From: Pseudotabrizicola algicola
Lineage (GTDB): Bacteria > Pseudomonadota > Alphaproteobacteria > Rhodobacterales > Rhodobacteraceae
NCBI RefSeq assembly: GCF_010915705.1
Contig: NZ_JAAIKE010000006.1
Location: 124,001 to 188,000 of the forward strand
Length of the DNA stretch: 64,000 nt
Reading direction: 5' to 3'
Shown piece by piece: positions 1 through 64,000 of this stretch. A model generated the notes under the pieces. It saw only the letters and a list, made by a program, of their open reading frames with translations, ran no database searches and was not told the DNA's origin. The first letter of the stretch is position 1. Each line of letters opens with the position of its first letter. Position numbers and translations under genes: made by a program.

Positions 1-515
1 GCCGCATCCGGCGCCTTCGCGGCCTGACGCACCGCCCCGTCGTCGCGCATCAGATCTTCGATGAACAAGCTCAGGAGTTGGGGCCGTCCGGTCACACCGG
101 CCTTGCGATAGATGGCATTGGTTTGCGCCTTGATGGTGCCTTCGCTGGTGCCCCGCAACGCCGCGATTTCCGCCGTGCTCATGCCCTTGATCGAGAACAG
201 CGCCACATCGCGTTCTGCCGGCGTAAGCCCCCATTCGTCAAAGCGTTCGCCAAGCAGGTCCATGAACGCGCCCGAGGCACGGCGCAACCGCGCCTCGGCC
301 CGCGCGCGGTCACGGAAGCTGCGCCGCAAGACCAGCGCCCCGAGCACAAGGCCCAGCAAAAGCCCCAGTGCCGCGCCGATTTCGAGCAACTCGCGCAGTT
401 CCCAAGCCAAGGGCGTGCTGCGCAGGCCAAGCAGCGAAGACAGGATGTCCGAAACAAAGAAAAACGCGCAGAGCGCCTGCACCACAAAGACTGCAACAAT
501 CGCACCGCGCTGCAT
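1..515 (-). CDS. Membrane-anchored LuxR-type HTH regulator (partial, C-terminus cut by window edge)
   Basis: The frame opens with ATG at 515 and stays open to base 1, giving at least 171 residues. Two hydrophobic segments (about residues 5-25 and 42-62) are separated by a short loop and followed by a basic linker, so the protein is probably anchored in the inner membrane. Residues about 107-155 are a LuxR/GerE-type helix-turn-helix, with LTPAERDVALFSIKGMSTAEIA, then GTSEGTIKAQTNAIYRKAGV split across the recognition helix. It lies 24 bases downstream of a secreted PepSY-like gene on the same strand, so it probably belongs with the two PepSY genes and may control them. There is no receiver domain in the visible part. 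The ligand or signal is unknown. Confidence 0.8.
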   Translation of the reverse strand, partial: MQRGAIVAVFVVQALCAFFFVSDILSSLLGLRSTPLAWELRELLEIGAALGLLLGLVLGALVLRRSFRDRARAEARLRRASGAFMDLLGERFDEWGLTPAERDVALFSIKGMSTAEIAALRGTSEGTIKAQTNAIYRKAGVTGRPQLLSLFIEDLMRDDGAVRQAAKAPDA

Positions 516-539
516 CAGCCGCGCCCTTGGCCGGCAGGG

Positions 540-956
540 TCACTTGTCATCATCGGAACCGCCGCCCTTGCCGCTGTTGTCCCCGTCGCCGTTATCGTCG
601 CGGCTGTCGTCATCGCCGTCGTCGCCGCCGCGCCCCCTCCCCCGGCCACGCCCGCTGTCATCGTCTGCAGCGTCATCATCTCGGATCAGCCCGCCCCCCC
701 CGCTGCCATCCGAAGTGACGGTCCAGAGATCGCGCAGGATCTCCCCCGTGCGGGGGTTCAGGATGATCTCGCGCCGCCCGCGCTGACTGTCGGCCAAAAT
801 GCGCGTGCGGCCCAGCAAGGTGCGCTCGACCACGATCGAGGCAAAACCCTGTTCCTGCAACTGCTCCACCACACGCTGGGTGAAGTCCTTTGCAAAGGCA
901 GGCTGTCCGATCAGGACAGCCCCCAAACCAAGCCCCAGAAAGCTGCGGCGCTGCAT
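540..956 (-). CDS. Secreted PepSY-like protein with acidic Gly/Arg/Asp tail
   Basis: This 138-residue protein starts with a signal peptide that has a twin-arginine-like n-region (MQRRSFLGLG) and an AFA-type cleavage site near residue 22. Residues about 23-75 resemble one PepSY unit (VVEQLQEQGF ... VVERT ... NPRTGEILRDLW). The last 50 residues are almost entirely D, G, R and S. It is a paralogue of the next gene upstream on the same strand in both domain and tail composition. PepSY domains are usually thought to modulate proteases or act in the periplasm or at the surface; the actual role here is unknown. The low-complexity acidic tail may bind cations, but no RTX-type calcium motif is visible. 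Confidence 0.75.
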   Translation of the reverse strand: MQRRSFLGLGLGAVLIGQPAFAKDFTQRVVEQLQEQGFASIVVERTLLGRTRILADSQRGRREIILNPRTGEILRDLWTVTSDGSGGGGLIRDDDAADDDSGRGRGRGRGGDDGDDDSRDDNGDGDNSGKGGGSDDDK

Positions 957-1019
957 GTCTTCCTTTCCGGCCCTAAACGGCGCGGCCCTTGCGCCAAGTC
1001 ATTATTCTACAGAGTGAAC

Positions 1020-1038
1020 GCCCCGGCAAGGCCGGGGC
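1020..1038 (-). terminator. GC-rich hairpin between the two PepSY genes
   Basis: Arms GCCCCGGC (1020-1027) and GCCGGGGC (1031-1038) form a perfect 8-bp stem with a 3-base loop. No clear T-run follows on the minus strand, so this may be a weak terminator or an mRNA-stability hairpin separating the upstream PepSY gene from the downstream PepSY/LuxR pair. Confidence 0.45.
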
Positions 1039-1062
1039 ATTCTGCGACGGGCGCAAAGGGTC

Positions 1063-1596
1063 TCAGTCGTCCCCGCCGCGTCCACGACCCTTGCCACCAT
1101 CATCACCCGCACCGTCGTCCGATCCGCGACCACGCCGGTCATCACCCGCGCCATCATCAGAACCACGACCACGGCGGTCATCACCCGCGCCATCATCCGA
1201 TCCGCGACCACGGCGGTCATCACCCGCGCCATCATCCGAGCCACGACCCCGACGGTCATCACCCGCGCCATCGTCATCCGCCGCGCCATCGGCGCGCACC
1301 CGCACGAAATCGCGGTTGCGCTCGCGGATGCTGACACCGGGCATGGTGTTTTCGCCCGGACGCACCGCTTCTGCCTCGCGCTTCAAGACCGCGCCGGTTG
1401 CCCGATCCAGCACCAGTTCAAGCTTTTCGCCACCCCGGAACGCTTCCAGCTTCATCTGGGACAGGCCGCGCTTTACCTCGATGCGGGTATATCCTGCCGC
1501 CTGCAAATCCGCGACCGCCTGCTCCACCGTCAGCGCGAAGCCCATCGGTGCCGCCAGCATCAAGCCGAGAACCAGTAGTCCAACTTTCCGTATCAT
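1063..1596 (-). CDS. Secreted PepSY domain protein with four 13-residue acidic repeats
   Basis: This 177-residue protein is read from the second of two close ATGs, because GGAGA sits 6-7 bases before it and touches the first ATG. It has a signal peptide (MIRKVGLLVLGLMLAAPMGFA), then a PepSY-like unit at about residues 24-75 (VEQAVADLQAAGYTRIEVKR ... LDRATGAVLKRE). The C-terminal 70 residues contain four tandem copies of a unit close to GAGDDRRGRGSDD. Strand and order suggest it leads a PepSY-PepSY-LuxR set. The repeat tail is acidic yet arginine-rich. Repeat number is likely to vary between strains, since the DNA repeats are near-identical. Function unknown. Confidence 0.8.
   Translation of the reverse strand: MIRKVGLLVLGLMLAAPMGFALTVEQAVADLQAAGYTRIEVKRGLSQMKLEAFRGGEKLELVLDRATGAVLKREAEAVRPGENTMPGVSIRERNRDFVRVRADGAADDDGAGDDRRGRGSDDGAGDDRRGRGSDDGAGDDRRGRGSDDGAGDDRRGRGSDDGAGDDGGKGRGRGGDD
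1101..1280. repeat. Tandem 39-bp minisatellite, four full units plus a partial
   Basis: Units start at about 1101, 1140, 1179 and 1218, with a partial unit from 1257. Each begins CATCACCCGC and encodes the 13-residue GAGDDRRGRGSDD repeat in the C-terminus of the PepSY protein. The period is a multiple of three, so copy-number change keeps the frame. Confidence 0.9.
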
Positions 1597-1777
1597 GGTC
1601 ATTCTCCGAACTCGGCCGATCCCGAGTTGTCCCCCCGACCCGGCCTGCATCGCACCCATTGGCGACACGTCCAGCAAGCCGCAACGCCATGCGGCGCACC
1701 ATTAACCGGCGGTTTAGGGTGCACCGCCTCTGCCACCGGATTACGGCCCTAAACCAAGGTTTATGCGCCTTGCAAAG

Positions 1778-1807
1778 AAAAACCCCCGCCAGCGGTGCTG
1801 GCGGGGG
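1778..1807 (-). terminator. Intrinsic terminator of trpB
   Basis: The arms CCCCCGCCAGC (1783-1793) and GCTGGCGGGGG (1797-1807) form a perfect 11-bp stem with a 3-base loop. Five A residues (1778-1782) give a T-run on the minus strand directly after the stem, just downstream of trpB. Confidence 0.92.
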
Positions 1808-1831
1808 CTGTGCCGTGCGATCTGCCGCGCG

Positions 1832-3064
1832 TCACACTTTCATGTCAAAACCGAGATGCTTGGCAACGGTGAAGATATCCTTGTCGCCGCGCCCGCACAT
1901 GTTCATCACGATGATATGGTCGCGCGGCAAGGTCGGTGCGATCTTCATCACATGGGCCAGCGCATGGCTCGGCTCCAGCGCCGGGATGATTCCCTCCAGC
2001 TTGCAAGACAGCTGGAACGCCTCAAGCGCCTCGACATCGGTGATAGAGACATATTGCGCCCGCCCGACATCATGCAGCCATGCATGTTCGGGACCGATGC
2101 CGGGATAGTCGAGGCCCGCGCTGATGCTGAAACCTTCGAGGATCTGGCCATCCTCGTCCTGCAAGAGATAGGTGCGGTTGCCGTGCAGCACCCCGGGACG
2201 GCCGCCCGTGAGGCTGGCGCAATGCTCCATCCGGTCGTCGACACCCTTGCCTCCGGCCTCGACGCCGATGATGTTCACAGAAGGATCGTCAAGGAAGGGA
2301 TAGAACAGCCCCATCGCATTGGAGCCGCCCCCGATGGCCGCTATCACGGTGTCGGGCAGGCGCCCCTCCCCCTCCTGCTCGGCAAGCTGCCAACGCACTT
2401 CCTTGCCGATGATCGACTGGAAATCGCGCACCATCGCCGGATAGGGGTGCGGCCCTGCGACCGTGCCGATGCAATAGAACGTGTCGCGCACATTGGTCAC
2501 CCAGTCGCGCAGCGCATCATTCATCGCATCCTTGAGCGTGCCGCGTCCCGACGTCACCGGCACCACCTCGGCCCCCAGAAGCCGCATGCGGAACACGTTC
2601 GGTGCCTGCCGTTCGACATCATGCGCGCCCATGTAGACCACGCATTTCAATCCGAACTTGGCGCAGACGGTGGCGGTGGCCACGCCGTGCTGCCCTGCGC
2701 CGGTTTCCGCGATGATGCGGGTCTTGCCCATGCGGCGCGCAAGAATGATCTGGCCCAGCACGTTGTTGATCTTATGGGCGCCGGTATGGTTCAACTCGTC
2801 GCGCTTCATGTAGATCTTGGCACCGCCCAAATGCTGCGTCAGACGCTCGGCATAATAAAGCGGGCTGGGGCGGCCCACATAATGCGCCCACAGATCATCC
2901 ATTTCGGCCCAGAAGCTCGGGTCGGTCTTGGCAAATTCGTAGCGTTCTTCCAGTTCAAGGATCAGCGGCATCAGCGTTTCCGACACGAAACGCCCGCCGA
3001 AGATGCCGAAACGGCCCGCCTCATCCGGCCCGGTCATAAAGCTGTTGATTCCGTCTTCGGCCAT
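1832..3064 (-). CDS. trpB: Tryptophan synthase beta chain
   Basis: TrpB condenses indole with L-serine to give L-tryptophan, using PLP, in the cytoplasmic alpha2beta2 complex. The 410-residue length is normal. The PLP lysine is K98 in HKINN, the catalytic glutamate corresponding to Salmonella Glu109 is E120 in AETGAGQHG, and the glycine-rich phosphate loop GGGSNAMG follows. A strong terminator stands behind it. trpF lies 1 kb away on the same strand but is separated by an unrelated plus-strand gene, and trpA is not in the window, so the usual trpFBA unit is split here. Confidence 0.98.
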
Positions 3065-3240
3065 CGTCCGCCTCCATATCTGCTGGGGTTACCTAGCGCG
3101 CGCGTGACACGCGGTAAAGCCACGCGACGCTTTCGCAGTCACGGTTTCGTTATCTGCACATCTGAAACTTCGCGACACGGCCTTTCGTATCCGGACCGTT
3201 AAGGAAAAAGCGGCCGCGCCGCCCTCATCGGAGTGACACT

Positions 3241-4020
3241 ATGACACGTATTCTTTCAGTTCTTCTTGCCACCGCCGCATTCACAGCCCCGGCTTTCGCA
3301 GACACCGCCCTTGGCCTGACCGGCGACAAGACGCTGGTGATGATCGACACTTCCACCGCCGCCGTCACCGGCACGGTTGAAGTGCAAGGCGTAAACCGTC
3401 TGCACGGCATCGACTACCGCCCCGGCACGATGACCGTGATCGGCGTGACCGACGAACAGGCCATCGTGACGATTGACCCGATGACGGGCGCCACCACCCC
3501 GCTGTCGACCATGAACACCATGATGGAAATCGCGGATGGCGCGGCGGTGATCGTCGATGTGAACCCCGCTGCCGACCGCCTGCGCTTCATGTCGGGCACC
3601 ACCAACCACCGCATCAACATGGATACGGGCGAAGTCACCGTTGACGGCAATCTGGCGTGGGAGGCCGGCGATGCAAACGGCATGGCAAATCTGATGGTCG
3701 CCGGCACGGGCTATAGCAACAGCTATGGCAAGCCCGAAGCCACCGCGATGTATAACATCGACACCGGGCTCTCTGCGCTGCTGCGCCAGACCGCCCCGAA
3801 TGACGGCACCAACGCCACCATCGGCATGTTGGGTGCGATGATCGAGGGCCCCGTCGGCTTTGACATCGCCACCACAGCGGATGGGACAAACACCGCATGG
3901 CTGGCCGCCAATGGCGCGCTGCACACCGTCGACCTTGAGACCGGGGCCGTCCTCCAGTCCTGGCCGATCACCGGCACCGATGCGGCGCTGCGAGACCTGA
4001 CGATCCTGCCTGCAATGTAA
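3241..4020 (+). CDS. Secreted DUF4394 domain protein
   Basis: This 259-residue protein has a clear signal peptide (MTRILSVLLATAAFTAPAFA, cut before DTA). The remainder fits DUF4394, a beta-propeller-like fold: alternating short strands, NRLHGIDYRPG, VDVNPAADRLRFMSG and a repeated aspartate/threonine-rich pattern. GGAG stands about 10 bases before the ATG. It sits alone between divergent trpB and convergent trpF and is closed by a terminator. Its periplasmic or extracellular role is not known. Confidence 0.85.
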   Translation: MTRILSVLLATAAFTAPAFADTALGLTGDKTLVMIDTSTAAVTGTVEVQGVNRLHGIDYRPGTMTVIGVTDEQAIVTIDPMTGATTPLSTMNTMMEIADGAAVIVDVNPAADRLRFMSGTTNHRINMDTGEVTVDGNLAWEAGDANGMANLMVAGTGYSNSYGKPEATAMYNIDTGLSALLRQTAPNDGTNATIGMLGAMIEGPVGFDIATTADGTNTAWLAANGALHTVDLETGAVLQSWPITGTDAALRDLTILPAM

Positions 4021-4047
4021 GCCCCCAAAAGGCAGGGCTGCGTCGGT

Positions 4048-4075
4048 AAAAGGGGGGCGAACTCGCCCCCCTTTT
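4048..4075. terminator. Bidirectional terminator between the DUF4394 gene and trpF
   Basis: The stem GGGGGGCG (4052-4059) / CGCCCCCC (4064-4071) has a 4-base loop, flanked by AAAA upstream and TTTTCTTCT downstream. It therefore works for both converging genes. Confidence 0.9.
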
Positions 4076-4117
4076 CTTCTTTGCGGTTAAGGTCGCCAAA
4101 GATCGGCTAGGGCAGCT

Positions 4118-4780
4118 TCAGCGCAACCTGGGGATCGCGGGCGCGCGTGTTGCCGCGACAAAGGCCGCAACTTTCGCCGCATCCTTCACACCTGGAGAGG
4201 ACTCGACCCCAGATGACACATCCACCTGCCGCGCATTGGTCAGGCGGATGGCCTCTGCCACATTCTGCGGCGTCAGCCCGCCGGCAAGCATCCACGGACG
4301 CAACCAGCGCCGCTGTGCCACCAGCCGCCAGTCGAAAACCAGGCCGTTGCCCCCCGGCAGATCGGCAGACTTGGGCGGCTTGGCATCAACGAGGATCTGG
4401 TCAGCCACCAGACTGTAATCAAGCAGCGCAGCCAGATCCCCTTCATCGGCGACGCCCACCGCCTTCATCACCGGCAAACCATAGCGCGCGCGGATCTCGG
4501 CCACGCGATCGGGGCTCTCATGGCCATGCAACTGCAACATGTCGAGCGGCATCGCTTCGGTGATTGCGTCCAGAGCCGCGTCATCCGCATCCACCACCAG
4601 CGCCACTTTGGCCAGACCCACCGGCGCGGCCAGTGCAAGCTCGCGCGCCTGTTCCACGCTCAGATGGCGGGGGCTTTTGGGAAAGAACACAAAACCGGCA
4701 TAGGCTGCACCGGCCGCGGCCACCGCCGCAACATCTGCCACGGTCCTCAGACCGCAGACCTTGACCCTGATATCAACCAT
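4118..4780 (-). CDS. trpF: Phosphoribosylanthranilate isomerase
   Basis: TrpF carries out the Amadori rearrangement of N-(5-phosphoribosyl)anthranilate to CdRP in tryptophan synthesis. The 220-residue TIM barrel has the catalytic general-base Cys9 in KVCGL and the general-acid Asp132 in ILVDAK. The phosphate-binding segment [10 protein letters not shown] and the end motif VDVSSGVE are present. It follows lapA by 5 bases, so the two are probably co-transcribed, as in other Rhodobacteraceae. Confidence 0.97.
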
Positions 4781-4785
4781 TGCGC

Positions 4786-5145
4786 TCAGCCTGCCTTGCG
4801 TTGATCCAGCAGCGCCAGCACATCATCCTGCGGTTCGGGCTTGGTGTCGCGCATGACTGCAAGCTCTCGCTCCAGTTTCGAGACTTCGCGGGTCTTCGTG
4901 CTGGCGAGCGCGCGGTGCTTATGCTCGCGGAACCATTCCCAGACAAAACCGATCAGGACCCCGACCAGTATGCTTGCAAAGATCACCAGATAAAGCGGCA
5001 GCTCAATCTGCCAGCCCAGACCGGAAAACGCCGCGAGGTCATCGGGCAGGGCCTTCAGCGTCACAGGCGCGCGATTGGCCAAGGCCACCGTAAGCAAGCT
5101 GATCGCCAGCACGGCCAGAAGCGCATAACGCAGATAACGGATCAT
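4786..5145 (-). CDS. lapA: LapA/DUF1049 domain membrane protein
   Basis: This 119-residue protein has two transmembrane helices (about residues 5-23 and 50-70) followed by a charged, probably coiled-coil cytoplasmic tail ([26 protein letters not shown]). The layout matches lipopolysaccharide assembly protein A (DUF1049). In enterobacteria LapA works with LapB in LpxC turnover; no lapB is adjacent here, so the role is by homology only. The position between ihfB and trpF is typical for this family of bacteria. Confidence 0.85.
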
Positions 5146-5232
5146 GATAGAACTCCCGGTGACGCCTGTCCCTGAATATCGGCGCGGCAGCCGTCAGGTG
5201 CAAGGGCCACGCAAAGCATCGGCAAGCGGGCG

Positions 5233-5517
5233 TCAACCCTTGCCGTTGAGCCTGTCACGAAGCAACTTGCCGGTCTTGAAGAACGGCACCTTCTTGTCCT
5301 CGACTTCAACAGCCTCACCCGTGCGCGGGTTGCGCCCGACGCGGGCATCGCGTGCCTTGACCGAAAAGGCCCCAAATCCGCGCAATTCGACGCGGTCGCC
5401 CTTGGCCAGGGCCTCTATGATTTCTTCGAACACCGTATTCACGATACGCTCGACATGGCGTTGCGTAAGATGCGGGTTCTCGTCCGCAATTTTCTGGATC
5501 AGTTCCGAACGGATCAT
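5233..5517 (-). CDS. ihfB: Integration host factor subunit beta
   Basis: IhfB pairs with IhfA to bind and bend DNA in the nucleoid and at promoters. The 94-residue length is normal. The DNABII signature is present ([19 protein letters not shown] followed by RNPRTGE, whose proline intercalates at the bend), as is the N-terminal [11 protein letters not shown] helix. It sits downstream of rpsA, the classical neighbour, but behind the rpsA terminator, so it likely has its own promoter at about 5520-5650. Confidence 0.97.
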
Positions 5518-5651
5518 CCGAAGTGTCCCCCCTGCGGCGGTTCGCGATTTGCGGGAGCAAATCCAGCCGCCGCTGTGCTTATTGTGACCCGACTATAGGC
5601 AAAAAATTCGGCGCCACACAAACGAAAAGGCTGGAATCCCCGTGCGATACG

Positions 5652-5680
5652 AAAAGGCCCCACCTTTCGGCGGGGCCTTT
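5652..5680 (-). terminator. Intrinsic terminator of rpsA
   Basis: The arms AAAGGCCCC (5653-5661) and GGGGCCTTT (5672-5680) have a small inner CC/GG pairing in the loop. Four A residues at the left end give a T-run on the minus strand, 25 bases after the rpsA stop. Confidence 0.85.
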
Positions 5681-5703
5681 CCTCAACAATTGAGGGCAAA
5701 GCC

Positions 5704-7386
5704 TCAGTTCTTGTCGCCTTTCAGCGCCGCGCCAAGGATATCGCCCAGCGATGCGCCCGAATCGGACGAGCCATACTGCTCAACCGCTTCTTTCTCTTCG
5801 GCGATCTCGCGCGCCTTGATCGACAGGCCCATGCGGCGGGTTTTCGGGTCGATGTTGGTCACGCGAACGTCAACCTTGTCACCGACCTGGAAACGCTCGG
5901 GGCGCTGGTCGCCACGGTCGCGGCTCAGGTCGCTGCGGCGGATGAACGACTTGGCGCCGTTGTAATCCACTTCGACGCCACCCTCTTCGATCGCGGTCAC
6001 TTCAACCGTGATGACCGAGCCTCGCTTCACACCGTCCACCGCTTCGGTGAAGGTGTCTTCGCCCAGAGCCTTGATCGACAGCGAGATACGCTCTTTCTCG
6101 ACGTCAACTTCCGAAACGGCCGCCTTCACGGTGTCGCCCTTGCGATAGTTGGCAATCGCGTCTTCGCCGCGCTGGTCCCACGACAGGTCGGACAGGTGAA
6201 CCATGCCGTCGATGTCGTTTTCCAAACCGATGAACAGACCGAATTCGGTGATGTTCTTGACTTCGCCTTCAATGGTCGAGCCCACCGGGTTGTTCTCGGC
6301 GAACACTTCCCACGGGTTGCGCTGGGTCTGCTTGAGGCCCAGAGACACACGGCGCTTGGCGGAGTCGATCTCCAGCACCATGACGTCGACTTCCTGGCTG
6401 GTCGAAACGATCTTGCCGGGGTGCACGTTCTTCTTGGTCCACGACATTTCCGAAACGTGAACCAGACCTTCGACACCGGCTTCCAGCTCGACGAATGCGC
6501 CGTAATCGGTGATGTTGGTCACGCGGCCCTTGTGGACCGAACCCAGCGGATAGGCGCGCTCGACTGCATCCCACGGATCTTCCTGCAGCTGCTTCATGCC
6601 GAGGCTGATACGGTGGGTTTCCTTGTTGATCTTGATGACCTGCACTTTGACAGTCTCACCAATGGCAAGGATTTCCGACGGGTGGTTGACGCGGCGCCAA
6701 GCCATGTCGGTCACGTGCAGCAGGCCGTCCACGCCGCCCAGATCAACGAACGCACCGTATTCGGTGATGTTCTTGACCACGCCGTCAACGGTCTGGCCTT
6801 CGGTCAGGTTGCCGATGACTTCGGCGCGCTGTTCGGCACGCGATTCTTCAAGGATCGCACGACGCGAGACAACGATGTTGCCACGGCGACGGTCCATCTT
6901 CAGGATCTGGAACGGCTGCTTCAGACCCATCAGCGGGCCGGCGTCACGCACGGGACGGACGTCGACTTGCGAGCCGGGAAGGAAGGCAACAGCGCCACCC
7001 AGATCGACGGTGAAGCCACCTTTGACACGGCCAAAGATCGCGCCATCGACGCGGGTTTCGGCGGCATAGGCTTTTTCCAGACGGTCCCAAGCTTCTTCGC
7101 GCTTGGCTTTCTCACGGCTGATCTGGGCTTCCCCGCGCGAGTTTTCCACGCGGTCCAGATAGACCTCGACTTCGTCGCCGACATTGATGTCGGGCTGTTC
7201 GCCGGGGTTTGCGAATTCTTTCAGATCGATGCGGCCTTCCATCTTGTAGCCGACGTCGATGATGGCCTGGCCCGCTTCGATCGCGATGACCTTGCCTTTG
7301 ACAACCGAACCCTCTTCGGGGGTGTCAATCTCGAAGCTTTCTTTCAAGAGGGCTTCGAAGTCTTCCATGGTAGCTTTAGCGCACAT
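5704..7386 (-). CDS. rpsA: 30S ribosomal protein S1
   Basis: S1 binds mRNA leaders and helps translation initiation on the 30S subunit. The protein is 560 residues when started at MCAKATMEDFEALL; this ATG at 7386 has AAGGA about 10 bases upstream, and upstream in-frame codons look like leader. Six S1 (OB-fold) repeats are visible, with the repeated signature GAFVDLGGVDGLLHVTDM, GAFVELEAGVEGLVHVSEM and related copies. The 167-base leader (7387-7553) contains no gene. In many relatives rpsA follows cmk directly; here two other genes intervene. Confidence 0.97.
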   Translation of the reverse strand: MCAKATMEDFEALLKESFEIDTPEEGSVVKGKVIAIEAGQAIIDVGYKMEGRIDLKEFANPGEQPDINVGDEVEVYLDRVENSRGEAQISREKAKREEAWDRLEKAYAAETRVDGAIFGRVKGGFTVDLGGAVAFLPGSQVDVRPVRDAGPLMGLKQPFQILKMDRRRGNIVVSRRAILEESRAEQRAEVIGNLTEGQTVDGVVKNITEYGAFVDLGGVDGLLHVTDMAWRRVNHPSEILAIGETVKVQVIKINKETHRISLGMKQLQEDPWDAVERAYPLGSVHKGRVTNITDYGAFVELEAGVEGLVHVSEMSWTKKNVHPGKIVSTSQEVDVMVLEIDSAKRRVSLGLKQTQRNPWEVFAENNPVGSTIEGEVKNITEFGLFIGLENDIDGMVHLSDLSWDQRGEDAIANYRKGDTVKAAVSEVDVEKERISLSIKALGEDTFTEAVDGVKRGSVITVEVTAIEEGGVEVDYNGAKSFIRRSDLSRDRGDQRPERFQVGDKVDVRVTNIDPKTRRMGLSIKAREIAEEKEAVEQYGSSDSGASLGDILGAALKGDKN

Positions 7387-7553
7387 ATGCAGTTTGTCCT
7401 TTTTCGTGGTTTTCTGGCCTTGCGGTTGGCTCCGCCGGTCTTTGATCGCCCTGATCTGCTGTCCATAGCCCAAGGAGCCGGGCCGGAAAACTCCGTCAGG
7501 ATGCGGGGCCTATAGCGCCAGAACGCAGCAAGAGCAAGACAAAGCGCGCGCGC

Positions 7554-8537
7554 TCAGATCACAGGTGCGCGCAGGCCCAACCGCTCTGGCGGGAAACCGG
7601 CTTGGGCAAAGATCGCCTGCACCTTCGCGGCAAAATCGGGCGCGCCGACATTCAGACAGTTGCGCACGAAGTACCAATAGAGGAACCGCCTATAGTCTGG
7701 CTGAGGCAGCGCGAGGGCGTTCCCCAAGGCGGCGGAAAAGCCTTCCGGCTGGCGCACCGTCTGCGCCACATGGTGAAAATCCGACGGCCCGAACAGAATG
7801 GCGGGCTTGTGCTGCAAGAAGCCTTCGATGGCACAGGCCGAGTTTATGCTCACGGTGGCCACCGAGGCTGCAATCATGTCGTGCACATTGGCGGTTGTGG
7901 GGGTGATGCTGCACCCCTCCGCAATCACGCGCGCGATCACCGCGGCATCGTGCTCGGGCGCCAGCGGATGCGGCTTGACCAGCACCTGCCGCCCGCCTGC
8001 CCCCCGCGCCACGGCCCGGAGCATCGCCTCGCCCGAGACATGGGCAAGACCGTTCTCCTCCGGCTGGCTGCCCTGCAGGAACACCGAGATCGCCCCCGGC
8101 GCAAAGCTCGCCGCCTCTTCCTCCTGCGCGCGCCGCGACCGCCGCGCAAGCGTATAGCGCTCGCGCATCCGCTCGAAGAACCCGTTCGCCGCGCGCTGCG
8201 GCACCTCGCTTGGGTCGAACACCTGCGCACCGATGCTGCTCTCGGCCTGCATGCCTGCGGGATCGAGATGCCAGAAGGGCGGCAGATAGGCGATCGAGGC
8301 GTTCAACACCCCCCTCCCCCGCGCCCGTCCGGTATCAAGAATATGCAGGTCCCCGTCATCATAGGCGTCGGTCGTCCCTGCCTGAAAGGGCCGCGTGCGA
8401 CGATCGCACACACTTATCCGCGCGCCCAAAGGTGCAAAGGCTTCCTCGATCCGGGCAAACAATTTCAGATAGCGCGTCTCGCGCCAATCCTTCAGATGCC
8501 GCGCGGGGAGATGAAAAACAACGCGCGCTTGCGCCAT
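7554..8537 (-). CDS. Capsule polysaccharide synthesis-type glycosyltransferase (KpsC/KpsS-like fold)
   Basis: This 327-residue cytoplasmic protein is related to the Capsule_synth family, whose best-known members KpsS and KpsC are beta-Kdo transferases. The visible family features are LVKPHPLAPEH in the middle, TTANVHDMIAASVATVSINSACAIEG (read as two adjoining stretches) and KPAILFGPSDFHHVAQTV towards the C-terminus. No capsule export or sugar genes surround it. It sits alone between rpsA and a nitroreductase-family gene, so its acceptor is unknown and it may modify a surface glycan encoded elsewhere. Confidence 0.65.
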   Translation of the reverse strand: MAQARVVFHLPARHLKDWRETRYLKLFARIEEAFAPLGARISVCDRRTRPFQAGTTDAYDDGDLHILDTGRARGRGVLNASIAYLPPFWHLDPAGMQAESSIGAQVFDPSEVPQRAANGFFERMRERYTLARRSRRAQEEEAASFAPGAISVFLQGSQPEENGLAHVSGEAMLRAVARGAGGRQVLVKPHPLAPEHDAAVIARVIAEGCSITPTTANVHDMIAASVATVSINSACAIEGFLQHKPAILFGPSDFHHVAQTVRQPEGFSAALGNALALPQPDYRRFLYWYFVRNCLNVGAPDFAAKVQAIFAQAGFPPERLGLRAPVI

Positions 8538-8640
8538 AACCCCGCTCCGCCACCGCTTCGATTTCCCGCACGATCCGCGATTGCCACGCGCCGCGCAAGG
8601 TCCACCGTCCCAAGGTCAGCAAAGGCCCGCACCAAAACGG

Positions 8641-8675
8641 AAAAAGGGTGCGGCACCTTTGGATGCCGCACCCTT
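8641..8675 (-). terminator. Intrinsic terminator of the nitroreductase-family gene
   Basis: The 12-bp stem AAGGGTGCGGCA (8644-8655) / TGCCGCACCCTT (8664-8675) has an 8-base loop. Five A residues at 8641-8645 supply the T-run on the minus strand. Confidence 0.9.
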
Positions 8676-8707
8676 CCCTATGCCCTGTCAGGCCAAGGCC
8701 AAAACGG

Positions 8708-9340
8708 TCAGGCGACTTCGGAAACCAGTTCCGCCATCGGCTTGCGCACTTTCTTCATGCCCAGCAGCCAATCGCCATCAGCCGCGCGGTAGCCCAGCGG
8801 CAACAGCGTGACCGAGCGCAATCCGCGCGCCCGCAGGCCGAGGATCTCATCCACCTTGGCGGCGTCAAAGCCTTCCATCGGGGTCGAGTCCACCTCTTCG
8901 AACGCCGCAGCCGTCAGCCCGATGCCAAAAGCGATATAGGCCTGACGCGCGGCATGCTCGAAGTTCACCTCGGCAGAGCGGGGCAGGACCATCGACTTGA
9001 GGTTGTCATAATAGCCCGACACCGCCTCGCGCGGAATCCCGCGCTCTGCCACCAACTGGTCCACCACGGCGTCAATGCGTGCTTCGGTGTAATTGTCCCA
9101 CGCAGCAAAGACCAAGACATGGCTGCCATCGGTCACCTGCGCCTGACCATAGGCCACATCGCGCAACTGCGCCTTCACGTCCGGGTTGGTGACCACGATC
9201 ACTTCGAACGGCTGCAAGCCGCTGGAGGTCGGGGCCAGCTGGATGGCCTCCAGAATGCGGTCCACCTTGTCTTGCGTGACAGGCTTGGACGGGTCCATTT
9301 TCTTGGTGGCATAACGCCAGTTCAATTTTTCGTGCAGCAT
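8708..9340 (-). CDS. NAD(P)H-dependent flavin oxidoreductase, nitroreductase family
   Basis: This 210-residue protein fits the NfsB/YdgI branch of FMN-dependent nitroreductases. The N-terminal RYATKKMD with LAPTSSGLQPFEVIVV forms the FMN phosphate site, the middle carries the cofactor/dimer region (ARQAYIAFGIGLTAAAFEEVDSTPMEGF, read in parts), and the C-terminus has LLPLGYRA. Such enzymes reduce quinones or nitro compounds; the natural substrate is not predictable. It is monocistronic with its own terminator. Confidence 0.88.
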   Translation of the reverse strand: MLHEKLNWRYATKKMDPSKPVTQDKVDRILEAIQLAPTSSGLQPFEVIVVTNPDVKAQLRDVAYGQAQVTDGSHVLVFAAWDNYTEARIDAVVDQLVAERGIPREAVSGYYDNLKSMVLPRSAEVNFEHAARQAYIAFGIGLTAAAFEEVDSTPMEGFDAAKVDEILGLRARGLRSVTLLPLGYRAADGDWLLGMKKVRKPMAELVSEVA

Positions 9341-9559
9341 GTTCGTGCGCCTTGTGCTTGCCGACCCGGACCTCGGGTCTGCTCAATTCCTTGGAAGCAC
9401 GATGTAGGTGAGCCGCGTGCGGAACCCAAGTGCAGCGGCGCACAGGCACTGTTCGATCGGGCGAAACGCCACGCCATTTGCACAGATGACGTTTGCGAAA
9501 CCCTAGCCGGGCCTCGCAGCGACCTCGGCTTTCACCTGCGGACCGAAGTGGGGAGAAAA

Positions 9560-10162
9560 TCAGCGTTGCAGCGCCTTGGCGACCAAGGCCACCGCCTGCG
9601 CGATGGCTTCGGCGCTGGTCAGCGCGCTGGTGTCGATCACCTGCGCATCCGCTGCCGCCCGCAAGGGTGCATCCGTGCGGCCCATGTCCCGCGCATCGCG
9701 CTCCTGCACCTCGGCCAACACATCGGCCAGCGCGCGCGGGGCTGCCTCTCCCCCCAACTCCAGCCAGCGCCGACGCGCCCGCACATCGGCGCTTGCGGTG
9801 ACAAACAGCTTCACCTCGGCCTCGGGGCAGATCACGGTGCCGATGTCACGTCCGTCGAGCACCGCGCCCCCATCGCGCCGCGCAAAGCGGCGCTGAAAGT
9901 CCAGCAGGGCCGCGCGCACTTCGGGGATCACCGCGACCCGGCTGGCGGCCTGCCCCGCCTCCAGACTGCGCAGATCGTCGCGCGAAAGATCTTCAGGCGT
10001 CAGGCTTCGCGCCGCTTCTACGGGATCGCCGCCCTTGACGCCGACCGCCCGATAGAGCGCCCCCGTGTCCAGATGCGCAAAACCGAAAGCCTCGGCCACC
10101 GCACGGCTGATGGTGCCTTTGCCCGCAGCCGCAGGTCCGTCAATGGCCACAGTGAAAATCAT
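9560..10162 (-). CDS. cmk: (d)CMP kinase
   Basis: Cytidylate kinase phosphorylates CMP and dCMP with ATP. The start is [17 protein letters not shown] at 10162, with AAGGG about 12 bases upstream; the P-loop GPAAAGKGT is at residues 8-16. [12 protein letters not shown] (nucleotide-binding region) and [20 protein letters not shown] are characteristic. At 200 residues it is short, as is usual for alphaproteobacteria. It follows aroA on the same strand after 95 bases, the conserved aroA-cmk order. Confidence 0.96.
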
Positions 10163-10257
10163 GTCCAGCCCTTTGTGTTCCCGTAACCACGAACCGCACA
10201 CGGCCGACGCCGGAGGCATCCGCCTGTGCTGCCCGTCCGGCGTTGCAGGCCTGCCGC

Positions 10258-11604
10258 CTAACCGCGCCGGATCGACGCGCCCAGCCCGTTCATCAAGCCT
10301 TCGAAGATCGGGAACGACGTCACGATAGGAGATGCGTCATCAACCGAAACCGGTGCCTGCGCTGCCATGCCCGCCACCAGAAAGGACATCGCGATGCGAT
10401 GATCGAGATGGGTGGCGCAGGTGGCACCGCCCGGCATGCCGCCCGGCCCCATGCCATGCACGATCAGCGTGTCCTCATCTTCCTCGATCCGCACGCCGCA
10501 GGCTTCGAGGCCCCGCGCCATCGCGTCGATACGGTCGGATTCCTTGACGCGCAATTCCTTGACCCCGCGCATCACCGTCTTGCCCGTGGCGAAGGCTGCG
10601 ACAACCGACAGGATCGGATATTCATCGATCATGCTCGGCGCGCGCTCGGGCGGCACCTCGATGCCCTTCATGTTGTCGGAAAAGCGCACCCGCAGATCGG
10701 CCACCGGCTCGCCGCCTTCTTCGCGCGGGTTCTGGAACTCTATCTCGGCCCCCATTTCGGACAGGGTGATGTAAAGACCGTTTCGGGTCAGGTTCTGGCT
10801 GACGCCCGGCACCAAAATATCCGAACCCTCGACAATCAGCGCCGCGCAGGTCGGAAAGGCAGCAGAGCTCGGGTCGCGCGGCACTGCCACGGTTTGCGGG
10901 CGCAACTCGGGCCTGCCTTGCAGGGTGATGACATGGCCTTCGGCGGTTTTCTCGACCGAAAGCTGCGCGCCAAAGCCCAAAAGCATGCGTTCCGAATGGT
11001 CCCGCGTGGGTTCGCGCTCGATCACCACGGTTTCTCCTGGTGCGTTAAGCCCCGCGAGCAGCACCGCCGATTTGACCTGCGCCGATGCGACGGGCAGGGC
11101 GTAGCGCACCGGCACCGGATTTGCGGCCCCCACTACCGTCATCGGCAGGCGCCCGCCCTTGCGGCCATAGGCCTGCGCGCCAAACAGCGACAGCGGGTCG
11201 GTCACCCGCCCCATCGGCCGTTTGCGCAAGGAGGCATCGCCGGTGAACGTCGCCGTCATCGCCGTCGTGGCCATCGTCCCCATAATCAGCCGCACGCCGG
11301 TGCCGGAGTTGCCGCAATCGATCACATCGGCCGGTTCCGAAAATCCTCCCACGCCCACACCGTGCACCGACCATGCACCGGGTCCATGCTGCACCACATC
11401 GGCGCCAAAAGCCCGCATTGCCCGCGCGGTATCCAGCACGTCCTGCCCTTCCAGCAAGCCGGTGATCTTCGTCTCTCCCACGGCCATTGCGCCAAAGATC
11501 AGCGCGCGGTGCGAGATGGACTTGTCGCCCGGAACGGCAGCAGTCCCCCTCAGCGGTCCGCTCTTTGCGGAGGTCATCGGTTGCGCATCGCCATGGCCGG
11601 ACAT
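10258..11604 (-). CDS. aroA: 3-phosphoshikimate 1-carboxyvinyltransferase (EPSP synthase)
   Basis: AroA transfers the enolpyruvyl group of PEP to shikimate-3-phosphate in aromatic amino acid synthesis. The start at 11604 has GGGAGA at good spacing, giving 448 residues. K28, S29 and R33 in [11 protein letters not shown] bind substrate, and [12 protein letters not shown] is the second signature. Overall it looks like the alphaproteobacterial class II type. The PEP-site motif reads GNSGTG, with Gly101 at the position where the tolerant CP4 enzyme carries alanine, so tolerance to glyphosate should not be assumed. Confidence 0.97.
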
Positions 11605-11701
11605 CGTCTTCTCCCGTATGTGAACGCCCGCGTGATAGCGCAAGCAAGGGCGGCGGTCTATGGGGGGTTGATGCGCGCAAGGCGCGATGCATATCAGGGC
11701 C

Positions 11702-12766
11702 ATGAAACGCCGGAACTTCATCAAGGGAACCGCCCTTCTCGCCGCCCTCGGGCTTGGCGGGGGCAGTGCAGCCATGGCCATATCGTCGAGCAGAAACCGC
11801 TACTACGCCGGCCCGCAGTCGGATCATTTCGACGGGGTGCGCTTTTTCAATCCGGGCGGTGCGCCGCCCTCGGGTTTCGGCGATCTGCTCAAGTGGCAAT
11901 TCGGCGGCACCCGCGCCACATGGCCCGCGCAGGTGCAGGTCGGCTCGGTCAAACCGGCGGCAAAGGTGCAGGACTTGACCGTCACGATGGTGGGTCATGC
12001 CACGATGCTGATCCAGATGGACGGGGTAAACCTGCTGACCGATCCGGTCTGGTCAGACCGCGCGAGCCCCCTTGCCTTTGCCGGACCAAAGCGGGTGGCC
12101 GCGCCCGGCATCGCCTTTGCCGACTTGCCAAGAATCGATGCGATCCTTCTGAGCCATAACCATTACGACCACCTTGACCTGACCACTTTGGCCAGCTTGC
12201 ACGCCGCGCATGCACCGCAGATCATCACGCCTCTGGGCAATGATACGATCATCCGCAAAGCGGTGCCCGATGCGCGCATCGCCATCGGCGACTGGGGGCA
12301 CACCACGCCCTTTGGCCCGCTGACCATCCATTTCGAACCCTGCCACCACTGGTCGGCGCGGGGCATGGGCGATCGGTCCATGGCGCTATGGGCCGCCTTC
12401 GTGATTGCCGGACCTTCGGGCAAGGTGCTGCACATTGGCGACACCGGGTTTGATCAGGGCCGCCCCTACCGCTCGCTGGCCGCGCGCTATGGGGTGATCC
12501 GCGCCGCGATCCTGCCCATCGGGGCCTACGAGCCGCGCTGGTTCATGCGCGCCCAGCACCAGAACCCGGCCGAAGCGGTCGAGGGCTTTGTCCTGTCGGG
12601 CGCCAGACATGCCATCGGCCATCACTGGGGGACGTTCCAATTGACGGACGAGGCGCGCGAGGCGCCGCTTGCCGCGCTGGACGCTGCCTTGAAAGGCAAG
12701 GGCATCGCCGCAGACAGCTTTCGCGCCCTTGCCCCGGGTCGGGTCTGGGAAATTCCCCCGATCTAG
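11702..12766 (+). CDS. Tat-exported MBL-fold metallo-hydrolase (NAPE-PLD/UlaG-like)
   Basis: This 354-residue protein begins [20 protein letters not shown], a twin-arginine signal (an ATG 15 bases earlier is possible). The zinc-binding motif HNHYDHLD holds H152, H154, D156 and H157; further ligands lie in [11 protein letters not shown] and HIGDTGFD, and GHHWGTFQL is near the end. The pattern matches the family containing N-acyl-phosphatidylethanolamine-hydrolysing phospholipase D, so a periplasmic lipid or ester substrate is plausible. Its stop codon overlaps that of the converging trmB in a shared CTAG. Confidence 0.85.
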
Positions 12767-13458
12767 GCCGCGCGCCGGAAGGTAAGGTAATGGGGCATGC
12801 GCCCTTCACGCAGTGCCTTTTGCTCGTAGCGGGTGGAAATCCAGTCCTCCCACGCCTGCCCTTCCCCGGTTTGCGAGATCAGATCGAACCCCGCGCGCGG
12901 CACCTCTTCGAGTGTCTGGCGCACATAGTCGGGAATGTCGGTTGCGACCCTGAATTCGGCACCGGGCTTCATCACCCGTGCCAACAAGGCCAGATAGCCC
13001 GGCGTCACAAAGCGGCGGCGGTGATGGCGGGCCTTGGGCCACGGGTCGGGGTAATTCAGAAACACCTTCTCGACCGAGGCGGCGGGTAGCACGTCAAACA
13101 GGTCGCGCACATCGCCGGGGTGAATGGCAAGGTTCGTGGCGCCCGCTTGCCGGATCTTGCCAAGCAGCATGGCGACCCCGTTCACAAAAGGCTCGCAGCC
13201 GATGATGCCAACGTCCGGATAACGGGCAGCCATATGCACCAGATGCTCGCCGCCACCGAACCCGACCTCGACCCACAGGGGGCGCGCGCCCGGAAATACG
13301 GTCAGATCAAGCAGGGTGCGGTCCGGATTTTCCTCTGGCACCACCCCGCGCAGCCGCAGGGTTTCCAGATCATGCGCCAGATAATCCTTCTGGCTGGCGC
13401 GCAGCGTCTTGCCATGCACCCGACCGTAAAAATTGCGACGTTCCGTTGGTTCGGTCAT
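12763..13458 (-). CDS. trmB: tRNA (guanine-N7-)-methyltransferase
   Basis: TrmB makes m7G46 in the tRNA variable loop using SAM. The start MTEPTERRNFYGRVHGK at 13458 gives 231 residues. VEVGFGGGEHLVHMA is the SAM-binding motif I, LNYPDPWPKARHHRRRF is the hallmark RNA-binding/catalytic segment, and STRYEQKA closes the protein. It is downstream of metK, the SAM-producing enzyme, on the same strand but separated by a terminator hairpin. Confidence 0.96.
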   Translation of the reverse strand: MTEPTERRNFYGRVHGKTLRASQKDYLAHDLETLRLRGVVPEENPDRTLLDLTVFPGARPLWVEVGFGGGEHLVHMAARYPDVGIIGCEPFVNGVAMLLGKIRQAGATNLAIHPGDVRDLFDVLPAASVEKVFLNYPDPWPKARHHRRRFVTPGYLALLARVMKPGAEFRVATDIPDYVRQTLEEVPRAGFDLISQTGEGQAWEDWISTRYEQKALREGRMPHYLTFRRAA

Positions 13459-13534
13459 GCAGCACTGTCCTGTTCCGCCTCTGGCGCGCCTAGTGTCAGG
13501 CCGCGTCCGGCGGGTCAAGGCTTTGCCGATCGGC

Positions 13535-13570
13535 AAAAGCGCGCGCCCGCGACAGGCCGGCGCGCGCGCT
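13535..13570 (-). terminator. Terminator of metK with adjoining 16-bp palindrome
   Basis: The arms AGCGCGCGC (13538-13546) and GCGCGCGCT (13562-13570) form a 9-bp stem, followed on the minus strand by TTTT (13535-13538). Immediately beyond is the perfect palindrome TTTGCCGATCGGCAAA (13522-13537), overlapping the T-run. Confidence 0.7.
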
Positions 13571-13575
13571 GCCGT

Positions 13576-14742
13576 TCAGACGGCGTTTTTCAGGGCCTCG
13601 ACCAGATCGGTGCGCTCCCAGCTGAAACCGCCATCAGCCTCCGGCGCGCGGCCAAAGTGACCATAGGCACTGGTGCGCGCATAGATCGGGCGGTTGAGGT
13701 TCAGATGCGTGCGGATCCCGCGCGGCGTCAGGTCCATGCAGGCCGAAACCGCACGCTCGATCTGGGCAGCCTCCACCTGGCCTGTGCCATGCGTATCGAC
13801 ATAAATCGACAACGGCTCAGCCACACCGATCGCATAGGACACCTGCAAGGTGCAGCGATCGGCAAGCCCCGCCGCCACCACGTTCTTGGCAAGATAGCGT
13901 GCGGCATAAGCGGCCGAACGGTCAACCTTGGTGGGGTCCTTTCCAGAGAACGCGCCGCCGCCGTGCGGGGCTGCGCCGCCATAGGTATCCACGATGATCT
14001 TGCGCCCGGTCAGACCCGCATCGCCATCGGGTCCACCGATGACGAAAATTCCCGTGGGGTTCACGTGCCACTTGGTCGCCTCGGTCAGCCAGCCATCGGG
14101 CAACACCTGACGGATATAAGGCTCCACAATGGCGCGGATATCGGCCGAGGTCTGGGTCTCCAGCGCATGCTGGGTCGAGAGCACGATGGATGTCACCTCG
14201 ACCGGCTTGCCATCCTCATACCGCAGGGAAAGCTGCGACTTGGCATCCGGCCCCAGCGTCGGCTGCTCGCCCGATTTGCGCGCCTGCGCAAGACGCCGCA
14301 GAATGGCCTGCGCATATTGCAGCGGTGCGGGCATCAGCTCCGGCGTCTCGCGGCAGGCATAACCGAACATGATACCCTGATCGCCCGCGCCATCCTTGTC
14401 GACCCCTTGCGCGATATGGGCAGACTGGCCGTGCAGGTAGTTATGCACCGTCAGGGTGTTCCAGTGGAACTTGTCCTGCTCGTATCCGATATCCTTCACA
14501 CAGTCGCGCACGATGCCTTCGACGCGTTCCAGCATGGCATCGGTCGCAGCCTTGCTTGACAGCCCCACCTCGCCCCCGACAACCACCCGGTTCGTCGTCG
14601 CAAAAGTCTCGCAAGCAACGCGGGCATTCGGCTCTTCGGCCAGAAAGGCATCCAACACGGCATCCGAAACACGGTCACAGACCTTGTCCGGATGCCCCTC
14701 GGAAACGGATTCCGAGGTAAAAACGTAATTCTTGCGGCTCAT
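13576..14742 (-). CDS. metK: S-adenosylmethionine synthetase
   Basis: MetK makes SAM from methionine and ATP. The start [21 protein letters not shown] at 14742 is favoured over an ATG 15 bases upstream, because that ATG lies inside the riboswitch ribosome-binding segment and GGAG is 9 bases before 14742. The protein is 388 residues. GHPDK (ATP/methionine site), [10 protein letters not shown] and [16 protein letters not shown] with [16 protein letters not shown] are the family signatures. Translation is predicted to be shut by a SAM/SAH riboswitch when product accumulates. lnt lies upstream on the same strand, so read-through from the lnt operon is possible. Confidence 0.98.
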
Positions 14743-14749
14743 GGGGTCG

Positions 14750-14796
14750 TGCTCCATTTGAATGATCCCCGCCACGCCAGGAAGCCGTTGTGGCGG
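14750..14796 (-). promoter_or_regulatory. SAM/SAH riboswitch controlling metK
   Basis: The minus strand shows the SAM/SAH aptamer layout. A 7-bp P1 helix pairs CCGCCAC (14796-14790) with GTGGCGG (14775-14769), enclosing ACAACGGCTTCCTGGC. A short linker and AATGGAGCA follow, whose GGAGCA both forms the H-type pseudoknot and is the metK ribosome-binding site. The core is identical, as far as I recall, to the structurally solved members of this class. Ligand binding should hide the Shine-Dalgarno sequence. Confidence 0.95.
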
Positions 14797-14831
14797 TTCA
14801 GCGATGTGCCTAGAGCGAATACCCAGGAGGG

Positions 14832-16328
14832 TCAAGCGAGGTGGCGTCGCCTGCGCCAGAAGGCCCCGGCAAAAAGCAGCAATATCGCGGCAATGGCAGG
14901 CCATTCGCCCCAGCGCGCATAGGGCGTCGCGGCCAGCGCACCCGGAATGGCCGCTACGTCCAGGGCCCCTGCCTCGCCGAAAGGCAAGGCCTGCACCACC
15001 CGCCCGCGTGCATCGATCACCGCCGTCACTCCGGTATTTGCCACGCGGATCAGCGCAAGCCCCTGCTCGACAGCGCGCATCCGCGCTTGCTGGAAATGCT
15101 GGAACGGGCCGGTAAGCGTGCCAAACCATGCGTCATTGGTGATCTGCAACATCCAGTCAGGTCGTTCCGGCGCGCGGCGCGGAATATAGGGGAACACCGC
15201 CTCGTAGCAGATAAGCGGCAACATGCGCCCCAACTCGGGGCCAAGATCGATCACCGCAGGCCCGGTGCCGGCCGAATAGCCATTGCCGACCTGCGCGGCA
15301 AAGGCCCCGATTCCGAACCAGTCCTGCAACAGATCGCCCATCGGCATGTATTCGCCAAACGGCACAAGATGAAACTTGTCATAGGTCGCCACCAGCGCGC
15401 CGTCTCCTTCCAGCACGCGCAGCGAGTTCCAGCCACGGTCCCCCTCGACGCGCTGGATGCCGATGGCCACCTTCTGCCCGCCGGACGCGCCGGTGATGAT
15501 CGGGGCGACCTCGGGCGAGTATTCCAGCAAATAGGGCACTGCCGTTTCCGGCCAGATCGTCAGATCGGCAGGGGTTCCGGCACGGGTCAGGTCAAGCTGG
15601 CGCTGGAACAGGATACGCGCCTCGTCCGGGTTCCATTTCAGGTGCTGCTCGGCATTCGGCTGGACAAGGCGCAAGCTCGCCACGCGCGGGGCGGGATCGG
15701 GCTGTGCCAGTTGCCATTGGCCAAAGCCAAAGCCCGCCGCCAGAACCAAGGCCGCCGCCGCCGCGCCCCACACCCGCCAGATCAGCGGCAAGGCAGCCAA
15801 AGCCAGCGTCACAACCGTAAGACCGGTCGCGCCCCACAGCGCCATCGTCTGCATTACTGGCGTGGCATGCCACATATGGCCGGTCAACGCCCAGGGAAAC
15901 CCCGTCAGGATATTGCCGCGCAGCAGTTCCACCGTGCCCAACCCCGCCGCCAGAGCCAGAGGCCGCAGTGCAAAACGGCAGGTCAGCGCATTGGCCGCTC
16001 CCCAGAACAGGCCAAAGCCCAAGGCCATAAGCACCAGGGCGAAGGGCGCCATCCAGCCATAGACCAAAGGATCAATCAGAAAGGGCGAAACAATCCAGTT
16101 CAACGAGGCTGCGAAATACCCCGCCCCGACCAGAAGGCCCACCCAGAAGGCGCTGGCGGCAGATCCGGTCCGCAGCATCCGCGCCATCGCCCAGACCAAA
16201 GCCGGAAACGCAAGATACCAGGCCGAAAGCGGCGCTTGCCCCAAAGCTGCCGCAGCGCCGGCCAGCACATCGACTGCCCCAGCCCGCCGCGATGGGGCAG
16301 ACGCAAGAAACCGCGCGCCAATTCTCAA
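14832..16328 (-). CDS. lnt: Apolipoprotein N-acyltransferase
   Basis: Lnt adds the third acyl chain to lipoproteins at the outer face of the inner membrane. This 498-residue protein has about seven hydrophobic helices at the N-terminus, a periplasmic nitrilase domain, and a final helix ending in RRRR. The catalytic triad is E261 (WPETA), K318 ([10 protein letters not shown]) and C374 (CYEAVFP). The start is TTG, which overlaps the corC stop in TTGA, implying translational coupling. No better start is visible downstream. Confidence 0.96.
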
Positions 16329-17266
16329 GACGCGGCCTTCTCCAGCACGGGCGGCGCAAGCTCTGCCACAGCGTCGGGCTGGCTGCCCGGCAGACGCACC
16401 CGCAACCGCTTGATGCGGCGCGGATCGGCGTCAACCACCTCGAACTCGGCTCCGGACTCATGCGGCACAATCTCTCCGCGCACAGGCACACGGCCCGTTC
16501 GCACAAAGATCAGCCCGCCCAAAGTGTCGATCTCTTGGTCGTCCTCGTCATGGCGCAGCTTGAACCCGATGGCTGCCTCGAATTCCTCCAGCGGCGCGGT
16601 GGATTGTGCAAGGAACACGCCGGGCTTCTCTTCTTTCCAAAGCAGGCCCTCGTCCTCGTCATGCTCATCCTCGATCTCGCCGATCACGGTTTCGATCAGA
16701 TCCTCGATCGTCACCAACCCGTCGACACCGCCATATTCATCGATGACCAGGGCCATATGAACCCGCTCCCGCTGCATTTTCTGCAACAAGACGCCGACAG
16801 GCATCGAGGGCGGCGCATAAAGCAGCGGACGCAGCAACTTGCGCAGGGAAAACCGCCCCGAACTTCCAAACCCGTGCTGCAAGGCAAGATCCTTGAGCAG
16901 CACCAGACCCTGTGGATGGTCCAGGGTTCCCTTGTAGACCGGAAGACGCGAAAAGCCCTGCTCGCGAAAGACTTCGACCAATTCGTCGCGCCCGATGTCA
17001 AGGGGCACGGCCGCGATATCCACCTTGGGGATGGCAACATCGTCGACCCGAAGACGGCGCAAATTGCCCAGACCGGGTGCGGACGAGACACCGCTGGCCG
17101 AGACGGGCGCCGACTCGTCAGACCTGCTGCCAGACGGGCTGTCGGCCCCCGAAAACACTCCCATCAGTCGCCCGAACAGACTTCTACTCGGAGGTTGATC
17201 TTCGTCGGCCTGCATATCAGACAGCGCGCCATGCGCCGCCATAGACCCGTCGTTGCTACTGCCCAT
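16325..17266 (-). CDS. corC: CBS-domain CorC/HlyC-type protein
   Basis: This 313-residue soluble protein has a disordered N-terminal part (about 1-65), a pair of CBS domains (about 70-200; VVIDEYGGVDGLVTIEDLIE-type motif around residue 180), and a C-terminal CorC_HlyC domain (about 225-300). E. coli CorC assists magnesium/cobalt efflux; this version lacks the DUF21 membrane domain. It sits between ybeY and lnt, the usual order, and overlaps lnt by 4 bases. Confidence 0.92.
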   Translation of the reverse strand: MGSSNDGSMAAHGALSDMQADEDQPPSRSLFGRLMGVFSGADSPSGSRSDESAPVSASGVSSAPGLGNLRRLRVDDVAIPKVDIAAVPLDIGRDELVEVFREQGFSRLPVYKGTLDHPQGLVLLKDLALQHGFGSSGRFSLRKLLRPLLYAPPSMPVGVLLQKMQRERVHMALVIDEYGGVDGLVTIEDLIETVIGEIEDEHDEDEGLLWKEEKPGVFLAQSTAPLEEFEAAIGFKLRHDEDDQEIDTLGGLIFVRTGRVPVRGEIVPHESGAEFEVVDADPRRIKRLRVRLPGSQPDAVAELAPPVLEKAAS

Positions 17267-17305
17267 CAGTCCTTATCCCAAAAACACCCCAAGCCGGATG
17301 CACCG

Positions 17306-17809
17306 TCAATATGGGTCATCGACCCCGAGGGTGGCAAGTATCGCCACCTCATGTTTTTCCATCAGTTCCGCATCCGCATCATCGATGTGATCATAGCCAA
17401 GCAAATGTAACACACCATGAACAACAAGATGCGTCACATGGTCGGCAAAGGGTTTCCCTGCCGCCTCGGCTTCGCGCAGACAGGTGTCGAAAGATATCGC
17501 GATATCGCCCAATGACCAAGGCTCTCCGGCCTCTCCCGGCAAGGGCCGTGCAGGCTCCGCCCCCGGCCCCTCTTCCGACAGCTCCTCCGAGGGCCAGCTG
17601 AGCACATTGGTCGGCGCAGGTTTGCCGCGAAACTCGGCGTTCAGCACCGAAATCCGCGCATCATCACAGCCCATCACGCACAGGGTGAACCCGCTCTGCG
17701 GCAACCCGAGGGCCACCAGCACCGCCGATGCCGCACGCAAAGAGAGGGACTCCAGCCCCGGCCCCTCCCAGCGGGCATCCTCTATCACGCAATCGACCAG
17801 CGGCTCCAT
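17306..17809 (-). CDS. ybeY: Endoribonuclease YbeY (16S rRNA 3'-end maturation)
   Basis: YbeY is a single-strand RNase that trims rRNA and takes part in ribosome quality control. The 167-residue length fits. The zinc site HGVLHLLGYDH and the motif RGKPAPTNVLSWPSEE are clear. A Pro/Glu-rich insert (about 75-95) follows the latter. It lies 126 bases after phoH and 39 bases before corC on the same strand. Confidence 0.95.
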   Translation of the reverse strand: MEPLVDCVIEDARWEGPGLESLSLRAASAVLVALGLPQSGFTLCVMGCDDARISVLNAEFRGKPAPTNVLSWPSEELSEEGPGAEPARPLPGEAGEPWSLGDIAISFDTCLREAEAAGKPFADHVTHLVVHGVLHLLGYDHIDDADAELMEKHEVAILATLGVDDPY

Positions 17810-17891
17810 CCCCGCGCCCTACCTCAAGCGACAGGATCGGGCAAGCCCGACTCCGGCTCCGTCGGTTTTCTGTGTGAAAATGTGCTCAAGG

Positions 17892-17916
17892 GTCCGGGGG
17901 CAGACATCCCCCGGAC
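17892..17916 (-). terminator. Hairpin between phoH and ybeY
   Basis: GTCCGGGGG (17892-17900) pairs with CCCCCGGAC (17908-17916), 9 bp with a 7-base loop. No T-run follows directly, so it may attenuate or protect mRNA rather than terminate. Confidence 0.4.
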
Positions 17917-17935
17917 ACCTCAGCGCGTGCAAGGC

Positions 17936-18943
17936 TCAGGCCTGCGGCGTCTCGTCGGCCTCATAGGCCTCGATGATCCGCGCGACCAACGGGTGCCGCA
18001 CCACATCTTTCGAGGTGAAGTAGTTGAAGGTCACCCCTTTCACGCCCTTCAGAATCCGTTCGGCATCGGCCAGACCCGAAGGCATCCCGCGCGGCAAGTC
18101 CACCTGTGTGCGGTCGCCGGTAATCACCATGCGGCTCCCCTGCCCCAGACGGGTCAGGAACATCTTCATCTGCATGGTGGTCGCGTTCTGCGCCTCGTCC
18201 AGCACCACGAACGCATTCGAAAGCGTCCGGCCCCGCATGAAGGCCAGCGGTGCGATCTCGATCCGCTTTTCCTCCATCAACTTCTGCACCTGCTTGGCGG
18301 GCAGAAAATCGTTCAGCGCGTCATAGAGCGGCTGCATGTAGGGATCGACCTTTTCCTTCATGTCGCCGGGAAGAAAACCCAACCGCTCCCCCGCCTCGAC
18401 GGCCGGACGGCTCAGGATGATCTTTTCCACCGCACCCGACACCAGCATGGTCACGCCGACCGCGACGGCCAGATAGGTCTTGCCGGTGCCCGCAGGCCCG
18501 ATGCCGAAGCCGAGTTCATGGTTGAACAGATTGGCGACATAGGCCTTCTGCGCCTCTGTCCTCGGCTCTACCGGCTTTTTGCGTGTGCGGATTTCCTTGC
18601 CGGGATTGAACAGCTCAATCTGCTCTCCCTCGGCCCCGATGGACGCTTGGCCAAGACGCATCGCACCGTCGATATCGCCCGCCGCAACTGTCCGGCCCGA
18701 CTCAAGCCGCGCGTAAAGGCTGCGCAGCACCGCGGCTGCCTGCTCTCGCGCCCCCTTGTCCCCGATGACCGCAAGGCGGTTTCCGCGCCTGAGGATGTGA
18801 ACCCCCATCTGGTGCTCTACCTGTGCCAGATTGCGATCGAATTCGCCGCACAGATCTATCAGCAAACGGTTGTCTGGGAATTCGAGAACAGTCTCGATGA
18901 TGTCCTCGGGTTTGGTCGGGGGGGTCAGCGCGCTGATGCCCAA
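17936..18943 (-). CDS. phoH: PhoH family ATPase/RNA-binding protein
   Basis: This 335-residue PhoH-like P-loop NTPase has the Walker A GPAGTGKTYLAVA at about residue 150, the Walker B VVLDEAQN at about 247, and an N-terminal KH-like region (about 20-75). The start at 18943 has AAGGAG 6 bases upstream. Genetic neighbourhood with ybeY and miaB is widely conserved and suggests a role in RNA metabolism. Confidence 0.94.
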   Translation of the reverse strand: MGISALTPPTKPEDIIETVLEFPDNRLLIDLCGEFDRNLAQVEHQMGVHILRRGNRLAVIGDKGAREQAAAVLRSLYARLESGRTVAAGDIDGAMRLGQASIGAEGEQIELFNPGKEIRTRKKPVEPRTEAQKAYVANLFNHELGFGIGPAGTGKTYLAVAVGVTMLVSGAVEKIILSRPAVEAGERLGFLPGDMKEKVDPYMQPLYDALNDFLPAKQVQKLMEEKRIEIAPLAFMRGRTLSNAFVVLDEAQNATTMQMKMFLTRLGQGSRMVITGDRTQVDLPRGMPSGLADAERILKGVKGVTFNYFTSKDVVRHPLVARIIEAYEADETPQA

Positions 18944-19092
18944 TGAGGTCTCCTTTGGCTAGGGCCTGTATGTATCGTGCGCCGCGTCACATGATCTGGC
19001 AAGCATCGATTTCGTATCAGCCCGACTTTATATCCACAGCCCGCACGGAAATGTGACACCTGCCCAAACGGCAGGCAAAGGCTCCAACAGGC

Positions 19093-19122
19093 AAAAGGGG
19101 GCCACGGTTCCCCGTGACCCCC
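19093..19122 (-). terminator. Intrinsic terminator of the OmpA/lipoprotein operon
   Basis: The stem GGGGGCCACGG (19097-19107) / CCGTGACCCCC (19112-19122), with one C/A mismatch and a 4-base loop, is followed on the minus strand by TTTT (19096-19093). Confidence 0.85.
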
Positions 19123-19144
19123 CGCTTTTCTCATTTTTCCGGCC

Positions 19145-19522
19145 TCAGTTGGCGCGGCGCACCACCGTGCGGATGCCGGGGCCGGGAACGTAGTCGCGGA
19201 TGCCCTGACTGCCGGTCTGGTAGTTCTTGATCACGGTCCCCGGCGGGAAGAGATCATTGCACACCGGAAGGCCCGTGCGCGGGTCAAAGCGCGGGCTGGA
19301 GTAGCCTTCGACGCCATCATCCATGATCCAGTTCTGGCAGCCATCCGGATCATAGGCGATGGCGGCATTGCCGTTTCGCAGGACACCCGAGTCGCGCCCC
19401 TTGTCCACCCCGGTTGCGATCACTGAATCCGGCCCGCGATAGGGCGACAGACCGTCACCGGACACGCAACCGCTCAGCGCCAATGCGGCCAGTGCTGCGC
19501 CGATTTTGAATGTGTTGTTCAT
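19145..19522 (-). CDS. Small lipoprotein with DGCxxWxxDxGxEGY module
   Basis: This 125-residue protein starts MNNTFKIGAALAALALSGC; the lipobox LSGC makes Cys19 the lipidated residue. Residues about 62-97 (DPDGCQNWIMDDGVEGY, then SPRFDPRTGLPVC) closely match a segment of the OmpA-family protein encoded 5 bases upstream. It is probably an envelope lipoprotein acting with that partner. The start at 19522 was preferred over an ATG 12 bases earlier, which lies inside the upstream gene's end. No named family recognised. Confidence 0.8.
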   Translation of the reverse strand: MNNTFKIGAALAALALSGCVSGDGLSPYRGPDSVIATGVDKGRDSGVLRNGNAAIAYDPDGCQNWIMDDGVEGYSSPRFDPRTGLPVCNDLFPPGTVIKNYQTGSQGIRDYVPGPGIRTVVRRAN

Positions 19523-19527
19523 GCTGA

Positions 19528-20097
19528 TCACCACCGGTAGCAGACGACTTCAACCCGACGATTCTTCTGCATTCCGGCAGCCGAATTGTTCGAGGCGACG
19601 GGCTGACGCTCGCCAAAGCCGATTTCGCGTTCCACATGGGCCCCGACAGAGCGCGCGACATTGGCCACGGCAGCAGCACGGCGCTTGGACAGGTCCATGT
19701 TGTATTCATCCGAGGCGCGGCTGTCGGTATGACCATAGATGGCATAGCCGAAGGCACCCGCCGACTGGAAGAACGACTTGAGCCTTGAATGCCCCTGCGC
19801 CGTAAGACGGGCGCTGTCGGTTGCAAACAATGTGTCGGTGTTTTCCACCAGACAGGTGTTGCGCTTCAGGCAGACGGGCTTGCCGTCCTTGGGGTTGCGA
19901 CGCGGCACCATATAGCCTTCGAGCCCGCCATCGGCCCACCAGTGCATGCAGCCGTCATCGTCGATCCACACACCCCATTCGATCTTACCGGTAACTTGGG
20001 GGGCTCCTTGCGCCATCGCGGATGTCGCACCCGACATTCCGACTGCAAGCGCCGCTCCCCCAAGGATCATCCGCAACGCTTTGGAAAAACGTTCCAC
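19528..20097 (-). CDS. OmpA-family peptidoglycan-binding protein
   Basis: The best start is GTG at 20097, with AAAGGGG 8 bases upstream, giving 189 residues. A signal peptide ends about AMAQG. A 36-residue module follows (DDDGCMHWWADGGLEGY ... PVCLK) that is shared with the downstream lipoprotein. The C-terminal OmpA-like domain spans about 80-185 (TDSARLTAQG, IYGHTDSRASDEYNMDLSKRRA, RRVEVVC) and should bind meso-DAP in the cell wall. No beta-barrel is present. Only 5 bases separate it from the lipoprotein gene. Confidence 0.88.
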   Translation of the reverse strand: MERFSKALRMILGGAALAVGMSGATSAMAQGAPQVTGKIEWGVWIDDDGCMHWWADGGLEGYMVPRRNPKDGKPVCLKRNTCLVENTDTLFATDSARLTAQGHSRLKSFFQSAGAFGYAIYGHTDSRASDEYNMDLSKRRAAAVANVARSVGAHVEREIGFGERQPVASNNSAAGMQKNRRVEVVCYRW

Positions 20098-20220
20098 AGC
20101 CGCAGCCCCTTTCCTAATATGACGATTTACAAGCAGACTAATGCGACCAGAATTGACGTCGAGAAAAAGTGAAGTAAAGCGAAATTTGAACAATTTAGGG
20201 CATTTGTGTGGCAACCCTTA

Positions 20221-20240
20221 GCTTTGCCCCGGGGCAAAGC
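20221..20240. repeat. Perfect 20-bp palindrome upstream of the OmpA-family gene
   Basis: GCTTTGCCCC GGGGCAAAGC reads the same on both strands. It lies about 120 bases before the GTG start, between miaB and the OmpA-family gene. It could be an operator or part of the miaB terminator region. Confidence 0.6.
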
Positions 20241-20275
20241 CGCTACATCTTGCGCCATTGATGTGCCTGCAGCAA

Positions 20276-20300
20276 CAATCCGGCCACGGTTGCCGGATTG
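20276..20300 (-). terminator. Putative miaB terminator hairpin
   Basis: CAATCCGGC (20276-20284) pairs with GCCGGATTG (20292-20300), 9 bp, 8 bases after the miaB stop. The following minus-strand bases are only moderately T-rich. Confidence 0.5.
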
Positions 20301-20307
20301 GTCAAAT

Positions 20308-21618
20308 TCAGGAAATTCTGACAGCCGACAGCGAGTTGGCTGCCGAAGCTAACACACGAACCCGCGCCAGTTCGCCGACCCGTCCGCCCGCATCATTGAC
20401 ATGGACCGCATGCAGGTGATCGGACTTTCCCACCATCTGGCCGGGCTGGCGTCCGGGCTTTTCGTAAAGCACGGTCACCTCGCGCCCCACCATCGCCTCC
20501 TGCCCCGCGCGCTGTTGCTCGAGGATCAGGGCTTGCAGAATCTGAAGACGCTCGTCGGCGACGGCCGGCGCGACGGGGGCCTTTTCGGCGGCAGGGGTTC
20601 CCGGACGCGCCGAATATTTGAACGAATAGGATTGGCCGAACCCCACGCGCCGGACCAGATCCAGCGTGTCGGCGAAATCGGCATCCGTTTCACCCGGGAA
20701 ACCGACGATGAAATCCGATGAAAACAGGATGTCGGGCCGCGCCTTGCGGATCCGGTCGATCACGCGAAAATAGTCGTCCCTGCCGTGCTTGCGGTTCATG
20801 GCCCTGAGAATGCGGTCCGATCCGGACTGCACCGGCAAATGCAGATAGGGCATCAGTTGCGGCACATCGCCATGCGCAGCGATCAGATCGTCATCCATGT
20901 CGTTCGGATGGCTTGTCGTGTAACGGATGCGCTCCAGCCCGTCGACCTCGGCCAGCGCCCGAATCAGCCGCCCCAAACTCCAGACCCCATCCGGACCCTC
21001 ACCGTGATACCCGTTCACGTTCTGCCCCAAGAGCGTGATTTCTCGCACCCCGCGCGACACCAGATCGCGCGTCTCGCGCAAGATACGCTCGACCGGACGG
21101 CTGACTTCCGCGCCCCGCGTATAGGGCACCACGCAAAACGCGCAAAACTTGTCACAGCCCTCTTGCACCGTCAGAAAAGCCGTGGGCCCGCGCAGCGCCT
21201 TGCGCTCGGGCAGGTGATCGAACTTGTCCTCGGCAGGAAATTCGGTGTCCACCTGCGGCCCGCTGGCGCGCGCCAGAGCGGGCAGGCGGTGATAGGCCTG
21301 CGGTCCGACCACGATATCGACCAAGGGCATCCGCCGCTGGATCTCGGCCCCTTCCGCCTGCGCCACGCAGCCCGCCACCCCGATCTTCAGATCGGGCCTC
21401 GCGTCCTTCAGCGGGCGCAGCCGCCCCAGATCGGAAAACAGCTTTTCACTGGCCTTTTCACGGATATGGCAGGTGTTGAGCAGCACCATGTCGGCGTCCT
21501 CGGCCACATCGGTAAGGGTGTAGCCCTCCGCGCTCATGGCCTCGGCCATACGCTCGCTGTCATAGACATTCATCTGACAGCCATAGGTCTTGATGAACAG
21601 TTTCTTTGCATCAGACAT
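20308..21618 (-). CDS. miaB: tRNA-2-methylthio-N6-dimethylallyladenosine synthase
   Basis: MiaB thiomethylates i6A37 of tRNAs using two [4Fe-4S] clusters and SAM. The N-terminal UPF0004 domain has C14 (TYGCQMN), C50 ([10 protein letters not shown]) and the later AGCVAQAEG cysteine. The radical-SAM motif [15 protein letters not shown] follows at about 155-169, and a TRAM domain is at the end. The 436-residue length is normal. It is upstream of phoH in the usual order, but two envelope genes are inserted between them. Confidence 0.97.
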
Positions 21619-21781
21619 GGCTCACCCCGCCGTGGATCAGCGCGCTTTCTACCCTGAACCACGCAAAGGCGCAACGCGCGGCGGCAAAAGGCGCAACGGG
21701 CCCCCACCAGCCCCCTTGCATTGCGACCAAGCATCGCAGACCTTTGTGCACAACCGGGTCGGGACCGGCAATGGAGAAGAC

Positions 21782-22651
21782 ATGCGCCACAGCGGAATGA
21801 CCGAATTTCTTGCCCGCGCGCGCGCCACCGTTGGCAAGGGGCCGGTCGCCCTGATCATGGCCGAGGACGAGGTGGAGGTGGAAAGCACAGTGCGCCACCA
21901 CCAGCGTGCAGGGTTTCCGGTTCTGGTTCTTCTGGCCCCTCCGGAAATATCGCTGGACCCTGCGGTCGAAGACGGGATTCACCGCGTTGACCATGATGTC
22001 CATGTCGAAGGTGCCCTGATCACTGCCGTCAATGCGATGATCGAGGCCATCCCCGATGTCTGGCTGTTCTATGGCTATAATGCCGAATACCTGTTCCACC
22101 CCTTTTGCGAAACGCGCAACGTTCTGGAAATGCTTGCCTTCCACACGGAAGAGCGGCGCGATTCCCTGCTGACCTATGTGATCGATCTTTACGCTGGCGA
22201 TCTGGCGCGCAGCCCGAATGCCGTATCGCTCGGCGATGCGCATCTGGACAAGTCTGGCTATTACGCCTTGGGCCGTCCCGACCCGGCAAACCACAATTAC
22301 CCGCGAGAGCGGCAACTCAATTTCTTCGGCGGCCTGCGCTGGCGGTTTGAGGAACATATCTCGCCGCAGCGCCGCAAGATTGACCGCATCAGCCTGTTCC
22401 GCACCAAACCGGGCCTGACCCTGCGGCCCGATTTCACGCTCTCGGACGAAGAGATGAACACCTACGCCTGCCCGTGGCACAATAACATCACCACGGTGCT
22501 GGCCTCTTTTCGCACGGCAAAAGCACTGCGCAGCAATCCGGGCTCGCGCTTTGACATCCAGGATTTCCGTTGGCGCAATTCCACCCCCTTTGAATGGAAA
22601 AGCCAGCAACTGATGGACTTGGGCCTGATGGAACCGGGTCAGTGGTTCTGA
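21782..22651 (+). CDS. Glycosyltransferase family 2-like protein of unknown substrate
   Basis: This 289-residue soluble protein starts at 21782 (GGAG 5 bases before ATG; an in-frame ATG 15 bases later is possible). The N-terminal part (GKGPVALIMAEDEVEVEST ... GFPVLVLLAPPE) resembles the Rossmann-like nucleotide-binding start of family 2 transferases, and NAEYLFHPFCETR is a possible DxD-region analogue, but no clean DxD is visible. The C-terminal half has many aromatic residues. It is divergent from miaB and alone. The assignment rests on general resemblance and is tentative. Confidence 0.5.
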   Translation: MRHSGMTEFLARARATVGKGPVALIMAEDEVEVESTVRHHQRAGFPVLVLLAPPEISLDPAVEDGIHRVDHDVHVEGALITAVNAMIEAIPDVWLFYGYNAEYLFHPFCETRNVLEMLAFHTEERRDSLLTYVIDLYAGDLARSPNAVSLGDAHLDKSGYYALGRPDPANHNYPRERQLNFFGGLRWRFEEHISPQRRKIDRISLFRTKPGLTLRPDFTLSDEEMNTYACPWHNNITTVLASFRTAKALRSNPGSRFDIQDFRWRNSTPFEWKSQQLMDLGLMEPGQWF

Positions 22652-22819
22652 CGCTCTGACGCGGCGCCGACGTCGCATTGCCGCAGCGTCAAGCAATTGT
22701 AAAAAATAACAAATTCCCCACAGTCCGGCACAGGCGGGAACGAAACGGGGCCTGCTCTGTTACCTCTGCGCAGGGTCGCCGGCACCTCGGTGCCACTGAC
22801 CGAAACAATGAGGATGACC

Positions 22820-23473
22820 ATGTTCAAGAAAACCTTCATCATCGCCGCAACCGGCGCTTTGCTGTCCACCACGGCCCATGCGGCGACCGAAGCCTCTGCC
22901 TTCACCGATCTGAACCTGCGCGCGGGGCCCGGCCCGATCTATGAGATCGTCTCGGTCATTCCGGCCGATGGTGTGGTGTCTGTGGAGGGCTGCCTCGAAA
23001 CCGCGAACTGGTGCAAGGTCGCCTATGATGGCACCGAAGGCTGGGCATCAGGCGATTATCTGACAGCGCAGGTCGATAACGCGCCGGTTGTCGTCTATGC
23101 CAACCGCGAGCGGGTGGCCGTCGGCACCGTGACCTATGAGGAAACGCGCAGTGCCGATGGCACGGTCGCAGGCGGCGCCGCGGGTGCGCTTGCAGGGGCG
23201 GCAGTCGGTGGACCGGTCGGCGCGCTGGCCGGTGTTGTGCTTGGCGGCGGGCTTGGCGCTGCGGTGACGCCCACGGAAACCGTGACCACCTATGTCGTGT
23301 CGAATCCGGTCGAGCCGGTCTATCTGGAAGGCGAGGTCGTCGTCGGAGCGGGCATTCCCGAAGCCGTCACCTTGGTGGCAGTGCCTGACAGCGACTACTC
23401 CTATGCCTATGTCAACGGTCTGCCGGTGATTGTCGAGCCGCAGCAGCGCCAGATCGTCTATATCGTGCGCTGA
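22820..23473 (+). CDS. Secreted SH3-domain protein with DUF1236-like C-terminus
   Basis: This 217-residue protein starts at the third of three close ATGs, where GAGG is 6 bases upstream. A signal peptide (MFKKTFIIAATGALLSTTAHA) is followed by a bacterial SH3 domain at about 27-80 (DLNLRAGPGPIYEIVSVIPADG, WCKVAYDGTEGWASGDYL). A Gly/Ala-rich hydrophobic stretch at about 115-145 resembles a glycine-zipper. The C-terminal repeat-like segment ends in YVNGLPVIVEPQQRQIVYIVR-type DUF1236 residues. A periplasmic or outer-membrane-associated role is likely. Confidence 0.85.
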   Translation: MFKKTFIIAATGALLSTTAHAATEASAFTDLNLRAGPGPIYEIVSVIPADGVVSVEGCLETANWCKVAYDGTEGWASGDYLTAQVDNAPVVVYANRERVAVGTVTYEETRSADGTVAGGAAGALAGAAVGGPVGALAGVVLGGGLGAAVTPTETVTTYVVSNPVEPVYLEGEVVVGAGIPEAVTLVAVPDSDYSYAYVNGLPVIVEPQQRQIVYIVR

Positions 23474-23490
23474 TCGCTTCATCGGATCAG

Positions 23491-23520
23491 ACAAGGCGGC
23501 CCCGCTGCGGGCCGCCTTGT
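23491..23520. terminator. Bidirectional terminator between the SH3 gene and cysA
   Basis: ACAAGGCGGCCC (23491-23502) pairs with GGGCCGCCTTGT (23509-23520), a 12-bp stem with a 6-base loop between two converging genes. T-runs are weak on both sides. Confidence 0.75.
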
Positions 23521-23539
23521 TCCTTGCGCCGACCTCTGG

Positions 23540-24259
23540 TCACAAAGAGATGAACTCGCGCACAAACGCGGTTTTCGGCTTGGCCCGCACGTCCTGCGGT
23601 TTGCCGATCTGCTCGATCCGACCCATCGACATGACCACCACCAGATCCGCGAGTTCCATCGCCTCCTCCTGATCATGGGTCACAAAGACCGTGGTCAGGC
23701 CCGTGGTGTCGTGGATATCGCGCAGGCCCTGACGCAATTCCTTGCGGACCTTGGCATCCAGCGCGCCGAAGGGTTCATCGAGCAGCAGCATCCGCGGCTC
23801 GATGGCGAGCGCCCGGGCAAGCGCAACGCGCTGGCGCTGCCCGCCCGACAGCTGGCTGGGATAGCGCGCGCCGATGTCGGGCAGCTGGATCAGCTCCAGC
23901 AGCTTGGTCACGCGGCGCGCAATCTCGGCCTTGGTCGGGCGGCTGGCGCGCGGGCGGGCGTTCAGGCCATAGGCGATGTTGTCGAACACCGTCATATGGC
24001 GGAACAGGGCATAGGACTGGAACACGAACCCCGCGCGGCGTTCCTGCACGGAAAGGCCCGTGGCGTCCTGCCCGTCGAACAGAACGCGGCCCGAGGTGGG
24101 GAATTCGAGCCCGCCGAGGATGCGCAACAGCGTGGTCTTGCCCGAACCCGAGGGGCCCAGAAGCGCAACCAGCGCCCCCGAGGGGATAGAGAGCGACACC
24201 GGATGCAGCGCCGCCGTAGTGCCGAAGGATTTGGAGATTTCGTCGATTTCGATATGCAT
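23540..24259 (-). CDS. cysA: Sulfate/thiosulfate ABC transporter ATP-binding protein
   Basis: This 239-residue ABC ATPase powers the CysTWA importer. The Walker [10 protein letters not shown] is at 35-43, then the signature [14 protein letters not shown], the Walker [14 protein letters not shown], and the H-loop [18 protein letters not shown] lies 8 bases before the ATG at 24259. It is about 100 residues shorter than E. coli CysA and lacks the C-terminal TOBE-type regulatory domain, as in several alphaproteobacterial relatives. It is the last gene of the operon. Confidence 0.95.
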
Positions 24260-24269
24260 GGGATGTCTC

Positions 24270-25148
24270 CTAGTGGCGGTGCGTGGCGGCGAGCTGGTCG
24301 GCATGGCGGATTTCCAGAGCGGTCTTGAGCAGAAGCGTGACAAGCGCGAGCAGCGCCAGCACGGCGGCAAGGCTGAAGGCCGCGACCGAAAGGTATTCCT
24401 GATACAGCATCTCGATCGTGGTCGGCATCGTGGCGGTCTGGCCGCGGATCTTGCCCGAGACCACGGCCACCGCCCCGAACTCGCCCATCGCGCGCGCGTT
24501 GCAAAGGAGGACACCGTAAAGCAGCGCCCAGCGGATGTTGGGCAGCGTGACCGTCCAGAACACCCGCCAGCCGGATGCGCCCAGCGTCAGCGCCGCCTCT
24601 TCCTCGGCCCTTCCCTGTTCGATCATCACGGGGATCAACTCGCGCGCGACAAAGGGGAAGGTCACGAACATCGTGGCAAGAATGATGCCCGGCATCGCAA
24701 AGACGATGGGAAAGCCGTTGGCCACCAGCCAGCCGCCAATCAGGGAATTGGCCCCGAACATCAACACGATGCACAGCCCCGCGACCACCGGCGAGACAGA
24801 GAACGGCAGGTCGATCAGCGTGATCAGGAAGGCCTTGCCACGGAAGTCGAACTTGGTGATGAACCACGCCGCCGCCACGCCGAAGATGGCGTTGAACGGC
24901 ACCGAGATGGCGGCGATGGTCAGCGTCAGCTTGATCGCCTCTTGCGCGTCACGCGTAGCAAGGCTGGCAAGCGAGGCGGCCACGCCCCGCGCCAATGCCT
25001 CGACAAAGACGGCGATCAGCGGGGCAAAGACCAGAATGCCAAGCCCCAGCACGGCCGCCGCGATCATCGCCCAACGGGCGAGCGGCGCCTCTTCGGTGGC
25101 CGAGCGGAAGCGGGCCGGCGCGCCCTTGGTCACTGTGATATCAGACAT
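24270..25148 (-). CDS. cysW: Sulfate ABC transporter permease CysW
   Basis: This 292-residue inner-membrane permease has about six hydrophobic helices and the EAA-like cytoplasmic loop ([26 protein letters not shown], seen in parts around residue 190). The start [11 protein letters not shown] at 25148 overlaps the end of cysT by 8 bases and the stop is 10 bases before cysA, so the three are translationally linked. Confidence 0.96.
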
Positions 25149-25980
25149 AGCCAATCCTCCGGCGGCTCCAGACCTGGATGAGGTTGATGACCAGCAGCAT
25201 CGCAAAGCTGATCAGCAGCATGGCGATGCCGATGGCGGCGGCGGCGTCATAGTTGAACTCTTCCAGCTGGATGATGATCAGCAGCGGCGCGATTTCCGTG
25301 ACCAGCGGGATGTTCCCCGCGATAAAGATGACCGACCCGTATTCGCCAACCGCACGGGCGAGGGCCAGCGCAAAGCCCGTCAGCGCGGCGGGCGTCAGCA
25401 TCGGCAGGATGACATGGCGGATCGTGTGCAGGCGGCTTGCGCCAAGGGTGGCCGACGCCTCTTCCACCTCGCGCTCGATTTCCTCGACCACGGGCTGCAC
25501 GGTGCGGGTGACAAAGGGCAGCCCCACAAACACCAGCGCGATGAAGATGCCCCATTGGGTATAGGCGATCTTCCAGCCGATCTCGGCAGCCATCTGCCCG
25601 AAGAAGCCGTTGGGCGCGTAAAGCGCGGTCAGCGAGATGCCCGCCACCGCCGTTGGCAGCGCAAAGGGCAGGTCAACCGCAGCGTCAAGGATACGCCGCC
25701 CCGTAAAGCGATAACGCACCAGCACCCAGGCCAGCAGCACACCGAAGACCAGATTGAACAGCGCCGCAAACAGCGACAGGCGGAACGACAGGAACAGCGC
25801 CGCCCAGACGCGTTCACGGTTCACCGTTTCCCATATCCCCGCCAGCCCGTAATTGGCGCCCTTCAGGAGAAGGGCGCCGATGGGCAGAAGGACGACAAGG
25901 GAAAGCATCGTCAGGGTGATCCCCATGCTGAGGCCAAGGCCGGGCATGGGGGAGCGGTGGATCAGGGGTCTGCCCATCAT
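25141..25980 (-). CDS. cysT: Sulfate ABC transporter permease CysT (CysU)
   Basis: This 279-residue permease with about six helices pairs with CysW. The EAA loop reads EEIEREVEEASATLGASRLHT followed by IRHVILPMLTPA. AAGGAAAG stands just before the tandem ATGs at 25980. It begins 6 bases after the substrate-binding protein gene ends, and overlaps cysW. Confidence 0.96.
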   Translation of the reverse strand: MMGRPLIHRSPMPGLGLSMGITLTMLSLVVLLPIGALLLKGANYGLAGIWETVNRERVWAALFLSFRLSLFAALFNLVFGVLLAWVLVRYRFTGRRILDAAVDLPFALPTAVAGISLTALYAPNGFFGQMAAEIGWKIAYTQWGIFIALVFVGLPFVTRTVQPVVEEIEREVEEASATLGASRLHTIRHVILPMLTPAALTGFALALARAVGEYGSVIFIAGNIPLVTEIAPLLIIIQLEEFNYDAAAAIGIAMLLISFAMLLVINLIQVWSRRRIGYV

Positions 25981-25986
25981 CTTTCC

Positions 25987-27105
25987 TTATTTCGGCACGT
26001 AGATCTGGTCGAAGATGCCGCCATCGGCGAAGTGGTCGGCCTGCACCTTTGCCCAGCCGCCAAAGCTGGCAATGTCCACAAGCTCCAGCTCGGGGAAGCG
26101 GGCCACATCTTCGGGATTGGCGGCAGAGGCATCCCAGGCGCGGTAGAAGTGCTTGAACGCCAGCGCCTGACCTTCGGGCGTGTAGAGGAAGTTCAGGTAG
26201 GCCTCGGCCAGCGCGCGCTGCTCATCCGATTTGATGTTGCCTTCCACCAATGCCACCGGCGGCTCTGCCAGCACACTGATAGACGGCACCACGATGTCGA
26301 ACTGGTCCTCGCCAAGCTCTTTCAGCGCAAGATAGGCCTCGTTCTCCCATGCCAGCAGCACATCGCCGATGCCGCGCTGCGCAAAGGTGGTGGTGGACCC
26401 GCGCGCGCCGCTGTCAAGCACCGGCACATTGGCGAACAGCTTGCCCACGAACGCCTGCGGGTCCTGCCCGTTCTTTTCCGCCCAGGCCCAGGCAGCAAGG
26501 TAATTCCAGCGCGCCCCGCCAGAGGTTTTCGGGTTGGGGGTGATTACCTCCACCCCCTCTTTCACCAGATCATCCCAATCGGCGATGCCTTCGGGATTCC
26601 CCTCGCGCACCAGGAACACGATCGTGCTGGTATAGGGTGATGAGTTGTTGGGCAGTTTCGACTGCCAGTCGGCCGGCAGCTTGCCTGCTGCTGCAACGCG
26701 GTCGATATCGCCCGCCAGCGCCAGCGTCAGAACCTGCGCCTCCAGCCCGTCAATCACCGCACGGGCTTGCGACCCCGATCCGCCGTGGCTCACCTCGATG
26801 GTCGGCGCGGCATTGCCCTGCCCCACCCAATGCGCGCTGAACGCCTCGTTGAACTCGCGATACAATTCGCGCGTCGGGTCGTAGCTGACGTTCAAAAGCG
26901 TTTGCGCCTGCACCTGCGCGGGCATCGCCCAGACCGACAAGAGCGCCAGCGCAAGACCCGACACCACCCCCCGCACCACACGCGGCAAGGGCCAGCCTGT
27001 GATGCGCTCTCGCCCCGTCTCGATGGTCACGCGGCCATCGGCAAGTTCGGCAACTTTCAAACCCTGTGCGGTCACTTGGCCTGCAATCTTGATGGTCGTC
27101 AACAT
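25987..27105 (-). CDS. Sulfate/thiosulfate-binding periplasmic protein with long N-terminal extension
   Basis: This 372-residue solute-binding protein belongs to the Sbp/CysP family: [42 protein letters not shown] and [22 protein letters not shown], with the sulfate-binding serine/glycine loops. The ATG at 27105 has a perfect AAGGAG 6 bases upstream. Unusually, the hydrophobic signal core (about 43-60, cleavage near AQA at 67) follows about 42 hydrophilic residues. No better internal start is visible. First large gene of the cys operon; symbol sbp or cysP not distinguishable. Confidence 0.93.
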
Positions 27106-27209
27106 GATGGTCTCCTTCAAAGGTTGGGGGGCTGATCCCTGCGGCGCGGCGGGACTGCGTGAAAAAACGGGCGCGAGGCCAAAAAGGCAGGTCGGATGGC
27201 CATATGCGC

Positions 27210-27464
27210 TCATCGCGGCACCTGCGGGTCAATCAGTTCGACCCGCGCTTCCCACAGGGCGGGGTCGCGTCCCTGCAGCAACTCGGCAGCAGCCTCGGCG
27301 GGGCGGCGGGTGTAAAGCGTCAGGGGTGTGCCATTGATCCGGTGCGCGGCACCGGTCCGGCGGTCGATCAAACGCACGATGCAGGCCCGCGCAGTGCCTT
27401 GCATCATCGACATGGCTCCGTCCCGAGCGGAGGCGGAATAGTGTGCGGCAATACCAGCGGTCAT
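27210..27464 (-). CDS. Small conserved-looking protein heading the sulfate transporter operon
   Basis: This 84-residue protein starts at ATG 27464 with AGGAG 7 bases upstream; a TTG 6 bases earlier is less likely. The sequence [16 protein letters not shown] leads into a compact region ([20 protein letters not shown] ... [23 protein letters not shown]) with no signal peptide or membrane helix. It is 104 bases upstream of the sulfate-binding protein gene on the same strand, so it is probably co-transcribed. No family recognised; a regulatory or accessory role in sulfur uptake is possible from position alone. Confidence 0.7.
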
Positions 27465-27514
27465 CTGCAATCTCCTGTCATTTTCGGGGGCATCCGGTGC
27501 CGCCTCGATGATTT

Positions 27515-27540
27515 AATATCGACAGGATTGGTCGAGTATT
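27515..27540 (-). promoter_or_regulatory. Candidate Rrf2-type operator upstream of the sulfate operon
   Basis: AATATCGAC (27515-27523) and GTCGAGTATT (27531-27540) form an imperfect inverted repeat around a 7-base centre. Read on the minus strand it runs ATACTCGAC-N7-GTCGATATT, which resembles the ATA..GAC-N7-GTC..TAT layout of IscR-like Rrf2 operators. It lies 50-75 bases before the first gene of the operon, next to an Rrf2 gene. Confidence 0.5.
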
Positions 27541-27548
27541 GCAACGGA

Positions 27549-27577
27549 ATATTCACGTCTAATTTTGTCGTGAATAT
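27549..27577. promoter_or_regulatory. 9-bp inverted repeat in the sulfate operon promoter region
   Basis: ATATTCACG (27549-27557) is perfectly inverted as CGTGAATAT (27569-27577), with 11 bases between. It sits in an AT-rich stretch between the Rrf2 gene and the sulfate transporter operon and could be a second regulator's site or overlap the core promoter. Confidence 0.5.
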
Positions 27578-27661
27578 AGAAGAATTTTCTCGCCACCGCA
27601 CAGGCGGCGACGAGACAAGAAGCCAGAAAATATATTGATTACTTGTGCTTACGCGGCAAGG

Positions 27662-28114
27662 TCAGACGCCAATCACCTGATCTGCCACCGCTCCGGAGCG
27701 CAGCATGTCTTCCAAGGTGAGCGATTCGATGATCAACAGATAAGACCAGAAGACCTCGGCAAACACTTTGCGGATCCGGCAACTCGCCTCGTCGCTGCAA
27801 TCCTCGCAGCGCTGATAGGCCCGGCGCGACAGACAAGGCAGCGGCGCAATCGGACCGTCGATCGTACGCAGCAGTTCCGAGATCGATATGTCGCCCGGCT
27901 TTTTGATCAGCACATAACCGCCCGACCGCCCCCGGATAGACCCGATCACACCCGCGTTGCGCACCTCCAGCAAGATATGTTCCAAAAAGCGCTTCGGCGC
28001 GCCCGACCGTTTTGCAATCTCTTCAATGGTCAGAGATTGCGGCTTGGCCTGCGCCGCCTCATCCGCCAGCGCCAAAAGTGCCTTCAGCGCATATTTCATC
28101 TTTTGCGTGATCAT
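27662..28114 (-). CDS. Rrf2 family transcriptional regulator
   Basis: This 150-residue regulator has a winged-helix domain (MKYALKALLALADEA ... LTIEEIAKRSGAPKRFLEHILLEVRNAGVIGSIRGRSGGYVL, seen in parts) and a C-terminal region with three spaced cysteines in PCLSRRAYQRCEDCSDEASC. Such cysteines bind an Fe-S cluster in IscR-like members, whereas CymR-like members sense cysteine synthesis. The gene directly precedes the sulfate import operon on the same strand, which makes sulfur or Fe-S status the likely signal. Confidence 0.92.
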   Translation of the reverse strand: MITQKMKYALKALLALADEAAQAKPQSLTIEEIAKRSGAPKRFLEHILLEVRNAGVIGSIRGRSGGYVLIKKPGDISISELLRTIDGPIAPLPCLSRRAYQRCEDCSDEASCRIRKVFAEVFWSYLLIIESLTLEDMLRSGAVADQVIGV

Positions 28115-28317
28115 GGTTCAGCCTAGCCCCAAGAAATCTCAGTTTCAAGGTCGAGATTCTCGGGACAAACCGCTCCCCATGCCGCCACTACTATGCAACC
28201 CATTGTATAAGAAACATTTTTCCAACCCTGCAAAATACACGATAAAGATGATAGACAAATATAATTTTACTGTCATGCTCAAGCTGCCCCCGAACCCGAG
28301 CGAGATGGAGACAGTGC

Positions 28318-28794
28318 ATGGACACCCTTGATCTGATCGACCGCAAGATCGTGGCAGAGTTGATGCGGGATGCGACCCTTCCCGTCTCCCAGATCGCCGA
28401 CAAGGTGGGACTGTCGCAGACCCCGTGCTGGAAACGCATCCAGAAACTGCAAGAACAAGGTGTCCTGACAGCTCGCGTCGCCTTGGCCGACCCGGACAAG
28501 CTGGGCTTTGGCCTGACCATCTTTGTCGGGATCGAGGCACCCGACCATAGCGCCGACTGGCGCGAGGCTTTTGCCAAGGTCACGCGCGACATGCCGCAGA
28601 TCATGGAGATTTATCGCATGGCCGGAGAGATGGACTACCTCTTGCGCATCGCCGTGCCCGATATGGCCGCGTTTGACACCCTCTACAAACGCCTCACCGA
28701 TGCCATCCCGATCAAGAATGTGACCAGCCATTTCGCGATGGAGCGGATCAAGTTCACCACGGCCTACCCCGTCAACACCAGTGCGAAGCCGTGA
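28318..28794 (+). CDS. Lrp/AsnC family transcriptional regulator
   Basis: This 158-residue protein has an N-terminal helix-turn-helix (LDLIDRKIVAELMRDATLPVSQIADKVGLSQTPCWKRIQKL, seen in parts) and a C-terminal RAM ligand-binding domain (about 65-145). GGAGA lies 8 bases before the ATG. It is divergent from the Rrf2 gene over a 203-base AT-rich spacer and 66 bases upstream of the topoisomerase gene. The effector amino acid is unknown. Confidence 0.93.
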   Translation: MDTLDLIDRKIVAELMRDATLPVSQIADKVGLSQTPCWKRIQKLQEQGVLTARVALADPDKLGFGLTIFVGIEAPDHSADWREAFAKVTRDMPQIMEIYRMAGEMDYLLRIAVPDMAAFDTLYKRLTDAIPIKNVTSHFAMERIKFTTAYPVNTSAKP

Positions 28795-28860
28795 TGCTGT
28801 CCGTCGTGGAACCGGCGCAGGCTTGGGGCGTTTTTGCTGTGCCAAGCACGGAGGCACGCC

Positions 28861-29913
28861 GTGGCACCCGCACACATTCCCTCGCAAACCCCATCAGAAG
28901 AACGGGCCTTGGTGCATGTCACCGATAACGAACCCGGCATACGGCGCCGCAGGTTCGGACGGGGCTTTGCCTTCTATTGCCCGCAGAACAGACGGTTGAC
29001 CGGAGCCGAACGGGCGCGGGTGCTGAAACTGGGCATCCCTCCTGCCTATCGCGACGTATGGATCTGCCCCGACCCTCGGGGTCATCTGCAAGCCACCGGA
29101 CGCGACGCGCGCGGCCGCAAACAATACATCTACCATCCCCTGTGGGCCGATGCGCAGGCGGAAACCAAATACGGCCAACTTGCAGGGTTCGCCGAAGCCC
29201 TGCCCGCGATCCGTCGGCGCATTCAGTCCGACTTGCGCGGCGAGGCGGGTGACAAGGCATTTACCGTGGCAGCGCTGGTGATGCTGCTTGACCGTGGCTA
29301 TCTGCGGATCGGAAACCCGACCTACACCGCACAGAACCGGTCCTTCGGGGCAACAACATTGCTGCGCCGCCATCTGCGCCTGCGCGATGGCGTGGTCGAG
29401 CTTGGCTTCCGCGCGAAGGGCGGCAAAAGGGTGCGCCAGACCCTGCGTGACAAGCGCCTGCACAAAGTGCTGCAACAGATCGGTGATCTGCCCGGCCGGA
29501 ACCTGTTCACCTATCTGTCCGAAGATGGTCAGGCCTGCCCGATCGGGTCTGCCGATGTGAACGCCTATCTGACCGGTGTCGCAGGCAGCGGCATAACCGC
29601 CAAGACCTTTCGCACATGGGGCGGCTCGCTCGCGGCCTTTGAAACGGCTATGGCCGCAGAGGCGGATTGCGCCCTCAGCATCCGTGATTTGGCCGAAGCG
29701 GCGGCCAAGCGGTTGCACAATACCGCCACGATCAGCCGCAAATCCTATATCCATCCCGATGTGCTCGGCCTCGCCGCGCTGTCCCCCGCGGAAAGGCTTG
29801 ACGAACTTGCCGCCCTGCGCCCTGCCCCGATATCCGGACTTCGCCGCAACGAAGCGCGCCTGCACGCGTTCTTGACCCGGACGGCACCGGATCGGCGCGG
29901 CAAATCGGGTTAA
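28861..29913 (+). CDS. DNA topoisomerase IB (poxvirus type)
   Basis: This 350-residue type IB topoisomerase starts at GTG 28861 with GGAGG 6 bases upstream. It relaxes supercoils through a 3'-phosphotyrosine. The likely catalytic set is R87 (GRKQYIYHP region), K187 (RAKGGK), R251 (FRTWGG), H286 (RLHNT) and the nucleophile Y296 (SRKSYIHPDV), matching vaccinia topoisomerase in order. Bacterial homologues are accessory and patchily distributed, pointing to past horizontal transfer. It stands before sodC on the same strand. Confidence 0.92.
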   Translation: MAPAHIPSQTPSEERALVHVTDNEPGIRRRRFGRGFAFYCPQNRRLTGAERARVLKLGIPPAYRDVWICPDPRGHLQATGRDARGRKQYIYHPLWADAQAETKYGQLAGFAEALPAIRRRIQSDLRGEAGDKAFTVAALVMLLDRGYLRIGNPTYTAQNRSFGATTLLRRHLRLRDGVVELGFRAKGGKRVRQTLRDKRLHKVLQQIGDLPGRNLFTYLSEDGQACPIGSADVNAYLTGVAGSGITAKTFRTWGGSLAAFETAMAAEADCALSIRDLAEAAAKRLHNTATISRKSYIHPDVLGLAALSPAERLDELAALRPAPISGLRRNEARLHAFLTRTAPDRRGKSG

Positions 29914-30003
29914 CGCCGATATGGCCCGAGCAAGCCCGCCGGAAGCACGGAACAATCCCCTCTGCCTGCGGTTACACCCAACCCAGCACCAGAGGATATC
30001 ACA

Positions 30004-30528
30004 ATGCCCCATACCTCCTTTGCCGCGACCGCAATCCGCTGCCTTGCCGCGCTCGGGCTTGCCGTCCTGCCGTCCACCGTGCTCGCGCAGGATGCCCAAG
30101 CCACGTTTGTTGACCAAAGTGGCAATGAAATTGGCGCGGCGACCCTGACCGCCACCGATGGCGGCGTGCTGCTCCGCGTCGAGATCAACGGCCTGCCGCC
30201 ACGCTCATGGGTGGGCTTTCATGTCCATGAAATCGGCACCTGCGATCCGGCCAGCCAGCACGAAAGCGCTGGCGACCATTTCAACCCCAGCGGAGTCGAG
30301 CACGGCTTTCTGACAGATACGGGGCCACATGCCGGCGATATGCCGAACCTTTGGGTGGATGATGCCGGCGTCGCGCGGGCAGAGGTGTTCAACCCCTTCA
30401 TCCTGCTGGCAGAAGGTCAGAACAGCGTTCTGGGCCGCGCCTTGATGATCCACGCCGACCCCGACGATCACGCCAGCCAGCCATCGGGCGACGCTGGCGA
30501 ACGGCTCGCCTGCGCGGTGATCGGCTAA
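30004..30528 (+). CDS. sodC: Periplasmic Cu-Zn superoxide dismutase
   Basis: This 174-residue enzyme has a signal peptide cleaved near VLAQD. Metal ligands are visible: H73 and H75 (GFHVHEIG), H92 (HFNP), H100 (EHGF), H109 (GPHAGDMPNL, with D112) and H150 (IHADPDDH). C80 and C170 should form the conserved disulfide. It removes superoxide in the periplasm. A hairpin 28 bases after the stop ends the transcript. Confidence 0.95.
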   Translation: MPHTSFAATAIRCLAALGLAVLPSTVLAQDAQATFVDQSGNEIGAATLTATDGGVLLRVEINGLPPRSWVGFHVHEIGTCDPASQHESAGDHFNPSGVEHGFLTDTGPHAGDMPNLWVDDAGVARAEVFNPFILLAEGQNSVLGRALMIHADPDDHASQPSGDAGERLACAVIG

Positions 30529-30555
30529 GCGCGACCGGCCTGAAACAAAATGGCA

Positions 30556-30586
30556 TATCCGCCGGAGCCGCTTGGTCCGGCGGATA
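30556..30586. terminator. Terminator-like hairpin between sodC and a small minus-strand gene
   Basis: TATCCGCCGGA (30556-30566) pairs perfectly with TCCGGCGGATA (30576-30586), 11 bp with a 9-base loop. It is placed between converging genes; a T-rich tract follows on the minus strand. Confidence 0.75.
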
Positions 30587-30594
30587 GGTTTCGG

Positions 30595-30897
30595 TCACGC
30601 CTCCGGTTCCATCGCCGTCTGTGCGCGGGTGGCGGCCAGAACGATCTCGCGCACCTCGACCGCCAAGGCGCTTTGGATCACCTCGGGACCGTCCAGCAGC
30701 ACGCCGGGGTCTTCCTGATGGTCCTGCATCACCGACAGACTGTCCAGCGCCGCCCGCAGGTCACGGCCGGCGTCAGAACCGAGCAGCCGCGACAGGATCA
30801 GCGCCAGCACCTTGCGCTGCGCCAAGAGCTTGCCTTCGATCGCCTCGACAGTCAGTCCGGCGCGCGGCGGGGCGGGGTCTTTCGTCACGGTGTGCAT
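30595..30897 (-). CDS. Small hypothetical helical protein
   Basis: This 100-residue, probably all-helical soluble protein (TVEAIEGKLLAQRKVLALILSRLL ... VEVREIVLAATRAQTAM) has no cysteines, signal peptide or membrane segment. The ATG at 30897 has AGGA about 8 bases upstream. It follows treZ by 60 bases on the same strand and is ended by the shared hairpin. No family recognised. Confidence 0.65.
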   Translation of the reverse strand: MHTVTKDPAPPRAGLTVEAIEGKLLAQRKVLALILSRLLGSDAGRDLRAALDSLSVMQDHQEDPGVLLDGPEVIQSALAVEVREIVLAATRAQTAMEPEA

Positions 30898-30957
30898 CCT
30901 TTCGATCCTGTTTCAACTGACCCGCCCGTGGGCGGGTCCATGCGCGCTTGCAACCCA

Positions 30958-32703
30958 TCACAGCCCGCTTACCTCGATCGACAGCGCATAGGGGTCTGTT
31001 CCGGTGTCTCGCAGGGAAAACAGCGCGCCAGCTCTGTCCGGCTCTTGATCCGGCACCGCCCCGAGGTTGACGTGAAGCGTCAGCTTTTTCTCTTCAAATG
31101 CCCATGTAGCCCGCACAGACCGTGGCCCCGTCTGAACGACTTCGGCATTGGCTTGCGCACCCCCTGCCAGAAGCGGAACGACATGGGCCGCGCGCAGGCC
31201 AAGCAATTCCCGCGTCAGGGCGCGCCAGTGGGCAGCATGGGCCGCATCCGCTTCTTGCAGGCGCGACGCACGAAAGGTGGAAGGCGCAATCGGATCGGGC
31301 GGCGCTGTTCCGCCCGATGGCGATCCGAACTCGGCGACCCGCCCCTCACGCGTCATCTCCGCCAACTCGCCCGAATAGTCGGCGAAGAAGTAGAACGGGG
31401 TCGTCTCGCCTGCCTCGTCCCCCATAAAGATCATCGGGATGAAGGGGCACAGCATCAGCATGGCATAGGCCGTCTCCGTGGCCTCCTGCGGCACCAGCGT
31501 GATCAGACGCTCGCCCTGCGGCCTGTTGCCGATCTGGTCATGTGTCTGGATGGCGTTGACGAAGGCCGTCGGGGGCAGATGCCCCGAGGCCTCGCCGGGC
31601 GGGCTCGCCTTTCCACGGTCTTGTCCCTGCCGCACCTGCCCGTCGCGCAGGGCGAGCAGCAGATCGGCCATCGGATCGACAGCGACAGGGGCCAGATGCC
31701 CGTGATTTTCGCCGGTAAGCAGGACGTGGACGCTGTGATGGAAGTCATCATTCCACTCGGCATCATAAAGACCGGTGTCGCGCAAGAAGGTCACGTTGCG
31801 TTCATCTTCGAGGATCAGGTGGATCGGACGCCCCAGATCCAACCCGCGCACGGTTTGCCCGAGTTCCACCATGAAAGCGGGGTGCGTGTCATCGATGATT
31901 TCGTGCACCGCGTCAAAGCGCAGTCCATCCAGCCGATAGTCCCGCAGCCACATCAATGCGTTATCGGTGAAAAACTGCCGGACGGCGGGCTGCGAGAAAT
32001 CAATCGCCCTGCCCCAGGGCGTGTGTTTCTCGCTATGGAAGAAATCGGGCGCAAGATAGGCGCCCTCCGATCCGAAGTGGTTATAGACCACGTCAAGAAA
32101 CACCATCAGACCAACCGCTTGCGCCGCCTCGACAAAGGCTTGCATGTCTTCGGGGGTGCCATAGGCCGCATGGGGTGCAAAAAGCAGGACGCCGTCATAG
32201 CCCCAACCGCGCTGACCGGGAAAGGAAGCCACAGGCATGATTTCAATCGCGGTGAACCCCAGTTCCGCAATCTCCGCCAGTTTGGTGCGCGCGGCGCGGA
32301 AAGTGCCCTCTTCGGTGAAGGTTCCGATGTGCAACTCGTAAACCACGGCCTCATGCCACGGGCGGCCCGCCCATGGGGTTGTCCAACGGTATCCCGCCGG
32401 ATCGGCCAAGGTAGACGCATCATGCACCCCGCCCGTTTGCCGCCGCGCCGCCGGATCGGGAATAAAGGCGCCATCGACCAGAAATCCGTAGCTGTCCCCG
32501 ACCTGCGCGGAAAGACGCGCCTCGAAAAACCCGTCCGCCCCCTTCGTCATCGGCTCCGTCCGGTCGCCAAGTTGCACGGCCGCCGCATGGGCCGACGGCG
32601 CCCAGATGCGAAACCGCCACCGACCCGCTCCTTCCGGAACAGCGCCCCAGGCAAAATCATGTGAATGGTCTGATGCCAGAGCAGCAGCGGCATTTTGCGG
32701 CAT
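30958..32703 (-). CDS. treZ: Malto-oligosyltrehalose trehalohydrolase
   Basis: TreZ releases trehalose from maltooligosyltrehalose. The start MPQNAAAAL at 32703 has AAGGA 8 bases upstream, giving 581 residues. An N-terminal CBM48-like domain (about 15-80) precedes the GH13 barrel. LDVVYNHFG, the nucleophile D264 (LDGLRFDAVHE) and the acid/base E299 (LILEDERN) are clear, as is WGYDGVLLFAPHAAYG. The partner synthase treY and glycogen genes are not in the window, so it may be a displaced member of the pathway. Trehalose supports osmotic and desiccation tolerance. Confidence 0.9.
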   Translation of the reverse strand: MPQNAAAALASDHSHDFAWGAVPEGAGRWRFRIWAPSAHAAAVQLGDRTEPMTKGADGFFEARLSAQVGDSYGFLVDGAFIPDPAARRQTGGVHDASTLADPAGYRWTTPWAGRPWHEAVVYELHIGTFTEEGTFRAARTKLAEIAELGFTAIEIMPVASFPGQRGWGYDGVLLFAPHAAYGTPEDMQAFVEAAQAVGLMVFLDVVYNHFGSEGAYLAPDFFHSEKHTPWGRAIDFSQPAVRQFFTDNALMWLRDYRLDGLRFDAVHEIIDDTHPAFMVELGQTVRGLDLGRPIHLILEDERNVTFLRDTGLYDAEWNDDFHHSVHVLLTGENHGHLAPVAVDPMADLLLALRDGQVRQGQDRGKASPPGEASGHLPPTAFVNAIQTHDQIGNRPQGERLITLVPQEATETAYAMLMLCPFIPMIFMGDEAGETTPFYFFADYSGELAEMTREGRVAEFGSPSGGTAPPDPIAPSTFRASRLQEADAAHAAHWRALTRELLGLRAAHVVPLLAGGAQANAEVVQTGPRSVRATWAFEEKKLTLHVNLGAVPDQEPDRAGALFSLRDTGTDPYALSIEVSGL

Positions 32704-32823
32704 GTGGCCGTTCCTTCTTAGCCCTTGACGCAACGCCGTGCGCAAAAGGATGCAATAGGGGCGAAACGCTCTAGGGGCGGCAGCGGTCGCCGGTTGCCCG
32801 CGCAGGCCGCCGCACCCCGCTTG

Positions 32824-33066
32824 TCAGTAGTTTCCCGGCGGGTCGCTGGCCGGAAAGGACTCGTCTGACTGCTCGTCCACGATGCTCCAGGTTTCGGGCG
32901 GATTTTTCATCGCCTTTTTTCCGGCAGGGCGCACCTGCGAAGCCTGCTCCACAGCGGCCTCGGCCTGGGCACGTTCCCAATGCTGCATCGCTTTGCCCTC
33001 TGGGCGTCCGTCCGCTTCCCACAGCGCATAAGCGCGTTCGCGGATCAGGTCCTCTCGGTGGTCCAT
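32824..33066 (-). CDS. DUF2934 domain protein
   Basis: This 80-residue protein fits DUF2934: IRERAYALWEADGRPEGKAMQHWERAQAE at the N-terminus. A second short conserved block, DEQSDESFPASDPPGNY, forms the C-terminus. It is soluble, and its function is unknown. It lies next to a DUF892 gene, a common pairing with stress proteins. Confidence 0.85.
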   Translation of the reverse strand: MDHREDLIRERAYALWEADGRPEGKAMQHWERAQAEAAVEQASQVRPAGKKAMKNPPETWSIVDEQSDESFPASDPPGNY

Positions 33067-33135
33067 GATAGCAACTCCTGTCTATCCCTGCTTGCCCCAA
33101 CTGCCTGAAACAGCGCTTTGTTCCCCATCCCGCAA

Positions 33136-33165
33136 AATAATCGAGGCGGTGCATGACCGCCTCGA
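33136..33165 (-). terminator. Terminator of the DUF892 gene
   Basis: TCGAGGCGGT (33141-33150) pairs with ACCGCCTCGA (33156-33165), 10 bp with a 5-base loop. On the minus strand it is followed by TTATTTTG. Confidence 0.85.
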
Positions 33166-33193
33166 CCTCTTGCTCAGGGGGGCATTGCGCCGA

Positions 33194-33709
33194 TCAGATA
33201 TCGGCCCGCTCGCCGCTGGCCCGCAGCGACATGTAGCGGCGGGTGACAGGCTCCAGCGTGTCGCGGATCGCGGCGGCCATCCGGCGCTCCTCATCCAGCG
33301 AATTTTCCAGCAGGGAAATCGCCGAGGTGGCCCCAGAGGCTTCGGCCATCGAGATGAGCGACATGTAGGACGCGATTTCGTAATGCTCGAAGGCAAAGTT
33401 CGCGAAAGAGTTCTTCAGGATCTCGTCATCGGCAATCGTGTGGCTCAGCGCCGCCATGCTGCCCGCGATGGACAGGGAGGCATCCTTGAGCCCGGAAGAG
33501 GTGGCATCAAGCGATTGCATCACCTCGTCAAGCCGCACGATCTGGCCCTCCGTCTCGTGCAGATGCCGCTCCAGCAATTCCGCCACTTGGGGATAGTGTT
33601 CCAGCCGGTTCAACTGCGGCTGGATGATGGACAGGGCCTGCTTTTCCATCGCATGGGCATTTCGCAACCCGACGATGAAGAGATCTTGCGCACTGGTGGT
33701 ATCGGCCAT
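33194..33709 (-). CDS. Ferritin-like DUF892 (YciE/YciF) protein
   Basis: This 171-residue four-helix protein starts at 33709 with GGAGG 6 bases upstream. The DUF892 features are present: DLFIVGLRNAHAMEKQAL, ERHLHETEGQIVRLDEV, FAFEHYEIASYMSL and SLDEERRMAAAI. Paired E/H residues could hold a di-metal centre as in ferritins. Enterobacterial YciE and YciF are induced by osmotic and other stresses. It has its own terminator. Confidence 0.92.
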   Translation of the reverse strand: MADTTSAQDLFIVGLRNAHAMEKQALSIIQPQLNRLEHYPQVAELLERHLHETEGQIVRLDEVMQSLDATSSGLKDASLSIAGSMAALSHTIADDEILKNSFANFAFEHYEIASYMSLISMAEASGATSAISLLENSLDEERRMAAAIRDTLEPVTRRYMSLRASGERADI

Positions 33710-33858
33710 GATGGACCTCCGTTTTGAGATGGCGGTCATAACGGGTGGCAGTCGGGTTTGTTCCCGCGGCCTGCGCACCCGGTGCAAAAGGCCCGATGTG
33801 GGAACCCCGAGGCAGGCTGGCGGATTGGTGTCACAGGAAGTTACCTCAGGAGCGTTTC

Positions 33859-34110
33859 ATGGCCCAATCCCCCAAGACCCCCGCCACGCCCGTCGATGGC
33901 CCGCAAGATGACCAGGAGCCGGTCTTTGACAAGGCGCAGGACGACCTTCCCTGGCCACAGGACGAAACCCTGCCCGCCGATGACGAAGGCAATATCCTGC
34001 CGGGCAATGACCCGCTGGACGAAGACCCCAACGACAATGGCGACCAAGAGCAGTTTGATCCCGACGACATGCGCCGCAAGCGTCTTTTGGGTGAACCCGT
34101 GAAAGACTGA
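33859..34110 (+). CDS. Small acidic, Asp/Pro-rich hypothetical protein
   Basis: This 83-residue protein is very rich in D, P and E (PLDEDPNDNGDQEQFDPDD) and ends with a basic patch, MRRKRLLGEPVKD. The ATG at 33859 has AGGAG 7 bases upstream. It is likely disordered and cytoplasmic. It is divergent from the DUF892 gene, which suggests shared stress regulation. No family recognised. Confidence 0.65.
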   Translation: MAQSPKTPATPVDGPQDDQEPVFDKAQDDLPWPQDETLPADDEGNILPGNDPLDEDPNDNGDQEQFDPDDMRRKRLLGEPVKD

Positions 34111-34119
34111 ACGGCCCCG

Positions 34120-34797
34120 TCAGCGCGGTGTCCGCGCCGCGATCTGTCGGGCAAGATATCGGCCGATGACAGCTGACCCTTCAACCGAAGGATGGGTGTT
34201 GTCGGCCGCGAACAAGGACGTGTTGCTTGCGTCAAACACGTCCTCGCTATCGACAAAGAAGACGCCGTCCATCATCTGCGCATGCAAGGCAATGCGGCGC
34301 TCCAACTCCACAAGCCCCGGGCGGCAGCCCCGGAAAGACCGTGACTGCGGCGCGGCGTAATACCCGGCCCAGAGCACCCGCGCGCCACGTCCGCGCGCGG
34401 CAGAGATCAGGTCAGGGATCACACCTGTCCTGCCGTCTTTCGATATCAGCCGGTCTATCTCGGCCTCGCACCTCGTGCAGCCGCAGGTCAGGCCCAGATC
34501 ATTGGCGCCGCCGTTCATGACCACCCAGTTCCAGCGCCCCGGCGGCAATTGCGCCGGAATGTTCAGCCCTCCGAACCGCCCGATGCCCCCGCGCCCCAGA
34601 CGCGCGCCCAAAGCGGCATGGTTCACCACCTCGCGCCGCAATTCGGCACTGATCACGCGCCCCACATCGCCGCCCGCGCCCCTGTTCCACGCCAGAACAG
34701 AATCTCCGATCACAAGAATGTCGCCATCCGTCTGTCTGGATGCCAGCCCGCAGCCGCACAGAACCAGCACAAGGCACAGAACAGTCACAACACGCAT
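34120..34797 (-). CDS. SGNH/GDSL-type esterase lipoprotein
   Basis: This 225-residue protein is started at ATG 34797, where GGGG is 6 bases upstream. A lipoprotein signal ends in LVLCGCG. The SGNH blocks are present: block I VIGDSVLAWN (nucleophile Ser), block III NGGANDL, and block V DNTHPSVEG (Asp and His). A cysteine pair in LTCGCTRC is unusual and may form a disulfide. It probably deacetylates or hydrolyses an envelope ester. It converges with the small acidic gene. Confidence 0.85.
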   Translation of the reverse strand: MRVVTVLCLVLVLCGCGLASRQTDGDILVIGDSVLAWNRGAGGDVGRVISAELRREVVNHAALGARLGRGGIGRFGGLNIPAQLPPGRWNWVVMNGGANDLGLTCGCTRCEAEIDRLISKDGRTGVIPDLISAARGRGARVLWAGYYAAPQSRSFRGCRPGLVELERRIALHAQMMDGVFFVDSEDVFDASNTSLFAADNTHPSVEGSAVIGRYLARQIAARTPR

Positions 34798-34887
34798 CCG
34801 CATCCCCTGAACCGGGCGAACAGGCGGCAAAGGTAGGCGCAGACCGGCGAGGGGCAAATCAAACCCTTGTGGGGCGGGGCCTTCCGA

Positions 34888-36210
34888 TCAGGCGCGGGAT
34901 GACGCACCGGCCTGCGGCAGGCCAGCCCGCGCGCCAACGCTCCCCTGCGCCGCAATCGCATGAACGGCGCTTGCCCCCGCTTCGTAATAGGCGGCCCGCA
35001 GCCCGGCAAAGCCTTCGCGGTGCTGCCGAAGCGGATCGACGGGCAGCAGATCGGGGCGGTCCAGCAAAAGCGCACGGGCGGCCTGCGTGCCAAACACGGT
35101 TCCGGGGCCGATGCCGCGGCCGGAATATCCGAAACACGCATAGGCCTGCGGGCCAAAGGCCACGATCTTGGGAATATGATCGCCCGTCATCGCAATGCGC
35201 CCGCTCCAGCCATGACGGAACGGCAGGCCCGCAAGGTCGGGAAACAGCCGCGCCAGCTTGCGCGCCGCCCATGCGGCATGCACGCGCCCGGCCGGTCCAT
35301 CCCCGTTGCCGATGCCGCCGATGACCAGACGGCCCGCCTGATCCAGCCGGAACGAGGACATGACCAGCGCGGTATCCCAACACCCTTCCCCACCCGCGAG
35401 GATAGAGCGGCGCAGCGGCTCGGGCAGCGGATCGGTCGCATATTGGCAATAGTGGACGCCGACAATCTGCGGCGCAAAGGGATCATGAAAACCCAGATGG
35501 TAGGCATTGGTGGCCACCAAGACATGACGGGCGCGCAGGCTCTGCCCGCGCGAGGTGACCTGCCACTGGCCCGCCGCACGCTGCAGACCGGTGACGGGGC
35601 TTTGCTCATGCACCTCCGCTCCGGCCCGCACCGCAGCCCGTGCGAGCCCGCGCGCGTAGGACAAGGGCTGGATCGTTCCGGCCCGCGGATCAAACAGCGC
35701 CCCATGAAAGGCGCGGCTTCCGGTGCGGCGCGCCGTCTCCGCCGCATCGAGAAGCCGCAGCGGCGCACCATGCGCCCTGCCTTGGCGATAGCGTTCCTGC
35801 AGGTCACGCAGTCCTGCGGGGGCATGGGCCAAGTGCAAGGTGCCATTGCGGGTCGCTTCGCAATCGATCCCCTCGCGCGCGATCAGGTCGAACACCCGCT
35901 GCGGCGCCTCGGCCAGCGTGTCAATCAGACGCTTGCCCCCTGTCGGTCCCATCCGGGCAATCACCGCCTCGGGTGGCAGCCAGAGCCCCGCGTTGACAAG
36001 CCCCACATTGCGGCCCGACCCGCCATGCCCCACCGTCTGCGCCTCGAGCACGCAAACCGAGGCTCCGTGCCGCCGCGCCTCCAAAGCGGCGGCAAGGCCG
36101 GTGAACCCGCCGCCGATCACCGCAAGATCGACCTCGCGGCTCGTCGCCAGTGGCGGGGCCGCGAAATGCTCGCGGCTGGAAGCCCGCCACAGATTGACCT
36201 CAGAACTCAA
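34888..36210 (-). CDS. FAD-dependent amino-acid oxidase (DAO family, AmaA/PuuB-like)
   Basis: This 440-residue flavoenzyme starts best at TTG 36210, preceded by GGGGG at 6 bases and overlapping the end of the aldehyde dehydrogenase gene by 11 bases. The dinucleotide motif is VIGGGFTGLAAALEARRHG, then EAQTVGHGGSGRNVG, and a C-terminal GYSGRGIGPGTVFG flavin loop. The family oxidises secondary or N-substituted amines. Next to an ALDH7 gene, L-pipecolate oxidase (AmaA) is the most attractive role, but gamma-glutamylputrescine oxidase-like activity cannot be excluded. Confidence 0.85.
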   Translation of the reverse strand: MSSEVNLWRASSREHFAAPPLATSREVDLAVIGGGFTGLAAALEARRHGASVCVLEAQTVGHGGSGRNVGLVNAGLWLPPEAVIARMGPTGGKRLIDTLAEAPQRVFDLIAREGIDCEATRNGTLHLAHAPAGLRDLQERYRQGRAHGAPLRLLDAAETARRTGSRAFHGALFDPRAGTIQPLSYARGLARAAVRAGAEVHEQSPVTGLQRAAGQWQVTSRGQSLRARHVLVATNAYHLGFHDPFAPQIVGVHYCQYATDPLPEPLRRSILAGGEGCWDTALVMSSFRLDQAGRLVIGGIGNGDGPAGRVHAAWAARKLARLFPDLAGLPFRHGWSGRIAMTGDHIPKIVAFGPQAYACFGYSGRGIGPGTVFGTQAARALLLDRPDLLPVDPLRQHREGFAGLRAAYYEAGASAVHAIAAQGSVGARAGLPQAGASSRA

Positions 36211-37702
36211 ACCGGACCCCCTGCGCCAAGGGCAGATGTGCCGAATAGTTGATGGTGTTGGTCTGGCGGCGCATATAGCCCTTCCATGCATCCGATCCGC
36301 TTTCGCGCCCGCCACCGGTTTCCTTCTCTCCGCCGAACGCCCCGCCGATTTCCGCGCCTGATGGCCCGATGTTCACATTCGCGATGCCGCAATCCGACCC
36401 TGCTGCCGAAAGGAAGGTTTCGGCCTCGCGCAGGTTCAGCGTGAAAATGCAGGACGACAGGCCCTGAGGCACATCGTTTTGCAAGGCGATGGCCTCATCG
36501 AAGCTGTCATAGCCAAGTACATAAAGGATGGGCGCAAAGGTTTCCTCGCGCACGGTGTCGGTCTGGGCGGGCATCTCGATCAGCGCAGGTTCGACATAGG
36601 CACCGCCCGCAGGCACGCCATCGGTCACCACGCGGCCGCCATGAACGCGGCCGCCTTCGCCGCGCGCCTTCTCGATCTGCGCCAGCATCCGGTCGCGGCT
36701 GGCCGCATCGACCAAGGGGCCGACCAGCGTTGACCCCTTGCGCGGATCGCCGATCGGCAAGGAGGCATAGGCTGCCGTCAGCCGCCCGACCAGTTCGGCA
36801 CGGATCGAGTTATGCACGATCAGCCGCCGCAAGGTCGTGCAGCGCTGTCCCGCCGTTCCCACCGCAGAAAACACGATGGCGCGCACCGCCATGTCCAGAT
36901 CGGCGGACGGGGCCACGATCATCGCATTGTTGCCGCCAAGCTCCAGAATCGACCGCCCCCAACGCGCGGCAACCTTCGGCCCCACGATGCTGCCCATCCG
37001 CGTCGATCCTGTGGCAGAGATCACCGGAACCTCGCGCGATGTGACCAGCGCCTCCCCCACCGCAGGCCCGCCGATCACCAGCTGGCAAAGCCCCTCGGGG
37101 GCATCGTCACCAAACCGGTCCAGCGCGCGCTGCATGATCTTCATGGTGGCAAGCGCGGTAAGCGGTGTTTTCTCGGACGGTTTCCAGATCACCGGATTGC
37201 CGCAAACCAGCGCCAGCGCCGCATTCCACGACCAGACCGCAACGGGAAAGTTGAAGGCCGAGATCACGCCCACAGGCCCCATCGGGTGCCATGTTTCCAT
37301 CATGCGATGGCCCGGACGTTCCGAGGCGATGGTCAGCCCGTAAATCTGGCGCGACAGCCCGACCGCGAAGTCGCAGATGTCGATCATCTCCTGCACTTCG
37401 CCCAAGCCTTCCGACGTGATCTTGCCCGCCTCCAGCGTCACCAGAGCGCCAAGCGCCGCCTTGGAGGCGCGCAACTCCTCCCCCAGCAGCCGCACAAGCT
37501 CGCCCCGGCGCGGGGCGGGAACATTGCGCCACGCCTTGAACGCGGCTTGCGAGCGGGCAATCACCGCTGGCATTCCGCCCGCTTCCGTCTCCTGCAACTG
37601 CGCGACAACCGCCCCGTCAATCGGCGATCGGACGGCCAAGGTGCCACCCGTCAGTTCGGCAGCCTGCAGCCCTGCTGCCTCGAGAATTTCGGCGTGGTCC
37701 AT
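36200..37702 (-). CDS. ALDH7-type aldehyde dehydrogenase (aminoadipate semialdehyde / piperideine-6-carboxylate)
   Basis: This 500-residue NAD-dependent enzyme of the ALDH7/antiquitin group starts at 37702 with AGGAG 6 bases upstream. The catalytic C288 is in GTAGQRCTT and the general base E254 in LELGGNN. The characteristic GGAFGGEKETGGGRESGSDAWK stretch (seen in parts) near the C-terminus is typical of AASADH/AmaB. It would oxidise 2-aminoadipate 6-semialdehyde, in equilibrium with piperideine-6-carboxylate, to 2-aminoadipate. One base separates it from the upstream acyltransferase gene. Confidence 0.9.
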   Translation of the reverse strand: MDHAEILEAAGLQAAELTGGTLAVRSPIDGAVVAQLQETEAGGMPAVIARSQAAFKAWRNVPAPRRGELVRLLGEELRASKAALGALVTLEAGKITSEGLGEVQEMIDICDFAVGLSRQIYGLTIASERPGHRMMETWHPMGPVGVISAFNFPVAVWSWNAALALVCGNPVIWKPSEKTPLTALATMKIMQRALDRFGDDAPEGLCQLVIGGPAVGEALVTSREVPVISATGSTRMGSIVGPKVAARWGRSILELGGNNAMIVAPSADLDMAVRAIVFSAVGTAGQRCTTLRRLIVHNSIRAELVGRLTAAYASLPIGDPRKGSTLVGPLVDAASRDRMLAQIEKARGEGGRVHGGRVVTDGVPAGGAYVEPALIEMPAQTDTVREETFAPILYVLGYDSFDEAIALQNDVPQGLSSCIFTLNLREAETFLSAAGSDCGIANVNIGPSGAEIGGAFGGEKETGGGRESGSDAWKGYMRRQTNTINYSAHLPLAQGVRFEF

Positions 37703-37703
37703 G

Positions 37704-38735
37704 TCAATCTCCTTTGGTGACAAGGCGGCGCTGGTCGTCCATGCCCATCGAGACAAGGACAGGGGCCGCAGTCTGCGCTGTCTGGAAGTCCGTCTTGGAC
37801 CGCCAAGAGCGCCAGTTGGCGAGGATAAGGCTCTGCGCAACCGCGCCGCCCAATGTGGTGCCGGGGCCTGTGATGATGAACAGGTCGGGCGCAAACTCGC
37901 GCGCGGCATGGGTTATGGCCCGCGTGAAATCATACGCCTCGGTCACCTGATGGCCCAGCGTGTAATCCCATAGCGCCTGCGGATCGACCGCCCCCGGCCA
38001 CCAGACATGGCCGCGCCCGTCGACGAGCGGCAGGTCGGGCTGCCCGAACAGCGCGGGCGACAGGCGGGCGCGGCCTTCGGCGGCAACCGGCGCCTGCAGG
38101 GCGGTGTGAAAGGCGGCGTGATTGGCAAGGCGCATGGGAAAGCGCCCCTGCACAGGGGGCACCGCCGCCTCGAACGCACTCAGCCCCGCCTCATTCCCCG
38201 CCAGCACCAGCATTCCGCCCAGATCGATCGACAGGCCAAGGCTATGGCCTGCACGCGCACCAATCGCCGCGACCAGAGCCAAAAGCTCGGCCTTGCGGGC
38301 GGCATCGGGCCGCCAGCTTTCATCGACGAAGGGATAAATGAGCTGACCGCCGATCAGCCGCTCCTGCATGAGCGTGCCCATCGTGTTGACCACGTCAAAG
38401 CCAGCCTCTGCCGTCAGCGCCCCCGCGCAGGCAAGCGCGGAATACCAACCCATCGAATTGCCGGTGACAGCCACCACCTTCACACCGGCCAGCGCGCGGA
38501 AATCGCCGAGCGTGCTGGCATAGATCAGCGCCGACGCATTGTCGCCACGGGTGTGACGCGCAACCGAATAGCTCGCGGCCCCGTCCAGCGCGCTCAGGCT
38601 CTCTTGGCCGGCGGCGGCCCTGCGTGCATCGAAATCCGCCAGCAGCGCGGCATCCTTGAAATGCCGTTTCAGATAGCCGAGTTCGGTCTTGGTATAGGTG
38701 CCCCGTCCGGGACAGATCACAACGGCGGTTTTCAC
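37704..38735 (-). CDS. FabD-fold acyltransferase with altered substrate arginine
   Basis: This 343-residue protein is related to malonyl-CoA:ACP transacylases. The start is GTG, overlapping the E1 stop in GTGA. The nucleophile is Ser94 in TGNSMG (the usual GHSxG) and the partner is His210 in NHAAFH. The arginine that binds the malonyl carboxylate (E. coli FabD Arg117, in RGxxMQ) aligns with Met119 in NTMGTLMQ, so malonyl-CoA is an unlikely substrate. No ACP gene is nearby. Position directly after a thiamine-diphosphate E1 suggests it handles the acyl product of that enzyme. Confidence 0.8.
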   Translation of the reverse strand: MKTAVVICPGRGTYTKTELGYLKRHFKDAALLADFDARRAAAGQESLSALDGAASYSVARHTRGDNASALIYASTLGDFRALAGVKVVAVTGNSMGWYSALACAGALTAEAGFDVVNTMGTLMQERLIGGQLIYPFVDESWRPDAARKAELLALVAAIGARAGHSLGLSIDLGGMLVLAGNEAGLSAFEAAVPPVQGRFPMRLANHAAFHTALQAPVAAEGRARLSPALFGQPDLPLVDGRGHVWWPGAVDPQALWDYTLGHQVTEAYDFTRAITHAAREFAPDLFIITGPGTTLGGAVAQSLILANWRSWRSKTDFQTAQTAAPVLVSMGMDDQRRLVTKGD

Positions 38736-40924
38736 TCTGCACGCTCCATCAGGGCTTTGGCGGCGGCAATGATGCTGTCGCGCGAGGGCATGGTGGCTGC
38801 ATAGGCCGGGCCGGTGGCGATAAAGCTGTCGGTTGCCGTGATGCGGGCCAAGGGCGTGCCGGGCTGGCTTTCCGCGAAATGCGCCATCAGCGCTTCGGCC
38901 ACCCCGCCGCTCTGGCGTGTCTCGTCGACGATCAAGATCCGCTTGGCGCCCGCCACAGCCGAAGTCAGCGCCGCAGCAGGCAAAGGGGAAAGCCAGCGCA
39001 TATCGATGATCCGTGTGGCAATCCCCGCTTCGGCCAGCGCAGGTTCGGCCTGATGCGACAGGTAAGTGCCGTTGCCGAAGGTGACGATGGCCAGATCCGC
39101 GCCCGCGCCATGAACCCCCACCTCGCCCAAAGGAATGACCTGCGACGGTTCGGGATAGACGCGCATCCAGCCGCCATCCTTGTCATGATGCAGGTCGCGC
39201 ATCGGATACAGCGCGATGGGTTCCAGAAACACCACCACCCGCTGCTCCTCCCGCGCAAGCCGCACCGCTTCGCGCAGCATCATCGCCGCATCCGCGCCGT
39301 TTGACGGACAGGCCAGGATAAGGCCCGGAATGTCCCGCAAGACGGCGACCGAATTGTCGTTGTGGAAATGCCCGCCAAATCCCTTCTGATACCCCAGCCC
39401 CGCGATGCGCAGCACCATCGGGTTGGTGTATTGCCCGTTCGAGAAAAACGGCAGCGTGGCCGCCTCGCCGCGCAACTGGTCTTCGGCATTGTGCAGATAG
39501 GCCAGAAACTGGATCTCCGGCATCGGCACGAAACCATTCTGTGCCATGCCGATCGCAAGCCCCAGAATCGACTGCTCGTCCAGCAGCGTGTCGATCATCC
39601 TGTCGGGGCCAAAGCGCGCCTGCAACTTTTGCGTGACGCCATAAACCCCGCCCTTGCGCCCCACATCCTCCCCCATCATCACGATCTCGCGGTGTGCAAG
39701 CATCAGGTCGGTCAGCGCCCAGTTGATGAGCCGCGACATGATCTGCGGCTCGGCCATCTGCTTCATGTCGCTACCGAAGGCCTCGGCGCGCGCCTCGGGC
39801 GTGGGGCCGTTGGTGGGCTTGCACGTCCGCCGCGGCGGGATGAGCGAGGCCATGACATCGGCAGCCGTTTTCAGACGCGGCCGGGTGACAGCCTCGGCGG
39901 CGATACGGGCCACACGGTCATTGGTGTCTATGTAAATCCTGAGCGCGGCATCCGGCGTCAGCGCACCCGATTGCGCCAGCCCCCGCACCATGTGTAGCAG
40001 CGGGTCCTGCGCCTCTTCCGCCTCCACCTCGGCCTTGCTCAGATAGGTGGTCGGCACATCGGCACCGGCATGGCCATAAAGCCGGATCGTGCGCACATGC
40101 AAAAACGCGGGCTTGCGCCGCAGACGCACGAACTGGGTGGCCTTGAGTGCGGTGGCATAGGTGTCAAAGATGTCCAGACCGTCACAAGCGAAATAGGCCA
40201 GACCGGGACGATGCCTGAAACTGGCTTCGATCCACCCCTCCGGCGTCTTGGTCGAGATGCCGATGCCGTTATCCTCGCACACGAAGAGCAGCGGCAGCGG
40301 CACGGCCTGATAGGCTGTCCATCCGGCTGCGTTGAAGGCCCCCTGGGCGGTGGAATGGTTGGCCGAGGCATCACCAAAGCTGCAATAGACGATGGCATCA
40401 TCGGGCAATTCGGCATGTTCGGGCCGATGCCTGCGTGCCGCGCCAATCGCATAGGCCGCCCCCACCGCCTTAGGCAGATGGGAGGCGATGGTGGAGGTCT
40501 GCGGCGGAATGTTCAGCGCCTTGGACCCCAGAACCTTGTGCCGGCCACCGGAAATCGGGTCTTCGGAAGATGCCGCGAAGGACAGCAGAAAATCCCACGC
40601 GACCGACTGGCCCGGCACTTGCGCGGCGCGCGCGATCTGGAAGGCGGCATCACGGTAATGCAGGAAAGCCATATCGGTGGGCCGCAAGGCTGCGGCAATC
40701 GCGGCCAGACCTTCGTGGCCCGATGACCCGATGGTGTAAAACCCCTGCCCCGCCCGCTGCATCTCGCGGCTTTGCCGATCAAGCGCCCGCGAAAGGCAAG
40801 CCGCGCGGTAGATGCCGACCGCTGTCACCGCATCCAGCGGGCCATCGGGCGCGCGGCCCTGCGGAAAATCCTGTGCCGCGACACGGCGCAGGAAGTTGTC
40901 GTGAACGATCGCGCTGCGGTCCAT
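38732..40924 (-). CDS. Fused 2-oxoacid dehydrogenase E1 alpha/beta (thiamine diphosphate)
   Basis: This 730-residue protein joins an E1-alpha part (about 1-360) to an E1-beta part (about 385-725), as in branched-chain 2-oxoacid dehydrogenase. The TPP motif runs from GDA (184-186) to N219 in CEDNGIGIS. The beta part has MMGEDVGRKGGVYGVT, DTLLDEQSILGLAIGMA and ADLAIVTFGNG. No E2 or E3 gene lies in the operon. It overlaps the aminotransferase stop by one base (TGATG) and the acyltransferase start by four. A 2-oxoacid made by the neighbouring aminotransferase, perhaps 2-oxoadipate, is the likely substrate. Confidence 0.88.
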   Translation of the reverse strand: MDRSAIVHDNFLRRVAAQDFPQGRAPDGPLDAVTAVGIYRAACLSRALDRQSREMQRAGQGFYTIGSSGHEGLAAIAAALRPTDMAFLHYRDAAFQIARAAQVPGQSVAWDFLLSFAASSEDPISGGRHKVLGSKALNIPPQTSTIASHLPKAVGAAYAIGAARRHRPEHAELPDDAIVYCSFGDASANHSTAQGAFNAAGWTAYQAVPLPLLFVCEDNGIGISTKTPEGWIEASFRHRPGLAYFACDGLDIFDTYATALKATQFVRLRRKPAFLHVRTIRLYGHAGADVPTTYLSKAEVEAEEAQDPLLHMVRGLAQSGALTPDAALRIYIDTNDRVARIAAEAVTRPRLKTAADVMASLIPPRRTCKPTNGPTPEARAEAFGSDMKQMAEPQIMSRLINWALTDLMLAHREIVMMGEDVGRKGGVYGVTQKLQARFGPDRMIDTLLDEQSILGLAIGMAQNGFVPMPEIQFLAYLHNAEDQLRGEAATLPFFSNGQYTNPMVLRIAGLGYQKGFGGHFHNDNSVAVLRDIPGLILACPSNGADAAMMLREAVRLAREEQRVVVFLEPIALYPMRDLHHDKDGGWMRVYPEPSQVIPLGEVGVHGAGADLAIVTFGNGTYLSHQAEPALAEAGIATRIIDMRWLSPLPAAALTSAVAGAKRILIVDETRQSGGVAEALMAHFAESQPGTPLARITATDSFIATGPAYAATMPSRDSIIAAAKALMERAE

Positions 40925-42102
40925 CAGGTATCCCCGTTCAAAGCTCTGGCCAGGCGGTCAAGGCCCGTCTGCAACTCACTCTCGGCATAGGCAAAGGACA
41001 GGCGCAAGTGTCCGGGCAATCCGAACGCCCGCCCCGGAACGAGGGCCAGATCATGCTCGGCCAGCAGCCAATCGCAAAATGCAGCGTCTGTCGCATGGCC
41101 TTGGGCCTGCATCGCCCCCGTGATACGCGGAAAGACATAGAAGGCCCCATCGGGCGCGGCGCATTCGATGCCGGGCATCGCATCGAGTGCCGACACCACC
41201 AGATCTCGCCGTGCGCGCATGGCGTCACGCCGGACATCCAGCACCTCGGTCCCGCCCGTCAGCGCCGCTGTCGCGGCGGCTTGCGCGATGGAACAGGCCC
41301 CCGAGGTGACCTGCCCCTGCACCGCCCCCATGGCACGGATCAGATCGACAGGGCCGATCCCCCAGCCGATCCGCCAGCCCGTCATCGACCATGCCTTCGA
41401 TACGCCATTCACCGTCAGCAGCCTGCCGCGCAGGTCCGGTGCGACATCGGCAAGGCGATGAAACGGGATGAAATTGAGATGCTCGTAAATCTCATCCGAA
41501 AGCACCCAGACCTGCGGGTGCCGCAGCAGCACCGCCTCCAGGGCCGAAAGTTCGGCAGGGCTGTAGATCGCGCCCGACGGATTTGACGGCGCGTTGAGCA
41601 TCAGCCAGCGCGTGCGCGGCGTCAAGGCGGCCTCCAGCGCTGCAGGGGTCAGCTTGAAGCCGTCCGCCATTGCACAGGAAACGATCACGGGGCTGCCGCC
41701 TGCCATGCGCACGATATCGGCATAGCTCGTCCAGAACGGCGCGGGCATCACCACCTCATCACCGGCTTCCAGCGTCGCCAGCATCGCATTGGCGATCACC
41801 TGCTTGGCCCCGCAAGATACGATCACCTGATCCGGCCTCGCCTTGGCATCCGCTGCAATCGCCGCGCGCAACTCTGCCGTGCCAAGCGTGGGGGTATAGC
41901 GTGTCTTGCCGTCCGTCGCAGCCTTGTGCGCCGCCGCGATCACCGCCTCGGGCGTCGGAAAATCGGGCTCTCCTGTCGACAGGGCCACCACATCATGCCC
42001 CAGCGCCTTGCGCGCAGCCGCGCGTTCGGAAATCTGGACAATCTCTGAAATCTCCAGACCCCGGATACGGGCAGCGCGGTGAAACTCTGGCGAGTCGAGC
42101 AT
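40924..42102 (-). CDS. PLP-dependent class I aminotransferase
   Basis: This 392-residue protein is an AspC-like fold type I transaminase. The PLP lysine is K236 in NGVSKAWSMTGWRIGW, with the preceding LNAPSNPSGAIY and VLSDEIYEHL motifs and the C-terminal RLSFA carboxylate-binding arginine. It is the first gene of a five-gene operon, with the LysR gene divergent at 96 bases. In this context, 2-aminoadipate to 2-oxoadipate is plausible; sequence alone does not fix the substrate. Confidence 0.92.
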   Translation of the reverse strand: MLDSPEFHRAARIRGLEISEIVQISERAAARKALGHDVVALSTGEPDFPTPEAVIAAAHKAATDGKTRYTPTLGTAELRAAIAADAKARPDQVIVSCGAKQVIANAMLATLEAGDEVVMPAPFWTSYADIVRMAGGSPVIVSCAMADGFKLTPAALEAALTPRTRWLMLNAPSNPSGAIYSPAELSALEAVLLRHPQVWVLSDEIYEHLNFIPFHRLADVAPDLRGRLLTVNGVSKAWSMTGWRIGWGIGPVDLIRAMGAVQGQVTSGACSIAQAAATAALTGGTEVLDVRRDAMRARRDLVVSALDAMPGIECAAPDGAFYVFPRITGAMQAQGHATDAAFCDWLLAEHDLALVPGRAFGLPGHLRLSFAYAESELQTGLDRLARALNGDT

Positions 42103-42198
42103 TTTATGACCTTATCCAAAGGAATTGGCCCCTAGCATAGCTGGCCATGCCCGCAAAAATGAGCAAGGAATGGGTCATTACCTTGGAGAAAAACTCAC

Positions 42199-43101
42199 AT
42201 GATCGCCCCAAGACGCTTTTTGCCATCCGTGAGTTCGCTCCTCGCGCTCGAAGCGGTCGACAGGCTCGGAACGGCCATCGCAGCGGCAAGCGAGCTGTCC
42301 CTGACCCATTCCGCGATCAGCCGACAGCTCAAGGCGCTGCAAGACCAGATAGGCGTCGCGCTTTTGCACCGCGACGGCAAAGGGCTCGCACTGACGCCTG
42401 CGGGCAAGGAATATGCCGCCTCGACGCGCGAATACTTGCAGCATCTGGCCCGCGCCAGTCTCAAGATACGTGCGGCGGGCGAGCAAAGCAGCCTGAACCT
42501 CGCGGTGCTGCCGGCCTTTGGCACCCACTGGCTGCTGCCGCGACTCTACCGCTTTTCGGCCCAGCATCCCGACATCACCGTAAACCTCGGCACGCGGCTG
42601 GCCCCCTTCGACTTCAGCCGCGAAGGGTTTGACGCGGCGATCCATTTTGGCGCCCGGAACTGGCCGGGGGTCGATTACCTTGCGCTGGCCAGCGAAGAGA
42701 TCATCCCCTCCGCCGCCCCCTCCTTGGTGCCGCAGGCCCCGCTTGCCCCGCGCCAGTTGCTGGACATGCCGCTGCTGCACCTCGAAAGCCGCCCGGGCGC
42801 GTGGGAAGACTGGTTTGCCCGCCACGGCTGCGATGCGGGGCATCTGCATGGCATGCTGTTTGACCAGTTCACCCAGATGGCCGAAGCAGCCGCCCTCGGC
42901 TTCGGAATCGCGCTTCTGCCAAGGTTTCTGGCCGAAGCCGAGTTCCGGTCGGGCCGGCTTCGCCCTGCCGTCACCGGCTTCACGACGGTGGACGGGCGCT
43001 ACTTTGCGGTTTGGCCACAAATCCGCCCGCCCAGCCGTGCCTTGCAACAGTTGCTGCACTGGCTGGAGCAGGACAGCCAAACCGTGCAAGGCCCGGGCTG
43101 A
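42199..43101 (+). CDS. LysR family transcriptional regulator (GcvA-like)
   Basis: This 300-residue regulator has an N-terminal winged HTH (about 10-70; AAASELSLTHSAISRQLKALQDQIG in parts) and a LysR effector-binding domain (about 95-295) with NWPGVDYLALASEE. GGAGA is 9 bases before the ATG. Its divergent position makes it the probable activator of the aminotransferase/E1/ALDH operon; the shared 96-base spacer must contain both promoters. Confidence 0.93.
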   Translation: MIAPRRFLPSVSSLLALEAVDRLGTAIAAASELSLTHSAISRQLKALQDQIGVALLHRDGKGLALTPAGKEYAASTREYLQHLARASLKIRAAGEQSSLNLAVLPAFGTHWLLPRLYRFSAQHPDITVNLGTRLAPFDFSREGFDAAIHFGARNWPGVDYLALASEEIIPSAAPSLVPQAPLAPRQLLDMPLLHLESRPGAWEDWFARHGCDAGHLHGMLFDQFTQMAEAAALGFGIALLPRFLAEAEFRSGRLRPAVTGFTTVDGRYFAVWPQIRPPSRALQQLLHWLEQDSQTVQGPG

Positions 43102-43148
43102 CCGCTCAGGCCCTGCCCGGCGCCGCCCGCCGCTTTCGCAAACCGCCC

Positions 43149-44273
43149 TTACAACAGCCCGCGCGCGGCAAGGTTGGTCATCAGGGCCCGCGCCCCGAAA
43201 GTCCATTCGGCGCAGCGGGTCGACAGCGTCACGCGGTTGCGCAAGGTGCCAAGCGCCTCCGAGGAAATCGTGACCACATCGCCAAGATGGTGCGTGAACC
43301 CCGCCCCCGCCTCGCCACGGTCCTTTGTGGGGGCAAACAGGGTGCCCAGAAACAGCATCAGCCCGTCCGGATACTGGTGGTGCCGCCCGATGGTCTGCGC
43401 AACCAGATCCTCGGGGTCGCGGCTGATCTGCGCCATCGAGGATTGTCCTTCCAGAACAAAGCCATCCTCTCCCTCCACTCGCAGCGCGAGTTCGGCCTTG
43501 CGCACATCCTCCAGACCGAACCCTGCATCGAACAGGCGGATGAAGGGTCCGATGGCACAAGACCCGTTGTTATCCTTGGCCTTGGACAGCAGCAGCGCCG
43601 AGCGCCCTTCGACGTCGCGCAGGTTCACGTCATTGCCCAGCGCCGCCCCCACGATCTGCCCGCGTGATGAGACCGCCAGCACGACCTCGGGCTCGGGATT
43701 GTTCCACTTCGACACGGGGTGCAGGCCGATTTCTGCCCCATGCCCGACAGAGGACAGCACCTGCGCCTTCGAAAACACCTCTGCGTCAGGTCCGATGCCA
43801 ACCTCCAGATACTGGCTCCAGAGCCCTTCGGCGATCAGGGCCGCCTTGACCGCCATCGCCTCGGCAGACCCGGGCCTGATGTTGCGCAGGCTGTCACCGA
43901 TCGCGGCGCCCACACGGGCGCGGATGGCTTCGGCCCGCGCCGGATCACCGCTCGCGCGTTCCTCGATCACGCGCTCCACCATCGACCCGGCAAAGGTCAC
44001 GCCGCAGGCCTTCACCGCCTGCAAATCGCACGGGGCCAGCAGATGCGGCCGCCCCATATCCCCGACAGCCGCCGCCATCAGATCTTCGAGCGTGCCGATA
44101 TCCCGCCCCTCGGCGGATTGCACATATCCCGCAGGGTCCTCCATCTCGCAGATGTCGCGCACCAGAGGCGCCGCGCGGCAGGTGATGTCGATCACCCGGC
44201 CCTGCCGCAGCGTGATGACCGAAGGGCCGCCCGCCTCTGGTGACCAAATCCGTCCGATCACTGTTCCGTCCAT
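43149..44273 (-). CDS. Fumarylacetoacetate hydrolase-family protein
   Basis: This 374-residue protein has an N-terminal extension (about 1-90) and a FAH catalytic domain. Metal ligands and signatures are visible in EIGLHPVSKWNNPEPEVVLAV (in two parts), GNDVNLRDVEGRSALLLSKAKDN and GDVVTISSEALG. Family members hydrolyse C-C bonds or dehydrate 2-keto-3-deoxy sugar acids; the length and N-terminal part favour a sugar-acid dehydratase-like or unassigned subgroup. It is alone on its strand, 83 bases after the Lrp gene ends. Confidence 0.85.
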   Translation of the reverse strand: MDGTVIGRIWSPEAGGPSVITLRQGRVIDITCRAAPLVRDICEMEDPAGYVQSAEGRDIGTLEDLMAAAVGDMGRPHLLAPCDLQAVKACGVTFAGSMVERVIEERASGDPARAEAIRARVGAAIGDSLRNIRPGSAEAMAVKAALIAEGLWSQYLEVGIGPDAEVFSKAQVLSSVGHGAEIGLHPVSKWNNPEPEVVLAVSSRGQIVGAALGNDVNLRDVEGRSALLLSKAKDNNGSCAIGPFIRLFDAGFGLEDVRKAELALRVEGEDGFVLEGQSSMAQISRDPEDLVAQTIGRHHQYPDGLMLFLGTLFAPTKDRGEAGAGFTHHLGDVVTISSEALGTLRNRVTLSTRCAEWTFGARALMTNLAARGLL

Positions 44274-44356
44274 GGCCCTGCCTTCCCGCGTTGCCCGATC
44301 TTTGCCGCAGGTTGCGACACTCTGCGCAGGGCATCAACCCTCTGCGGCGCCAGACG

Positions 44357-44833
44357 CTAGAAAGACAAAAGCGCGTTGTCCTTCACTTCCTTGAGCACAA
44401 AGAAGGTCCGGATCTGCCGCACCCCCGGCAGGGAAATCAGCTGCCGCCCGTGAAGCAGGTTGAACCCCGCCATGTCGCGGACCCGTATCTTGAGCAGATA
44501 ATCGAAATCGCCCGCGACAAGGTTGCAGTCCAGCACTTCCTTCATCGCGCCCACCGCCGCCTCGAATGCGGCAAAGCTTTCGGGGGTCGAGCGGTCCAGC
44601 ACCACCCCGACCATCACCAAGGCACCAAGCCCCACCGCAGCGGGGGCAACCTGAGCACGGATCGCGGTGATATAGCCTTCGTCCAGCAGGCGCTGCGTGC
44701 GGCGGTGGCAGGTGGGGGCGCTGACATTCACCAGTTTGGCAAGATCGGCATTGGCAAGACGCCCGTCCTTTTGCAGCGCCCGCAAAATGTTACGGTCGAT
44801 TCGGTCGAGATCACCTGTTGAGGATTCTTTCAA
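44357..44833 (-). CDS. Lrp/AsnC regulator, probable AcdR-type activator of acdS
   Basis: This 158-residue protein has HTH (LDRIDRNILRALQKDGRLANADLAKLVNVSAPTCHRRTQRL, in parts) and RAM domains. The only usable start is TTG at 44833. It is divergent from acdS over a 140-base AT-rich spacer. That arrangement is well known for AcdR, an Lrp homologue that activates ACC deaminase genes. Confidence 0.88.
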   Translation of the reverse strand: MKESSTGDLDRIDRNILRALQKDGRLANADLAKLVNVSAPTCHRRTQRLLDEGYITAIRAQVAPAAVGLGALVMVGVVLDRSTPESFAAFEAAVGAMKEVLDCNLVAGDFDYLLKIRVRDMAGFNLLHGRQLISLPGVRQIRTFFVLKEVKDNALLSF

Positions 44834-44973
44834 TTAAGTTACCAAATCTTGATTCTGTCTAATGTTCATACGGCTTCCATAAAATAAAAGAAAAAAACAA
44901 GCCACAACTATGAAATCGCGTCATCGCGCCTTCCTGTTACGCTGCCTGCAAGGCGAAACACAGGAGACCCCGC

Positions 44974-45993
44974 ATGTCGCTTCTTGAAAAATTCGAACGT
45001 TATCCGCTGACCTTCGGCCCCACGCCCATCGAACACCTGCCGCGCCTGACCGAGGCTTTGGGCGGAAAGGTGCAGATTTACGCCAAGCGCGACGATTGCA
45101 ACTCCGGCCTTGCGATGGGCGGCAACAAGCTGCGCAAGCTGGAATACATCGTTCCCGATGCGATCAAATCGGGGGCCGATACGCTTGTCTCGATTGGCGG
45201 CGTGCAGTCCAACCACACGCGGATGGTGGCGGCAACGGCCGCCAAGATCGGCATGAAATGCGTCGTGGTGCAGGAAAAATGGGTGCCGCACTTCGATGCC
45301 GTCTATGACCGCGTCGGCAACATCCTGATGACGCGGCTCATGGGGGCAGACTCGCGGCTTGTCGATGATGGCTTCGACATCGGCATCCGGCAAAGCTGGG
45401 AAAACGCGATCCAGTCGGTGAAAGATGCGGGCGGGGTCCCCTATCCGATACCGGCAGGGGCCAGCGTCCACAAATATGGCGCGCTCGGCTATATCGGATT
45501 TGCCGAAGAGGTCGCCGCGCAGGAAAAAGACCTCGGCTTCACCTTCGATTACATCGTGGTCTGCGTGGTGACAGGCTCGACACAGGCGGGCATGATCGTG
45601 GGCTTCGCGGCGCAGGACCGCGCGCAAAGCGTCATCGGCATCGACGCCTCCGGCACGCTCGAGCAGACCCGTGCGCAAGTCCGGCAGATCGTTGACAACT
45701 CGGCGGAACTGGTTGGCCTTGGCCGCAAGGTGCGCGACGATGAAATCGTCATCAATCCCGACTACGCCTACCCCGCCTATGGCGTTCCGTCGGACGAGAC
45801 GAACGAGGCCATCCGGCTTGCGGCCCGGACCGAGGCGATGATCACCGATCCGGTCTATGAAGGCAAATCGATGCAGGGCATGATCGATCTGACGCGCAAG
45901 GGCTTCTTCCCCGAAGGCTCAAGGGTGCTTTACGCCCATCTGGGCGGCGCACCAGCGCTTAACGGCTACAGCTACTACTACAAGGAAGGCTGA
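44974..45993 (+). CDS. acdS: 1-aminocyclopropane-1-carboxylate deaminase
   Basis: This 339-residue fold type II PLP enzyme splits ACC to 2-oxobutyrate and ammonia. The PLP lysine is K52 in [10 protein letters not shown]. The two residues that separate true ACC deaminases from D-cysteine desulfhydrases are both of the deaminase kind: E296 (VYEGKSM) and L323 (AHLGG). AGGAG is 8 bases before the ATG. The gene is followed by an intrinsic terminator and then an AceE-like gene. ACC deaminase lowers plant ethylene, so plant or algal contact is plausible. Confidence 0.95.
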
Positions 45994-46015
45994 ACGCCCC
46001 CGCCCCGCGCCCCGG

Positions 46016-46041
46016 ATCGCCCGCACATCGCGGGCGATTTT
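46016..46041 (+). terminator. Intrinsic terminator/attenuator between acdS and the AceE-like gene
   Basis: ATCGCCCGC (46016-46024) pairs perfectly with GCGGGCGAT (46030-46038) with a 5-base loop, followed by TTTT (46038-46041). It lies 22 bases after acdS stops. Confidence 0.85.
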
Positions 46042-46064
46042 CCCCCATCCAGCCGGAGACCGCC

Positions 46065-48461
46065 ATGACCGAAAACAGCACCCCCCTCAAGACCCTTGAA
46101 CAAAGGCTGCTCTGGTTGTCGCATTGGATGATCCACCACGCCAACCACGTGCGGCCAAAGGTGGACGGGATCAAGATCGGCGGGCATCAGGCGTCATCGG
46201 CCTCCATGGTGTCGATCATGACGGCGCTCTATTTTCACGCGCTGCGCCCCGAGGACCGTGTGGCGGTCAAACCGCATGCCTCGCCGGTGTTCCACGCGAT
46301 CCAATATCTCATGGGGCGGCAAACCCGCGAGAAAATGGCGAACTTCCGGGGCTTGGGCGGTGTGCAAAGCTACCCCAGCCGCACCAAGGACACAGATGAT
46401 GTGGATTTCTCGACAGGCTCTGTCGGGCTTGGCGTGGCGATCACTTCCTTTGCCTCCCTGGTGCAGGATTACATCTGGGCAAAATCATGGGGCCGCGATC
46501 TGCCTCTGGGTCGCATGGTCGCCTTGGTGGGTGATGCCGAGCTTGACGAGGGCAATATCTACGAGGCGCTGCAAGAGGGGTGGAAGAACGATCTGCGCAA
46601 TTGCTGGTGGATCGTGGATTACAACCGCCAGTCCCTTGACGGGATCGTGCGCGAAGGCTTGTTCGCGCGGGTCGAAAAGATTTTCGACGCCTTCGGCTGG
46701 GATGTGGTGCGCGTGAAGTACGGTGCCTTGCAGCGCGCCGCCTTTGCGGAACCGGGCGGCACCGCGCTGCGCGACTGGATAGATGCCTGCCCGAACCAGG
46801 ATTATGCGGCGCTGACCTTCATGGGCGGGGCGGTCTGGCGCAAACGGCTGCTGGATGATCTGGGCGATCAGGGCGATGTATCGGCGCTGATCGACAGGCG
46901 CACCGATGCCGAACTGGCGGCCCTGATGGAAAACCTCGGCGGCAACTGCGTCCAGACGATGGCCGAGACATTCGACGCAATCACCTCTGACCGCCCGACC
47001 TGCATTCTGGCCTATACGATCAAGGGCTGGGGAACGCCGATTGCCGGACACAAGGATAACCACGGCGGCCTGATGAACCCGACCCAGTTCGCCGCGTGGC
47101 AAAAGCATATGGGGGTGCCGCAGGGCGCGGAATGGGAGCGTTTCGCCGCCGTGAAGGACGTGGCCGCGCTCGAGGCCTTTCTGGCGCGCGTGCCGTTCTT
47201 CGCCAAGGGCAGCCGCCGCCATGCCGATGCCAGACTGCCCGTTCCCGCCATCTCCGGCGATGCCGAGCGCGAGGTGTCCACCCAAGCCGCCTTCGGCAAG
47301 ATCCTTGACGCCCTCTCCAAGGGGGACAGCGCCTTGGCCGCGCGCATCGTCACCACGTCGCCGGATGTGACAGGCACCACCAGCCTCGGCCCCTGGGTCA
47401 ACAGGCGCAAACTGTTTGCCCGCAAGGCCCAGTCGGATGCCTTCATCGAACATCGCATCCCCTCGACCGCCAAGTGGGATTTCACCCCCGAAGGCCAGCA
47501 CATCGAATTGGGCATCGCCGAGATGAACCTGTTTCTGCTGCTGGGCGCGGCGGGCCTGTCGCACAGCCTGTTCGGCAAGCGCCTGTTTCCCATCGGCACC
47601 GTCTACGACCCCTTCGTCCATCGTGGTCTCGATGCCCTCAACTACGCCTGCTATCAGGACGCCCGCTTCATGATCGTCGGCACCCCTTCGGGCGTGACGC
47701 TCGCACCCGAAGGCGGCGCGCACCAATCCATCGGCACCCCCCTGACAGGGATGTCACAGGACGGTCTCGCAGCCTTCGAGCCCGCCTTTGCCGATGAACT
47801 CGCCGTCATCATGGAATGGGCCTTCGACTATATGCAAAGATCGGGTGACGGTGATCCGGACGAGCGGACATGGCTGCGCGACGAAACCGGAGGGTCGGTT
47901 TACCTGCGGCTCTCGACCAACCCGATCGATCAGCCGGGCAAACGCCATGACGATGCCTTCCGTCAGGGGGCGATCGATGGCGCCTACTGGCTGCGCAAAC
48001 CGGGGCCGAACTGTGATGTCGTGATCGCCTATCAGGGCTGCATCGCACCCGAGGCGATTGCCGCTGCCGGCCTGCTTGGCGGGCATCGGCGCGATGTGGG
48101 CGTGCTGGCCGTCACCTCGGCAGACCGTCTGAACGCAGGCTGGACAGCGGCCCAGCGCGCCCGCATCAAGGGCAGGCCCCATGCCCGCAGCCACATCGAA
48201 ACCCTGTTGCGCGACCTGCCGCGCGACTGCCTCCTGTTGACGGTCATCGACGGCCATCCGGCCACATTGGCATGGCTCGGCGCGGTCTGCGGCCACCGCA
48301 CCGTCGCACGGGGCGTCGAGCATTTCGGCCAGACCGGCACGATCGGCGATCTCTATCGCCATTTCGGAATCGACCGTCACGCGCTGGCGCAAGCGGTTCT
48401 GGCGCTGTCTGCGGGCCATAGGTCCGGTCTCGCGGCGCTGCAAACCGCATTGCCCGGCTGA
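46065..48461 (+). CDS. AceE/transketolase-like thiamine-diphosphate enzyme
   Basis: This 798-residue protein has the homodimeric pyruvate dehydrogenase E1/transketolase arrangement. The N-terminal TPP domain has GGHQASSASMVSIMTALYFHAL and the motif GDAELDEGN (156-164) to YNRQSLDG (186-193). The middle pyrimidine-binding domain has GQHIELGIAEMNLFLLLGA with the conserved glutamate. It is about 90 residues shorter than E. coli AceE, and no E2 is nearby. Following acdS, 2-oxobutyrate is a logical substrate, but this is inferred from position only. Confidence 0.85.
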   Translation: MTENSTPLKTLEQRLLWLSHWMIHHANHVRPKVDGIKIGGHQASSASMVSIMTALYFHALRPEDRVAVKPHASPVFHAIQYLMGRQTREKMANFRGLGGVQSYPSRTKDTDDVDFSTGSVGLGVAITSFASLVQDYIWAKSWGRDLPLGRMVALVGDAELDEGNIYEALQEGWKNDLRNCWWIVDYNRQSLDGIVREGLFARVEKIFDAFGWDVVRVKYGALQRAAFAEPGGTALRDWIDACPNQDYAALTFMGGAVWRKRLLDDLGDQGDVSALIDRRTDAELAALMENLGGNCVQTMAETFDAITSDRPTCILAYTIKGWGTPIAGHKDNHGGLMNPTQFAAWQKHMGVPQGAEWERFAAVKDVAALEAFLARVPFFAKGSRRHADARLPVPAISGDAEREVSTQAAFGKILDALSKGDSALAARIVTTSPDVTGTTSLGPWVNRRKLFARKAQSDAFIEHRIPSTAKWDFTPEGQHIELGIAEMNLFLLLGAAGLSHSLFGKRLFPIGTVYDPFVHRGLDALNYACYQDARFMIVGTPSGVTLAPEGGAHQSIGTPLTGMSQDGLAAFEPAFADELAVIMEWAFDYMQRSGDGDPDERTWLRDETGGSVYLRLSTNPIDQPGKRHDDAFRQGAIDGAYWLRKPGPNCDVVIAYQGCIAPEAIAAAGLLGGHRRDVGVLAVTSADRLNAGWTAAQRARIKGRPHARSHIETLLRDLPRDCLLLTVIDGHPATLAWLGAVCGHRTVARGVEHFGQTGTIGDLYRHFGIDRHALAQAVLALSAGHRSGLAALQTALPG

Positions 48462-48488
48462 TCCGTTTGCCAAGGAGTGTCGCGCACC

Positions 48489-48980
48489 ATGACCCATCCG
48501 GTCGAACAGCGGTTGCAAAGTCTGAACCTCCGGCTGCCGGATTCGCGCCTGTCAGGTCCGGGGCCAGACTGGCTGTGCCTCGGTGAATGGCTTTATGTGG
48601 GCGGCCAGCTTTCCTGTGACAGCACGGCGCTGATCGCGGGCCGCGCCGGAGACGACCTGTCGGTCAAGGCAGCCAGCCACGCCGCCCGCCAGTCTGCGCT
48701 CGGGGTTCTGGCCCGGATCGGCGCGGCGCTAGAGGGCGACTGGCACCGCTTGCGCCAGATCGCGCGCATCACCGTTCTGGTCAACGCTTGCCCGCAGTTT
48801 CCCGATCTCCAGACCGTTGCGCAGGCGGCTTCGGACCAGTTTTCCGCACTCCTCGGCCCCAAGGGAACCCATGTGCGCAGTGCCGCCTGCGTGGCTGGCC
48901 TGCCACACGGCGCCGCCGTGCAGATTGACGCCGTCGCAATGATCCAGCCTAAATCCGACACCATCGGCTATTTTCCATGA
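48489..48980 (+). CDS. RidA/YjgF-like protein
   Basis: This 163-residue protein resembles the larger RidA-like subgroup: PDWLCLGEWLYVGGQLSCD, AARQSALGVLARIGAALE, ITVLVNACPQFPDLQTVAQAASD and a final HGAAVQIDAVAM. RidA proteins hydrolyse reactive enamines and imines formed by PLP enzymes, which fits its place two genes after acdS. The canonical RidA arginine is not evident in the C-terminal motif, so activity is uncertain. ATG 48489 is preferred, with AAGGAG 11 bases upstream; GTG 48477 is the alternative. Confidence 0.85.
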   Translation: MTHPVEQRLQSLNLRLPDSRLSGPGPDWLCLGEWLYVGGQLSCDSTALIAGRAGDDLSVKAASHAARQSALGVLARIGAALEGDWHRLRQIARITVLVNACPQFPDLQTVAQAASDQFSALLGPKGTHVRSAACVAGLPHGAAVQIDAVAMIQPKSDTIGYFP

Positions 48981-48993
48981 AGGATGACCGCGC

Positions 48994-49467
48994 ATGAGCA
49001 GCAGCGTCGAACGCGTCGAGCGTGCCCTTGAACAGGCCGGGCTGGTTCCCCGGGTGCGCGCCCTGGCCCAGTCCACCCGCACCGCGCAAGAGGCGGCAAC
49101 CGCGCTGGGGGTGGTCGTCGACCAGATCGCCAAGTCGATCATCCTCGAGGCATCAGACAGCCAGCACCTGCTTCTGTTCATCACCGCAGGCGGGAACCGC
49201 GTCGATCTGGCCAAAGCCGCCGCCCTCGTCGGCGGCGCGGTGCGGCAGGCCAAGCCCGAGGCGATCCGTCAACGCACCGGATTTGCCATCGGCGGCGTTG
49301 CCCCCGTCGGCCATCTCGAACCGCTTCCGACGTGGATGGATCAGACCCTGCTTTCCTTTGCCTGCGTTTGGGCGGCAGGGGGAACGCCAAACCACCTTTT
49401 CGAGATCGCCCCCGACCGGCTGGCACAGATCGCCAACGCCACGACTGCCGATTTCGCAGAGCGCTAG
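48994..49467 (+). CDS. YbaK/ProX-type aminoacyl-tRNA deacylase
   Basis: This 157-residue protein belongs to the YbaK/prolyl-tRNA editing superfamily: TAQEAATALGVVVDQIAKSIIL (with the conserved lysine), GGNRVDLAKAA, GFAIGGVAPVGH, and a near-terminal AGGTPNHLFEI. It clears mischarged tRNAs in trans. It is 13 bases after the RidA-like gene and ends in a CTAG shared with the converging tetR stop. Confidence 0.9.
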   Translation: MSSSVERVERALEQAGLVPRVRALAQSTRTAQEAATALGVVVDQIAKSIILEASDSQHLLLFITAGGNRVDLAKAAALVGGAVRQAKPEAIRQRTGFAIGGVAPVGHLEPLPTWMDQTLLSFACVWAAGGTPNHLFEIAPDRLAQIANATTADFAER

Positions 49468-50120
49468 CCGATGCCCGCGCCAGAGGTCGGCTGACCCGCG
49501 CTTGGCTGTGTCAGGATCGCGCGGCTCACGGTCAGCAGATAGCTCCAGTCATCGATCTGTGCGCTGGCCACGCTGACCTTGTTGTCTATCGTCAGGAAAG
49601 AATGACCGTGGACAAAGGTCCACAGGATATAGGCCCGATACAGAACCTGCGGATCGTCAGGGGACAGGCGCTGATGCGCCGCGACCGCCCCCACAACCAC
49701 GCCAAAGCAACCCTCGCCCTTGGATTGCAAATCGGGCGCGTTTTCATGCCCTTCGGTCAGCCCGAACACCAGCCGGAACACACCCGGCTCTGTCTTGGCA
49801 AAGGTCACATAGGCAAGCCCGACAGCCGCCACCGCCTCGGCAGACCCTTCCGGATAGCGGCCCGCTCCGGCTTCCATTTCGGCCCGCAGCCTGTCCATCG
49901 CTTCGCTGCACACCCCGCGCAAGATCTCCGCGCGGTCCTTGAAATGCTTGTAAGGCGCGGCCGAACTCACTCCGGCCCGCCGCGCCGCCTCGGCAACAGA
50001 AAACCCGTCGGGGCCGTGGGTTTCCACCAAGGAACGCACGGCAGAGATAAGTTGCGCGCGCAAGTCGCCATGATGATAGGCGGCCCGTGTCGGCGCGGTC
50101 TTGGCTTTGGCGTCAGGCAT
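49464..50120 (-). CDS. TetR family repressor of the adjoining RND efflux operon
   Basis: This 218-residue protein has an N-terminal TetR HTH (about 18-65; FSVAEAARRAGVSSAAPYKHFKDRAEIL, in parts) and a TetR_C-like ligand domain (WG-type FRLVFGL). It is divergent from the RND adaptor gene over 161 bases that contain repeated GTGAG/CTCAC motifs, so it is the likely local repressor. Confidence 0.92.
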   Translation of the reverse strand: MPDAKAKTAPTRAAYHHGDLRAQLISAVRSLVETHGPDGFSVAEAARRAGVSSAAPYKHFKDRAEILRGVCSEAMDRLRAEMEAGAGRYPEGSAEAVAAVGLAYVTFAKTEPGVFRLVFGLTEGHENAPDLQSKGEGCFGVVVGAVAAHQRLSPDDPQVLYRAYILWTFVHGHSFLTIDNKVSVASAQIDDWSYLLTVSRAILTQPSAGQPTSGAGIG

Positions 50121-50209
50121 TGGACAGAGCTTTCGGTCAGCGCGGCTTTGCCTGCAAAGTTAGCAACTCTCACTTTTCAGGACAAGGGCGCGCGGAATCG
50201 CTTGCCAAA

Positions 50210-50245
50210 GTGAGTATCACTCACATATGTAAGAATCACTCACAT
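50210..50245. promoter_or_regulatory. Candidate TetR operator: tandem and inverted GTGAG motifs
   Basis: ATCACTCACAT occurs twice (50216-50226 and 50235-50245, 19-base period), and the first copy forms an inverted repeat GTGAG-TATCA-CTCAC (50210-50224). The block lies between tetR and the efflux operon, 37 bases before the adaptor start. Confidence 0.65.
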
Positions 50246-50281
50246 TAAAGACCGGACCCGCCCAGACAGGGGGAACACACG

Positions 50282-51427
50282 ATGGCCGCACATGAATCCT
50301 CTCGTTTCCGCAAGGCACTGCGCCGCGCGATGACCCCATTGGTGACAATCCTTGTTTTCGGCATCGCAGGGGCCACAGGGCTGGCCGGATACGCGATGAT
50401 CGCCCGTCAGGGCGGAGAAAGCGACGGGCAGCAAGCCCCGCTTACGCCCGTCGGCGTCATGCGCGTCGCCCCGAGCGACGGCTACACCATCACCCGCCGC
50501 TTTACCGGACAGGTCGAAGCCGCCACACGGGCGGATCTCGGCTTTGAATTCGGCGGGCGCATCACCGAACTGCTGGTGGGCGAAGGCGATCTGGTGACCG
50601 AAGGCAGCATCCTCGCGCGGCTCGACATCAGCGCCCTGCTGCCCGAACGCGCCGCGCTGGAGGCTGAACTGGCAGCATTGCAGGCAGATGCAGAACTGGC
50701 CCGCCTCACCCTTGCCCGCAACGACAGCCTGACCGAACGCGGATTTCGCTCGGTCGCGGCGCAGGATGAAGCGCGCTTGCGGCTTGTCCGGCTCGAGGCC
50801 GGAATGGCCGCCCTCCGCGCGCGCATTGCGGGCGTCGATGTGCGGCTGGAAAAATCGGTGCTGCGCGCACCTTTTGCCGCGCGCATCGGACAACGGCTGG
50901 CCGATCCGGGGCAGACGGTGGCAGGGGGGCAACCGGTGCTGGTGCTGTTCGACGCGGCCCCGCCCAAGGCCCGCGTCGGCCTTCCGGCGCAGATTGCGGC
51001 AAGGCTCCGCGTGGGTGACAGGCTGCAGGTGGACATCGGCGGCACGGTGCAGGTCGCCCAGCTGATCCAGATCCGCCCCGACCTCGACCCCGGCACGCGC
51101 AGCCGCTCGGTGATCCTCGGCCTTCCGGGCGAAAAGGCTGCGGTGCTCGGTGATACCGTCGCGCTGCTTGTGGCGCAGCAGGTGGCAGAGCCGGGCTTCT
51201 GGGCACCGCTGGGGGCGCTGCGGGAAGGCGCGCGCGGAAGCTGGTCGGTCATGGCCGTCGAGACGACGGCGGACGGCGACCGCACCTTGCCTGCCGCAGT
51301 CGAGGTGATCCACACCGACGGCGCGCGCGTCTATCTGCGCGGCCTCTTGCCAGCGGGCGGGCGGATCGTGGCAGAGGCCCCCGCCCGTGTCACCCCCGGC
51401 CAGATCATCCTTGCACAGGCGGAATAG
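50282..51427 (+). CDS. RND efflux periplasmic adaptor (membrane fusion protein)
   Basis: This 381-residue MFP has an uncleaved or N-terminal membrane segment (about 18-41). It has the lipoyl/barrel-sandwich motif FEFGGRITELLVGEGDLVTEGSILARL, a coiled-coil hairpin (about 115-190; LEAELAALQADAELARLTLARND), the returning LRAPFAARIGQRLADPGQTV, and beta-barrel domains. It links the inner-membrane pump, 3 bases downstream, to an outer-membrane channel that is not encoded in the window. Confidence 0.93.
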   Translation: MAAHESSRFRKALRRAMTPLVTILVFGIAGATGLAGYAMIARQGGESDGQQAPLTPVGVMRVAPSDGYTITRRFTGQVEAATRADLGFEFGGRITELLVGEGDLVTEGSILARLDISALLPERAALEAELAALQADAELARLTLARNDSLTERGFRSVAAQDEARLRLVRLEAGMAALRARIAGVDVRLEKSVLRAPFAARIGQRLADPGQTVAGGQPVLVLFDAAPPKARVGLPAQIAARLRVGDRLQVDIGGTVQVAQLIQIRPDLDPGTRSRSVILGLPGEKAAVLGDTVALLVAQQVAEPGFWAPLGALREGARGSWSVMAVETTADGDRTLPAAVEVIHTDGARVYLRGLLPAGGRIVAEAPARVTPGQIILAQAE

Positions 51428-51430
51428 ATC

Positions 51431-54400
51431 ATGGGCACCCTGTTCTTCCGCCAGCCGCGCCTTGTGATCCTCGCCTGCCTCGTCATCCTCTCGTCAGGCC
51501 TTTCCGCACTTTTCTCTATCGGGCGGCAAGAGGACCCGACCATCACCAACATCTTTGCCACCGTCACCACCGTGTTCCCCGGCGCTGATCCGGCCCGTGT
51601 CGAGGCCTTGGTGACCACCAAGATCGAAACCGAACTGCGCGCCATTCCCGAAATCGCCGAAGTCACCTCGACCTCGGGAACCGCAATCTCGGTGATCTCG
51701 GTCGAACTGGTCGAGACCGTTCCGGCCAACCAGATCGAACAGCTTTGGGCGCAGGTGCGTGACGCGGTGAAAGAGGCGCAGCGCAGCTTCCCGCCCGGCG
51801 TGCAAGAGCCGGATTTCAACAGCGATGGCGCAGGCGGCTATGCGGCGATCTTCGCGCTGACCTTTCCCGAGGGCCTCAGCCTGACCCGCGCCGCGCGCGA
51901 AGCCGAGGCGCTGGCCGATGCGCTGCGCCGTGTGGCGGGCACCAGCCTCGTCGACCTGCACGGGCTGCCGGACGAAGAGGTTCTGGTCACGCTCGACCCC
52001 GACCGCATCGCCGCGCTGGGGATGACTCCCGATGCCGTCTCTGCCGCCATCCGTGCCGCCGATGCCAAGGTCCAGTCCGGGCGCCTGCGGGCAGAGACCA
52101 GCGATCTTGTCCTCGGCATCACAGGCGAAATCACCTCGCTTGACCGCCTGCGCGCCGTGGTGCTGCGCGAAGATGCGGCGGGCAGGCTTACCCTGCTCGG
52201 CGATGTGGCGCAGATCACCCGCGGGCCCCGCCAGCCGCTGTCCGAAGCGGCGCTGTTTCGCGGACAACCTGCAATTCTGGTGTCGGCCAAGCTCACCGAC
52301 GGACTCCAGGTCGATCGCTGGATGGCAGACATGCGCAGCGCCGTGGCAGCACAATCGGCAGCCCTGCCCTGGGGAATGTCGGTGCAAACCGTGTTCGATC
52401 AAAGCCGCTACACCGCCGACCGGCTGGCAGAGGTGGGCGTGAACATGGCGCAGGGGATCGCCTTGGTCGTGATCGTGCTGTTTGTCACGCTGGGCTGGCG
52501 CGCCGCCCTGATCGTGGCGCTGGTGCTGCCGGTGGTCTCGCTCGCATCGGTTGCCACGCTCAATGCCTTGGGGGTGCCGATCCACCAGATGAGCGTGACC
52601 GGCCTGATTGTGGCCTTGGGTCTGCTTGTGGATGCCGCCATCGTGATGGCGGACGAAGTCGGCAAGCGCCTGCGCGCGGGTCTCACGCGGCTTGCGGCAG
52701 TGGCAGAGGCGGTGGGCCGGCTGTCGATGCCGCTCTTGGCCTCGACCATCACCACCATCCTGTCCTTCTTGCCATTGCTGCTGTTGCCGGGTCCGGCGGG
52801 CGATTTTGTCGGCTCTATCGCAACGGCGGTGATCGTCATGCTGGTCTGGTCCTTCCTCGTCGCCATCACCATCACCCCTGCCCTGTCGGGCCTGTGGCTG
52901 CCGCAGACAGGCGCTGAAGCCCTGCGCCAAGGTCCGATGGTGCGCGGCTTTCGCGCCTTGCTGGCGCTGTCGATGGCCAATCCCTTGCGCAGCATCGCCC
53001 TGTCACTGGTGCTGCCCGTTCTCGGCTTCGCCGCGCTGCCCCTGCTGACACCCCAGTTCTTTCCGGGGGTTGACCGCGATCAACTCCACATAGAGGTGGA
53101 ATTGCCCCCCGGCACCGGCATCGGCGAAACCCAGCGTCTGGTCCGCCAGATTGACGCGGCCTTGGCTGCAAAAGACGGAATCGCCGATGTGGCATGGGTG
53201 GTCGGGCGATCCGCACCGGCCTTCTATTACAACATGGTGGGCAACCGCGATCAGGCCCCCGCCTTTGCCCAAGCGCTTGTCCGCACGCAAAGCCCCGCCG
53301 CGACCGAGCGTCTGCTGGCCGATCTGCAGCACACATTGCCGCCCCGCTTTACGACGGCGCGCTTTGTCATCCGTGGCCTCACCCAAGGGCCGCCCGTCAA
53401 CGCGCCCGTGGAACTGCGCCTCGTCGGGCAAGACATCGACGCGCTGCGCCGCGCGGGCGAGGACCTGCGCCACCATCTCGCCCGCGTCTCATCGGTCACC
53501 ACGGTGCGCACCGAGATTGCGGGTGGAACGCCGAAGCTCACCCTTGCGGTGGACGAGGCCCGCGCCCGTCTCCTCGGTCTCGATCTGGGGCAAATCGCGC
53601 GGCAGATGGAGGCGGGCCTCGAAGGCGTGACGGGCGGATCGCTGGTCGAAGGCACCGAAGAACTGCCCGTGCGCGTGCGCCTTGGTGCGGGCCTGCGCGA
53701 AGATCCGGTGGCGATCGGCGACATGCCCATCCTGCCCCCCGCCGCCCCGCAGATCGCCGCCAGCGGCGCCTTCCCCGCCGTGCCCCTGTCAACCCTTGGC
53801 ACCCTGCGACTGGAGCCGTCACAAAGCACCATCACCCGCCGCAATGGCGAGCGCGTGAACACGGTGCAGGCCTATCTGATGCCGGGCGTCCTGCCTGCGG
53901 TCGCGCTGGCCGAGGCGATGGCGCTGCTAAAGGCCGAAGGTTATGCCCCGCCCGCCGGACTTCGCCTCGAAACCGGTGGCGACAGTGACGCGCGCAATAG
54001 CACGGTCAAGGCGCTGGTGGCCCCTCTTGGCCTCATCATCACGCTTTCCATTGCCGTCGTGGTGCTGACCTTCAACTCTTTCCGGCTTTCGCTGATCGCC
54101 TTTGCAGTGGCAGGGCTGTCGGCGGGGCTGTCGATGCTTTGCCTTGCGCTCTTCGGCTATCCCTTCGGGATCAATGCCATCATCGGCGTGATCGGGTCCA
54201 TCGGCGTGTCGATCAACGCGGCGCTTGTGGTGCTGTCCGGCCTTCAGGACGACCCGCGCGCCCGTGCGGGGAACCGTGACGCCATGATCGATGTGGTCGC
54301 CGGATCGACCCGCCACATCCTTTCGACCACCGTCACCACCGTGGGGGGCTTCCTGCCCCTCATCCTTGGCGGCGGCGGGTTCTGGCCCCCCTTTGCCATG

Positions 54401-54523
54401 TCCATCGCGGGGGGTGTGGCGCTGTCGGTGACGCTCGCCTTTGCCTTCACCCCGCAAATGTTTGCGCTGACCCTGCCGCGGCGCAGGGTCGGCAGCACGG
54501 CCTCCGCGCCTGCCCTCGGCTGA
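51431..54523 (+). CDS. RND multidrug efflux permease with altered proton-relay residues
   Basis: This 1030-residue inner-membrane pump has twelve expected helices, two large periplasmic loops and the HAE1-type layout (N-terminal FFRQPRLVILACLVILSSG, FPGADPARVEALVT). In TM4 the usual LVDD reads LVDA (D401 kept, A402 instead of AcrB D408). In TM10 the AcrB Lys940 position is Asn929 (GVSINAALVV). The TM11 threonine appears retained. Proton coupling must therefore differ from AcrB or be impaired. It is co-transcribed with the adaptor; substrate unknown. Confidence 0.93.
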   Translation: MGTLFFRQPRLVILACLVILSSGLSALFSIGRQEDPTITNIFATVTTVFPGADPARVEALVTTKIETELRAIPEIAEVTSTSGTAISVISVELVETVPANQIEQLWAQVRDAVKEAQRSFPPGVQEPDFNSDGAGGYAAIFALTFPEGLSLTRAAREAEALADALRRVAGTSLVDLHGLPDEEVLVTLDPDRIAALGMTPDAVSAAIRAADAKVQSGRLRAETSDLVLGITGEITSLDRLRAVVLREDAAGRLTLLGDVAQITRGPRQPLSEAALFRGQPAILVSAKLTDGLQVDRWMADMRSAVAAQSAALPWGMSVQTVFDQSRYTADRLAEVGVNMAQGIALVVIVLFVTLGWRAALIVALVLPVVSLASVATLNALGVPIHQMSVTGLIVALGLLVDAAIVMADEVGKRLRAGLTRLAAVAEAVGRLSMPLLASTITTILSFLPLLLLPGPAGDFVGSIATAVIVMLVWSFLVAITITPALSGLWLPQTGAEALRQGPMVRGFRALLALSMANPLRSIALSLVLPVLGFAALPLLTPQFFPGVDRDQLHIEVELPPGTGIGETQRLVRQIDAALAAKDGIADVAWVVGRSAPAFYYNMVGNRDQAPAFAQALVRTQSPAATERLLADLQHTLPPRFTTARFVIRGLTQGPPVNAPVELRLVGQDIDALRRAGEDLRHHLARVSSVTTVRTEIAGGTPKLTLAVDEARARLLGLDLGQIARQMEAGLEGVTGGSLVEGTEELPVRVRLGAGLREDPVAIGDMPILPPAAPQIAASGAFPAVPLSTLGTLRLEPSQSTITRRNGERVNTVQAYLMPGVLPAVALAEAMALLKAEGYAPPAGLRLETGGDSDARNSTVKALVAPLGLIITLSIAVVVLTFNSFRLSLIAFAVAGLSAGLSMLCLALFGYPFGINAIIGVIGSIGVSINAALVVLSGLQDDPRARAGNRDAMIDVVAGSTRHILSTTVTTVGGFLPLILGGGGFWPPFAMSIAGGVALSVTLAFAFTPQMFALTLPRRRVGSTASAPALG

Positions 54524-54628
54524 TTTGCCAAAGACCGGAAGCTGCGCCCACCAAAGCACTAGACCGGCCGGCAAAATACCTGTCGCCTCGTCGTGGCAGG
54601 GGCGTATACTGGCGCGGTGGAGGGACAG

Positions 54629-55597
54629 GTGCTGCCGGATGTTTCCAAACATGTCGCGCGCGTGCTCGAAACCGCAGCGGACCCGTCCGCCGCGGTGAAA
54701 TCCTCGCTGGCCGCGTCCTGGCGCAGGTCCCTGACCCATCATGGCCTCAATCCCGGCGAGCGTGCGGGCGTGCGCCGTTTCGATGCGACCGCCCTGCGGG
54801 AACGGCGCGATCGTTCCGCGTCGATGGTGGCACTGGCCATGCCCAAGCTGGATGCGCTCTACCAGTTGGTCGGCAGTTCTGGCTGCGGCGTCCTGCTGAC
54901 CGATGCCGAGGGCGTCGTGCTCGACCTGCGGGTTGCGGCGGGCGATCTGGCCACCTTCGAAGCCTGGGGCCTGACACCCGGTGCGGATTGGTCCGAGGCA
55001 TCGGAAGGCACCAACGGGATTGGCACCTGCATCAGCGAGGCGCGCCGCGTCATCATCCACCGCGAGGATCATTTCCACGCCCGCAACACCGCGATGAGCT
55101 GCATGGACGCGCCGATCTTCGGGGCCGAGGGCGAATTGATCGGCGCGCTCGATGTCTCGTCGGCGCGGGCCGATCAGACCGCAGGCTTCAACCGGCTGAT
55201 CGCGGCGATGGTCGCCCAGACGGCCCGCCAGATCGAGGCGGAAACCTTTCGCGCCGCCTTTCCCGAGGCCCGCATCCTCGTCGCGGACGCCGAAGAGCGC
55301 GACGCGGCAACCCTGCTGGCGGTGAATGGCGATGACATCGTCATCGGCGCAACCCGCGCCGCGCGCAAGGCGCTGGGTCTGGCTGCCTCCGGCCCCGTCC
55401 GCCCGATGCCAGCCTCCGATCTCATTGGACGCAGCGAGGGGCCGGCCGGCTTTGACAAGGCCGAGCGTGCCGCGATCAACCGCGCCTTGGCCCGCGCCGG
55501 CGGCAATGTCTCGGAGGCCGCGCGCGAACTCGGAATAGGCCGCGCGACCATGTATCGCCGCATGAAACGCCTCGGCATCGGCGAAAACCTGTCCTGA
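54629..55597 (+). CDS. GAF-Fis regulator (AcoR-like without AAA+ domain)
   Basis: This 322-residue protein starts at GTG 54629, with GGAGG 5 bases upstream. A GAF domain (about 75-205; SSGCGVLLTDAEGVVLDLR, EASEGTNGIGTCI, HFHARNTAMSCMDAPIF) and a C-terminal Fis-type HTH (ERAAINRALARAGGNVSEAARELGIGRATMYRRMKRLG in parts) are clear. AcoR-family activators of acetoin/alcohol genes have an AAA+ sigma-54 domain between these; here it is absent, so it should act without sigma-54. A perfect palindrome follows its stop and precedes the aldehyde dehydrogenase gene. Confidence 0.88.
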   Translation: MLPDVSKHVARVLETAADPSAAVKSSLAASWRRSLTHHGLNPGERAGVRRFDATALRERRDRSASMVALAMPKLDALYQLVGSSGCGVLLTDAEGVVLDLRVAAGDLATFEAWGLTPGADWSEASEGTNGIGTCISEARRVIIHREDHFHARNTAMSCMDAPIFGAEGELIGALDVSSARADQTAGFNRLIAAMVAQTARQIEAETFRAAFPEARILVADAEERDAATLLAVNGDDIVIGATRAARKALGLAASGPVRPMPASDLIGRSEGPAGFDKAERAAINRALARAGGNVSEAARELGIGRATMYRRMKRLGIGENLS

Positions 55598-55599
55598 CC

Positions 55600-55617
55600 T
55601 GTCTCAGACCTGAGACA
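55600..55617. promoter_or_regulatory. Perfect 18-bp palindrome, candidate binding site of the GAF-Fis regulator
   Basis: TGTCTCAG-AC-CTGAGACA (55600-55617) has 8-bp perfect arms. It is 2 bases after the regulator's stop and about 104 bases before the aldehyde dehydrogenase ATG, a good place for a Fis-HTH dimer. Confidence 0.6.
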
Positions 55618-55720
55618 CCCGCCCCCGCCACGAGACCTTGGTCGGGCTGACATCGCCCACCGCGTGCCGCAGCCTCCAGGCACACCCGGTGGAGGACCGG
55701 GCAGGTTTTGGAGGACCAGC

Positions 55721-57241
55721 ATGAACCAGATGACCCAGGCGGAATACCGCGTCACCTCGCCGTTCCGCGCCCGCTACGACAACTTCATCGGCGGCACTTT
55801 CGTGCCCCCCGTCGACGGCACCTACATGGACAACATCACGCCCATCACCGGCGCGAAGGTCTGCGAAGTCGCCCGTTCCGGCAAGAAAGACATCGACCTC
55901 GCCCTCGACGCGGCCCATGCCGCCAAGGACGCATGGGGCAAGACCAGCGCCGCCGAGCGCTCGAACATCCTGCTGCGCATCGCCGACCGGCTGGAAGCCA
56001 ATCTCGACCTGCTGGCCGCCGCCGAGACATGGGACAACGGCAAGCCGATCCGCGAAACCACCTTCGCCGATATTCCGCTTTCCATCGACCATTTCCGCTA
56101 CTTCGCAGGTGTCCTGCGCAGCCAGGAAGGCACGATGTCGGAAATCGACCATGACACCGTGGCCTATCACTTCCACGAACCGCTCGGCGTTGTCGGCCAG
56201 ATCATCCCGTGGAACTTCTCGATCCTGATGGCCGCGTGGAAACTTGCTCCGGCGCTGGCAGCGGGCAACTGCATCGTGATGAAGCCCGCCGAACAGACCC
56301 CCGCCGCCATCATGGTGCTGGCCGAACTCATCGCCGACCTGCTGCCGGCGGGCGTTCTGAACATCGTCAACGGGCTTGGCGCCGAAGCGGGCGACGCGCT
56401 GGTGCGTTCGGGCCGCATCGCCAAGATCGCCTTCACCGGATCGACCGCGACGGGCCGCAAGATCATGGAGGCCGCCACCGTCAACCTGATCCCTGTCACG
56501 CTCGAACTGGGCGGCAAGTCGCCCAACATCTTCTTCTCGGACGTGATGGCCGCCGACGATGCCTTCCTCGACAAGGCTGTGGAAGGCTTCGTGCTCTTTG
56601 CCTTCAACCAGGGCGAGGTCTGCACCTGCCCGAGCCGCGCCCTGATCCAGGAGGACATCTACGAGGAATTTATGGCCCGCTGCATCGCCCGCGTAAAGGC
56701 CATCCAGCAAGGCGATCCGCGCGAGATGACAACGATGGTCGGCGCGCAGGCCTCAAAGATGCAGCATGACAAGATCATGTCCTACCTTGCCATCGGCCGC
56801 GAGGAAGGGGCCGAGGTGCTGGCCGGCGGCGGCGCCGCGCACTTCAACGGCGATCTGGCGGGCGGGTTCTACATCCAGCCCACGATCCTGAAAGGCCACA
56901 ACAAGATGCGGGTGTTCCAGGAAGAAATCTTCGGCCCCGTGGTTTCGGTCACCACCTTCAAGGACGAAGCCGAGGCGCTCGCCATCGCCAATGACACGAT
57001 GTATGGGCTCGGGGCCGGTGTCTGGACGCGGGACGGCACCCGCGCCTACCGCTTTGGCCGCGCGATCGAGGCAGGGCGCGTCTGGGTCAACAACTACCAC
57101 GCCTATCCCGCCCACGCGGCCTTTGGCGGCTACAAGCAATCCGGCATCGGGCGCGAGACGCACAAGATGATGCTGGACCATTACCAGCAGACCAAGAACA
57201 TGCTGGTCAGCTACAACCCCAACAAGCTGGGCTTCTTCTGA
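55721..57241 (+). CDS. NAD-dependent acetaldehyde-type aldehyde dehydrogenase (ExaC/AcoD-like)
   Basis: This 506-residue enzyme has the length and N-terminus ([24 protein letters not shown]) of ExaC/Aco[20 protein letters not shown], the base in LELGGKSPN, and the nucleophile cysteine in [11 protein letters not shown] are visible; the double cysteine CTC is usual in this subgroup. GGAGG is 6 bases before the ATG at 55721. It should oxidise acetaldehyde from PQQ-dependent ethanol oxidation, and the PQQ-linked genes that follow support this. Confidence 0.94.
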
Positions 57242-57264
57242 CCCCGCCCCGACCGGCTTGCCAG

Positions 57265-57293
57265 ACCGGCCGCGCAACGCGCGGCCGGTTTTT
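57265..57293 (+). terminator. Intrinsic terminator of the aldehyde dehydrogenase gene
   Basis: ACCGGCCGCGC (57265-57275) pairs with GCGCGGCCGGT (57279-57289), 11 bp with a 3-base loop, followed by a T-run (57289-57293). Confidence 0.93.
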
Positions 57294-57359
57294 CCTTGCT
57301 CGGTGCCATATCCGCCGCCCGCAGACAAAAACCGCACAAAGGTCCGGCCGGGCTGCCCG

Positions 57360-58136
57360 TCACCCGCGCCGCCAGCGGTTCGCACGCCGCTCCAGCGGCT
57401 GGATCACCAAGGCATCGACCGCAAGCATGATGATGACAAAACCCAAGGCATAGGCCAGCACCGCCGCGATGTCGAACATCTGGAACTTCATGTGGATCTG
57501 GAAGCCCACCCCCGAAGACCGACCCAGAAACTCGACGACAAGCACGATTTTCCAGATGATCGCCAATCCAAGCCGCGCACTGGTGGCAAAAAACGGGGCA
57601 AGCTGCGGCAGCACCACATGGCGCAACCGTGCCAGCGGGGACAGGCGGAACACCTGCGCCATCTCTGCCAGATCGGGCCGCAAGGTGCGCGCGCCCTCCC
57701 GCATCGTGACAAGCACCATCGCGGTCTTGTTGATCGTCACGGCAGCAATGGCCGCCGTCTCGTTCAGCCCGATCCACAGATAGCACAGCACGATCACCAC
57801 AAGCGCGGGCAGGTTCAGGAAGATCGACACCCAAGGATCAAGCCAGCGGTTCAGCCGTGGCATCCGGCCCAGCAAGACCCCCAGAACCGTGCCAAAGATC
57901 ATCGCCAGCCCAAAGGCCAGCACCACGCGCCCCAAGGTGGCCGAAATGTGCCGCCACAATCGGCCCGACTGCGCCTCGACCCACATCACACCGAGGACAT
58001 CCGAGGGCGGCGGCAGGATGCGCGGATCTCCCCGCACCACGGAAAGCGCCCACCAGAACAGCACAAATCCCGTCACCGACAGGGCAAAGATCACTCGGCT
58101 GTGCAGGGCGCTCGTCTGGCTCATTTGCCCGAGCAT
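57360..58136 (-). CDS. ABC transporter permease, SsuC/TauC type, without adjacent partners
   Basis: This 258-residue permease has about six helices and a BPD_transp_1 EAA loop (EMAQVFRLSPLARLRHVVLPQLAP). The N-terminal helix and ILPPPSDVL motif are typical of nitrate/sulfonate/taurine-type importers. An in-frame ATG 12 bases later is an equal start candidate. No ATPase or matching binding protein lies in the window; the binding proteins further right are of PQQ-linked types. It is divergent from the NosR-like gene across 75 bases. Confidence 0.88.
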   Translation of the reverse strand: MLGQMSQTSALHSRVIFALSVTGFVLFWWALSVVRGDPRILPPPSDVLGVMWVEAQSGRLWRHISATLGRVVLAFGLAMIFGTVLGVLLGRMPRLNRWLDPWVSIFLNLPALVVIVLCYLWIGLNETAAIAAVTINKTAMVLVTMREGARTLRPDLAEMAQVFRLSPLARLRHVVLPQLAPFFATSARLGLAIIWKIVLVVEFLGRSSGVGFQIHMKFQMFDIAAVLAYALGFVIIMLAVDALVIQPLERRANRWRRG

Positions 58137-58211
58137 AAAAGATTGGCCCCGCCTGTCGCGCGCGACCTTGGTCTAATGGAAGCCTCCGCAGCCCAAGGCA
58201 TAGGTTTGCGC

Positions 58212-60278
58212 ATGCGGATGATGCTGTTTGCCCTGTTCTGGCTCTGTCAAAGCCTTGGCCTCATGGCCGAGACGCTGTCCCGCAGCACCATCGAGCCATT
58301 CATCGTGCCGCCTTACGCCTTGGGCGAACCTGTCAATGACAAGGGGGTGTGGACGCTGCTGAACTCGGGCGGGGCCGAGGCGGGATATGTCTTTGAAACC
58401 GCCCAGATGGCCCCCCTGCCCGGTTTTTCCGGCGCGCCCGTCAACATGCTGGTCATGCTCGATCTGGATGGCCGCTTCATCGACGTGCGCCTGATCTCGC
58501 ACAACGAGCCGATTTTCGTCTCGGGTCTGGGCGAAGCGCCGTTTCGCAAGTTTCTCGAACAATATCGCGGCCATTCCATCAATACGCCGATGGTGGTCGG
58601 CACCAGCTATGGCTCCGGTGCGGGGGATGGCGGTCTTGTCTATCTGGACGGTGTGGTCAAGGCCACGGCATCGGTGCGCATCGCGCATGAATCGATCCTC
58701 GCCGCCACCTTGCAGGTCGCGCGCGAGAAGATGCAGGGGGTGCAATCCGCGCCGCCCGCCTATCCCGACCCTGACCATGACGAGCCGCTGGATTGGGCCG
58801 CCCTGGTGGATCAGGGCATCGCCCGTAACCTGCGCGTCACCAATGCCGAGGTCGACGCCGCCTTCGCAGGCACCGTCTGGGCCGACGACGACCCCGAGGC
58901 CAGCGCCGACCCCGAGGGACTGTTCCTTGACCTCTGGCTTGTCGACATCGGGCCACCCGCCATTGCCCGCGCGGTCCTGCCGGCCGATGCCTTGGCCGAG
59001 CTTCAGGACTTTCTGTCAGTCTCCGGCTTTGACGAGCCCCTGCTGGTGATCGACGCGGGGCGGCACGGGTTGGTCGGACCCGATTTCGTGCGCAACACAG
59101 CGCCCGACCTGCTGGCGGCGACGCAAGACGGTCTGCCCATCGCCCTGCGGGATGCCGATCTCATCTTCTCGACCCTGCCCGATGTGCCAGAGGGCGTCGC
59201 CATGATCCTGCGCACCGACCGGCGACTTGGTTTTGATCCGACCCGCGACTGGCAATTCGAGGCCAAGGCCCTGCGCGCGCATGGCATGTTCCAGCCCGAA
59301 ATCGGCATGGTGGGCTTTTCGCTGACCCATGCCACGCCAGAGCGCTTCTTTGCCCGTGCCGAGGTGGCCGAACCCCTGCCCCCGTGGCTCGAGGCGCTGC
59401 GCAATCGCGCGGCGGACCTTGTCGTGCTGGCACTGGCCCTGCCCGCCTTGCTCTGGGCCTTGGGGCCGCGCATGAACCGGCTTGCGGACCATCGCCACTA
59501 CGGCGCGATCCGCCTGTCGGTTCTGGCCTTTGTCACGGGCTTTGTCGGCTGGTGGGGACAGGCGCAGCTTTCCATCGTCACGCCGCTTGCCGTCCTGCGC
59601 ACCGCAGTCGAGGGCGGCAGCTTTGCCTATCTGCTCTACGACCCTGTCTCGCTTCTGGTCTGGGCGGTCACGCTGATCGGCTTTGTCCTCTGGGGCCGGG
59701 GGTTGTTTTGCGGCTGGCTCTGTCCCTTCGGCGCCCTGCAGGAGTTCGCCCATAAACTCGGCCGTCTGCTGCGCCTGCCCCGGCTGGAGCTTTCGGCCCG
59801 CTGGGACACCCGCGCCAAAGCCCTGAAATACCTGTTGCTCGCGGGGCTGGTCGCAACCGTGATCCTCGCCCCCGAGCATATCGACACCGCCGCCGAGATC
59901 GAACCCTTCAAGACCGCGATCACCACCTTCTTCCTGCGCGATGGCATCTATGTGGCCTATGCGGGCTTCTGGCTGGTGCTTGGCCTGTTCACCTTCAAGG
60001 GCTTTTGCCGCTATGTCTGTCCCTTGGGCGCGCTGATGGCGCTTGGCGGTCTGCTGCGCGGCCGCGACTGGATCGCAAGGCGCAAGGCCTGCGGCGCGCC
60101 GTGCCAGCTTTGCCGCGTCAAATGCAGTTACGGCGCGATCAAGCCGACAGGGCAGATTGTCTATTCTGAATGCTTCCAATGCCTTGACTGTGTCACCATT
60201 CACAATGACCCCACCCGCTGCGTTCCCCTGATCCTTGCCGCCAGGGGCCGCAGTCTGCAAAAGGCCCCCGCCGCATGA
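58212..60278 (+). CDS. NosR/NirI-like flavin- and Fe-S-binding membrane protein
   Basis: This 688-residue protein starts at 58212 (AGG 8 bases upstream). A signal peptide leads to a periplasmic FMN-binding domain (about 70-175) with the flavinylation-like motif DGVVKAT at 146-152, T152 being the candidate FMN acceptor. Then come about six helices (from about 400) with CGWLCPFGAL and CRYVCPLGAL, and a C-terminal cytoplasmic ferredoxin-like part with CGAPCQLCRVKC and ECFQCLDC. NosR-type proteins move electrons across the membrane. Here it overlaps an ApbE gene and lies by PQQ-linked genes, not nos genes. Confidence 0.88.
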   Translation: MRMMLFALFWLCQSLGLMAETLSRSTIEPFIVPPYALGEPVNDKGVWTLLNSGGAEAGYVFETAQMAPLPGFSGAPVNMLVMLDLDGRFIDVRLISHNEPIFVSGLGEAPFRKFLEQYRGHSINTPMVVGTSYGSGAGDGGLVYLDGVVKATASVRIAHESILAATLQVAREKMQGVQSAPPAYPDPDHDEPLDWAALVDQGIARNLRVTNAEVDAAFAGTVWADDDPEASADPEGLFLDLWLVDIGPPAIARAVLPADALAELQDFLSVSGFDEPLLVIDAGRHGLVGPDFVRNTAPDLLAATQDGLPIALRDADLIFSTLPDVPEGVAMILRTDRRLGFDPTRDWQFEAKALRAHGMFQPEIGMVGFSLTHATPERFFARAEVAEPLPPWLEALRNRAADLVVLALALPALLWALGPRMNRLADHRHYGAIRLSVLAFVTGFVGWWGQAQLSIVTPLAVLRTAVEGGSFAYLLYDPVSLLVWAVTLIGFVLWGRGLFCGWLCPFGALQEFAHKLGRLLRLPRLELSARWDTRAKALKYLLLAGLVATVILAPEHIDTAAEIEPFKTAITTFFLRDGIYVAYAGFWLVLGLFTFKGFCRYVCPLGALMALGGLLRGRDWIARRKACGAPCQLCRVKCSYGAIKPTGQIVYSECFQCLDCVTIHNDPTRCVPLILAARGRSLQKAPAA

Positions 60279-61135
60279 AGCGCCGCCGCTTTCTCAGCAT
60301 CACCGCCGCCGCATTGGCCTGGCCCCGTCTGGCGCAGGCAGAAACCGTCTGGCGCGGCACCGCCCTTGGCGCAGAAACCGAAGTGCGGCTCTACGGGCGG
60401 CAAGAGCAGGCCCAGACAGCGCTTGCCGGTCTGGAGGCGCTGCTTGCACGGGTCGAAGACAGCTTCAGCCTTTACCGGACATCCGAGCTCACCCGCCTGA
60501 ACCGCACGGGCAGGTTGCAGCCCAGCGCATGGTTCGCAGACCTGATGACCCTCTCGGCGCGGCTGAACCTGCTGACCGGCGGGGCGTTTGATCCCAGCGT
60601 GCAGCCCCTGTGGACAGCGCTTGCCGAAGGCCATCCGCCGCGCGGCCCCGTCGGCTGGCATCACATCACGCTTGGACCAGAGATCACCCTTGCCAACGGG
60701 CAGGCGCTGACGTTCAACGGCATTGCCCAAGGCTTTGCCACCGATCTTGTCCGCCATCACCTCGCCGGTCACGGCTTTGCCAAGGCGCTTGTCAACATCG
60801 GTGAACTGGCCGCGATGGGCGGCCCGTTCCGTCTGGGCATCGAAGACCCCGAGGCGGGGCTTCTGGCGCAATGGCACCTGCGCAACAGCGCGCTTGCCGT
60901 CTCCTCGGCGCGGGCCACGCTGGTGGGCGGCAAGCCGCACCTGCTGCACCCCGCCGGCCTGCCCTTGCTCTGGTCAACCGTCGCGGTTCAGGCCCAAAGC
61001 GCGGCGCTGGCGGATGGGCTGTCCACCGCGCTCGTCTTCCTGACGCAAGACCGGATCGCCGCGCTCAAACAGCAGATGCCCGAGGTGTCGCGCATCGCCC
61101 TCGTCGATCCTGCGGGCAACCTGATGACCCTTTAG
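60275..61135 (+). CDS. apbE: FAD:protein FMN transferase
   Basis: ApbE moves FMN from FAD onto a threonine of a periplasmic target. This 286-residue protein has a Tat-like signal (MKRRRFLSITAAALAWPRLAQA). Family motifs are VEDSFSLYRTSELTRLN, GGAFDPSVQPLW, FNGIAQGFATDLV, LVNIGELAAMGG and the C-terminal ALADGLSTAL (usually TADALSTA), which holds the metal-binding aspartate. It overlaps the NosR-like gene by 4 bases (ATGA), so that protein's FMN domain is the obvious substrate. Confidence 0.93.
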   Translation: MKRRRFLSITAAALAWPRLAQAETVWRGTALGAETEVRLYGRQEQAQTALAGLEALLARVEDSFSLYRTSELTRLNRTGRLQPSAWFADLMTLSARLNLLTGGAFDPSVQPLWTALAEGHPPRGPVGWHHITLGPEITLANGQALTFNGIAQGFATDLVRHHLAGHGFAKALVNIGELAAMGGPFRLGIEDPEAGLLAQWHLRNSALAVSSARATLVGGKPHLLHPAGLPLLWSTVAVQAQSAALADGLSTALVFLTQDRIAALKQQMPEVSRIALVDPAGNLMTL

Positions 61136-61147
61136 GCCGCGCCACCC

Positions 61148-62077
61148 CTAGCGATCGGGCGGCAAAAAGTGCAGCCCATAGGCGGCATAGGCCGCTTCGA
61201 TCCGGCCATCGCCCAAGGCGGCCGTAATCGCATCATCCAGCGCATAGGCCAGATCGCGGTGGCTGTGATGCACCGCAATCCCGACTGTCCACGACGACAG
61301 GGCAAAGTTCGGCAAGGGCGGGCGGTGAACGGCAATCCCCTCTGCAAGCGCGAACTCCAGTTGCGCCAGAGGCCCCATCGCCGCCATCACCTCCCCTTGC
61401 GCCAGCGCGGCCATCCCTTCCGCCATCGCGCCAAATCGGCGGATGTTGGGGCCGATCTGCCCCCCCGGAAAGGCAGTCAGATAGAAGTCGGCAATGGAGT
61501 CATTCTCCACCGCGACCGTATCAAACCGGAAAAAGGCCGGCACAGGGGCGTCATCGTGGCGGTCCTTGTCCGATGGCACGGCATCGGGATAGGCCTCGCG
61601 CGAATAGGCAATCGCAATCTGTTCGTTGGCATATTGGCCCGTAAAGACAACCTGTTCCACCAGACAGGTGAAGGCGCTGTTATAGGGCACCCGCAGCATC
61701 ACGTTGGAAACGGGTTCACGCTGCACCGTGCCGCGCCAGACATAGCTCATCAGGTCGGTCTGAAGCGTCTCGCCCGCCTGAACAAAGCGGAACTCGGGCT
61801 GCACCCCCAAGCCTTCGGCCAGAATGCGCCCCACTTCGATGTCGACGCCCTTCGGGGTCTCCCCCTCTTGCCAGCTATAGGGCGGAAAATCCTCGTAGAC
61901 CGCGATGGTCAGGGTGCCACGGTCCACGATTTCGTCGAGGGTCTGCCCGACAAACTCGCGCGCGGTGTTTTGCGGGCGCTGCCCGGGCGCGACGTTTTCA
62001 CATCGCGCAAAGGCAACGCCCCCCGCAGAGACGAAACAGCCGACCGCCAAGCCAAGGGCCAAGCCCAGCCGCCGCAT
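61148..62077 (-). CDS. Quinoprotein dehydrogenase-associated binding protein (MoxJ/XoxJ-like)
   Basis: This 309-residue periplasmic protein has a signal peptide (MRRLGLALGLAVGCFVSAGGVAFA) and an SBP_bac_3-like fold. Features are DRGTLTIAVYEDFPPYSWQEGETPKGVDIEVGRIL (in parts), MSYVWRGTVQREPVSNVMLRVPY and a C-terminal HSHRDLAYALDDAI. This matches the group that accompanies PQQ alcohol/methanol dehydrogenases (MoxJ/XoxJ), thought to help dehydrogenase maturation rather than transport. ATG 62077 lies 2 bases after the cytochrome gene's stop; a TTG 6 bases earlier is possible. Confidence 0.85.
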   Translation of the reverse strand: MRRLGLALGLAVGCFVSAGGVAFARCENVAPGQRPQNTAREFVGQTLDEIVDRGTLTIAVYEDFPPYSWQEGETPKGVDIEVGRILAEGLGVQPEFRFVQAGETLQTDLMSYVWRGTVQREPVSNVMLRVPYNSAFTCLVEQVVFTGQYANEQIAIAYSREAYPDAVPSDKDRHDDAPVPAFFRFDTVAVENDSIADFYLTAFPGGQIGPNIRRFGAMAEGMAALAQGEVMAAMGPLAQLEFALAEGIAVHRPPLPNFALSSWTVGIAVHHSHRDLAYALDDAITAALGDGRIEAAYAAYGLHFLPPDR

Positions 62078-62079
62078 GG

Positions 62080-62760
62080 TCAATTCGCTGCCGACAGCCC
62101 GATCGTCAGGGCATCGGTCGCATGTTTGACCCCCTCGGCGGTGCCATTCAGCGCCAGCGCCGCCCGTTTGGCCGCGCTATCGGCAATCGGTGCGCCCGAT
62201 GCTGTCTTGGCCTCCAAGGCAATTGCCATCAGCTCCTCCCTGATCGCCGCCTCGTCGCCGCCCCCAGCGGCCAGTTCGCTCCGGATTTCGCCAAGACGTG
62301 CGGTAAAGGCATCCAGCGCCCCGTCCTCGGGTCTGGTCTCGATATAGGTCCGGATGGCCCATGCTGCCTTCTGGCCCAGCACATCCCCGAAGGCAGGCAT
62401 CTTGGTGGTGCCGTCCTGGGTGTAGCCGTGGCGGAAGCGCTCCACATACCATTCATCACCATATTCCGCCGCCTCCAGATAGCGCAGGTCCGGTGCCAAC
62501 CCGCCCGAGACAACGCCAAGCCCGTGGCAGCGCGCGCAGTTCTGGTTGTAGGCGCTGTCACCGATCGTGACAGCGGTCCACCATACCTCGTTCCCCGCCG
62601 CCTCGGCGCGATATGGGTTCTCGATGAGCCATTCCTCTCCTACATCCGGCAGGGCATCGGTGTTGACTGGCTGCGGGGCCACGTCGCCATGCGCAAACGC
62701 CATCGTGGCCATTCCAAACGCGACGACAAAAGCGCTCGCTCCACGAAAATCCCTGGTCAT
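62080..62760 (-). CDS. Periplasmic cytochrome c of PQQ alcohol oxidation (PedF-like)
   Basis: This 226-residue monohaem cytochrome c starts at 62760 with GGGAGGA 8 bases upstream. A signal peptide ends near AFAHG. The haem site is C75ARCH79, and Met121 (TTKMPAFGD) is the probable sixth ligand. The long C-terminal helical region is typical of the cytochrome c-550 PedF group that accepts electrons from quinoprotein ethanol dehydrogenase. It is followed immediately by the MoxJ/XoxJ-like gene. The dehydrogenase is not in the window. Confidence 0.88.
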   Translation of the reverse strand: MTRDFRGASAFVVAFGMATMAFAHGDVAPQPVNTDALPDVGEEWLIENPYRAEAAGNEVWWTAVTIGDSAYNQNCARCHGLGVVSGGLAPDLRYLEAAEYGDEWYVERFRHGYTQDGTTKMPAFGDVLGQKAAWAIRTYIETRPEDGALDAFTARLGEIRSELAAGGGDEAAIREELMAIALEAKTASGAPIADSAAKRAALALNGTAEGVKHATDALTIGLSAAN

Positions 62761-62923
62761 GCTGTGGTCCTCCCTCGGTGTTCGCAGATGTGCTAACCCA
62801 TCGCCGCCGCGGCCGGATATTGGACTTTCGTGGCGATCACCGCCCCGCCCCCCCAAACCGCGACCATAGTCGAATTGCCCGCAGGGGTCTTGGTCCGGAC
62901 TGTGAGGTCAGGGAGACAGACAT

Positions 62924-64000
62924 ATGCCGCACTGGACAAGATGGGCAGCCGTTTGCGCTGCAACCGCATTGGCCTTGCCATGCAGTGCCGCCGCGCAAGC
63001 GGCGAAAACCGACGTGCCGATCCTGTATCTGCGTCAGGAAATCAAGCAGCCTCCGGTGTTGTCCAATCTGGACCCCGTGCCGGAAGACCTCGGTCTGGCG
63101 GGGGCAAAGCTCGCCGTCACCGACAACCAGACAACCGGCGCTTTCCTTGGCCATGACTACAGGCTGGACATCATCAGCGTGGCCCCGGGCGAGGATCTGA
63201 CCGGCGCCGCGCGGCAAGGGCTGGCGATGGCGCCTTTCGTGCTGCTCGACGGCACGGCCTCCGATCTTCTGGCCATCGCAGACCTGCCCGAAGCGCAGGG
63301 AAAGCTGCTGTTCAACGTCAGCGCGGGCGATGCGTCGCTGCGATCCGCCGATTGCCGCGCCAATCTGCTGCACACCCTGCCCGAAGACGCCGCCCGCACC
63401 GATGCCCTGATGCAATTCCTTGTGGCCAAGCAATGGCGCAAACTGGCGATGATCGTCGGGCCCACCCCGAACGATCAGGCCTATGCCGACTCCTTGCGCA
63501 GATCGGCGGCCAAGTTCGGCCTTGCCATCCTCGGCGAAAAGGCATGGACCTTCGACACTGACCTGCGCGAGTCGACGATGGCCGAAGTGCCTCGCTTTAC
63601 CCAGGACCTGCCCGACCATGATGTGCTGCTGGTTGCCGATCCCACCGACGATTTCGGGCGCTACATCCTGCACAACACATGGCTGCCGCGCCCTGTCGCC
63701 GGAAGCCACGGACTGCATGCCGAAGCCTGGGCGCCGGTGGTGGAATCCTGGGGCGCGGTGCAGCTTCAGAACCGGTTCGAGGCATCGGCTGGGCGCGACA
63801 TGCGCAGCCGTGATTACGCGGCCTGGCTGGCGGTGCGCAGCATCGGCGAGGCGGTCACACGCACCGGCTCTGCCGATCCGGCAAATCTGCGCGCCTTCCT
63901 GCTGTCGGATGCTTTCCAGCAAGACGGCTTCAAGGGCCGCGCCCTGACCTACAGGGCGTGGAATGGCCAGATGCGGCAACCCGTCGCCATCGTGAACGAC
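62924..64000 (+). CDS. PQQ-alcohol-dehydrogenase-associated branched-chain-type binding protein (partial)
   Basis: At least 359 residues, running off the right edge. A signal peptide (MPHWTRWAAVCAATALALPCSAAAQA) is followed by a periplasmic-binding type I fold: TDVPILYLRQE, VTDNQTTGAFLGHDYRLDI, then the ligand-lobe LLFNVSAGDASLRSADCRANLLHTLP (in parts), WRKLAMIVGPTPNDQAYADSLR and SHGLHAEAWAPVVESWGAVQL. This pattern is that of the binding protein found with PQQ-dependent alcohol dehydrogenase systems. It is divergent from the cytochrome gene over 163 bases and may head a further PQQ-linked operon to the right. Confidence 0.87.
   Translation, partial: MPHWTRWAAVCAATALALPCSAAAQAAKTDVPILYLRQEIKQPPVLSNLDPVPEDLGLAGAKLAVTDNQTTGAFLGHDYRLDIISVAPGEDLTGAARQGLAMAPFVLLDGTASDLLAIADLPEAQGKLLFNVSAGDASLRSADCRANLLHTLPEDAARTDALMQFLVAKQWRKLAMIVGPTPNDQAYADSLRRSAAKFGLAILGEKAWTFDTDLRESTMAEVPRFTQDLPDHDVLLVADPTDDFGRYILHNTWLPRPVAGSHGLHAEAWAPVVESWGAVQLQNRFEASAGRDMRSRDYAAWLAVRSIGEAVTRTGSADPANLRAFLLSDAFQQDGFKGRALTYRAWNGQMRQPVAIVND

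What the first reader, a model, noticed from the sequence alone, without database searches (positions are those of the whole stretch)
34888..42102. Five-gene overlapping operon joining an AmaA/AmaB-like pair to an aminotransferase, a fused E1 and a FabD-fold acyltransferase
Seen: five genes on one strand with spacings of -1, -4, +1 and -11 bases, and a divergent LysR gene. Known: FAD pipecolate oxidase plus ALDH7 is the lysine/pipecolate route to 2-aminoadipate in pseudomonads. Inference: the aminotransferase makes 2-oxoadipate, and the E1 with the acyltransferase replaces the usual E2/E3-dependent step or the HglS route. An E1 feeding a serine acyltransferase would be an undescribed way to handle the acyl group.
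Basis: partly seen in the sequence, partly recalled or inferred. Interest (0 to 1): 0.78.

Follow-up and report, generated by a model that had tools for sequence, protein, structure and literature searches.

The report
Lysine-breakdown operon with paired acyltransferase
This bacterial operon very likely breaks down lysine by way of 2-oxoadipate and glutaryl-CoA, and its unusual feature is an uncharacterised serine acyltransferase that is tied to the 2-oxoadipate-decarboxylating enzyme and may hand over the glutaryl group.

Summary
The five-gene operon and divergent LysR gene are real, with the stated spacings. In relatives the fused E1 lies near piperideine-6-carboxylate dehydrogenase, an aminotransferase, an AmaA-like oxidase or a lysine/saccharopine-dehydrogenase-like gene. 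Glutaryl-CoA dehydrogenase, when nearby, is directly upstream of E1 (74 of 75 loci in partly overlapping sets). E1 is thus probably the 2-oxoadipate E1 (inferred, about 0.85). The acyltransferase (AT) has the FabD fold and invariant Ser and His, but lacks FabD's carboxylate-binding Arg. It was found only beside E1, overlapping by 4 bases in 133 of 152 loci. Yet 37 of 91 E1-bearing genomes show no AT, apparently through repeated loss, and E1 keeps its active-site histidines either way. So "replaces E2/E3" is disfavoured. E1 site R340, and less surely W110, varies with AT, hinting at docking. Best reading: AT is an E1-dedicated glutaryl-transfer partner working with shared E2/E3. Nine paper searches found no description.

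The parts
40924..42102 (-). class I aminotransferase, proposed 2-aminoadipate aminotransferase (inferred)
   Evidence: Aminotran_1_2 239 bits; a relative lies near E1-AT in 12 of 54 family and 23 of 80 named loci
38732..40924 (-). alpha/beta-fused ThDP E1, proposed 2-oxoadipate dehydrogenase E1; W110 at 40597-40595, H285 at 40072-40070, R340 at 39907-39905, H519 at 39370-39368
   Evidence: Pfam E1_dh + Transket_pyr + Transketolase_C; GCDH directly upstream in 74 of 75 loci with GCDH nearby, sets partly overlapping; AF2 model pLDDT 85.8
37704..38735 (-). FabD-fold serine acyltransferase (AT) dedicated to E1; Ser94 at 38456-38454, His210 at 38108-38106
36200..37702 (-). L-piperidine-6-carboxylate dehydrogenase (AmaB/Pcd, ALDH7 type)
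   Evidence: NF050084 810.9 bits, over cut-off 730
34888..36210 (-). AmaA-like FAD oxidoreductase, proposed L-pipecolate oxidase
   Evidence: DAO 209 bits; NF050086 403.6 bits, best model but below its cut-off 600
42199..43101 (+). divergent LysR-type regulator (GcvA-like)
   Evidence: LysR_substrate and HTH_1; NF008352 221 bits, below cut-off 288; LysR-like genes lie divergently upstream in many of the loci listed

Best explanation
The operon encodes the lower arm of lysine catabolism. L-pipecolate is oxidised by the AmaA-like oxidase to piperideine-6-carboxylate, which the ALDH converts to L-2-aminoadipate. The aminotransferase makes 2-oxoadipate. The fused E1 decarboxylates 2-oxoadipate and reductively glutarylates a lipoyl group on a shared E2 (OGDH or PDH), with E3 re-oxidising it, as human E1a/DHTKD1 does. 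The AT is a dedicated partner that docks on E1. With its Ser-His pair it helps move the glutaryl group to CoA, doing for a C5 dicarboxylate what the borrowed E2 catalytic core does poorly. Glutaryl-CoA then goes to glutaryl-CoA dehydrogenase, encoded elsewhere in this genome and next to E1 in many relatives. Shown: gene order, families, folds, adjacency, presence and absence of AT along the E1 tree, site differences in E1. Inferred: every substrate, use of shared E2/E3, docking, glutaryl transfer by AT.
For: E1 substrate. The gene upstream of E1 in Ruegeria is a GCDH by similarity (640 bits to 3gnc, 556 to human 1siq; the best match 4w9u, 681 bits, is labelled only acyl-CoA dehydrogenase; the best other ACADs score 230 or less). 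GCDH directly upstream in 74 of 75 loci. AT with P6CDH by genome: 35 of 55 against 36 of 240, Fisher p 1.7e-12, not corrected for kinship. Own-genome GCDH at 83%. AT belongs to E1: 54 of 55 AT genomes have a full E1 match, the other (G166) a partial E1 at a contig end; 4-base overlap in 133 of 152 loci. E1 position 110 is W or Y in 70 of 70 AT+ rows and W in 11 of 35 AT- rows; 13 independent pairs: 8.8 same way, 0 opposite, median p 0.004, column picked beforehand by its difference. R340: 11 to 0 in 16 pairs, max-T p 0.0011. Lipoyl route: H285, H519, H521 invariant in 70 AT+ and 35 AT- rows; only PDH and OGDH E2 found in this genome. AT catalytic pair: Ser94 and His210 in 41 of 41. PMC8146983 (passages): no cognate glutaryltransferase gene is known for human E1a, which recruits E2o/E3.
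Against: No biochemical data. AT is not detected in 37 of 91 E1 genomes, so it cannot be essential for the route. 19 of 54 family AT loci have none of the lysine markers nearby, and 20 of 55 AT genomes have no P6CDH; some E1-AT pairs may serve something else. W110 alone does not pass the all-column test (max-T p 0.18); one column reaches -8, the same size in the opposite direction; and once the overall excess of change in AT- E1s is allowed for, R340 (p 0.0018, 142 columns) and the rest do not survive correction. Faster E1 change without AT is modest against a control gene (11 of 14 and 7 of 14 pairs). The AmaA-like gene is below the AmaA model's cut-off. I did not identify the lysine-to-pipecolate genes of this genome. 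E1's whole-chain fold matches are not specific: OdhA and transketolases rank above DHTKD1.
Confidence: 0.5

Rival explanations
1. One reading: E1 and AT form a self-sufficient, E2/E3-free system; E1 oxidises the enamine with some electron acceptor and AT carries glutaryl on serine to CoA.
For: Tight E1-AT coupling, E1 sites that vary with AT, no third E2 found in the genome.
Against: 37 of 91 E1 genomes keep E1, 17 of 37 beside GCDH, with no AT detected; active-site histidines invariant with and without AT. Apart from the flavoproteins GCDH and the AmaA-like oxidase I saw no recurring redox gene beside E1-AT, in ORF clusters that were partly mis-called.
Confidence: 0.1
2. AT is an editing hydrolase: it removes wrong acyl groups (or excess glutaryl) from lipoyl arms or CoA, protecting the shared E2.
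For: AT looks accessory; FabD Arg absent, which would fit water or unusual acyl acceptance; Ser-His kept.
Against: I identified no sequence feature that favours hydrolysis; Arg11 is invariant, which may point to a specific anionic ligand.
Confidence: 0.2
3. AT moves glutaryl from CoA (or E1/E2) to acyl carrier protein, feeding BioZ-type biotin synthesis or lipid making.
For: FabD family members serve ACP (recalled); BioZ uses glutaryl-CoA from lysine degradation in alphaproteobacteria (PMC7645780, passages).
Against: The same paper reports glutaryl-CoA with malonyl-ACP as the preferred BioZ pair and knows no evidence of glutaryl-ACP in cells; AT follows E1 and catabolic genes; the window operon leaves no room for a carrier gene. 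Co-occurrence with BioZ was not tested.
Confidence: 0.1
4. E1's substrate is not 2-oxoadipate; the operon serves another 2-oxo acid and lysine genes are only frequent neighbours.
For: 19 of 54 family loci lack lysine markers nearby; E1 is closest in sequence to branched-chain and pyruvate E1.
Against: GCDH directly upstream in 74 of 75 loci that have one nearby, also in gammaproteobacteria; invariant R485 and H478, and K/R at 514, near the beta-side histidines.
Confidence: 0.08

Closest known systems
Human 2-oxoadipate dehydrogenase E1a (DHTKD1) with borrowed OGDH E2/E3
   Same: Same proposed step between aminoadipate transaminase and glutaryl-CoA dehydrogenase; no dedicated E2 seen; whole-chain fold match TMq 0.65-0.68 to 6sy1 (ranks 12 and 28, below OdhA and transketolases).
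   Different: DHTKD1 is a homologue of E1o (PMC8146983, passages); this E1 is a fusion of BCKDH/PDH-type alpha and beta chains, 13% identical to 6sy1 in the fold alignment. I know of no FabD-fold partner of DHTKD1.
Branched-chain / pyruvate dehydrogenase E1 (alpha2beta2)
   Same: Pfam domains; 28-32% identity in the beta half; active-site histidines kept.
   Different: Fused chain; distinct nearly invariant loop (GGRHKVLGSKALNIPPQTSTIASH); the PDH E1 model cut-offs are missed.
FabD malonyl-CoA:ACP transacylase
   Different: 16-22% identity; the Arg column is Met119, PGQG is PGRG, GHSLGE is GNSMGW; gene tied to E1.
Pseudomonas putida D-lysine route AmaA/AmaB then HglS (DUF1338)
   Same: Pipecolate to 2-aminoadipate to 2-oxoadipate (AmaA/AmaB recalled).
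   Different: HglS makes D-2-hydroxyglutarate (PMC7286885, passages); HglS was not found in this genome.
Phaeobacter inhibens pipecolate pathway (PGA1_262p02210)
   Same: Lysine degradation through pipecolate and 2-aminoadipate, with glutaryl-CoA downstream (PMC5653290, passages).
   Different: No Phaeobacter plasmid matched this E1 or AT in the plasmid collection; its chromosome was not searched by name.

Membership tests
L-piperidine-6-carboxylate dehydrogenase (AmaB) | score over the NF050084 equivalog cut-off | tested here: met
   810.9 bits, cut-off 730
L-pipecolate oxidase AmaA | score over the NF050086 cut-off | tested here: not met
   403.6 bits, cut-off 600; called AmaA-like only
2-oxoacid dehydrogenase E1 | E1_dh and transketolase-type beta domains with alpha- and beta-side histidines | tested here: met
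Pyruvate dehydrogenase E1 | PDH E1 alpha or beta model cut-offs | tested here: not met
   134.9 vs 321, 131.2 vs 454, 111.7 vs 411.35, 81.6 vs 393.85 bits
2-oxoadipate dehydrogenase E1 | activity on 2-oxoadipate | not testable with these tools
   gene context only
FabD malonyltransferase | TIGR00128 cut-off and malonate-binding Arg (role of the Arg recalled) | tested here: not met
   36.7 bits vs 260.9; Arg column is Met119
FabD-fold acyltransferase superfamily | fold plus catalytic Ser and His | tested here: met
E2 acyltransferase of 2-oxoacid dehydrogenases | 2-oxoacid_dh catalytic domain and lipoyl domain | tested here: not met
   no Pfam family at 1e-3 in AT; it folds as FabD
HglS route | PF07063 gene in the genome | tested here: not met
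   found in 10 of 295 family genomes, not in this one

The most novel reading that the evidence does not exclude
The AT is the missing dedicated glutaryltransferase ('E2a') of a bacterial 2-oxoadipate dehydrogenase: a FabD-fold Ser-His enzyme that docks on E1 near residues 104-110 and 330-341, takes glutaryl from E1's product (a shared lipoyl arm, or E1 itself) and gives it to CoA. It would be an acyltransferase of a 2-oxoacid dehydrogenase system built on a fold unrelated to E2.
Probability: 0.35. Interest if true: 0.82.

Novelty: new variant of a known kind. Interest (0 to 1): 0.62.

Why it matters
To my knowledge few bacterial genes are assigned to the step from 2-oxoadipate to glutaryl-CoA, and for human E1a no dedicated glutaryltransferase gene is known (PMC8146983, passages). 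This E1 family is present in 91 of 295 family genomes sampled. The plasmid records call AT 'ACP S-malonyltransferase', which these data argue against. The patchy presence of AT beside one and the same E1 makes a natural experiment that could show what a second acyltransferase adds to a 2-oxoacid dehydrogenase.

Tried and rejected
HglS as a mutually exclusive alternative: no signal (1 of 10 HglS genomes has AT, Fisher p 0.69). LysDH-like gene in this genome: none found with one query at E 1e-10; that empty answer proves little. Faster E1 evolution after AT loss: AT- branch longer in 15 of 16 pairs, but by relative rate 11 of 14, with a PDH E1-beta control at 7 of 14 (Wilcoxon 0.049 and 0.76); of the 16 pairs one had no control match (G186) and one was not searched. 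Kept as weak support. Site scan: only R340 passes max-T (0.0011); W110 does not (0.18), and a column of -8 exists in the opposite direction. The output was cut, so some of its 12 columns were not seen in full. Promoter and terminator scan: 0 promoter-like sites, and terminator-like sites at the shuffled level (6 found, 6.3 expected). ORF clustering by longest ORF mis-called genes because of antisense ORFs at high G+C, and its first version stopped with an error; the counts used come from tblastn markers instead. Paper searches for this E1-AT pair or pathway listed no description; subscription papers are mostly not held. Drueppel et al. on P. inhibens was seen only as cited in PMC5653290. Four papers were seen, as passages only: PMC5653290, PMC7645780, PMC8146983, PMC7286885.
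Full report
OBSERVATION. The five genes and the divergent LysR gene are present at the stated coordinates with spacings -1, -4, +1 and -11. The ALDH is a piperideine-6-carboxylate dehydrogenase above its NCBIfam cut-off. The FAD oxidase is AmaA-like, but below the AmaA cut-off. The E1 is one chain with alpha and beta domains. The fourth protein has no Pfam family at 1e-3 and weak FabD/MdcH similarity.

DISTRIBUTION. An AT ortholog (268 bits or more; the next match scores 40.4) is in 55 of 295 genomes of the same family (counted). In draws from wider groups, which include this genome and family members, it is in 16 of 398 (phylum; 6 of the 16 same-family) and 5 of 385 (class; 2 of the 5 same-family). 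The E1 ortholog is in 91 of 295 family genomes, P6CDH in 71 of 295 (70 over the cut-off) and HglS in 10 of 295.

NEIGHBOURHOODS. I examined 54 family loci, 80 named loci (partly the same genomes), 15 loci from the phylum and class draws (two of them same-family) and 37 loci of E1 without AT. Genes present in the fetched DNA, in that order: GCDH 19, 31, 8 and 17; P6CDH 25, 49, 3 and 1; AmaA-like 7, 9, 0 and 6; aminotransferase 12, 23, 2 and 0. Lysine/saccharopine-dehydrogenase-like genes: 16, 29, 0 and 0. GCDH is directly upstream of E1 in 19 of 19, 31 of 31, 7 of 8 and 17 of 17. P6CDH is directly downstream of AT in 17 of 25, 46 of 49 and 3 of 3. At least one lysine marker is near in 35 of 54, 55 of 80, 9 of 15 and 20 of 37, so a sizeable minority is without. 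The exact five-gene content is rare (1 of 54, 2 of 80). The Ruegeria ACAD is a glutaryl-CoA dehydrogenase by similarity: GCDH structures score up to 640 bits, the best match 4w9u (681 bits) is labelled only acyl-CoA dehydrogenase, and the best other ACADs score 230 or less. In Legionella adelaidensis the E1 gene overlaps a GCDH gene and no AT is annotated in the 14 kb seen. A gene near E1-AT in several loci matches saccharopine dehydrogenase domains and the Pyrococcus PH1688 structure 3abi; that PH1688 is a lysine 6-dehydrogenase is recalled.

WHAT E1 DOES. Enzymes before 2-oxoadipate (P6CDH, aminotransferase) and the enzyme after glutaryl-CoA (GCDH) flank E1 in different combinations, and GCDH does so in alpha- and gammaproteobacteria. 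The simplest reading is that E1 catalyses the step between them. This is inference from context. The window's genome carries its GCDH elsewhere (83% to the Ruegeria protein), near the PDH operon. Only PDH and OGDH E2 genes were found in it (two PF00198 matches). Human E1a likewise has no known cognate E2 gene and recruits OGDH E2 and E3 (PMC8146983, passages).

HOW AT RELATES TO E1. AT comes with E1 in 54 of 55 genomes; in the other the E1 is cut at a contig end. The genes overlap by 4 bases in 133 of 152 loci and lie side by side in 151. The reverse is not true: 37 of 91 E1 genomes lack a detectable AT, and in one of them (G021, L242) the contig ends where AT would lie. On the E1 tree the AT label needs 18 changes, at least 11 forced by starred branches, and the deep branch of 12 rows that holds Shewanella aestuarii is all AT+. 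I read this as an old pair with many losses; FastTree and midpoint rooting limit that claim. After loss E1 often stays next to GCDH (17 of 37), and in loci such as L208, L211, L228, L230 and L239 it overlaps an AmaA-like or P6CDH gene by 4 bases. P6CDH is present in 35 of 55 AT genomes but in 7 of 37 E1-only genomes.

SITES THAT FOLLOW AT. E1 residue 110 is W (66) or Y (4) in 70 AT+ rows, and R (20), W (11), M (2), T (1), S (1) in 35 AT- rows. In 13 phylogenetically independent pairs it goes the same way 8.8 times and never the other way, median p 0.004, range 0.001-0.06; the column was chosen for its difference. Over all 730 columns in 16 pairs, R340 stands out (11 to 0, max-T p 0.0011); columns 104, 110, 36, 341 and 689 tie next at 8 (max-T p 0.18), and one column reaches -8 in the opposite direction. 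Residues 330, 337, 340 and 341, all among the top columns, lie on one predicted helix (324-346), and 110 on helix 108-121. Once the general excess of change in AT- rows is allowed for (1161 against 905), no single column survives correction. I take this as suggestive of a docking face, not proof. A relative-rate check against PDH E1-beta gave 11 of 14 pairs faster without AT for E1 and 7 of 14 for the control.

MECHANISM. Because E1 is kept without AT in many genomes, and keeps H285, H519 and H521 in every row, a lipoyl-dependent E1 using shared E2/E3 is the likelier base mechanism. PMC8146983 (passages) describes two such histidines of P. putida E1b as potential proton donors to the lipoyl group; which residues here match them exactly is my judgement. 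AT is then an accessory that improves or protects glutaryl transfer. Alternatives are an E2-free system, an editing hydrolase and a glutaryl-ACP supplier. The last is weakened by the report that BioZ prefers glutaryl-CoA and that glutaryl-ACP has not been seen in cells (PMC7645780, passages).

LITERATURE. Lysine degradation through pipecolate and 2-aminoadipate, with glutaryl-CoA downstream, is reported in Phaeobacter inhibens (PMC5653290, passages). Nine searches for this pathway or for an E1-acyltransferase pair listed no description.

VERDICT. Observation confirmed; interpretation partly supported. E1 as 2-oxoadipate E1: about 0.85. AT acting in glutaryl transfer: about 0.4 to 0.5. AT with E1 replacing E2/E3: about 0.1.

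Noticed in passing
window 34120-34857 (-): GDSL-type hydrolase gene starting 30 bases after the oxidase gene on the same strand; possible sixth operon gene.
   Followed up: partly
window 43149-45993: FAA-hydrolase-family gene, Lrp/AsnC regulator and a divergent PLP-dependent enzyme (PALP, resembles ACC deaminase or D-cysteine desulfhydrase by eye) beside the operon.
   Followed up: partly
L207 and L224, after E1: E1 without AT overlaps unrelated-looking genes (a gluconolactonase-like ORF by 4 bases; a hydantoinase-like ORF by 1 base, both judged by eye), suggesting E1 recruited elsewhere.
   Followed up: no
L141, L143, L152, L153, L156, L160, L165: In Erythrobacteraceae-type genomes the E1-AT pair shows no lysine markers nearby in the cluster map and is followed by a receptor-like gene (TonB type by eye).
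   Followed up: no
L245 6001-8199: A 47% identical E1 stands alone in Nonomuraea gerenzanensis; neighbouring ORFs look unrelated by eye.
   Followed up: partly
G000:C1, locus L243: The genome's glutaryl-CoA dehydrogenase gene lies about 4 kb after the PDH E2 gene.
   Followed up: partly
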